From Mucilaginibacter sp. (lineage in GTDB: Bacteria > Bacteroidota > Bacteroidia > Sphingobacteriales > Sphingobacteriaceae): a stretch of DNA of 37,208 nt. The notes under the pieces are model-generated. The model worked only from the letters and a program-made list of their open reading frames with translations. It was not told where the DNA came from and made no database searches. Shown here piece by piece: positions 1-37,208 of this stretch. The position numbers were made by a program, and so were the translations under genes. Where the stretch lies: the NCBI GenBank assembly GCA_029237615.1, contig JAQNCM010000408.1, positions 1-37,208 on the forward strand, written 5' to 3'. Position 1 is the first letter of the stretch; each line of letters begins with the position of its first letter.

Positions 1-1031
1 CGAGGCGTAGGTAGGATATAAAATTTATCCTCCTTTTGTTCAATTTTAAGGATAGGGGATTTGCAGGGTCGGGTTTTGGTAGACATTAGACCGTTGAGAT
101 AGCCCTCTGTTAATTCCCTTGCTTCGGCTTGATTAGAAAGATAGTTAAATTTAGGAGCGATCCATCGCTCCATGTCTGCCATCTGGCAACCTACGATAAG
201 CCGGGCATCAAATAACTGTTTGAATGCGTCGGCCAGCTGATTGCCAAAACCACGGAACACCAACGGTTTGTCCGGTGCCTCATCTGATAATAATAGTCTT
301 TCAAGTTTGGGGTGATCTGCGGAAACAAAATACTCTCTTAATAAGTCGAGCAATTGCGAGGCAATACCCGGTTTAAAAGTGGGGTAGCGATCTATTGGTT
401 TAGTAGGTGACCCATTTTCAAACAATAACTCCGGTTCTTCACTTTTTCTTGGTTCTGTCGGATTCTCGGTCTGCTTCGCTTCCTGCTTTTTATCATGAAG
501 ATATTTTTGGAATTCTTCAAATGAAATGTGATCCTTGGTCGAATTTGCCGCATCATAAATTAGTTCCATCAGAAACTTCTCGCGTAACTTAACAGAATCG
601 CCCAGGTCCTCCGAAAATTTGGAGGTCACTTCAATATTAGCGCCGTCAGACTGAAGATTATTCACGATGAACAAATACTCCAAACGGACAGAAAAAATAA
701 AAGAGCGATCATAAACTAGCTTCATTTCCGAATAGTGCTGATTATAATTACCCCAAAACTCTTTAAACCGGCTGCGAACTTTAGACAATTCAGCCAATTG
801 AAGTTTAATACGCTCTTTATCTAACGTAATTAGATCAATAAAAGCCATATCCTTTAACACCCTTAATTCGCTCCTATAAGAAAAGGAATCATAGTATTGG
901 GTTTGGTAGGTTAAATCATAGGCTTTAACATGCCTCTTTTCATTCGTGCCCGATTCCCTTTGGAGATAATCTTCGATAATTCGTAGATCAAAAGTTTGAA
1001 TACGGGTCAGAAAGTCTTTAAGATGCAGCAT
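1..1031 (-). CDS. Hypothetical protein, truncated by the left window edge (~343 codons visible)
   Basis: Reading the minus strand from ATG at 1031 gives MLHLKDFLTRIQTFDLRIIEDYLQRESGTNEKRHVKAYDL... open to base 1 with no stop. Absent from the ORF track because it has no stop inside the window. Confidence 0.8.
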   Translation of the reverse strand, partial: MLHLKDFLTRIQTFDLRIIEDYLQRESGTNEKRHVKAYDLTYQTQYYDSFSYRSELRVLKDMAFIDLITLDKERIKLQLAELSKVRSRFKEFWGNYNQHYSEMKLVYDRSFIFSVRLEYLFIVNNLQSDGANIEVTSKFSEDLGDSVKLREKFLMELIYDAANSTKDHISFEEFQKYLHDKKQEAKQTENPTEPRKSEEPELLFENGSPTKPIDRYPTFKPGIASQLLDLLREYFVSADHPKLERLLLSDEAPDKPLVFRGFGNQLADAFKQLFDARLIVGCQMADMERWIAPKFNYLSNQAEARELTEGYLNGLMSTKTRPCKSPILKIEQKEDKFYILPTP

Positions 1032-1239
1032 ATACCATTAAGTTAGATGATTATTTCCAAATAACAAATGCGCGAGTATTTAGTTCAAAAATTGCCTTTT
1101 ACTGTTTCTTCAGTTTTTCATTCGCGAATTAAAAAACCTAACTTAAGATAGATAAATCAACGTATTACTTGATATTAACGCCTACAATATAACGATCTGT
1201 TAAATATAAACTAAAGCTTGCTAGTCCGGCACACCCGAG

Positions 1240-2058
1240 TTACCAACTAATAATCTTTCCCATCGGCCTTTTCCAGCCAATTGTGTTACCTGCAATTAAC
1301 GTAGCTTTGTGCAAATTTATCATCATGAGCACTGAAAAATTTTCATATTTTTTAATTTCTATCGGGCCAAAGTCACGCCTTGGGTCCCAGGTTATCATAA
1401 ACTGAAAGTATTTGGGTATCGCTTTTTCACCGTAAACAGTCCCCGCCACCAAGAAACCGGTATATTCATCTCTGTCCAACACCAGGTCATAGTGACCACG
1501 GCTTTCAAATTCGAGCCGAAAGCGGTCTGGCAGATCAGCCCGCCTCACTCCCAGGTCCACAAAATCAAAAATGCCGGCGTTCATTGCGATCGGTTTGGTA
1601 TCGCGGCCCACCCATTTTAAAGGGCGGGGATCGTGCTGGTTAAGCGGAACAGGTTTGGCTCCATTTTTAACCGGAAGTTTATAGATCTTTTCCAGGCGAA
1701 CTTCCGCGGATTTTTCGCAAGAACTGCCCACGTTGGAGATCCGGAAACGAAGATGCATTTGGATGATCTCCTCCTTTTCATTTTGAACTTTGGTCTTTTT
1801 TTGCCAGCGCTCCGAGGTACCCGTATCGATCCGAAAGCGCGGACGACGGAAGTATTCCAGTACGATATTGAGCGTTAAAGCAAAAATGATGGTGATAAAA
1901 CTGACAAAGATGGACACCCATTTCAGGAACACATCATCTGTATGGTCGCGCAAAAATGCATAGATCGTTTTGGCATTCTCGACGCATAAGAACGCTACTG
2001 CTAAAAGCAGCAGGATCAAAAGGATCGGGATCGTCAACTTCGTTTGGTCAATGCGCAT
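1240..2058 (-). CDS. Membrane protein with two N-terminal TM helices and a soluble C-terminal domain, unknown function
   Basis: Long ORF; hydrophobic segments IPILLILLLLAVAFLCV and WVSIFVSFITIIFALTLNIVL; 44 bp downstream of the MBL gene on the same strand. Confidence 0.75.
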   Translation of the reverse strand: MRIDQTKLTIPILLILLLLAVAFLCVENAKTIYAFLRDHTDDVFLKWVSIFVSFITIIFALTLNIVLEYFRRPRFRIDTGTSERWQKKTKVQNEKEEIIQMHLRFRISNVGSSCEKSAEVRLEKIYKLPVKNGAKPVPLNQHDPRPLKWVGRDTKPIAMNAGIFDFVDLGVRRADLPDRFRLEFESRGHYDLVLDRDEYTGFLVAGTVYGEKAIPKYFQFMITWDPRRDFGPIEIKKYENFSVLMMINLHKATLIAGNTIGWKRPMGKIISW

Positions 2059-2102
2059 GCCAGGTTTTAATAAAGATGCTTCAAATATTGTATTATTTGC
2101 TA

Positions 2103-3509
2103 TCAGCCCTCGATCGTATACGTGACCACAGTTTTGCTGGCCGTAATATCGACCTTCGCTAACAGCGCTCCCCAGTTGGCCTGCCCAATAGCGCCTGCCG
2201 GATCGCAGTCAGTCTCATAAACCATATCGGCGCGCAGGATCCGGTTTTTCGTCAGCTCCTTGATCCGTTTATAAAGATTGGCTGCGGGCATTTTCCAGCC
2301 GTTGACCTTGGTGATATTCGGGTCACTGATATCCACGGGGATCATGGCCACCAGTTCCGGGTGGGTCATTTTTTCCAGCGACTCCGGCAAGGTCGCGTTA
2401 TGACTGCAATGATGCCCGACTTTATACAGTACCGTTTGCTGGAGCAGTTTATCCAGCGAAACCGTTTGGCCGGCCCAGTCGATGGTTTTCCAGGACAACC
2501 AGTTACCCGTCTGCGCGTCGCCGACAAAAAGCAATACCTTTTGGGATTCCACCAGCTCGAAGGCCAGCACCAGGCTGCTGTTGTTGGTGTAGGCATCCAG
2601 GTAGAGCGCCATATTTTCCGCCTGGTCGAGCCAATCCTCATCGATATTGCGCCATTTGTTGGCCGGATCGCTATAGTTGATCATTAAAGGGTTGGTCAGG
2701 TGGTCCCGGGGTTTTTCGAACTTCTGGTCAAAAGGAAAAAAAGGCTCACCGGCGACTGGCTTACCCACAAAATTGGTCAGCCCCGCCATAAATCCGTCAG
2801 CCATATTCAATACCGGCGCGAGCTTGGAATCATAGGATTCTCCTTTACCGGGATTGATGTCAAACAGCAAATTATTATCCTTAGGGGGGCCGAGTACGTA
2901 AACTTTTACCGCTCCGGCATCCAGGCCGGGCAGGTCCATGATGGTGCCGGGGTAAAGGTAGCTGACCTGCTTACCGCCTAATGCTTTCAGGTTATTCAGG
3001 CCTTGCTGCGGCACGACCGGCGTGCTGTTTAGCGCCGGCGCATCCAAGCCGTAAAAACCCAGCACGTCATTGATATGCTCGGCGGCCTTGCTGGCGTTCA
3101 ATCCGTTGATCGCGCTTAAACTTTTGCTGATCTCCTGTAGCTTCGTGCTGAGTTTGCGCTGTCCGCCCGCGATCGCCTGCGCCTGCGTGTCATCCGGGCT
3201 ATCCAGCCAGGAGAGCCAGACATGGCCCGCGCCGATGGCTTTAAACGTATCGAAGGCATGCACATAGCCCGAAAGGTGGTCATTGTGCTGGTGGGTGCCC
3301 ACCACGACATCCAGCGGCTTGCCGCTCAGCTTGGTTTTGATATCGGCAGCGATCGATTGCATATGCGGGATGGTCGTGCCGTTATTGCGGAATGAACCGC
3401 AGTCGATTAGGATATGGCTTTCTTTTCCAGCCGAACTGAAGTTGAGCAGGAAACAGTCGCCGAGCTCGCCGACCGGGTACATGTGTACTTTTACTTGTAA
3501 TGGCTCCAT
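2103..3509 (-). CDS. Metallo-beta-lactamase-fold hydrolase (ComEC/Rec2 hydrolase-like), no signal peptide
   Basis: Motif VVGTHQHNDHLSGY (HxHxDH), FVGDAQTGNW and KVGHHCSHNAT. The track start is 3533, but MEPLQVKVHMYPVGELGDCFLL (ATG at 3509) starts 1 bp after the upstream stop and fits better. Confidence 0.85.
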   Translation of the reverse strand: MEPLQVKVHMYPVGELGDCFLLNFSSAGKESHILIDCGSFRNNGTTIPHMQSIAADIKTKLSGKPLDVVVGTHQHNDHLSGYVHAFDTFKAIGAGHVWLSWLDSPDDTQAQAIAGGQRKLSTKLQEISKSLSAINGLNASKAAEHINDVLGFYGLDAPALNSTPVVPQQGLNNLKALGGKQVSYLYPGTIMDLPGLDAGAVKVYVLGPPKDNNLLFDINPGKGESYDSKLAPVLNMADGFMAGLTNFVGKPVAGEPFFPFDQKFEKPRDHLTNPLMINYSDPANKWRNIDEDWLDQAENMALYLDAYTNNSSLVLAFELVESQKVLLFVGDAQTGNWLSWKTIDWAGQTVSLDKLLQQTVLYKVGHHCSHNATLPESLEKMTHPELVAMIPVDISDPNITKVNGWKMPAANLYKRIKELTKNRILRADMVYETDCDPAGAIGQANWGALLAKVDITASKTVVTYTIEG

Positions 3510-3510
3510 A

Positions 3511-5445
3511 TTAGTGAAAATGAAGGTGTGCAAAATTGATCGGGCTTAAAGCGGTATTTTCTTCATACATCGAATCGGTAAAGGAATAATCCTGGGTCGA
3601 ATCGCCTTGCTGGTAATCGGCCTGGGCCTGGAAGCGTTCCTGGCTGCGGATGTTCTTGGTGATGATATAGCTCAGGCTAAAGTCCTTGGAACTATCAAAG
3701 ATAATGGTCGAGCCGCCGCGAAAGCGGATCTCCTGCGGCTCGGCGCCGCCACTGTTGACTTTAATGTTGACCGACTGGGTGATGCTGACGATGACCTGTT
3801 CGAGGATCAGCCCCTGGTTACCCACACGGTAAGCCGGCCGCACCTTGTGGATCTCGATCGGTACAGCTTCGACCTTGTTGAGCGGGTTACCTTTCTCATC
3901 GTCAAAAATAAGTTCGTCGGTGGTCAAGCCAAGTTTTCTAAGCCACTGCTCCCACTCATCCTCGCTGAAATTCGGCCGTTTGGTATCCATCAGGAAAACG
4001 TGCAACTGCCGTTGGATCTGCTGTGAACGCTCCCACAGGGCTTTACGATCACTAATACTGGTCAGTTCCCTTACCAGCGGCTTCAGGAAATCAGCCGTGA
4101 CCTGTAGCGCCCGTGCCTGTACCGGGTTCAGATCCGGCGTCGACCATTGCAGGCTTTCTTCGGACAGCGTGTTGACCTGGTCGGGGAAGATCCCCCAGCT
4201 GCGGAAGGCATCGATCAGCGCGATCCGGTAATTATTTTCACCGGGCTGAGCAAATTCTATATCGGCAGTGATCAGCGCGCGCAGGAAATCGCCGAAAGTA
4301 ATATCAACCGGCGGACAGTAATCTAGCGCGCGGATAGCTATACTAAGCAAATGGCCCGCGATCTCGCAGACTTCCTGCGCCAGCCTCTTGGCCAGGTCGG
4401 GCGAAATCGAACCTTGCGGCAGGATGCCGGTACCGCCGCTGGCGATCCGGATCAGGTCGGCCGTTTTGTAGCTATACACTTTAATAAGGGCGTCAAAGAA
4501 GGTAGCCACCAGGATGGAACCGCGCTCATGCGGCTCGGTAGTGGTTTGGTAAAGCGCCGGATCCGCTTTGCGGCGTACCCATTTATCGCCAACATATTCG
4601 CCGATCCCGCTGCGCAACGCGCCACGGCCATTGGCCAGCGCGGTACCGAACTGGGTAGCCAGTTCGCCCAGGTAATTGAAATGGTTCAGGTCGCCGCCGC
4701 TCAAAGCGATCTGGCTGATCACCAGGTCGTTGATCGTAAAGCGCTGTAAAAGCGCGACGATGTCAGAAAAGCCCTCATGAAAAGCCGGGACATCGCGGTT
4801 GGTATTTTCCAGGAAACGCGGGTGAATGCTGTCGACCAGCGCATGGGTGACCTCGTGGGCAATAATATCCGGTGACAGGCAGCTAAAGATCGTCCCGCCC
4901 GGGAAATTGGTACCCTGCACCTGTAAGGCCGCCTTGAAATAACCAAACAGGATGGCCTTCTTACGCGTATCATAATAGGCGTTTGCGTCCCTGCGGGCAT
5001 GCGGGTAGATCCTGATCTGTCCCACGTATTCGTCCGGTTCTCCTTTTTTAACAAACCTGGCGTTCCAGATCAGCCGGCGCCCGAGCGCCTGCTCAAAAAG
5101 ATCCAGCGTTTTCATAGCGATCGTATAAACGAACTGCTGGTGGAATTGCGGGTTGCCTTCGCTGGGTGTCAGCCCATTTTGCGCCAGCACGCTGATATCG
5201 TCCAGGTTGACCGGTTCGTAAAAGCAGTTACTGGGCGGATCAACGTCTATGACCTCGAAATATTCGCCCGAAGGGCCGACATGGTTATTGAGCACCGTTG
5301 CCGCGCTGACCTCGGTCATCGGCACGCTAAGGTCCTCCCAGCGGATGCGATAAGTGGTTTCATTGATGCCCATCGTATCCAGCCGGGTGGAAAAACCCGG
5401 GTCGAGGGTGTAGCCCCGCAAGAGGCGGTGTACCTGTTTTGCCAT
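3511..5445 (-). CDS. Gluzincin-like zinc metallopeptidase, leaderless, with long C-terminal extension
   Basis: 644 aa ORF; zinc motif IIAHEVTHALVDSIHPRF (HExxH) followed by AFHEGFSDIVALL, resembling the third-ligand helix of M4/M36-type gluzincins. Confidence 0.8.
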   Translation of the reverse strand: MAKQVHRLLRGYTLDPGFSTRLDTMGINETTYRIRWEDLSVPMTEVSAATVLNNHVGPSGEYFEVIDVDPPSNCFYEPVNLDDISVLAQNGLTPSEGNPQFHQQFVYTIAMKTLDLFEQALGRRLIWNARFVKKGEPDEYVGQIRIYPHARRDANAYYDTRKKAILFGYFKAALQVQGTNFPGGTIFSCLSPDIIAHEVTHALVDSIHPRFLENTNRDVPAFHEGFSDIVALLQRFTINDLVISQIALSGGDLNHFNYLGELATQFGTALANGRGALRSGIGEYVGDKWVRRKADPALYQTTTEPHERGSILVATFFDALIKVYSYKTADLIRIASGGTGILPQGSISPDLAKRLAQEVCEIAGHLLSIAIRALDYCPPVDITFGDFLRALITADIEFAQPGENNYRIALIDAFRSWGIFPDQVNTLSEESLQWSTPDLNPVQARALQVTADFLKPLVRELTSISDRKALWERSQQIQRQLHVFLMDTKRPNFSEDEWEQWLRKLGLTTDELIFDDEKGNPLNKVEAVPIEIHKVRPAYRVGNQGLILEQVIVSITQSVNIKVNSGGAEPQEIRFRGGSTIIFDSSKDFSLSYIITKNIRSQERFQAQADYQQGDSTQDYSFTDSMYEENTALSPINFAHLHFH

Positions 5446-5450
5446 ATGGT

Positions 5451-7142
5451 TTAGGTTAATTTTTTGTAGAGGATATAAGGATCATCGTTAAAGGCCTTCC
5501 AGTCCCTGGTGAGCTGCACAACCAAAGCCGCTTCTTCAGTGCTTAAAGCAGGCTGCTTCAGGTAATATTTCAGCAGGTTATAGCAGGTGGTGAATTGCCC
5601 GGTCGCTACGATGCCGGCCAGTTCATCTTGCTGAAAGGGATCGAACCATAAGGTGGTTGGCATGCTGCGGGCTTTTTCAGCGATATCTTTCAGCCGCTGT
5701 TCCAGTTCCTGGATAACCGGCTTCGCGTTCAGCTCCTTTACGGGCGCGTCGATGGTTTTTGCCAGTTTCTCGTCGGTCTTTGGGGAAAGCTTGGCGTTGC
5801 TCAGGTCATAAATAGCATTACTGATCGTCATCGGCCCCAGATCCTTGTCCGCATAGATCATGTTATAATAAAGCCGTCGTATTTGTTTGAGGTAAAGATC
5901 ATCCGCCAAAAGGAATACCGATTTGAGCCGCGAGGTGACCATTTGTTTAAGCCGGCTGACGCGTATGGTCAGGAAATAATCGATATAGTTGAACATGACC
6001 ACCAGCCAGGTGCTTTTTGTTTTAAACGCTTGCTTTTTTTGCAGCGCCAGGAATATCACTCCGCCAATATAGCTTATGGCGAGCACGGCCAGTGGAATAA
6101 AAACAAATTTCATCCATTCGTGCCAGCCTCGGATCGCTGCAAAAACTGCGATAATCACGAAGGACAGCGCGGCCAGTTTGATCATATTGATGACTTGCTG
6201 CACCGTAAAAGCATTATACCAGCGCTTTTTTTCCATGGGCAGCGTGTAGCCGTCGACAAAATAACTGCCGACGTCGGTCAGGACCACCAAATCGAATTCT
6301 TTACCGGTGCCTTTACGACGGTCATTGGCTTTAAAAACGCTGTCGATGGCCTGGTTGTCGGCTACGCCGCCATCCATCAGCCCAAAACGTTCTTTGATGT
6401 CTTTGAAGGTTTCGTTGGAAAGTAGTTCTTTATCGGTGTCGGTAATGGTAAAAGGATTACTTTCATAAATGATCGCGTCGAGTAGCCCTTGCCGGCTCAG
6501 ACCGGCGTGGACAAAGTCATCCGGGAAAATAAAGGGTTCAAAACCGCCCGAGAAACAGGAAGAACAAGCCATCAGGTCACCCAGCTTTAAGTCGCCTGCC
6601 ACCTTCAGGTCTTTAAAATAAATATAGTAATTGCCGACCAGGCCATTGCTGATCCCGGCTTGCTGCGACTGGAAACGAAAACTGACGCCATTGGTAAATT
6701 CGGTGGAGTTGATACAGACCTCTTCTAAATGCGGGACAATACCCTCGCCCGGTTCATATAAGTTTTTAAATGTTTGCGCGCCGAACTTTTCATCATAAGC
6801 GATGGAAAAGGCGTTGATGAGGTTGCGGCTTTTGGTATCGCGTCCCTCCCAGGGCTGCTTTGCCTTCAGGATCTCGAAAACGCGGGCGATCAGGGTTTCA
6901 CCCTCCATCGCCGCCAGTAAAGCTTTATAGGTCACTGAAAATTCGTCGCCCTGGAACACGCCAATGCTGTAGGCGATATTGGTCATGCTGCCGCCGGAAG
7001 TGGAGCCGATAAATTTGACGTTGTTAAGCAGGGGCTTGTCCCAGCCCGGGGGCTGGAGCTGATTCAGGTAAGACAGGGTTCCGAGCGAAAATGCCGCTGC
7101 ACGGAAACCGCCGCCCGAGAAAGCAAGAGCAATGTTCTTCAT
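5451..7142 (-). CDS. Patatin-like phospholipase/acyl hydrolase with internal TM hairpin
   Basis: MKNIALAFSGGGFRAAAFSLGTL (glycine-rich oxyanion loop), FIGSTSGGSMTN (nucleophile elbow), LMDGGVADNQAI (catalytic Asp DGG), then two hydrophobic helices IKLAALSFVIIAVFAAI and FVFIPLAVLAISYIGGVIFLAL. Confidence 0.88.
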   Translation of the reverse strand: MKNIALAFSGGGFRAAAFSLGTLSYLNQLQPPGWDKPLLNNVKFIGSTSGGSMTNIAYSIGVFQGDEFSVTYKALLAAMEGETLIARVFEILKAKQPWEGRDTKSRNLINAFSIAYDEKFGAQTFKNLYEPGEGIVPHLEEVCINSTEFTNGVSFRFQSQQAGISNGLVGNYYIYFKDLKVAGDLKLGDLMACSSCFSGGFEPFIFPDDFVHAGLSRQGLLDAIIYESNPFTITDTDKELLSNETFKDIKERFGLMDGGVADNQAIDSVFKANDRRKGTGKEFDLVVLTDVGSYFVDGYTLPMEKKRWYNAFTVQQVINMIKLAALSFVIIAVFAAIRGWHEWMKFVFIPLAVLAISYIGGVIFLALQKKQAFKTKSTWLVVMFNYIDYFLTIRVSRLKQMVTSRLKSVFLLADDLYLKQIRRLYYNMIYADKDLGPMTISNAIYDLSNAKLSPKTDEKLAKTIDAPVKELNAKPVIQELEQRLKDIAEKARSMPTTLWFDPFQQDELAGIVATGQFTTCYNLLKYYLKQPALSTEEAALVVQLTRDWKAFNDDPYILYKKLT

Positions 7143-7375
7143 GTGAGGTTTGGATTTAAAATAACTTTAAGACTGGAACGTACTGCGCTGTAATTTAGTA
7201 ATTTAAATCAAAATGTCAAGCCCGTATTTTAACGGTACTTATAAAAAAAGCGCATTTCTTAAATAAATTTGCGTGTTAGCGGATAATTAGTAAATTTAAG
7301 GTTTAACTGCTTCGTTTTAAAACAGTTGAATACCCTTGACTTATCCTGCATGAATTACCTCCTTAATTTCCGGCG

Positions 7376-8401
7376 ATGAAAGAAAATAAACTCAGCGGTG
7401 ATCTGAACCTGAATGTAAAGGTCGAAAACCCGGCGCCGGAGCCCGCACCCCCGGAACGCTTCCTGGGCATGTCCACCGCCGGGCTGGATTTCTTCAAATG
7501 GATCATTGGTACGGTGATCCTCGGCGCGGCAGGTTTGTGGATCAATTGCAGTATACAGACGCATCAACTCAAACTTACCCAGGTCAAAGACAGCGTGCAA
7601 TTGCGGCTACAGCAAATGGAAGTCGATTCCAAGCTGATCACCGCGGTATCCGAAAAGTTCGACGACCAGGAGACTGACCAGGCTAAGAACCATCAAAAGG
7701 AAATCAATTACTTACAATTCATCATCACCTTTGTATCGACCGACAGCCTGGTTAAAAATATTCATAACCGGCTAAACAGCCTCAACGGCGTGATCACCAC
7801 TAACAATTTAAAACAGGTGGTACCGGACGCGGCAACCATCACGCAAAAAACAAGTCAATTATCCAACGGACTGTCGGTTAAACTGCAAAAAGATGCCGCC
7901 CATGCGCCCAAGGTGAACCAGTCCATGACACAGTTTAATACCGATCAGGAGAACCTGGTCAAGACCAGTCCTACCGGTACGCCCTTGCTGGATACCAATC
8001 AAACGACCGCCGTGCTAACGAATATCAACAAAGCCGCAGTTACAACGGTTCCGGGGAAGATCGAGAACAACTTTTACCTTGCCGTCGGTCCGCAAACGCT
8101 TTACTGTAAAGCTGGTTATTTTGTCGTTTTCAATAATGCGCTACGCGTGGATGTGAACGCGACCGATCCCGCCAACCAGGTCGCGACTGTAGGTTTCAAA
8201 AAGGCGGGAACCAATGACTTGGTCGACCCGTCCCTGGCCAGTGTTGTCTTAAGTAAAAATGCGCCGCTCACCGTTGACTACGGGGGTTACCGCTACCAGG
8301 TCAATTTAAGTTATATTGGCCATGCCGGGATCAATCCCTTCACCCAGGCGGCTTATATCACGGTTACGGTTTACCAGCAACAGGCTGTGCCCAAAAAATA
8401 G
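7376..8401 (+). CDS. TM-anchored protein of unknown function
   Basis: 341 aa ORF with one TM (FFKWIIGTVILGAAGLWINC) followed by a coiled-coil-like and soluble region; divergent from the patatin operon. Confidence 0.75.
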   Translation: MKENKLSGDLNLNVKVENPAPEPAPPERFLGMSTAGLDFFKWIIGTVILGAAGLWINCSIQTHQLKLTQVKDSVQLRLQQMEVDSKLITAVSEKFDDQETDQAKNHQKEINYLQFIITFVSTDSLVKNIHNRLNSLNGVITTNNLKQVVPDAATITQKTSQLSNGLSVKLQKDAAHAPKVNQSMTQFNTDQENLVKTSPTGTPLLDTNQTTAVLTNINKAAVTTVPGKIENNFYLAVGPQTLYCKAGYFVVFNNALRVDVNATDPANQVATVGFKKAGTNDLVDPSLASVVLSKNAPLTVDYGGYRYQVNLSYIGHAGINPFTQAAYITVTVYQQQAVPKK

Positions 8402-8631
8402 CTTTGCTTCCAGAACTTCACGTATAAACCGGCTAAAAGCAACACGGTCAGCACGATCAACGCCAAAGTCGATGGCTCAACCTTAAAGCTGATCTTGGTG
8501 AGGTCGAAAGCCTTTTTGCTCTCTACTGCGCCGAGCAAGCTGACGATCACCATCAGCAGTATGGTTTCGCAAAAACCACAGAAAAACAGTCTGGCAAACG
8601 CACATGCTGTCCTCGCGGTTGCGATTAACAT
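8371..8631 (-). CDS. Possible small single-TM protein (true start perhaps MVIVSLLGAVESKK...)
   Basis: ORF with ...KISFKVEPSTLALIVLTVLLLAGLYVKFWK; 3' end overlaps the convergent gene by 31 bp. Confidence 0.35.
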   Translation of the reverse strand: MLIATARTACAFARLFFCGFCETILLMVIVSLLGAVESKKAFDLTKISFKVEPSTLALIVLTVLLLAGLYVKFWKQSYFLGTACCW

Positions 8632-8834
8632 TGTAAGCGGCCTGGAAACGAAATTTCGAGTAACGGTTTAGATCTCGCTAAACGCACCATAGTCATCCGA
8701 CCTCATTTGGTCAAGCAATTCAAATCAGAAAGACATTCTAACTCACTCACGGTTAATCAATCAGGAAAACGAATTTACAGAAATTTTATTTGGAAAAGTT
8801 ATAGCTTGATGAAACTCGCAATTCTTTTGCCGCT

Positions 8835-9794
8835 TCAACTATCATCTCTTTGCTGCCGGTTCAGTAGATTTCCGAGTAGGTGCCGGGCCCTGTTCAGTTG
8901 TAATTTTACCGTTCCCAGTGGCAGCCCAAGCTGTTCGGCGATGTCCTCGTACGACAACTCTTCGAAATAACGCAAATTCAATAAGTCCCTGTACCGCACA
9001 GGCAATTTCGAAATAAGTTGAAGCAGTTCAGATTTCGCCGTGTTCCGTTTAGACAGCTCATTTTCGCTTTCCAGAAAGACGTCACTAAATATTTCATCTT
9101 GGTTTTGCTTACCGGAAGTAATTCCCGCCAATTTGTTTTTTCTGATAAAGTTAATGCTCCTGTTAATAGCGACGCGATAAAGCCAGGTACTAAACTGCAA
9201 CTCGTCCGTTACGCTATTAATTTGCTCAAAAGCAATCGCCAGCGTCTCGACGGTGAGATCCATGGCGTCCTCTTCATCGATCACCATTCTCAAGATCTTA
9301 TGATAAACGAAATTTTTATAACTATGCATGAGCTGGCTATAGGCTGCCATATTTCCCTGTTGCGCTTCAAGTACTAAATTGAAGTCTTTTTTTTCGGCTC
9401 GGCTAATTTCTTTTTCTGCAAAAAAATTCTTGTCCGGCTGATGGCTGCTCTCCAAAACCGCGACATTATATAATGCATAAGTCTGGTTTACGATCTCATT
9501 TAATTCGCCGCGAATCTCTGCAGGAGGTTCACCCTTGAAAGCCGCAGATACCAGCTCAAGGGCTGTTGCGACATCCTTATTCTGGACAGCCAGTGATGCC
9601 GCGCTGCGGAACAGCACGGAGCGTGTTGGTTCTGCTTCGAAATCATTCAAAAGTTCATAGGCCGCTTCTTTTTCAAAAACCAGGGCCTGTTCCAGGTAAA
9701 CCAGGTGAAGTGGGTTATCTCCTCCCGCTAATGCCTCATTGGCTTTTCTTACCAGTTCCATGGCTTGCCGGTGTAGATCACGGATGTTTCTCAT
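8835..9794 (-). CDS. ECF-like sigma-70 family factor with a ~100-aa N-terminal helical domain
   Basis: Region 2 (YSQLMHSYKNFVYHKILRMVIDEEDAMDLTVETLAIAFEQI...FSTWLYRVAINRSINFIRK) and region 4 (LPVRYRDLLNLRYFEELSYEDIAEQLGLPLGTVKLQLNRARHLL); extra N-terminus containing EAEPTRSVLFRSAASLA. Confidence 0.9.
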   Translation of the reverse strand: MRNIRDLHRQAMELVRKANEALAGGDNPLHLVYLEQALVFEKEAAYELLNDFEAEPTRSVLFRSAASLAVQNKDVATALELVSAAFKGEPPAEIRGELNEIVNQTYALYNVAVLESSHQPDKNFFAEKEISRAEKKDFNLVLEAQQGNMAAYSQLMHSYKNFVYHKILRMVIDEEDAMDLTVETLAIAFEQINSVTDELQFSTWLYRVAINRSINFIRKNKLAGITSGKQNQDEIFSDVFLESENELSKRNTAKSELLQLISKLPVRYRDLLNLRYFEELSYEDIAEQLGLPLGTVKLQLNRARHLLGNLLNRQQRDDS

Positions 9795-10330
9795 TTTTTT
9801 CCAAAGTAAGCTTTTGGTGTGGAAAATTCTATGACCGCAATATAAGCCGGAATACCCAAGTCGTCACTTTTAGCGGTTTGTTCCTTTTTTTCACCGATTC
9901 TACGCTTTAAATTATTACTTGGTGTCTCTTCATCGATCCCGGAAATTTCCAAACGCGCTTTCAAAAAGTTTCGCTCATCATATAAAACATGGTTTTCATC
10001 ATATCCCAGCCAATAGTCGATCCCCGTGCCGATTATCGCTTCCTCCAGGATATGATAACTCGTGTTTCGCCTGCTCAAATAAAATCCTACTGCTTCGGCT
10101 GCTCGCTCGGTGATCTTAGTTGATTCCTTGTAGCCAGCCTCGATCACCCCTTTGCTCCATGCGACCGCAAATTGTTCAGCTTGCGCCTCATTCACTAATG
10201 CGACCTCGCAACCGGAGGCATGTCCATGTTTCTCTAGAGCGACGATGCAATTCTCCGCCAGGAAATCACAATGGATAGGGCTGAACTGGTCTGCAAAAAA
10301 CTTCAGGTCCTCAATAATAAAAATATCCAT
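9791..10330 (-). CDS. Conserved hypothetical protein, possibly restriction-endonuclease-like fold
   Basis: 179 aa ORF; IGTGIDYWLGYDEN...ARLEISGI...LGIPAYIAVIEFS; 4 bp overlap (ATGA-type) with the downstream sigma gene. Confidence 0.75.
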   Translation of the reverse strand: MDIFIIEDLKFFADQFSPIHCDFLAENCIVALEKHGHASGCEVALVNEAQAEQFAVAWSKGVIEAGYKESTKITERAAEAVGFYLSRRNTSYHILEEAIIGTGIDYWLGYDENHVLYDERNFLKARLEISGIDEETPSNNLKRRIGEKKEQTAKSDDLGIPAYIAVIEFSTPKAYFGKK

Positions 10331-10369
10331 CTAAACGAATCTACAAAAAATTGCTGTCAAAAAGTGATA

Positions 10370-11137
10370 TTACGATCCCTGCGAACCGCGGTCGGATAGG
10401 GCGCCTTCCCAGTACTTGTAAAAATCGCCCTTGATGGTTTTATACTGGTCGACGAAGGCTTGCACCTGTTGGGGAGTGTTCAGCTCCTTGAGCTTGTCCG
10501 CATTCTCCACGTCATCCAATAACGAGCGTAGTTTATTGCTCAGGGTTTTATTGATCAGCCAGTATTTCTCGACGTTAAAAAAGGTCATGATGGAGGTGTA
10601 AATGGTGATAATCGTTCCGATCACCAAGGCCACGTTTTTGGAGAAGATGGGGTAACCGGTGACGAACCAGCCCGATTTAGCCTCAAAATGCAGTCCCAAT
10701 ACGACCGTAGACAAGCCCGCCAGGATGATCGTGCAGATCTTATAATAGAACACCATGCGGTAGTTGCCATAAGCCGCGTTTCCATAACGCTGCGCATCTT
10801 TGTTCACTTTCTGCACCAGGTCCAGTACAGCCGGATCTGGGCTCAGCAAAGGCTTGTTATAAGGATAAGGCGGTAAAAAGATCTTATTGTGCACGATCGT
10901 GAAGATCAATGCGCACATCACCGCAAATTCGATCCCCACAATAAACCAGCGCGCGCTGCTTATAAATTCGTTGGAGTAAAAATAACTCGTGACCATGAGC
11001 AAGCCGAACACGCAAAGGATAAGAAAACATTTGCTGAACAATACCATGGCCGCGGAAAGCTGGTAATAGAAACGGTACTTTTTTTCGTTTTCGCTATCGC
11101 TGCCTTGCGATGAGGGTTGAATTTCGATGTCGCTCAT
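10370..11137 (-). CDS. Multi-TM membrane protein, SLATT/DUF4231-like
   Basis: Two pairs of hydrophobic helices; C-terminal pair (YKICTIILAGLSTVVLGL ... ALVIGTIITIYTSIMTFFNVEKYWLINKTLSNKLRSLLDDVE) resembles the 2TM plus amphipathic helix layout of SLATT domains. Confidence 0.65.
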   Translation of the reverse strand: MSDIEIQPSSQGSDSENEKKYRFYYQLSAAMVLFSKCFLILCVFGLLMVTSYFYSNEFISSARWFIVGIEFAVMCALIFTIVHNKIFLPPYPYNKPLLSPDPAVLDLVQKVNKDAQRYGNAAYGNYRMVFYYKICTIILAGLSTVVLGLHFEAKSGWFVTGYPIFSKNVALVIGTIITIYTSIMTFFNVEKYWLINKTLSNKLRSLLDDVENADKLKELNTPQQVQAFVDQYKTIKGDFYKYWEGALSDRGSQGS

Positions 11138-11152
11138 GGTTATGGGGTAAAT

Positions 11153-12037
11153 TTATAATTGGATATTAACGGTTAACTGCCAAAATTTTTGTGGCTTTAA
11201 GCCCTGCAATGGGTTTGAGCCATCATTATACGTTACGCCTAAGGATACCTGCGTGCTTTCCTGGTCAACGATGTAGAAGCTTAATCCTGCTTTGAATAAG
11301 TGTGTGCCGTTTTCACCGTTGCCGGTCTGATTAGTAAAAGCATCGCGGCCGGTATAATCCAGCGATGCTTCGATCAGTTTATGCGGCGCGTTATTGACCG
11401 GATCGGGGTTGTGTTTGTTGACGGCAAAGGCGCCTGAAACGTTATACAGTCCCCTGAATATGGTCCCGGTTTGGGTGGAGGCTTTAGATTGGATGATTTG
11501 CTGGTATTCAAAGCCGATATAAGGCGTGAGCAGGTAAGTAAACGCGTCATCGGCTAAATAGCCCGGCGCGTTGACCCGGAAGCCCTGGTCAGCTTTGAAT
11601 AAAGTATAATTGCCGGTTACGGCCAGCGAATGGGTAGAGTCTTTCCAGTCATGGACATACTTGGCGCCCGCGGTGATGAGCTGCTGCCAGTGATCTGCCT
11701 TTTGCAGCCATTGACCGGAATAGCCGGCGGACAGGTTTTCCTGCGTTTTATCGATCAGCGTATTTTTGTGAAACTCGACCAGCACTTTGGAAGTGAAGGT
11801 TGCTGACTGCGCGAACTTATAAGCCAGTCCGGCGTCGATCAGCCAGCTTTTGGCTTTGCCGTCGGGCAGGGTAAACTGGAACTGTGCGGGTGAAGGCTTC
11901 TTGCCGCTTTCATCGAAGGTGTTTTGCAGCTGGAAATTTTTTAATGAAAAAATGCCGGTGGTGTCCTTATGCTCCTGCGCGAAGGCACCGCAGGCGGTGA
12001 GCAATAGCGCGAAGCCTAAAAATAGTGTGTTTTTCAT
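11153..12037 (-). CDS. Exported, probably outer-membrane beta-barrel-like protein
   Basis: MKNTLFLGFALLLTACGAFAQ signal sequence (ATG at 12037; track start 12067 is likely too far upstream); alternating beta-strand pattern with C-terminal ...KFWQLTVNIQL. Confidence 0.7.
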   Translation of the reverse strand: MKNTLFLGFALLLTACGAFAQEHKDTTGIFSLKNFQLQNTFDESGKKPSPAQFQFTLPDGKAKSWLIDAGLAYKFAQSATFTSKVLVEFHKNTLIDKTQENLSAGYSGQWLQKADHWQQLITAGAKYVHDWKDSTHSLAVTGNYTLFKADQGFRVNAPGYLADDAFTYLLTPYIGFEYQQIIQSKASTQTGTIFRGLYNVSGAFAVNKHNPDPVNNAPHKLIEASLDYTGRDAFTNQTGNGENGTHLFKAGLSFYIVDQESTQVSLGVTYNDGSNPLQGLKPQKFWQLTVNIQL

Positions 12038-12285
12038 GAGGCTTGCCCTCCCGTCATGGTGATACAATCATTAACGGATTTATCAGTGTCAATGGAGCCT
12101 GGGCTGACCGTTTTACCAGTGCCGTACTGGTCCGCGATGTCCTGTAATTTATTGGCGAGCTTGTCGCACATCAGATCGGTGTAGGCCAATGCTTTTAATT
12201 TGGTGGCGCCTTTTAAAAGGTCGGGCTGATCTGGCCGTCCGCCAATGATAAGGATTTGTGATTTAATGTCGGTTTCGATGGGCAT
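12034..12285 (-). CDS. Small 83-aa hypothetical protein
   Basis: ORF whose TGA overlaps the ATG of the downstream exported-protein gene (ATGA), supporting a translated polycistron. Confidence 0.6.
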   Translation of the reverse strand: MPIETDIKSQILIIGGRPDQPDLLKGATKLKALAYTDLMCDKLANKLQDIADQYGTGKTVSPGSIDTDKSVNDCITMTGGQAS

Positions 12286-12561
12286 AGCAATAAGTTTTAA
12301 GGTAGGTCTAAAATAACTACTTCTTTCGAGACCTCCAAATTAATTCGTGTTTAAGTGACTGATAAAGAGCGATTAGTGAACAGAATAAGAAAAAGATTGG
12401 TTTACGAACCTGATTTCGGTCACTACCATTAGTTTCTCCTGATGGATGTAAAGTAAGCGCAGCACCGCAAGCATCCGCCGTTATTTCAGCTTTGTGAGGA
12501 ATTGCAGTATTTCTTTAGGAAACAGAGATTATAACTCTTTTTAAAATTATAGGTGGACTTT

Positions 12562-12633
12562 ATGCAGCCTTGGCAAAAGAAAATGGAACCAGTACCCTGC
12601 ACCTGTTCCATTTTTTTTGCTTCAAGGCTGCAT
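12562..12633. repeat. Long imperfect inverted repeat (~27-nt arms)
   Basis: tgcagccttggcaaaagaaaatggaac ... gttccattttttttgcttcaaggctgca; arms are reverse complements apart from a short gap and mismatch; loop cagtaccctgcacct. Confidence 0.85.
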
Positions 12634-12706
12634 TCGTTGGGTTTATTTAAATGTTAAATATGCGGGAGACTTATTACCTTCGTAATTCTTAGACCTATTT
12701 GCGCCC

Positions 12707-13114
12707 ATGACAAAGGCAGCTATAGAAGCCCACGCGGCTTTAATCACTCAGATTAAATCTGCCTTAGAACAGCACCGCGAGATTTATGCAGCTGGGAACA
12801 AACTGGTCATCTGCTTTACAGAGGAAAATGCCGTAAAAGACGGGCTATCCGTATTTCAAAAAGCGGCCGATGGATTTTCCATTGAATTTGCAATTAAACA
12901 ATACGGCGAAAAGTTCAACGTCATCGAGGTTTTTATCCCCCACAATGATCGCATCAAATTTTATGTTGAGATCAATCGCTTAGCTAAAGTCAGCTTGCCG
13001 GAAATCAAGGCACTTAATGGGAAAGAAGGCGCACTGGAGTGTGCATTTACCGATACTGGTAACACTTTGCAAATAAAAGCTACAGCCACTTATTCTTACG
13101 AGTTCATCCACTAG
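12707..13114 (+). CDS. Hypothetical protein (135 aa)
   Basis: Complete ORF with plausible soluble composition. Confidence 0.6.
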   Translation: MTKAAIEAHAALITQIKSALEQHREIYAAGNKLVICFTEENAVKDGLSVFQKAADGFSIEFAIKQYGEKFNVIEVFIPHNDRIKFYVEINRLAKVSLPEIKALNGKEGALECAFTDTGNTLQIKATATYSYEFIH

Positions 13115-13302
13115 AGAATATAGCTAACCAAAATTAACCATCTAACCTATTATATGGCTGCTTTTGGATTTTTCTTTAGACAAGCCAGCTAGTCAAATCG
13201 GTTCAAAAAAAAACATCATATCCATTTTACTGTCTACAAAGACGCTCAAATTCTCATTTAGTGCGTGCAGAAAAATTCTGCATGATTTTAAAAACTTTAA
13301 AA

Positions 13303-13324
13303 ATGTGTGAGAAATGTGTGAGAA
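13303..13324. repeat. Perfect tandem duplication of an 11-mer (atgtgtgagaa x2)
   Basis: Read directly: atgtgtgagaaatgtgtgagaa. Confidence 0.9.
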
Positions 13325-13326
13325 AC

Positions 13327-13354
13327 AAAAAACCCAACTCGCCAGAGTTGGGTT
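13327..13354 (-). terminator. Intrinsic terminator downstream of tRNA-Asn
   Basis: Minus strand: AACCCAACTC-TGGC-GAGTTGGGTT followed by a T tract. Confidence 0.85.
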
Positions 13355-13372
13355 AAATCATTGATTTTCAAG

Positions 13373-13446
13373 CTCCTGAGGCTGGGCTCGAACCAGCGAC
13401 CCTCTGATTAACAGTCAGATGCTCTAACCAGCTGAGCTACTCAGGA
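13373..13446 (-). tRNA. tRNA-Asn(GTT)
   Basis: Minus: TCCTGAGTAGCTCAGCTGGTTAGAGCATCTGACTGTTAATCAGAGGGTCGCTGGTTCGAGCCCAGCCTCAGGAG; acceptor stem pairs, anticodon loop CTGTTAA, TTCGAGCC T-loop. Confidence 0.97.
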
Positions 13447-13643
13447 GTGTTTTCCGGTTTGGAGTGTGCAAAAGTATAATTTCTGACTTAATTACGCAAT
13501 ACCTGTTTCAAAAAAAATCAAAATAGTTTTTCAGGCTCTTTTATTCGTTAAACCAGTTAACATCGGCCGATTCAGAAGCTGGAAGCTACCTTTCAGCTTT
13601 TGTTTTAAGCTTTTTCCGTATTTTGCAATCTTAATAAATTATC

Positions 13644-14058
13644 ATGTGGATATGTCCCGTATGTAACCAACAATTTGTAAATACCAACCAGGTACATTCC
13701 TGCCGGGATAAGGAACTTGCCAACTTTTTGGATGGTAAAAGCCAGCACACCATTGAATTGTTTGATTATTTGGTGAAGGAATACCCAACAGATAGGGAAA
13801 GTTACCGTGCATCCTGCAAAGTCGATGATCACATTTTCCGCCCGGACAAGGTTCGCTTATGTTATTCAGCTTGGTAAAAATTTCGTGGATGTTGTATTTC
13901 CTTTTAAACAGGTATATGTAGATAATCTCTGCTTCAATAAAATTAAAGCGGTACCCGGCAGTAATGATTTTAATCATCATTTACGCTTGTATTTTAAAGA
14001 GGAGCTGAACGAAGACGTGCGGATGTATATGAAACTGGCTTATGAAAGCGGATGCTGA
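13644..14058 (+). pseudogene. DUF5655-like protein, disrupted by a single-base frameshift near 13784-13786
   Basis: Two overlapping-frame ORFs (13644-13877; 13807-14058). Removing one c from gaatacccaacag gives EYQQIGKVTVHPAKSMITFSARTRFAYVIQLGKN..., a continuous sequence. Confidence 0.75.
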
Positions 14059-14469
14059 TTATTGCTTATACGATCTCAACAAGTCTTCTACCAGTATTCC
14101 GTTTATTTTCATCCCGTTTAAATTACAATCACTGATGCTTACATTGCTTAAGTTGCAATTTATAAAAGTGCTATCGCTCAATTCACAGTCTTCAAATTTT
14201 AAAGGGCGTTGTTTGGCGTTTGGGTTATAAGCCGGATGTCCCTTGGGAGGCATACCTATACTATGGATATAGGCGCCCCCAAGCTGGGCCCCTTTAATTT
14301 CAAGGTCGCTTAAATTGGCATCAATTATCTTCATATTGGTAGCCGAAACGTCCTCAAAGTACGAATGGTCTATCATTGCGCGTTTTACCCGGATAATTTT
14401 TTTGTCTTCAAATATTTCAACCAATCCATTGGAATGATCGTTGCTGCTTTTGGATACGGTATTTTCCAT
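14059..14469 (-). CDS. Pentapeptide-repeat-like protein
   Basis: A(N/D)LxxxxF-like pattern: MKIIDANLSDLEIKGAQLGGAYI...FEDCELSDSTFINCNLSNVSISDCNLNGMKI. Confidence 0.65.
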   Translation of the reverse strand: MENTVSKSSNDHSNGLVEIFEDKKIIRVKRAMIDHSYFEDVSATNMKIIDANLSDLEIKGAQLGGAYIHSIGMPPKGHPAYNPNAKQRPLKFEDCELSDSTFINCNLSNVSISDCNLNGMKINGILVEDLLRSYKQ

Positions 14470-14568
14470 AATTTTGGTTTTTATATCAAAATTAGTAACG
14501 AACCACTGATTCTACAAGGGTTAATAATGCCATAATAAGGTTGATTTTAAGCCGTTTTTATTTTTTAA

Positions 14569-15183
14569 ATGATGGAGCAGTTAAATATTTTTGGCGACAC
14601 TTTACCTCCGGTTTCATTACCATCCAACCTGATGGAATATCATCAAAAGATATTTGACGCTGAAGAAAGCAGGACGTTTATGGAAACATTTATCCACACT
14701 GTGCCATGGGAGCAAAAAACAGCGACTATGTACGGTAAGGAGATCATCACCCCAAGGTTAATGGCGTGGTACGGCGATACCGGCAAAGATTATGCATTCT
14801 CCGGTACTAAATATGATCCGATACCATGGACTGATGAGTTGCTCAAAATAAAACTGGTTACAGAGCGAATAGCAGGTATCAGCTTCAACAGTGTCTTACT
14901 TAACTACTACCGGGACGGCAACGATTCGGTAGCCTGGCATAGTGATGATGAATACGAACTCGGCATAAATCCGGTGATCGCTTCGGTAAGCCTGGGGCAG
15001 GCGCGGCGGTTTGATATAAGGCATAAAGCTGATCATCAAAATAAGTACTCCATAACGCTTGAAGATGGTTCGTTGCTGTTGATGAAAGGTGATTTACAGC
15101 ATAATTGGGAGCATCGCATTCCCAAATCAACCAAACCTTTAAGGGAGCGTATTAATTTAACCTTTCGGGTGATCCATCACTAG
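14569..15183 (+). CDS. alkB: Alpha-ketoglutarate-dependent dioxygenase, AlkB family
   Basis: WHSDDEYELGINPVIASVSLGQARRFDIRHK (HxD) and RINLTFR; typical small AlkB length. Confidence 0.92.
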   Translation: MMEQLNIFGDTLPPVSLPSNLMEYHQKIFDAEESRTFMETFIHTVPWEQKTATMYGKEIITPRLMAWYGDTGKDYAFSGTKYDPIPWTDELLKIKLVTERIAGISFNSVLLNYYRDGNDSVAWHSDDEYELGINPVIASVSLGQARRFDIRHKADHQNKYSITLEDGSLLLMKGDLQHNWEHRIPKSTKPLRERINLTFRVIHH

Positions 15184-15729
15184 CTTTTTAATAACCGGCC
15201 ATACATTATCTGCAATTACTTTATAACCTTCGGCATTGGGATGAAGCCGGTCGGGGAGGTTAAACTGCGATTTTCCGGCCACGCCATCCAGGAAAAACGG
15301 CACAAATGCTGCTTGATTGTCGTTAGCCAGTTTTAGATAAATTGCGTTGAATTGTACGGCAAAAGTTGACGGAATAAACGCTGGGATCCGCATTCCCATC
15401 AGCGCTATTTTTACATTGGGGTACCTGGCTTTTACCTTGTCTATTATTGCCTGTAAATTTCTAAATATTGTTTGCGGCGAAATGCCGCGGATAATGTCAT
15501 TAATGCCAAGTTCAAGTACAAAAATGCTTACCGGCCTGCTCAGCCAATAAGCGATGCGGTTTAATCCGCCGCCGGATGTGTCGCCGCTAAGGCCGGCATT
15601 AATTACATTGTATTCCAGCTTTGCAGCATTGATCTTTTGCTCAATACGCGCAGGAAACGACTCTATCGCAGTATTATGTAACCCATAACCCGCAGTTAAG
15701 CTATCGCCCAAAAATAAAATATTTTGCAT
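15157..15729 (-). CDS. SGNH/GDSL arylesterase (TesA-like)
   Basis: NILFLGDSLTAGYGL, GLSGDTSGGGLNR, LELGINDIIRG, DRLHPNAEGY. Confidence 0.93.
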   Translation of the reverse strand: MQNILFLGDSLTAGYGLHNTAIESFPARIEQKINAAKLEYNVINAGLSGDTSGGGLNRIAYWLSRPVSIFVLELGINDIIRGISPQTIFRNLQAIIDKVKARYPNVKIALMGMRIPAFIPSTFAVQFNAIYLKLANDNQAAFVPFFLDGVAGKSQFNLPDRLHPNAEGYKVIADNVWPVIKKLVMDHPKG

Positions 15730-15809
15730 ATGGCTTTAACCAGCCCGTAATAGTTATGTTTCTGAATGTTTGAATTTTTACCCGATGCTATCATCTCGCA
15801 TACGCGCAT

Positions 15810-16118
15810 TTATTCCTTTTCCTTTTTCTGAAAATTGATGCTCAGCATAATGCTCATGACAGTTGCACCCACAAAAAAGATGATCACAGGTAAAGGTTGT
15901 GCCGAATTGATGTGCCCCGCTCCAAAAAGCAGGTATCCCACAATGAAATTAAACATCGCCCATAACACGTTTACAGTTGGTGACGATAAACCTTTGCCGG
16001 GGGGCTTTGAAAAAGGAGATGGAAATTTATTGCCGGAGATGCCATGCGTAAAATGGGGTATTGCATTTGCTAAAAAAGCACCTGCAAAAAAAGCAGCGGG
16101 GTAATTATACCAATCCAT
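15810..16118 (-). CDS. Small integral membrane protein
   Basis: 102 aa ORF with several hydrophobic helices. Confidence 0.65.
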   Translation of the reverse strand: MDWYNYPAAFFAGAFLANAIPHFTHGISGNKFPSPFSKPPGKGLSSPTVNVLWAMFNFIVGYLLFGAGHINSAQPLPVIIFFVGATVMSIMLSINFQKKEKE

Positions 16119-16341
16119 ATTTTCAATTACTATATTTTACCCGAAGCTAAAAAATTGTCAATATAAACCAATATGTATTATCCTTACCCAAATTCGCTTT
16201 CAACGCCTATCTGTTCGTTGTGACGCTTTATAATTTATAAGCCCAGCCCCGGTACGGACCGTTGAAATGCGATATAATTACAGCAGGCATTGCATAACAA
16301 ACGCTTTAAAACCATCTTTTTTTTTATTTGTTAGTAATATT

Positions 16342-16521
16342 ATGGACAATAAATACAATGTTGGCAGTCCTGACAGGGACAAGATCAATATCCAGGAAAA
16401 CTACGAGGTAGAATACTGGACAAAAAAATTTGGTATTGACAGGGAAGAACTTAAAAAAGCAGTAAGTGCTGCAGGTACATCGGTTGAAGCAGTGCAAAAG
16501 TATTTGAAAATAAATAAATGA
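16342..16521 (+). CDS. DUF3606-like small protein
   Basis: MDNKYNVGSPDRDKINIQENYEVEYWTKKFGIDREELKKAVSAAGTSVEAVQKYLK; 4 bp overlap with ligD. The track start at 16267 is likely too early. Confidence 0.75.
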   Translation: MDNKYNVGSPDRDKINIQENYEVEYWTKKFGIDREELKKAVSAAGTSVEAVQKYLKINK

Positions 16522-19226
16522 GTCTTTTAAAATACGTTCAAAAGCGCAACTTTGCTAAAACGTCCGAACCCAAAGCCGGAAAGAGCGTGGACAAGGATCA
16601 TTTAATGTTTGTGATCCAAAAACATGACGCGTCACGCCTGCATTATGATTTTCGGCTGGAAATGGAGGGTGTATTAAAGAGCTGGGCGATACCTAAAGGC
16701 CCAACTACAGACCCTAAAGTAAAAAGACTCGCCATGATGGTTGAAGACCATCCGTTTGATTACCGGAACTTTGAGGGCATAATCCCTGAAGGCGAATATG
16801 GCGGCGGTACGGTGATTGTGTGGGATGAAGGTACCTACGAGCCTATTGAAGAAATAAAAGGTAAAAAAGAACAGGAAAAAGCCCTCCTCCAACAGCTAAA
16901 ATCAGGCCAGTTAAAAATTAAGCTGCACGGAGAAAAGCTGCACGGCGAATTTGCACTTGTTAAAACGCATGGAATGGGCGAAAATGCATGGCTGTTTATA
17001 AAACACAATGATGAATTTGCTTCAGAAAGTGATATCACAGAAGAGGATAAATCTGTATTGTCCGGTAAAACTATAGCCGATATGGCTGAAACAAGCGAAA
17101 AGGTTTGGCAGCACGGTCATGAAGAGGACGTAAAAAAAAGTGCCAGACGAAAAAATAAAGCGCCTGAGCCCTTAGAACCCAAGATAGCGCCAGCAAAACC
17201 AGCCAATAAAGATGCAGAGTCCATCTTAAAAACAGCGCCAAAATCCCGCATGCCGAAGGGCATAAAACCAATGCTGGCTACATTGGTTGACGAACCTTTT
17301 GATGACCCTGATTGGCAATATGAAGTAAAATGGGATGGTTACCGGTCATTGGCTTTTATAAACAATGGCGAAGTGGAATTACTATCCCGCAATAACAAGA
17401 GTTTTAATGATAAATTTTACCCCATTTACAAGCTGCTTCAAAAGTGGAAGATCAACGCCGTGCTGGATGGAGAACTGCTGGTTTTAAACGAAAAGGGTAT
17501 CTCCAATTTCGGAGACCTGCAAAATTGGCGCAGTGAGGCTGATGGCGAACTTGTATATTATGTATTTGATTTGCTATGGTACGATGGCAAAAACCTGATG
17601 GGATTGCCGCTAACACAGCGCCAGGCCGTATTGCAGGATATACTTCCCACCGACGATGACCGCATTCGGATAAGCAAAGTTTTTAATGCAAACGGAATTG
17701 ATTTTTTTAAAGCAGCACAGCGTATGGGATTGGAAGGCATCATCGCCAAAAAATGCAACAGTATCTATACTTCCGATCTTCGTTCGAGAGATTGGTTAAA
17801 AATTAAGGTACATAAAAGGCAGGAGGTGATCATCGGCGGATTTACCAAAAACGAGGACACCACCAAAAATTTCAGCTCACTGTTATTAGGCGTTTATAAT
17901 AATGGTAGTCTTCAGTACGTGGGGAAAGTAGGCACGGGTTTTTCGGATAAAGTGCAAAAAGAGATGATGAGCCAGTTTAAGCCGTTGATAATTGACAAAA
18001 GTCCGTTCGATGTTATTCCTGATGTAAATAAACCATCCCGTTTCAGGCCGAATCCACCCAAAGCCAAAGCAACATGGTTAAAACCTGAATTGGTATGTGA
18101 GGTGGCTTTTTCCGAAATTACGAGTGACGGTGTTTTCCGGCACCCTTCTTTCCAGGGTATGCGTATTGATAAAAAAGCACAGGATGTGATTTTAGAAAGG
18201 CCAATGGATACCGATGTTGCAGTAGAACAAGAGGAACCCGCTGAACCAGAAAAGCATGAGCATGCCATCAAACCGCCAAGACAAAAAGAACGTAAAACCT
18301 TGCTTAATCCCAAAGATGATACTCAGGTTAGAAACATTTGCGGGCACGACCTGAAATTCACCAATCTGAGTAAGGTTTACTGGCCGGAAGACAAAGTGAC
18401 CAAGCGGGATATGTTTAACTATTATTATCAGGTTGCTGAATATATTCTGCCTTATCTGAAGGATCGCCCCATGTCACTTAACCGTTTTCCCGGCGGAATA
18501 CATGGCCCGAGCTTTTATCAGAAAGATGTAAAAGGAAAAGCGCCTGACTGGGTTAAAACATTCCCTTATACTACCAGCGACGGTGAAGAAAAAGAGTACC
18601 TGGTAGGTACAGATGAAGCGAGTTTATTGTGGATGGCATCATTGGGATGTATTGAAATGAACCCCTGGTTTAGCAGGGCACAATCGCCGGATAATCCGGA
18701 TTATTGCGTGATAGACCTTGACCCGGATAAAAACACCTTCGACCAGGTGATTGAAGCAGCACTGGAAGTTAAAAAAGTGCTGGATGAGATTCAGGTCCCT
18801 TCTTATTGTAAAACCTCCGGTTCAACCGGTATGCATATTTACATACCGATGGAAGGTAAATATAGTTACGATCAAACGCAGATGTTTGCAAGGATCATTG
18901 TAAATATTGTACATAAGCAGCTGCCTGATTTTACCAGCCTCGAGAGAATGATCGCCAATAGGAAAGGTAAAATGTACCTTGATTTTTTACAAAACCGCCC
19001 CGGAGCAACCATCGCAGGCCCGTATTCACTCCGTCCAAAACCAGGAGCTACGGTATCTATGCCTTTGCATTGGGACGAAGTTAAACCCGGCCTTACCATG
19101 AGACATTTCACCATATTTAACGCTGTTGACCGCCTGAAGGAAACAGGAGATTTATTTAAAGGGGTTTTAGGAAAAGGAATTGATCTTGAAAGGACGATAA
19201 AAAAAGCGCAAAGTATCTTTAACTGA
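16518..19226 (+). CDS. ligD: DNA ligase D (phosphoesterase-ligase-polymerase)
   Basis: N-terminal PE domain (HDASRLHYDFRLEMEGVLKSWAIPKGP), ligase motif YEVKWDGYRS, C-terminal primase-polymerase domain (VIDLDPDKNTFDQV, TSGSTGMHIYIP). Confidence 0.97.
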   Translation: MSLLKYVQKRNFAKTSEPKAGKSVDKDHLMFVIQKHDASRLHYDFRLEMEGVLKSWAIPKGPTTDPKVKRLAMMVEDHPFDYRNFEGIIPEGEYGGGTVIVWDEGTYEPIEEIKGKKEQEKALLQQLKSGQLKIKLHGEKLHGEFALVKTHGMGENAWLFIKHNDEFASESDITEEDKSVLSGKTIADMAETSEKVWQHGHEEDVKKSARRKNKAPEPLEPKIAPAKPANKDAESILKTAPKSRMPKGIKPMLATLVDEPFDDPDWQYEVKWDGYRSLAFINNGEVELLSRNNKSFNDKFYPIYKLLQKWKINAVLDGELLVLNEKGISNFGDLQNWRSEADGELVYYVFDLLWYDGKNLMGLPLTQRQAVLQDILPTDDDRIRISKVFNANGIDFFKAAQRMGLEGIIAKKCNSIYTSDLRSRDWLKIKVHKRQEVIIGGFTKNEDTTKNFSSLLLGVYNNGSLQYVGKVGTGFSDKVQKEMMSQFKPLIIDKSPFDVIPDVNKPSRFRPNPPKAKATWLKPELVCEVAFSEITSDGVFRHPSFQGMRIDKKAQDVILERPMDTDVAVEQEEPAEPEKHEHAIKPPRQKERKTLLNPKDDTQVRNICGHDLKFTNLSKVYWPEDKVTKRDMFNYYYQVAEYILPYLKDRPMSLNRFPGGIHGPSFYQKDVKGKAPDWVKTFPYTTSDGEEKEYLVGTDEASLLWMASLGCIEMNPWFSRAQSPDNPDYCVIDLDPDKNTFDQVIEAALEVKKVLDEIQVPSYCKTSGSTGMHIYIPMEGKYSYDQTQMFARIIVNIVHKQLPDFTSLERMIANRKGKMYLDFLQNRPGATIAGPYSLRPKPGATVSMPLHWDEVKPGLTMRHFTIFNAVDRLKETGDLFKGVLGKGIDLERTIKKAQSIFN

Positions 19227-19235
19227 AATTACAGC

Positions 19236-19269
19236 AAAAAAGGGGAGCCTTGTACAGGCACCCCTTTTT
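19236..19269 (+). terminator. Intrinsic terminator after ligD
   Basis: aaaaaaggggagcct-tgtac-aggcacccctttttt-type hairpin with T tract. Confidence 0.8.
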
Positions 19270-19296
19270 AATACACTTAACCAAAACTAAAACCTT

Positions 19297-19467
19297 TTAA
19301 TCATCGTGGTGGTCATGCTCATCATGATCACGATGGTTGTCATGATCATAATGGCCCTCATGGTCACGATCATAGTGACGATGATATCCATAACCAACAT
19401 AACATCCTGAAGTTATGGATACAAATGATGCTATAATAAGTGCTAATCCAATGATTCTCTTTTTCAT
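19297..19467 (-). CDS. Short His/Asp-rich putative lipoprotein (56 aa), absent from ORF track
   Basis: Minus strand ATG at 19467: MKKRIIGLALIIASFVSITSGCYVGYGYHRHYDRDHEGHYDHDNHRDHDEHDHHDD stop; signal peptide plus lipobox-like SGC. Confidence 0.75.
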   Translation of the reverse strand: MKKRIIGLALIIASFVSITSGCYVGYGYHRHYDRDHEGHYDHDNHRDHDEHDHHDD

Positions 19468-19642
19468 GATCGTAAGTTTTTATACAACACCGCTTTAACG
19501 GGTATCTGTATATTTGATTGAATTTGAGTCAAAAGGATTAATTGAAAAAATTAATTAATAGTTAGGGGAGGTGCCATCATCAATACCGAAAAGCCATAAA
19601 AGAACCTTTAACGTTTAATAGTTAAAGGCTCAATTTTTTAAC

Positions 19643-20329
19643 TTATTGATTGGTCAACCTGGGCAGGGTACGTTTATCAGGTGGCAGCGCTTGAAACTTT
19701 TTATAACTGTCGTTAATATAGGTTACCAGCGATGGGCCATTATTGTCCCTCAAAAAAGCGTAAGGTGGCCTGTAAAGCACCATAAAGTCGTCGAGCTCCT
19801 GACCCTTCAAAGGTACTATACTACTTACATAAGCCCTCGAGAACACTGCATCAACATGCCGCTCTTCGGCCTCGTGCTGAAAATATCGCTTAAGCCGGCG
19901 CGCATCCTTACCTTCTTTGCTAAACCAGGTGCTTGGCGACATCACATATACCTTGCTTTTGGTATATACGTCCGGGTATTCTTTATGGGGATCAAACGCA
20001 GCCTTGCCTGCAGTAATATTTACTTCCCTTAATGAGATTGTTTGCGCCTCCAGCTTTATCTTTTTAGCAGTCATATCAACTACATAAAGCGTATCTGAAA
20101 CATAGCCCGGAGATTCAAAGATCAGCAAATGCCCGGTTTCAGTATTTATGGTAAAGTTTCCTTGTTTATCTGTGAGCGTATATTTTTTGGCGACATTGTC
20201 CCTGACAAAGACGTTTGGAAGGCCTGTATTACTGGCGCCGTCAATTACTTTGCCTTTTAAGGTGCCCTGCGCTTTTATCAGCGCCGCTGCAAAAAGCAAA
20301 AGCAAAGCAAAAAAGTACTTAATTTTCAT
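19643..20329 (-). CDS. Carboxypeptidase-like regulatory domain (CarboxypepD_reg-like) protein
   Basis: Signal peptide then GTLKGKVIDGASNTGLPNVFVRDNVAKKYTLTDKQGNFTINTETGHLLIFESPGY. Confidence 0.85.
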   Translation of the reverse strand: MKIKYFFALLLLFAAALIKAQGTLKGKVIDGASNTGLPNVFVRDNVAKKYTLTDKQGNFTINTETGHLLIFESPGYVSDTLYVVDMTAKKIKLEAQTISLREVNITAGKAAFDPHKEYPDVYTKSKVYVMSPSTWFSKEGKDARRLKRYFQHEAEERHVDAVFSRAYVSSIVPLKGQELDDFMVLYRPPYAFLRDNNGPSLVTYINDSYKKFQALPPDKRTLPRLTNQ

Positions 20330-20405
20330 ATCGGCACGTATTATTAATAGTTATGATAACTTAATCAAATAAAAATAGTTTTGATTTTAATGTTTTGTAA
20401 CACTC

Positions 20406-20448
20406 TTTAAACACAGCGGCCCGGTATTACCGGGCCGCTGTGTTTAAA
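20406..20448. terminator. Perfect 21-bp-arm hairpin downstream of the M1 peptidase gene
   Basis: tttaaacacagcggcccggta-t-taccgggccgctgtgtttaaa; located between 20329 and 20478. Confidence 0.7.
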
Positions 20449-20477
20449 ATTTTAGTCGATGGCTGATCTTCCAGTTA

Positions 20478-22526
20478 TTATTTCTTTGTCCAAACGTTGT
20501 TATCCGGATTGTAATCAGGCATTGCATTATCAGGATCATAAGTCACAGACTGAAGCTCTTCGGTAGATGGATATTTAAATGTCCACGTGCTATTGCGTTC
20601 CCAAATTTCCACGGGTAGTTTAACCCGGTCAACTTTTCCGCTAACTGTTTTTATTTCAAGGGTCACGGGCATAGCCATTTTTTGAAGATTATCTATGGTG
20701 ATCAATGCGCCTTTTGACGGATCGTCATTCTCGTATTTAACATCGCGTACTGCAACATCAAGCCGCCAGTTATGTTCAAACCATCCACGCCAAAACCATT
20801 GCAAATTTTCACCGCCTGCATTTTCCATCGTACGGAAGAAGTCCTCAGGTGTTGGATGCTTAAATGCCCATTTATTAATATAGGTTCTGAAAGCAAAATC
20901 GAACCGCTCAGGGCCTAAAATTTGCTCCCGCAATAAAACTAAACCTGCACTTGGTTTTGCATATAACAGGGTGCCGGTATTTCTTTCTTTTAGGTTTGCC
21001 GGCTGGCTCATAATAGGTTCCAGCTCCGGGGCGGTAAAAAATGCACCAATGCGATGCATATCCATCTGCCTGGTGTTTTTGTACTCGCCATTGTTAAAAT
21101 TAGCAGTTGAGAGCGTATTAATAAAAGTGTTAAAACCTTCATCCATCCATCCATACATCCGCTCATTTGATCCTACGATCATTGGGAACCAGGTATGACC
21201 AAATTCGTGATCGTTAACACCCCATAGCCCTCTTGCCTTTGCTTTGTATCCGCAGAAAACAATTCCCGGATATTCCATACCGCCCACAATCCCTGCAACC
21301 GCTGTTGCTGCCGGGTAAGGGAACTCATACCATTTGGAGGAGTTATATTCTATTGATTTTTTTACATATTCTGTTGACCGGCCCCAGGCATCGTTGCCAT
21401 CACTTTCAACAGGGTAGGCAGATATTGCAATTGATTTTTTTCCGCTTGGCAAATCCATCTTTGCTGCATCAATGATAAAAGCAGCTGAAGCAGCCCAGGA
21501 GGCATCGCGGGCATTATTTATTTTAAAGTGCCACGTTAATTCTTTCTTTCCGGCAGGGCGGGATGCAGGGTCAGTAACTTCACTTGCCGAACGTATGATC
21601 ACCGTTTTTTCGCTTTTTGCCGCATCGGCCCAACGTTTCAATTGTGCAGGGGTATATACTTCCTGCGGATTCAATAATTCGCCTGATGCAACTACAATGT
21701 GGTTAGCTGGCGCCGTGATTTTAAGGTCGAAGTCTCCATATTCAAGGTAAAATTCACCCGGACCAGTATAAGGAATGGTGTTCCATCCGTACACATCGTC
21801 ATATACGCACATACGCGGGTACCATTGTCCAACCTGGAATATTTTCCCATTTTTGGTTTCCTGTATTCCCATACGGTCTGATCCATAATTTGGCGGGGTA
21901 AATGAGTATTCAATTTTTAGCTTTATTTGTCCGCCATTGGCAGTCACTGTTTTTGGTAAAAAAAGCTGCATCCGTGTGTCCGACACTAAAAATTTAACTG
22001 CTGTTTCGGCGCCTTTTGCACCAAGCATTTTTATCGATTTAATTTTATATCCGGCATCAAAAGCCTGTCCGCGTCCCCAGTTACGGCTGCTGGGAACCGG
22101 CGGATTTCCCACTAACGGAACTATAGCAGTTCCCCTTGAGTCTAACTTAAAAAGGTTTTGCTCAAGGTTCATCCACAGATAACCAAGATTTTGCGGGCTA
22201 TAATTTGTGTAAGTTAATATCTCTGAACCGGTAATTTCATTGGTTTCATCATTTAGCTTAGCCGCCAATTGATAATCGGCACGGTTTTGCCAGTATTTAG
22301 GGCCTGGCTGACCATCCGCTGCGCGGTATTCGCCACCGTTCTTCTTATAAAATAAAGGCCCGAATGTTTCATGGTAATCATAAATAGTGCCGGGGGCAGC
22401 CACGATAGGAGCGGGGGCAGGCCTTGCAGGCGGAGCTGGCGCTGTTGCCGGAGTAGTTTGAGCAGAGCCATAACTTGCAACGGCCATAAAAGCCAGTGTG
22501 AAACCGGCAATCAGGTTTAATTTCAT
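20478..22526 (-). CDS. M1 family metallopeptidase
   Basis: [33 protein letters not shown] (HExxH-18aa-E); signal peptide. Confidence 0.92.
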
Positions 22527-22652
22527 TTTAAATATTGGTCAGTTAAAAAAACAATTATAATACAAAATAACTAAAGCCCGTTAAGGTATAATGATTGTTA
22601 CGTGAATATTATATATTGATCAATTCAAATTGTTTCTTCTTAAATTACCAAT

Positions 22653-22994
22653 TTAAAATTGCTTCCCGTAAACACCCTCATCAAACCCAAAGAACAAAAA
22701 GTCACCGTTTTCTATCACGGGCCGTTTTATCATGCTGGTTTTCTGCTGCATCAATTTCAAAGCATCGGCTGATGTTTTTATGCTTTCTTTTACCAGCGGA
22801 TCAAGTTGTTTCCATGTAAGCCCTTGTTTATTTAAGAAGCGCTCGTTCCCGGCTTTTTGATCCCATTCTTTTAACTTTTCTTCGCTTATGCCGAGTTTTT
22901 TAAAGTCGTGAAATTCGTACGCAACGTTATTTGCTTTTAGCCAGTCGAGCGCTTTTTTTACCGTGTTACAATTGGTGATACCATATACTTTCAT
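22653..22994 (-). CDS. ArsC/Spx-family (YffB-like) thioredoxin-fold protein
   Basis: MKVYGITNCNTVKKALDWLKANNVAYEFHDFKK...RPVIENGDFLFFGFDE. Confidence 0.92.
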   Translation of the reverse strand: MKVYGITNCNTVKKALDWLKANNVAYEFHDFKKLGISEEKLKEWDQKAGNERFLNKQGLTWKQLDPLVKESIKTSADALKLMQQKTSMIKRPVIENGDFLFFGFDEGVYGKQF

Positions 22995-23009
22995 AACGCA
23001 AAATTACTT

Positions 23010-23152
23010 GAAAGAAGCAAGAATCAAGAGCCAGGATGCAAGAGTTAGGAAAATATAATTATATCGGGATAGTTACTCAATACAAAGCTATGACCATCTT
23101 CAATCTAAGAATCTTGCATCTTGATTCCCACCTCTTGAATCTCGCTTCTTTC
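23010..23152. repeat. Imperfect inverted repeat of 'caagaatcaagag' word type
   Basis: gaaagaagcaagaatcaagagccaggatgcaagagtt (23010-23046) versus the reverse complement of 23106-23152. Confidence 0.7.
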
Positions 23153-23171
23153 TATCTTGCCTCTCTTACGG

Positions 23172-25634
23172 TTATTGGTTTCCTCCCGAACTTTTGCCGC
23201 CGCCCTTGGTGTCATCATTGTTAATTCCGTGCTGATTCTTCTTTATCTCACTGTTCAGCTTGCCGAATTTGTAACTGAACCTTATCGCAAAGGTGCGGTA
23301 GGGTTCCTGGTTAAATAATGACTGATAGTATTGAGGAGTTGTTGTAGTGGAGGTATAATTGTGGTATTTGGATTCAGGGTTATTTGCCACTAATGAAATG
23401 GTGGCATTTTTCTTTAAAAACTCCTTTGTGATCACCAACGAGTTATAAATGTAATTGTTTGACCGCCCTTGCAGATTCACATCGCCGCTGAAGAAACCGG
23501 CATCTATGCCTATACGGTAACCGCTGTCAAACTTATAACCTGCATTGGCAAACGCGTTACCGGTATAGCCAGAATTTTGATAAAACTGTCCGTTATAGGT
23601 GCCTCTTAACCAGATTTTGGAAATAAATCCATTTAAGCTAAGGGTAAGCTTTTTTGTAATGCTAAGATTGGTGTTGATATTTAAGCCAAGGCTACGGTTA
23701 CTCCCTAAATTTTGATAGGTAGTTTTGGTAATAGTATCAAGCTTGTGATTGGCGATACTGTCGGTATGCAGGCTGGATACGTTTTGAATGGAGTTATTTG
23801 AAAACTGGTAGCTAAGGCCCGCTGTAAATGAGTTTTTTGAGAAATTACTATAGGTAAACTCGAAGTTATTGTTCAGTTCCGGGCGAAGATTGGGATTGCC
23901 TGTGCTGATAAATTTAGGATTTGAATTATCTACAAAAGGGTTTAACTGGTAAATGCCCGGCCGTTGTATACGTTGCGTAAATCCTAAATTCAAGCTGCTG
24001 GTTTTAAAGGTGCGTTGAATAGATACGGAGGGAATAAGGTTATTGTAATTTTGACTGATAGAGGCATTTGCAGAGGTAAAATTCGCATTTACGGTGGTAT
24101 GTTCCAGCCTTAATCCGGCTTTGGCTGTCCATTTTGCCAGCTTTAACTGATAGGAATTATAAAGGCTGTACACATTTTGCTGGTAATTGAAGTTATTGGT
24201 ATAAACCGGATTTAAATTGTATTGAGTAGTTGCCGAATCAACATCCAGCCGGCTAAAATCACTAAAATCAGTTCTTAAGATAGCTTTGGCACCGGCTTCC
24301 AGGGTAAGCTTCCTGAATGGCTCCGCATAGTCAACCTGTACAGTATGGGACCTTTCTCCCGAATTATTATTTTGTTTAAAATCCGGTTGCACCGATTGAT
24401 AATCATTTACTCTTTGGCTAAAAATGTTATTACTGTAATTAGTGGATGGCGAATAACTGAATTTATAAGATAAAGTTAGCAGTTGATCCTTCTTTTGTTT
24501 AAAGCCCAATTGGTAGTTAACGGTTGCGTCAAGCCCCTGGAAGGTATTAAAACCCGATGAGTATTGATTATACTGCTGGGCAACAGAGCCGTTGTAGTTT
24601 AAAGTATTAGAAAATTGGTTATTGGTTTGGTCGCTGCTCCCGTGGTACATCTCTAAGGAGCCGGTCAGCAAGTTAAGGCTGTCAATTTCATAACTAAGCT
24701 CTGCTGATCCAAAAAAATTATGAAACTTATTGCTGCCGTAACCGGTTTGCCTTGTGCTTTGCCCGCCGAAAATAGTTTGCGAATTACCAAAGGCAGCGTT
24801 AAAACCATTGTTATAATTAGTGCCCGCAAAAACACTAACACCCAGTTTACCTTCCTTGGCATTACCCCGCAGATACAGCCCCGGCCCAAAAACACTGTTG
24901 TAACGGCCGCTGATAGTACCATTGTAACCCTGGTCGGCATTTTTTTTGGTAATAATGTTGATGATGCCTGTCAACCCCTCGGAATCATACTTAGCAGGGG
25001 GAGTGGTGATTACCTCAATCTTTTGTATATTATCTGCCGGCATAGCCTTTAAAAAGTCAGACGGGTTTTTAGCCACCAGGGCGGATTCTTTTCCGTTGAT
25101 CAGTATTTTATATTTCCCACTACCCTTCATTTTAATATTATCGTTTGCATCAACAGACAATAAGGGCACTTTTCGCATCATATCAAGTGCTGTTAACGCT
25201 TTACTTTCAGGGTCGGCCTGTACGTCATAGCTGATACGGTCAACCTCTTGTTTCATGATGGGTTTTACCGCTGTTACCGAAACTTCTTTTAAACTGTTAC
25301 TTGCTACCAACAATGATACTTTACCAACGTTTACATCTGTAGTTGTCCCGTCTATTTTTACAACTTTATTCTGATAACCTACTGACGCAAACGTTAGCAG
25401 GTAAGCTTTACCTGTATGGCTTTTTAATTGAAAGCTGCCATCGTCTTTAGATAAGGTCCCTTGTATCGATTTTTGTGTTGTGGCGTCAAGCAATACCGCT
25501 GTAACATAACCCAGCGGTTTGTTTGTGGTCGAATCGATGGTTATTCCCTTAACGGTTAATGTTTGTGGGGTTGTTTGAGCGTATACCGCGGCAGAGAGGC
25601 AGCAGCAAATTGTTAAAAGTAGAAGTGTTCTCAT
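23172..25634 (-). CDS. TonB-dependent-receptor-like outer membrane beta-barrel protein
   Basis: Signal peptide, CarboxypepD_reg-like N-terminus, plug domain (ALDMMRKVPLLSVDANDNIKMKGSGKYKILINGKE), long barrel with FAIRFSYKFGK near the C-terminus. Confidence 0.9.
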   Translation of the reverse strand: MRTLLLLTICCCLSAAVYAQTTPQTLTVKGITIDSTTNKPLGYVTAVLLDATTQKSIQGTLSKDDGSFQLKSHTGKAYLLTFASVGYQNKVVKIDGTTTDVNVGKVSLLVASNSLKEVSVTAVKPIMKQEVDRISYDVQADPESKALTALDMMRKVPLLSVDANDNIKMKGSGKYKILINGKESALVAKNPSDFLKAMPADNIQKIEVITTPPAKYDSEGLTGIINIITKKNADQGYNGTISGRYNSVFGPGLYLRGNAKEGKLGVSVFAGTNYNNGFNAAFGNSQTIFGGQSTRQTGYGSNKFHNFFGSAELSYEIDSLNLLTGSLEMYHGSSDQTNNQFSNTLNYNGSVAQQYNQYSSGFNTFQGLDATVNYQLGFKQKKDQLLTLSYKFSYSPSTNYSNNIFSQRVNDYQSVQPDFKQNNNSGERSHTVQVDYAEPFRKLTLEAGAKAILRTDFSDFSRLDVDSATTQYNLNPVYTNNFNYQQNVYSLYNSYQLKLAKWTAKAGLRLEHTTVNANFTSANASISQNYNNLIPSVSIQRTFKTSSLNLGFTQRIQRPGIYQLNPFVDNSNPKFISTGNPNLRPELNNNFEFTYSNFSKNSFTAGLSYQFSNNSIQNVSSLHTDSIANHKLDTITKTTYQNLGSNRSLGLNINTNLSITKKLTLSLNGFISKIWLRGTYNGQFYQNSGYTGNAFANAGYKFDSGYRIGIDAGFFSGDVNLQGRSNNYIYNSLVITKEFLKKNATISLVANNPESKYHNYTSTTTTPQYYQSLFNQEPYRTFAIRFSYKFGKLNSEIKKNQHGINNDDTKGGGKSSGGNQ

Positions 25635-25752
25635 AGTCGGATTTTATAGGCTGGATTCTTAAGGTTAAAGACACACCAAGGTATTAATCCGTTGCAAGAA
25701 AATAAAAGATTTAACAAAATTTAACTAAATAATTAGTTATGTAACAAGAGTG

Positions 25753-26313
25753 TTACTTGTTGTGCCTTGTCATGGTTAATTCTGTGCCGATAGCAGCGAA
25801 ACTTTTTATCATTTCGATAGCACGGTCAATGAGTGCAGGCAGCTCAGGTAGTTCATCTTCTGCAAAGCCATCCAGTACATAATCCACTTGCCGGCCCTTC
25901 GGAAAATTATCACCAACGCCAAAGCGGAGGCGCGCATAATCATTATGACCAAGTGTAGCCTCAATGTGTTTTAAGCCATTGTGGCCCGCGGCGCTTCCTT
26001 TAGGTTTTAAACGCAGCGTGCCAAAAGGTAAAGCGATATCATCCACTACGATCAATACATTTTCAATAGGGATCCTTAATTCTTTCATCCAGTGATTAAC
26101 CGCCTTACCGCTCAAATTCATATAAGTGGTTGGTTTGATGAGATACAGCGTCCGGGCTTTATGAGTTATTTCGGTGTAATATGCCAGCCGCATATTGTAA
26201 AATTTTACTCCTTCCTCTTTAGCCAGTTTATCCAAAATCATAAAGCCGATATTATGCCGGGTATCAGCGTATTCAGGCCCAATATTTCCTAAACCAACAA
26301 TCAGATATTTCAT
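25753..26313 (-). CDS. pth: Peptidyl-tRNA hydrolase
   Basis: MKYLIVGLGNIGPEYADTRHNIGFMILDKLA, KPTTYMNLSGKAV, VDDIALPFGTLRLKPKGSAAGHNGLKHIE. Confidence 0.97.
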   Translation of the reverse strand: MKYLIVGLGNIGPEYADTRHNIGFMILDKLAKEEGVKFYNMRLAYYTEITHKARTLYLIKPTTYMNLSGKAVNHWMKELRIPIENVLIVVDDIALPFGTLRLKPKGSAAGHNGLKHIEATLGHNDYARLRFGVGDNFPKGRQVDYVLDGFAEDELPELPALIDRAIEMIKSFAAIGTELTMTRHNK

Positions 26314-26398
26314 TTTGAGTCTATAGTCCATAGTCCCTAGTCCATAGAACTAGTGAACAAAGACAGATTTATAGGGCGAAGATATTAATTAAAATAAA

Positions 26399-26428
26399 AA
26401 CAGCGATAAGTATAAACCTATCGCTGTT
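26399..26428 (-). terminator. Probable hairpin terminator for rplY
   Basis: aacagcgata ... tatcgctgtt inverted repeat in the rplY-pth gap. Confidence 0.6.
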
Positions 26429-26466
26429 AAATATTAACCTTATTCCTCCTTAAAGAGGGTAGGGGT

Positions 26467-27051
26467 TTATTTTTTACCGGAAGCAGCTTCCTGCTCAGCC
26501 TGACGTAATGCGCGTGAAGTAGTTACAGAAACAATTGTATCCTCTTTGGCGTTGGTGATAGTTAAATTATCAAGTTTTAAATCGCCAACCTTTACAGATT
26601 TTCCAACTTCTAAAGTTTCAATGCTTACTTCAATAGCATCCAGGTGATCCTTGGGTAAACCTTTGATCCGTAACTTTCTTAGTTTTTGTACCAGCTTACC
26701 ACCTGTTTTAACACCCGGCGAAGTTCCGGTTAGTTTAACGGGAATTTCGATAGTGATAGGCTTTTTGTCATCTAGCAGCAAAAAGTCGATGTGAATAAGC
26801 TGTTCAGTTAAGGGGTGGAACTGCATGTCTTTAATAATAGCCTGTGATTTTACACCAGCAATTTCTAAGTCGATGAAATGAACAACCGGCGTATAAACTA
26901 CGGCTTTCAAATCAGCTGCGGACACTGAAAAGTGGGTTTGGGTTGACCCACCGTAAAGTACTGCCGGCACTAATGCCTGGTAACGCAGTTCTTTAGCGTC
27001 TCTTTTCCCTACGTTCTCTCTTGGAGAACCGCTAATAGCAATTGATTTCAT
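26467..27051 (-). CDS. rplY: 50S ribosomal protein L25/general stress protein Ctc
   Basis: MKSIAISGSPRENVGKRDAKELRYQALVPAVLYGG ... QFHPLTEQLIHIDFLLLDDKKPI. Confidence 0.96.
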   Translation of the reverse strand: MKSIAISGSPRENVGKRDAKELRYQALVPAVLYGGSTQTHFSVSAADLKAVVYTPVVHFIDLEIAGVKSQAIIKDMQFHPLTEQLIHIDFLLLDDKKPITIEIPVKLTGTSPGVKTGGKLVQKLRKLRIKGLPKDHLDAIEVSIETLEVGKSVKVGDLKLDNLTITNAKEDTIVSVTTSRALRQAEQEAASGKK

Positions 27052-27078
27052 TAATTTGTTATTTAATTTGTTTACTTA

Positions 27079-27178
27079 ACCTCACCCCAACCACTCTCCG
27101 GTAGAGAGGGGCTTTAATGAAGAATTATTATTCATTATATTTAAAGTCCTCCCTACCGGGAAGGATTTAGGTGGGGTT
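27079..27178. repeat. Inverted pair of 'cctcaccccaacc...ctctcc..gagaggggctttaa' elements
   Basis: cctcaccccaaccactctccggtagagaggggctttaa and the reverse complement of ttaaagtcctccctaccgggaaggatttaggtggggt align closely. Confidence 0.75.
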
Positions 27179-28122
27179 TAATCCACCTTAAACAATTGGC
27201 TTATGGAGCCATGTTCATTTACGTTCATTATTGCTTTTGCAAACAATTCGGCCGTGCTTAATACTCTTATTTTGCTACCCGGTTGCTTAAGCGGTATAGT
27301 GTCAGTAACAATAAGTTCTGTTAACATAGAGTTCTCGATTGTTTCATAAGCATTGCCTGATAATACCGGGTGTGTACATACTGCACGTACACTACGGGCG
27401 CCACGCTCCATAATTAAACCGGCTGCTTTTGCCAGGGTGCCGGCGGTATCGCAAATGTCATCAATCAGCACAATGTCCTGATCGGTAACATCACCAATAA
27501 GGGTCATTGACTCAATCTCATTGGCACGTTTGCGGCGTTTATCACAAATTACCACTTCGGCATTAAAAAATTTTGCAAAAGAACGTGCCCTGTATGAACC
27601 CCCCATATCAGGCGAAGCGATAGTTAAACTACCCAACCCCAGGCTTTTTATATACGGAACAAATATTATGGATGCATCCAAATGATCAACCGGAATGTCA
27701 AAAAATCCCTGTATCTGTGCAGCGTGCAGGTCCATTGTCATAATACGGTTTATGCCGGCGGCTACCAGTATGTTTGCCACTAGTTTTGAACCAATGGCAA
27801 CACGTGGTTTATCTTTTCTGTCCTGCCGTGCTAATCCAAAATACGGGATAACCGCGGTTACATAATGGGCAGATGCACGTCGTGCGGCATCAGTCATCAT
27901 CAGTAATTCCATCAGGTTATCGGTAGGCGGGTTAGTGCTTTGGATTAAAAACACATCGCAACCGCGTACCGATTCATTAAAATGCGGTTGAAATTCTCCA
28001 TCACTGAAACGTGAAAGTACCACATCACCCAATTCCCTGCCATATGAATCAGCTATATTTGACGCCAGCACCCTGGTGCCTGAGCCTGCAAATAATTTAA
28101 CGGGGTTGAATTGTAACGGCAT
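27178..28122 (-). CDS. prs: Ribose-phosphate pyrophosphokinase
   Basis: KLFAGSGTRVLASNIADSYG, FSDGEFQPHFNESVRGCDVFLIQST, DLHAAQIQGFFDIPVDHL, VLIDDICDTAGTLAKAA. Confidence 0.98.
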   Translation of the reverse strand: MPLQFNPVKLFAGSGTRVLASNIADSYGRELGDVVLSRFSDGEFQPHFNESVRGCDVFLIQSTNPPTDNLMELLMMTDAARRASAHYVTAVIPYFGLARQDRKDKPRVAIGSKLVANILVAAGINRIMTMDLHAAQIQGFFDIPVDHLDASIIFVPYIKSLGLGSLTIASPDMGGSYRARSFAKFFNAEVVICDKRRKRANEIESMTLIGDVTDQDIVLIDDICDTAGTLAKAAGLIMERGARSVRAVCTHPVLSGNAYETIENSMLTELIVTDTIPLKQPGSKIRVLSTAELFAKAIMNVNEHGSISQLFKVD

Positions 28123-28310
28123 TTGTTTGATTCACGAATTACGAATTACGATTTTAGATTTTGTTTCGGCTAATAAAGCATTTTCCAAATCTGAAATCGT
28201 AATCTGAAATATTTCCGATATCCTGTCTGTATAAAAAGCAATTCGGATTTCGAATTTTAAAACCAGACCTAAATCCGAAATTGAAAATCCGAAATCCGAA
28301 ATATTCATTG

Positions 28311-28381
28311 TTGCCCGACCAGGATTCGAACCTAGACAAACGGTACCAAAAACCGTCGTACTACCATTATACTATCAGGCA
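28311..28381 (-). tRNA. tRNA-Gln(TTG)
   Basis: Minus: TGCCTGATAGTATAATGGTAGTACGACGGTTTTTGGTACCGTTTGTCTAGGTTCGAATCCTGGTCGGGCAA; anticodon loop TTTTGGT. Confidence 0.95.
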
Positions 28382-28665
28382 ATCTTGTTGGATTGTTATC
28401 CGTCCCAAAAAGGAATGCAAATATAGGACGTTTTTTTTAGTTCCCAAATCCTTTTTAAAAAAAGTAGCCCAATTTATATTGATGGCCGACGAGGCTTTTA
28501 TGAAATACTAATGTAAAGTTAGCGAGCACCGTTTACTATAAGCAACAATGGAATGCAGTTACAGGCGAAAACTATTACCGTTGCGTATAATTATTTAATA
28601 ACGACAGCAATAATAATATTCAGCTAAAATAAGAAAGATAATACGAATGGTGTGAAACTAACGGC

Positions 28666-29622
28666 TCAATCCTCAATCACTACGCCCATTGCACAGAATT
28701 TGTTGATTCGCTCTGTTACCAACTCATCAACGTTACGTTCTTTCAGCGCTTTTAAATCTTTCAGCAATTGTTTTTTAAGGGTAGCAGCCATGGCGATTGG
28801 GTCCTGATGGGCGCCGCCGAGCGGTTCTTTAATAACCCCGTCAATCAGCTTGTTCTTAAACATATCTGTAGAAGTGAGTTTTAGCATTTCCGCTGCTCTT
28901 TCTTTTTGCTCCCATGTTTTAAAAAGGATAGTAGAGCAATTCTCCGGAGAGATAACCGAATACCATGAGTTTTCGAGCATCATTACTTTATCGCCAATAG
29001 CAATGCCCAACGCACCGCCTGATGCACCTTCGCCAATAACCACGCATATTACCGGCACCTTAAGGATAGCCATTTCCAGTAAATTACGTGCAATTGCTTC
29101 GCCCTGGCCACGCTCTTCTGCTTCTAAACCAGGAAATGCGCCCGGTGTGTCGATCAGGGTAATTACCGGTTTATTGAATTTTTCTGCTAGTTTCATTAGC
29201 CGTAAAGCCTTGCGGTATCCCTCAGGATTAGGCATGCCAAAATTACGATACTGGCGCTCTTTAGTATTGCGACCTTTTTGATGGCCGATAAACATAGCGG
29301 TATGGCCATTAATAGCACCAAACCCACCAACTATCGCTTTGTCGTCTCCAACGGTTCTGTCGCCGTGTAATTCGATAAAATTATCGCACATCAGTTCTAT
29401 ATATTGAAGGGTATATGGCCTTTCGGGATGACGTGCTATCTGAACTTTTTGCCAGCCGGTAAGGTTGGCATATATTTCGTGACGGGTGGTCTCTAACTTG
29501 TTTTCAAGTTCAGCAACCGTTGCCGACATATCCAGCTTGTTTTTGTCTTCAACCTGTTTAACCTTTTCAATCTGCTGCTGCAGATCGGCAAGGGGCTTTT
29601 CAAAGTCAAAAGTAATCTTCAT
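28666..29622 (-). CDS. accA: Acetyl-CoA carboxylase carboxyltransferase subunit alpha
   Basis: [17 protein letters not shown]..., [45 protein letters not shown]. Confidence 0.98.
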
Positions 29623-29671
29623 ACACTCGCTTATTAGGGGCCGCTAAATTAACTAAATCAAACGGCATTTT

Positions 29672-30172
29672 TTAATCAGCTTTTTCTAAAGCCTCAAACC
29701 TGGTAATTTGTTGCGATGTTAGTATTGTACGCGTAACAAGGCAAGCCTGTAAAATAACGTTTCTGAGCTCTCCCTGGTACAATCCGTACCTGTTAGTGTA
29801 AAATATAAGCGAACCGTTATTTAATATATGATATTTAAAAATACTGTCCAGCACCCGCTCATTTTTGATAATGATCAAACCCATTTCCAACTTTTTTCGG
29901 CGTAGTTCTTTATTAATTACATCAAGCCTGTCAATTTGAACCGGACTAAGTCCCAGTTCTTTTTTAAATTTTATCACCTTATCCGGCGATGGATAATGAT
30001 TGAGTTCACCAGCCAGCGCCATATTATATAAATCCTCTCCCTTTATAAGTGCCGTGTATTGCGTATCACTCATTGTTTTAAGCGGCGAATGTATAATAGT
30101 GCTGTCTGTTGTTTGTGCGCACACCTTATTAAAAAACGACACGAAAAAAATGGCAAATAACAGTTTTTTCAT
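29672..30172 (-). CDS. Secreted hypothetical protein
   Basis: Signal peptide MKKLLFAIFFVSFFNKVCAQ at 30172 (track start 30250 is likely early). Confidence 0.65.
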   Translation of the reverse strand: MKKLLFAIFFVSFFNKVCAQTTDSTIIHSPLKTMSDTQYTALIKGEDLYNMALAGELNHYPSPDKVIKFKKELGLSPVQIDRLDVINKELRRKKLEMGLIIIKNERVLDSIFKYHILNNGSLIFYTNRYGLYQGELRNVILQACLVTRTILTSQQITRFEALEKAD

Positions 30173-30300
30173 AAATGTTTGATCAAAGTTAATCAAGGCG
30201 GTCCTTCTTCGGATTTCCCCGGTAGCACTAAACCGCTCTCTGTTCTTCAAACATAAATAAACAACTCAGAAATACGCAGAATGTTCAAAAACCTTTTACT

Positions 30301-32016
30301 TTAATTACCAATTCTTTTCAATGTAAAATAGAACCTGCTGCCCTCACCAATTTCACTTTCAACACCTATTTTGCCGGCCTGAGCCTCAATAAAGTCCTTT
30401 GCTATCGCCAGTCCCAAGCCAGTGCCGGTTTGTTCGGCGGTTGCACCGGGGATTTTAAAATACCTTTCAAATATTCTTGATAAATATTTTTGATCTATTC
30501 CCCGGCCATGGTCCCTTACCGAAAACTCTATGTCGTCGGCCGTATAAATCTTCACTTTAAGATCAACAACTGACTTTTCATGACTGTATTTTATAGCATT
30601 TGAAAGCAGGTTGATCAAAACCCAGGTAGTTTTGTCCAGGTCGGCCTGCACATCCGGAAGTTTTTCATCACACTGTACATTGATGGTTACCTGCTTTTGA
30701 TCGGCGGTAGTTTTTAAAGCTTTTACAGCATAGTCAACAATATTTTTAGGATGTGTGCTGCCAAAGTTGAGTTGCAGCTTTCCGGTTTCAACTTGTGCCA
30801 TATCCAAAAGTTCGCCAGTAATTTGCAGCAGCCTGCGGGCGTCTTCATCAATATTCTCCAATAATTGCTTTTGCTCGGTATTTACCGCACCTATCCGGCT
30901 ATCTTCTAACAATTTCAGGCTCATCTTTATGGAAGAGATCGGCGTTTTTAATTCGTGTGATATGGTAGCTATAAAATTGGTTTTTGCATCATCCAGCTGT
31001 TGGAATTCAGTAATATTTTTTAATATGATCACACTGCCAATAACTTTGTCCTTACTGGTTACCGACAATACTTCTTTGGTATAATAGCTTTCCCGGTTAT
31101 CCGCATAAATTTTCATTTTAGCCTGATCGTTCACCAATAAATTACGTAAAAGGTCATTTTCCATTGAAATATCAGGAGCATATCTGCCGGTAAGACTTTC
31201 CTCTGGCATGCCAATCAGCGTACAGGCTACCTCATTGGCAAAAATGATAAACGATTTTTCATCAAGCCCCAAAATGGCATCATGCATGGAGTTTATGATC
31301 GTTTCGATGCGTTTTTTTTCAAATAATATACTGGCAAGGTTACTGTTTTCGTATTCATCCAGCTTTTTTGTCATGGTATTAAATGCTTGGCCAAGCTCTC
31401 CAAATTCATCGTTCGATTTAAAATCCAGTTGCTGATGGTAATTACGCTTGGATACCTCTTTTATACGTTCGGTTAATTCCTTAATAGGGTTGGCAATATA
31501 ACCCGGAAAATTTACCGTAAAACTAAATGCCACTAAAAACAGGAATGACCCCACAAGCGCTACCAGTAATGTTGCATCGTCGGCTGTTTTTTTAGCGGTA
31601 GCATATTTGTGTTCAATGGCATTCATGTTCAGCTGCATAATGCCGTATAATAGCCTTTTAATGTCACTATGCAACTGCACTGCTTTCGCTTCATCGTCAT
31701 GTAATGCTTTAAGTGAATTGAATTTTGTGCGTAAGGAGCCGGTAAGTTGCTGTTCGCCATGTTCAGTGATATTATGTTCCTGTTTTACCAGGTTTTCTTC
31801 TATCATTCCAGTTTGCTGACGGCTTAACAAACCAGGGCTTGCATCCAATGAAGTACCTATGTTTTTTGTATACTGAACAGATTTATAGTTGTCTTTCAAT
31901 ATATCGCGGGCATCGGCAGAAAGGCGGGTAAGAAAATAGATCGATAATCCGCAGCATACGAATGCCAGAAAAAACAGAAAGCTAAAACCGGCACGGAGTT
32001 TATTTTTGATAGTCAT
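30301..32016 (-). CDS. HAMP-PAS sensor histidine kinase (kdp locus)
   Basis: Two TM helices, HAMP, PAS, FIATISHELKTPISSIKMSL H-box, RDHGRGIDQKYLSRIFERYFK and GTGLGLAIAKDFIE. Confidence 0.95.
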   Translation of the reverse strand: MTIKNKLRAGFSFLFFLAFVCCGLSIYFLTRLSADARDILKDNYKSVQYTKNIGTSLDASPGLLSRQQTGMIEENLVKQEHNITEHGEQQLTGSLRTKFNSLKALHDDEAKAVQLHSDIKRLLYGIMQLNMNAIEHKYATAKKTADDATLLVALVGSFLFLVAFSFTVNFPGYIANPIKELTERIKEVSKRNYHQQLDFKSNDEFGELGQAFNTMTKKLDEYENSNLASILFEKKRIETIINSMHDAILGLDEKSFIIFANEVACTLIGMPEESLTGRYAPDISMENDLLRNLLVNDQAKMKIYADNRESYYTKEVLSVTSKDKVIGSVIILKNITEFQQLDDAKTNFIATISHELKTPISSIKMSLKLLEDSRIGAVNTEQKQLLENIDEDARRLLQITGELLDMAQVETGKLQLNFGSTHPKNIVDYAVKALKTTADQKQVTINVQCDEKLPDVQADLDKTTWVLINLLSNAIKYSHEKSVVDLKVKIYTADDIEFSVRDHGRGIDQKYLSRIFERYFKIPGATAEQTGTGLGLAIAKDFIEAQAGKIGVESEIGEGSRFYFTLKRIGN

Positions 32017-33149
32017 TATGATAGTATTACAAGGTCAATATGAGTTTGTGACATCTTATTTAATAATTGTGTAAAAACAGCCGTTTTCATTACCAGCTGA
32101 TAAAACTTAAAGTGTGGCTTGCCAAGACAGATAGTGGTAATATCATACTTCTCTGCCGTCTCCCAAATTGTTTTGGCAATATTATCACTTTTTACCTTCA
32201 AAACTTCGCCGCCTAATTGTGTAGCTAATTTCATATTATTTATAAGATGCCGCTGGGAGGCAAGATTTATTTTATCGCTGCTTTCGTTGGAAGTTTGCAC
32301 GTACAACAAATACCATTTGGACCGGTAATAACTTGCTAATCTTGCTGTTTTACGTATGATTATTTTTGCTGATGCTTCATTGGTGCTGATGCAGGCTAAG
32401 AATAATTCTGGTCGCAGCTTAATGGTTTTTGGTATTTCGTTGTCTATTTTGCGTTCAACCTGGTTTGCAACCTCTCTTAACGCCAGCTCCCTTAGTTGCA
32501 GGATCCTTTCAGTTTGAAAAAAGTTATTTAATGCCGTCGGGATCTTTTTCCCGTCATATATTTTGCCCTCCTTTAGCCGGTCAATAAGCTCATCGGCGGT
32601 CATATCAATATTAACTACTTCATCCGCCATTTGTAAAACACTGTCCGGAATCCGTTCATTGATTGCTGTGCCTGTTATTTTCTCTACTTCTTCATTTAAA
32701 CTTTCAATATGCTGAATGTTTATGGCACTGATCACATTTATGCCTGCATTTAAAATATCCAATACATCCTGCCAGCGCTTTTCGTTCGGGCTGCCTTCAA
32801 TGTTGGTATGCGCAAGTTCGTCCACTACCACCACTTCCGGATGCAGGTTAATAATCGCTTTCAGGTCCATCTCCTCCAACTCCTTTCCTTTATAAAAAAG
32901 CTTCCGGCGGGGTATTACCGGTAATCCTGTCAACAAGGCTTCAGTCTCCTTACGCTTATGCGTTTCAATATAACCTATCTTTACGTCAATGCCGTTACGC
33001 AACAATGCATGTGTTTCCAGCAGCATCCGGTAGCTTTTCCCCACACCGGCACTCATGCCAATATAAATCTTAAACTTACCACGCCTTGAACGTTTAATCA
33101 GCTCAAGAAAATGGCCAACCGACTGCTCTTTATTATTTTCGTCACTCAT
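32016..33149 (-). CDS. kdpD: KdpD N-terminal sensor domain protein (KdpD plus Usp-like), lacking the kinase module
   Basis: GKFKIYIGMSAGVGKSYRMLLETHALLRNGIDVKIGYIETHKRKETEALL; VVVDELAHTNIEGSPNEKRWQDV; ends before any HK domain. Confidence 0.93.
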   Translation of the reverse strand: MSDENNKEQSVGHFLELIKRSRRGKFKIYIGMSAGVGKSYRMLLETHALLRNGIDVKIGYIETHKRKETEALLTGLPVIPRRKLFYKGKELEEMDLKAIINLHPEVVVVDELAHTNIEGSPNEKRWQDVLDILNAGINVISAINIQHIESLNEEVEKITGTAINERIPDSVLQMADEVVNIDMTADELIDRLKEGKIYDGKKIPTALNNFFQTERILQLRELALREVANQVERKIDNEIPKTIKLRPELFLACISTNEASAKIIIRKTARLASYYRSKWYLLYVQTSNESSDKINLASQRHLINNMKLATQLGGEVLKVKSDNIAKTIWETAEKYDITTICLGKPHFKFYQLVMKTAVFTQLLNKMSQTHIDLVILS

Positions 33150-33254
33150 TATATTAAGTTAAGGGTTGAATTGGTAAGACTAAATTTAATAACTTAATCC
33201 CTTTATTAACCTGATCAACCATTCACTAAATCAACTAATTCCATAAAACCTTTT

Positions 33255-33281
33255 AAAGGGGATGCAAAAGCATCCCCTTTT
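33255..33281 (-). terminator. Hairpin terminator between 33390-33977 and kdpD
   Basis: aaaggggatgc-aaaa-gcatccccttt. Confidence 0.75.
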
Positions 33282-33389
33282 CACGCGAACTTCAATCAAA
33301 CCAAACTTATAATTAACAAACAATAATTAATTATAATAAAAAATAGCCCGCGCTTATCTTTACCACTGTTATTAAACTGTGGTGTAGTA

Positions 33390-33977
33390 TTATTTTAAAC
33401 TTTCCGCGTATAATTCTTTTATTTTATACTCGTTTGCTTCATTGTCGTAAGCATCCAGTTTTAAATTGGTTTTAGCCGCAACCTCAACCATGTACCTGAA
33501 TTTTGCATTTTTAGGGAAAGCTTTCGCTATGTTTTCAGATGTAAGGGGAAGTATTTTATCATCGGTTTTCTTACTGAAATAATACACCCTGGTTGGTTTT
33601 GGACCCTTACCTTGCTGGATTAATTTATCATAACTATAAATGTAAAAAGCTGTAGTATCAATTACCTGGAAAGCTTTATTTTCATAAAAGCGGTAATCGT
33701 TACCATTGCTGTCATGATATCCAAACAATCCACTCTTTGGTATCATTGTTTTTTTACCATTGCTGATAACCGTTACCTTATTCATTCCTATAAATTCATG
33801 AATAAGTAGTTTGTTACCGTTGGGGTTAGTTTTATCTGCTGTGTAACTTAGTTTATGGTTCAAATAATCATTGTAAGTTAAGTATAACCCTGTTGATTGT
33901 TTTTGGGCATTTGATATCTCAACAAATCCAAATGTTAATGCGATGACCGTAATCATCCTGAAATTAAACGTTTTCAT
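33390..33977 (-). CDS. Secreted hypothetical protein
   Basis: 195 aa ORF with N-terminal hydrophobic signal (MITVIALTFGFVEISNAQ). Confidence 0.7.
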   Translation of the reverse strand: MKTFNFRMITVIALTFGFVEISNAQKQSTGLYLTYNDYLNHKLSYTADKTNPNGNKLLIHEFIGMNKVTVISNGKKTMIPKSGLFGYHDSNGNDYRFYENKAFQVIDTTAFYIYSYDKLIQQGKGPKPTRVYYFSKKTDDKILPLTSENIAKAFPKNAKFRYMVEVAAKTNLKLDAYDNEANEYKIKELYAESLK

Positions 33978-34042
33978 TGCTATAATTATTAATTTATTGT
34001 TTATTGCGGCGACTACATTACGCAGCCGCCGTAATGTTTTTA

Positions 34043-35374
34043 TTAAAAGCGAACTATTAAATCCATAGCTGCTGTATACTGATCTTTTTTAGAGCCATTG
34101 TCATACGGGGTAATTCCGTTGGCATAGGCGCGTTCGTATCTTATTTCAGGGCGTATCCTGATATAGTTGTTAAAATAATGTACAAAACCTATGGTGTGAC
34201 TTGAATACAAAGTTGCATAACCTGTTCTTCCGGCTTGCGGATCGTTTAAAAAGTCTGTACGGATTGAAAAGTAATCCTTAGGGGATGTCAGTATCTGGAA
34301 ATAGTTAACAAATCCCTGGGCATATTCGGTTCCCGGGATTAGGTTTCCGGGGCCTACACCCGTTAAAAATGGTTGTGCAGGGCCATTAATTACTGAACCG
34401 CCGGTTAATGCGTGATATTGCCACAAATAATAGGCTTCTGTCATCATGTGTAATGTTTCATTGAATTTAATACCCCAGGTCATTACAAGCATCTGCAGGT
34501 TATCATGCTGCTGGGTGTAATTTCCATTTCCCAGGGAGTTAATACCGCCATAAAGGGAGTTTTTATTATCTTTAGATACCCAGCGGGCCATTAATAATCC
34601 GTTCAATTGCGCCGAGTGGCTCCATGGAGCCATATCATTGCCTGCATGTACGCCAGCTTCCAGCTGCCAGTAAGAGCCAAGTTTAAAAGTTGCCTGCGCA
34701 CCGGTAAATGTGTAAGGGTCAACAGTAAACATTAATGAATGGGAGTACAGGTAATTGTCGGTTGCCCATTGTGCTTCAATATCGGCTGGAGAAATAAAGC
34801 GGCCCACTTTTAAAAGCATTCCATCTGCAATTTTAGGAAAATATATCAAGCCGTATATTTCAGCCGGGTCAACGCCGTATTTTTTGTTATGGCTTAGCAA
34901 TTGATCACTAAAATATCCTTTTCCGGTAGTGTAGCGATAATCGGTTCCAAAAATCGTGGTCAGCAAAAAGCCTGCAGAAATATGATCTGTCTGAACTGTG
35001 TTGGGTTGTAATTCCAGCTTTAATCCCAATTGGTCAAGCACTACATTATTTGGGACTAAATCATAAGAGGTAGGTGCATTTGAATGTTTGGATGAGCTAA
35101 TATTAGCGCCAGGATCTATCCAGCCATAAAACCTGAACCTTGTCTTAGTTAATCCTAATGCTTTTTGCAAAGGATATATAGGCGCTGTAGCATCAGTTCC
35201 TACAAGCGGTGCTCCATCCCAATCAGAAGTTGGAAACGGCAGGCTTGGCAACGGAGAAGGTAAGGACCGTGCAACGGTATCTTTCTTCATTTTAACTTTG
35301 GTAGTATCTTGTTCTGCGTGTACATTTATTGCAATAGTTGCCACGGCCGCTATTGTTAGTAATAGAGATTTCAT
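34043..35374 (-). CDS. Outer membrane beta-barrel porin (OmpL/bbp2-like)
   Basis: Signal peptide; RFYGWIDPGANISSSKHSNAPTSYDLVPNNVVLDQLGLKLE; IRPEIRYERAYANG...YTAAMDLIVRF barrel end. Confidence 0.85.
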   Translation of the reverse strand: MKSLLLTIAAVATIAINVHAEQDTTKVKMKKDTVARSLPSPLPSLPFPTSDWDGAPLVGTDATAPIYPLQKALGLTKTRFRFYGWIDPGANISSSKHSNAPTSYDLVPNNVVLDQLGLKLELQPNTVQTDHISAGFLLTTIFGTDYRYTTGKGYFSDQLLSHNKKYGVDPAEIYGLIYFPKIADGMLLKVGRFISPADIEAQWATDNYLYSHSLMFTVDPYTFTGAQATFKLGSYWQLEAGVHAGNDMAPWSHSAQLNGLLMARWVSKDNKNSLYGGINSLGNGNYTQQHDNLQMLVMTWGIKFNETLHMMTEAYYLWQYHALTGGSVINGPAQPFLTGVGPGNLIPGTEYAQGFVNYFQILTSPKDYFSIRTDFLNDPQAGRTGYATLYSSHTIGFVHYFNNYIRIRPEIRYERAYANGITPYDNGSKKDQYTAAMDLIVRF

Positions 35375-35538
35375 TTTGTGTGAGTTATTTGTGTTATCTG
35401 GTTAGCTGTGGCGGTTATTCAAGTTGATGGAGATGGAGTCACTATTTACTTTTCGTCAGATCTTATTTTTTCAACTTTTTCAACTGTCTGTTTGCTTAAC
35501 TAAACAACGGGTTACATAAATAATAGGAGGATTTGTGT

Positions 35539-36105
35539 TTACTTTTTTAGTTCTTCTAAAGCCACGTTCAATTTTAAAACGTTCACTTTTGGCGGACCAA
35601 ATAAGCCCAGCAATGGCTGTTCTGTATTGTTATCAATTATTTTATATACCTGTGTTACCGGTATACCACGCACTTTAGCAATACGCGGTACCTGTATTTT
35701 TGCGCCTGCGGGAGACAGGTCAGGATCCAGCCCGCTACCGGAAGCGGTAACTAGTTCGGCAGGTATTTCTTCGCGTTTTACATCGGGGTTGTGCTTTAAA
35801 AATGTATCGATACGGGCTTTAACGTCTTTCAGATAATCTGCATTTGAAGGGCCCTTGTTTGAGCCTGCGCCTGCATCTGCCTGATAATTAGCAGCAGACG
35901 GGCGGGACCAGAAATATTCGTCTTTTGTAAATTTCTGACCCTCGTTGGCATAGCCAACTACGTGGCCTTTATATTCAATGGTTTCACCATCTCCATGTCC
36001 TGGTGTAAACTTTCCGATGCCTGCTATTACCAGCGGGTACAGGCCCGATAAAATCACTAACAATATGACTGATATTTTTAGGGATGGCAATAAATACGTT
36101 TTCAT
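35539..36105 (-). CDS. kdpC: K+-transporting ATPase subunit C
   Basis: MKTYLLPSLKISVILLVILSGLYPLVIAGIGK; FWSRPSAANYQADAGAGSNKGPSN; SGSGLDPDLSPAGAKIQVPRIAKVRG. Start at 36105 preferred over 36180. Confidence 0.97.
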   Translation of the reverse strand: MKTYLLPSLKISVILLVILSGLYPLVIAGIGKFTPGHGDGETIEYKGHVVGYANEGQKFTKDEYFWSRPSAANYQADAGAGSNKGPSNADYLKDVKARIDTFLKHNPDVKREEIPAELVTASGSGLDPDLSPAGAKIQVPRIAKVRGIPVTQVYKIIDNNTEQPLLGLFGPPKVNVLKLNVALEELKK

Positions 36106-36214
36106 TTTATTTAAGATTTGAGATGTTAGATATAAGATATGAGATTGGGATTTTGTCAGAGTTTTGATGTTTTGTCTCAAATCTCATTTCTCAATATTCA
36201 CATCTATTGTTTAA

Positions 36215-37208
36215 TTAGATTAAAATGCCGACCACAAGATCGATTAATTTGATGCCTATAAAGGGTATTATAACACCGCCAAGGCCGTAGATCAACAGGT
36301 TACGGCGCAATAATGCGCTTGCTCCAATCGGCTTATATTCAACGCCCCGTAATGCCAGGGGTATCAGCATTGGTATAATAATGGCATTAAATATTACTGC
36401 GGACAGGATAGCCGATTGCGGGCTGTGCAGATCCATAATATTCAAGGCCCTTAAAGCGGGTATGGAAACCATAAACAAAGCCGGAACGATAGCAAAATAC
36501 TTTGCAACGTCATTAGCGATAGAGAACGTGGTTAAAGTACCGCGCGTCATTAGTAACTGTTTGCCGATTTCTACAATTTCAATCAGCTTGGTAGGGTCGT
36601 TATCCAGGTCAACCATGTTGCCTGCTTCTTTAGCAGCCTGTGTACCGCTGTTCATGGCTACACCTACATCAGCCTGTGCCAGTGCAGGGGCATCGTTTGT
36701 ACCATCGCCCATCATAGCTACCAGCTTACCGCCTTGCTGCTCTTTTTTAATGTAGTTCATCTTATCTTCGGGCTTTGCCTCGGCAATAAAATCATCTACA
36801 CCGGCTTTGTTGGCAATAAATTTGGCAGTTAACGGGTTGTCACCAGTTACCATAACGGTTTTTACACCCATCTTGCGCAGGCGTTCAAAACGTTCGGCAA
36901 TACCGGGTTTTATAATATCTTGCAACTCTATAACTCCCAGTATCTTTTCATTTTGTGATACCACTAATGGAGTACCGCCGTTCGATGCAATAACTTTTAC
37001 ATTTTCTTCAACATCGGCAGGAAATGTATTGCCAGCTTTAATGGAAATGTTGCGGATTGAATCAAAAGCGCCTTTGCGGATACGTAGTCCGCCAGGAGTA
37101 TCTAAACCGCTTGAACGGGTTTCGGCAGTGAATTTGATAAATGCTGAACCTTCAGGAACTTTAACCGATACTTTGGTTTTACCTTGTTCGCCCAATTCAA
37201 CAATTGAT
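36215..37208 (-). CDS. kdpB: K+-transporting ATPase subunit B, C-terminal part (truncated at window edge)
   Basis: [91 protein letters not shown]. Confidence 0.97.

Follow-up and report, generated by a model that had tools for sequence, protein, structure and literature searches.

A patatin, a gluzincin peptidase and a ComEC-like MBL hydrolase in one Mucilaginibacter operon: a probable anti-virus self-destruct module

What function could join a patatin, a gluzincin peptidase and an MBL hydrolase in one tight operon? The window analysed here, the whole stretch of 37,208 nucleotides from a Mucilaginibacter sp. contig (JAQNCM010000408.1), contains such a locus, and a sequence-only reading had proposed that the three enzymes and a transmembrane (TM) protein form an undescribed hydrolase set. 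The ORF check placed all four genes on the minus strand: the patatin at 5451..7142 (563 aa), the peptidase, hereafter PEP, at 3511..5445 (644 aa), the MBL at 2103..3509 (468 aa) and the TM gene at 1240..2058 (272 aa). The first three begin with ATG, and an in-frame TTG at 3533 offers the MBL an alternative start. The coordinates and the spacings of 5, 1 and 44 bp agreed with the sequence-only reading to the base, and the motifs it had named in patatin, PEP (HEVTH) and MBL (HQHNDH) were all found. Its claim that the three enzymes have no signal peptide is in line with their hydropathy, which showed no N-terminal hydrophobic leader. Promoter and terminator scans gave signals no higher than shuffled sequences, and no known defence gene adjoining the operon was found within the window. 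The other genes of the window are of Bacteroidota type, and a gammaproteobacterial origin was rejected.

The TM protein did not survive as a component. The GC content of its stretch is about 42%, versus 49-57% across patatin, PEP and MBL, and no relative of the gene was found in 289 genomes of the same class. On the grounds of its differing GC and orphan status, the TM gene was rejected as a fourth member and is apparently no part of the module. On balance, we read the remaining three genes as an abortive-defence core of two enzymes, PEP and a gated ComEC-type DNase (the MBL), joined by the patatin as a membrane-lipid effector.

PEP is the proposed activator protease. Its zinc motif HEVTH (aa 197-201, 4843..4857, minus strand) has invariant H, E and H residues, and H197, E198, H201, E224, D228 and H306 are invariant in all 23 relatives compared. 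The profile searches called for by the sequence-only reading confirmed Patatin and Lactamase_B domains in the other two enzymes and gave PEP no significant Pfam match, and none to a trypsin or caspase family; the PEP family likewise has no match among Pfam, NCBIfam and PADLOC entries. Against solved structures, the PEP model found nothing significant in a fold search of the PDB, and the sequence as a single protein gave noise only. Thermolysin was the top solved match, at a weak E of 0.2-0.9. Two distant relatives, L115 and L126, do match M4 and M36, L115 reaching Pfam Peptidase_M4 (PF01447) at E 1.4e-5. The link to thermolysin is thus weak by sequence and rests on the motifs and on these distant relatives. 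PEP shares with the M4/M36 enzymes the HExxH...E...D residues and a downstream His in a thermolysin-like arrangement, whereas it has neither a Pfam match of its own nor a secretion signal and adds C-terminal helical and beta regions.

The MBL matches Pfam Lactamase_B (E 6.5e-6), and residues H73, H75, D77 and H78 of its metal-binding motif HQHNDH (aa 73-78, 3276..3293, minus strand) are present in 40/40 MBLs. The best solved fold for its model in Foldseek is the ComEC DNase domain 9ic4 (E 9.1e-11, TM 0.72 by target), and its sequence matches the profiles of Avs1a (E 8.6e-11), 6A-MBL (4.3e-11) and LmuA (1.2e-14), which places it in the defence-associated ComEC-like group. Nucleic acid is its likeliest target, one of the possibilities the sequence-only reading had raised, and the enzyme is putatively a DNase. 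Profile alignment to a ComEC-type protein shows two insertions in the MBL. The first, at about aa 102-160 (3030..3206, minus strand), is partly disordered, and F152 and G154 are each kept in 75% of the 40 MBLs. The second, at about aa 212-309 (2583..2876, minus strand), includes a disordered stretch at aa 232-296; its mean column identity is 0.32, while P259 is kept in 40/40 MBLs and F260 in 90%. This conservation makes P259-F260 (2730..2735, minus strand) a candidate cleavage motif, and it is present in two held-out MBLs as well. Each insertion therefore has one conserved Phe motif, the two spaced by about 108 residues. The pLDDT is about 53-67 over aa 131-170, low at 157-164 and below 50 over aa 232-296, values that may partly stem from a shallow alignment of 17 rows. 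The two loops may cover the active site.

Is the association of these enzymes more than an accident of one genome? In a first survey, PEP was followed by MBL in 42/42 loci, including one (L079) with a split MBL frame, and the two genes were nearly always touching or overlapping. These loci span Bacteroidota, Verrucomicrobiota, Acidobacteriota, Planctomycetota, Deinococcota and Pseudomonadota. The distances of PEP correlate with those of MBL at an r of 0.85 (maximum 0.31 across 2000 permutations), a co-divergence equally expected for any co-inherited operon. In a wider tree, MBL follows PEP in 42/49 cases, and this larger sample overturned the notion that PEP is always paired with MBL. Of the seven PEP relatives without MBL, five either have a caspase gene immediately upstream or are fused to a subtilase. 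MBL is therefore not the sole possible partner of PEP. The conserved core of the module is PEP plus MBL. The module itself is patchy, being found in a few per cent of genomes and often on plasmids. The sequence-only reading was to be abandoned if the three enzymes failed to co-occur elsewhere; they recur together in other genomes, with patatin present in 9/42 loci, so that objection fails. The hydrolase set is real, recurrent and probably conflict-related.

The window patatin scores 41.8 bits against a Pfam cut-off of 27.7 (E 1.7e-10) and has the motifs GGGFR..GSTSGGS and DGG, so that the Ser-Asp dyad motifs STSGG and DGG are present, with the nucleophile predicted at Ser49 (6996..6998, minus strand). 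It matched no PADLOC model. Two stretches of the protein, aa 317-335 and aa 347-365, are strongly hydrophobic and predicted to form a transmembrane pair (aa 317-365, 6048..6194, minus strand), so that it is probably membrane-bound, yet leaderless; the stand-alone patatin relatives L033-L035 have the same pair. We regard it as a probable second effector acting on membranes. Phospholipases adjoin PEP-MBL in 14/42 loci: patatin in nine, Tle1-like domains in three (L025, L072, L078) and PLD in two (L069, L080).

This recruitment of three unrelated phospholipase families suggests another division of labour, in which the killing is done chiefly by the patatin, the main task of PEP is to activate or police it, and the MBL, instead of being a DNase, degrades a signal or acts as a phosphodiesterase. 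Among solved folds, the MBL matches a phosphorylcholine esterase second best (Foldseek E 4e-7), which fits this scheme. We consider it unlikely, since 28/42 loci keep PEP-MBL with no adjacent same-strand phospholipase, the fold is closer to that of ComEC, and the layout with two insertions is that of gated DNases. A shade less probable is the converse, that PEP-MBL is a functional defence pair beside which the window patatin lies incidentally. The two-TM patatin family does stand alone in other Bacteroidota genomes examined, and the nearest PEP relatives, in Pedobacter and Parafilimonas, have no patatin adjoining PEP. Against this stand the 5 bp gap, the raised GC common to patatin, PEP and MBL, and the recurrence of patatin beside PEP-MBL on separate branches, where about 0.07 loci would be expected by chance.

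The neighbours of the relatives bear on two further explanations. On Rhizobium and Agrobacterium plasmids, patatin-PEP-MBL lies beside CBASS and/or Hachiman genes, in some cases between the two, a clear defence context, and on two Hymenobacter plasmids (L023, L067) LmuB is directly upstream of PEP-MBL (E 2e-20 and 4e-24). Tle1-like, PLD and patatin lipases, together with peptidoglycan hydrolases, are typical cargo of type VI or contractile injection systems, and the operon proteins could be antibacterial effectors secreted or injected in this way. The Tle1-like and PLD loci would suit such a role, as would the genes for cell-wall hydrolases or peptidoglycan-binding proteins close to L066, L076 and L079 and the leaderless state of the operon proteins, which such cargo often shares. 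Yet no secretion or injection gene was named in the annotated neighbourhoods examined, where CBASS, Hachiman and LmuB were found instead, and a strict enzyme pair with an insertion-bearing nuclease suits internal activation better; we hold this explanation to be doubtful. An ordinary catabolic operon, to which the hydrolase nature of every enzyme might point, is very improbable in view of the leaderless enzymes, the patchy and often plasmid-borne distribution, the Avs1a-like MBL and the defence-island context.

Then, which known system does the operon resemble most closely? CBASS includes CapV-type patatin effectors, and a patatin-family phospholipase is the proposed membrane-killing effector in both, but the operon has no CD-NTase cyclase. 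The sequence-only reading was right to set CBASS aside by content; in matching the operon to no other system it could name, it missed the pairing of an MBL with a protease in Avs1, Hachiman, Lamassu and Canu. Relative to Avs1 (AVAST type 1), the MBL scores 41 bits against an equivalog cut-off of 420 and the operon has no STAND protein; for the 6A-MBL system the score is 42.5 bits against 220. As in Lamassu, the MBL matches the LmuA profile and the Hymenobacter relatives have an LmuB-like SMC ATPase directly upstream, whereas the window operon has no LmuB and PEP matches no LmuA model. MBL models named for the PADLOC candidate PDC-M48B give a weak match to the window MBL (E 3e-6), while PEP matches neither PDC-M48B nor any other PADLOC model. 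In Canu a caspase lies upstream of the nuclease; the window operon has none, although some PEP relatives do.

Literature searches for the exact enzyme combination turned up only Tuck et al. 2025 (PMC12799240). Its main text describes gated pro-nucleases activated by trypsin-like or caspase partners in Hachiman, Avs1 and Canu, with two loops and cut sites 100 residues apart (I118/I218, I134/I234), and mentions further, unnamed protease families. Like those HamMAB, Avs1 and Canu pairs, the window has a ComEC-like MBL, two disordered insertions with conserved candidate cut residues and an adjoining protease gene, and in both cases the pair is common to otherwise different defence systems. The differences from the pairs described there are that PEP is a stand-alone HExxH gluzincin metallopeptidase instead of a fused trypsin-like domain or a caspase, that the conserved loop residues are Phe (Pro-Phe) instead of Ile or Gly, and that a phospholipase is a frequent neighbour. 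By analogy with these published MBLs, peptidase-controlled activation, suggested by the sequence-only reading, is the likeliest logic. Complete novelty does not stand, as the protease-plus-gated-MBL logic is already published (PMC12799240); measured against that main text, what is new is the family of the protease and its repeated association with a phospholipase.

The operon probably serves as an anti-virus self-destruct module, and modules of this kind are known only with proteases of other types. In the abortive-defence reading that we favour, infection would be sensed possibly by the C-terminal part of PEP, a cytoplasmic thermolysin-like metallopeptidase, or in some relatives by an attached module such as LmuB. 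PEP would then cut the two added loops, which are proposed to cover the active site of the ComEC-type DNase, with the conserved Phe motifs as the likeliest sites, and the DNase so released would destroy DNA. In parallel, the patatin would act as an effector against the phospholipids of the membrane, either switched on by PEP as well or held in check by another means, and the result would be protection against phage. Far more tentatively, the module may be part of a relay in which an initiator protease (a caspase or subtilase in relatives) acts on the thermolysin-like metalloprotease, which unlocks the gated DNase and the membrane phospholipase together.

If the favoured reading is true, the metalloprotease would be a third, unrelated protease class partnering gated MBL nucleases, and proteolytic arming of a gated DNase would have arisen or been swapped more widely. 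The module would link the gated-nuclease logic to phospholipase effectors, and the caspase and subtilase partners of PEP relatives resemble a bacterial protease cascade. For a peptidase family that matched no entry of Pfam, NCBIfam or PADLOC, and whose members were found in six phyla as well as on numerous plasmids of rhizobia, it would provide a testable module.

The four minus-strand open reading frames that the sequence-only reading had described as one tight operon, namely the patatin (7142-5451), the HExxH peptidase (PEP, 5445-3511), the metallo-beta-lactamase-fold protein (MBL, 3509-2103) and the TM gene (2058-1240), lie exactly at the positions it gave, and the spacings of 5, 1 and 44 bp were confirmed. 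The patatin and the MBL match Pfam Patatin (E 1.7e-10) and Lactamase_B (E 6.5e-6), respectively; neither the peptidase nor the TM gene has a significant Pfam match, and PADLOC and NCBIfam returned none for the patatin or the peptidase. The MBL matches defence-associated MBL models, LmuA (1.2e-14) and Avs1a (3.4e-9) in PADLOC, and 6A-MBL (4.3e-11) and Avs1a (8.6e-11) in NCBIfam, the latter two far under their equivalog cut-offs. The two-TM gene directly 3' of the MBL is an orphan, with zero relatives among 289 genomes of its class. The GC content of patatin-PEP-MBL is 49-57% versus 43% for the contig, which is consistent with recent acquisition; that of the TM gene and the gene after it is about 40-42%.

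The metagenome-assembled genome containing the window is a contaminated bin. As contigs C3, C100, C300 and C400 (L055, L057, L061 and L063) show, it combines contigs of about 40% GC with others of about 65% GC that differ in tetranucleotide make-up; the window agrees with the ~40% GC part. Elsewhere in the window, a 204-aa ORF (14569-15183, plus strand) matches PADLOC CARF_2OG (E 2.3e-49) over the C-terminal half of the model; the CARF half seems to be missing, and the ORF probably encodes a stand-alone 2OG-type enzyme. A 255-aa protein (10370-11137, minus strand) has weak DUF4231/SLATT-like similarity (E 0.003, under cut-off).

A survey of homologue neighbourhoods partly supported the proposal that these enzymes form a system, with PEP and MBL as the conserved core. 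A same-strand MBL lies 3' of the peptidase in 42 of 42 loci examined, usually touching or overlapping, a count that takes in one locus with the MBL split in two frames (L079) and one with the peptidase truncated by the contig end (L016). One scan of genome contigs gave 16 peptidase relatives, all 16 with an MBL relative directly downstream. Peptidase matches were also found in 65 plasmid records, mostly from Rhizobiaceae but also from Hymenobacter, Deinococcus and others, and in 2 phage records. On Rhizobium and Agrobacterium plasmids, CBASS cyclase genes and/or Hachiman HamA-HamB stand beside patatin-PEP-MBL (PADLOC-confirmed), two Hymenobacter plasmids carry LmuB-PEP-MBL, and several other loci are flanked by integrases, transposases or ubiquitin-like conjugation genes.

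A wider profile search covered the phyla of an acidobacterial genome, a verrucomicrobial genome and the window genome, with peptidase matches in 11/149, 3/146 and 6/247 genomes, respectively, and turned up peptidases without MBL too. On the PEP tree of 49 rows, MBL is present in 42 and absent in 7, with three changes. A second protease accompanies PEP in five of the seven MBL-less rows. A caspase-domain gene (C14) stands immediately upstream of PEP in L114 (3026-7808; E 1e-24) and in L119 (5542-10330; E 3e-23), where the caspase gene also has an amidase domain; this arrangement suggests a caspase-to-metallopeptidase relay. In L116, L117 and L118, from acidobacterial-phylum genomes, ORFs of 1172-1203 aa carry a subtilase fused at the PEP N-terminus with no MBL nearby; the subtilase fusions L024 and L025 coexist with MBL.

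A same-strand patatin, each confirmed by Pfam or annotation, adjoins PEP-MBL in the window and in eight relatives (L036, L011, L068, L070, L071, L073, L076 and L082). Patatin counts in the ten genomes checked range from 1 to 8 (mean 4). Assuming about 5000 genes per genome, chance would give about 0.07 adjoining patatins over the 42 loci, which are not independent. Upstream and downstream patatin labels each require at least three changes on the PEP tree, not necessarily all gains. In other loci this neighbourhood contains a Tle1-like lipase (L025, L072, L078) or a PLD enzyme (L069, L080); the PEP-MBL pair has therefore recruited different phospholipases. In three other Bacteroidota genomes, members of the two-TM subfamily that includes the window patatin are stand-alone genes. 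The record CP034120.1 (loci L011 and L034) bears the title Glaciecola amylolytica; it shares the phylum genome set of the window genome, thus behaving as a member of Bacteroidota, and looks mislabelled.

Six PEP residues, H197, E198, H201, E224, D228 and H306, show no variation across 23 relatives and match the thermolysin order of HExxH, E, D and H. The top solved sequences for the PEP profile were neutral protease and thermolysin, at E 0.2-0.9 only, and the distant relatives L115 and L126 match Peptidase_M4 (above cut-off) and Peptidase_M36 (just under cut-off), respectively. The predicted structure of PEP gave zero matches among solved structures, so that membership of the gluzincin clan can be called probable but not proven.

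The predicted MBL structure (mean pLDDT 77.6, with low-confidence segments at 157-164 and 232-296) is best matched by the ComEC beta-lactamase-like domain 9ic4 (E 9.1e-11, TM 0.72 by target). Alignment of the family profile with the ComEC-type protein L088 leaves two gaps, at profile positions ~102-160 and ~212-309, and these accordingly mark insertions in the MBL family. Among 40 MBLs, mean column identity is 0.28-0.32 in the insertion stretches (134-180 and 212-292) versus 0.50 elsewhere. Within them, F152 and G154 are each conserved at 75% in the first, and P259 at 100% and F260 at 90% in the second; the Pro-Phe motif also occurs in two further MBLs outside this alignment. At P1', thermolysin-like enzymes favour large hydrophobic residues, and the Phe motifs are thus candidate cut sites. 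In PMC12799240, the mapped sites of HamM (I118, I218) and the supported sites of Avs1a (I134, I234) fall one per insertion, a spacing similar to the 108 residues between the conserved Phe motifs of the window MBL. In the taxonomic family to which the window belongs, one genome encodes an Avs1a-like MBL (L083, 913-1983; E 9.7e-31 to the Avs1a profile) whose additional stretches lie at comparable positions.

The logic of a protease-armed gated nuclease is already published for trypsin-like and caspase partners in PMC12799240. A metallopeptidase partner and the recurrent phospholipase were not found in the literature searched; the main text of that paper refers to nucleases paired with various further protease families, unnamed there, and part of the combination may already be in its supplement. 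The simplest account of the chemistry, as we propose it, is that the metalloprotease PEP would arm the MBL as a gated DNase, to which the patatin would add a membrane phospholipase.
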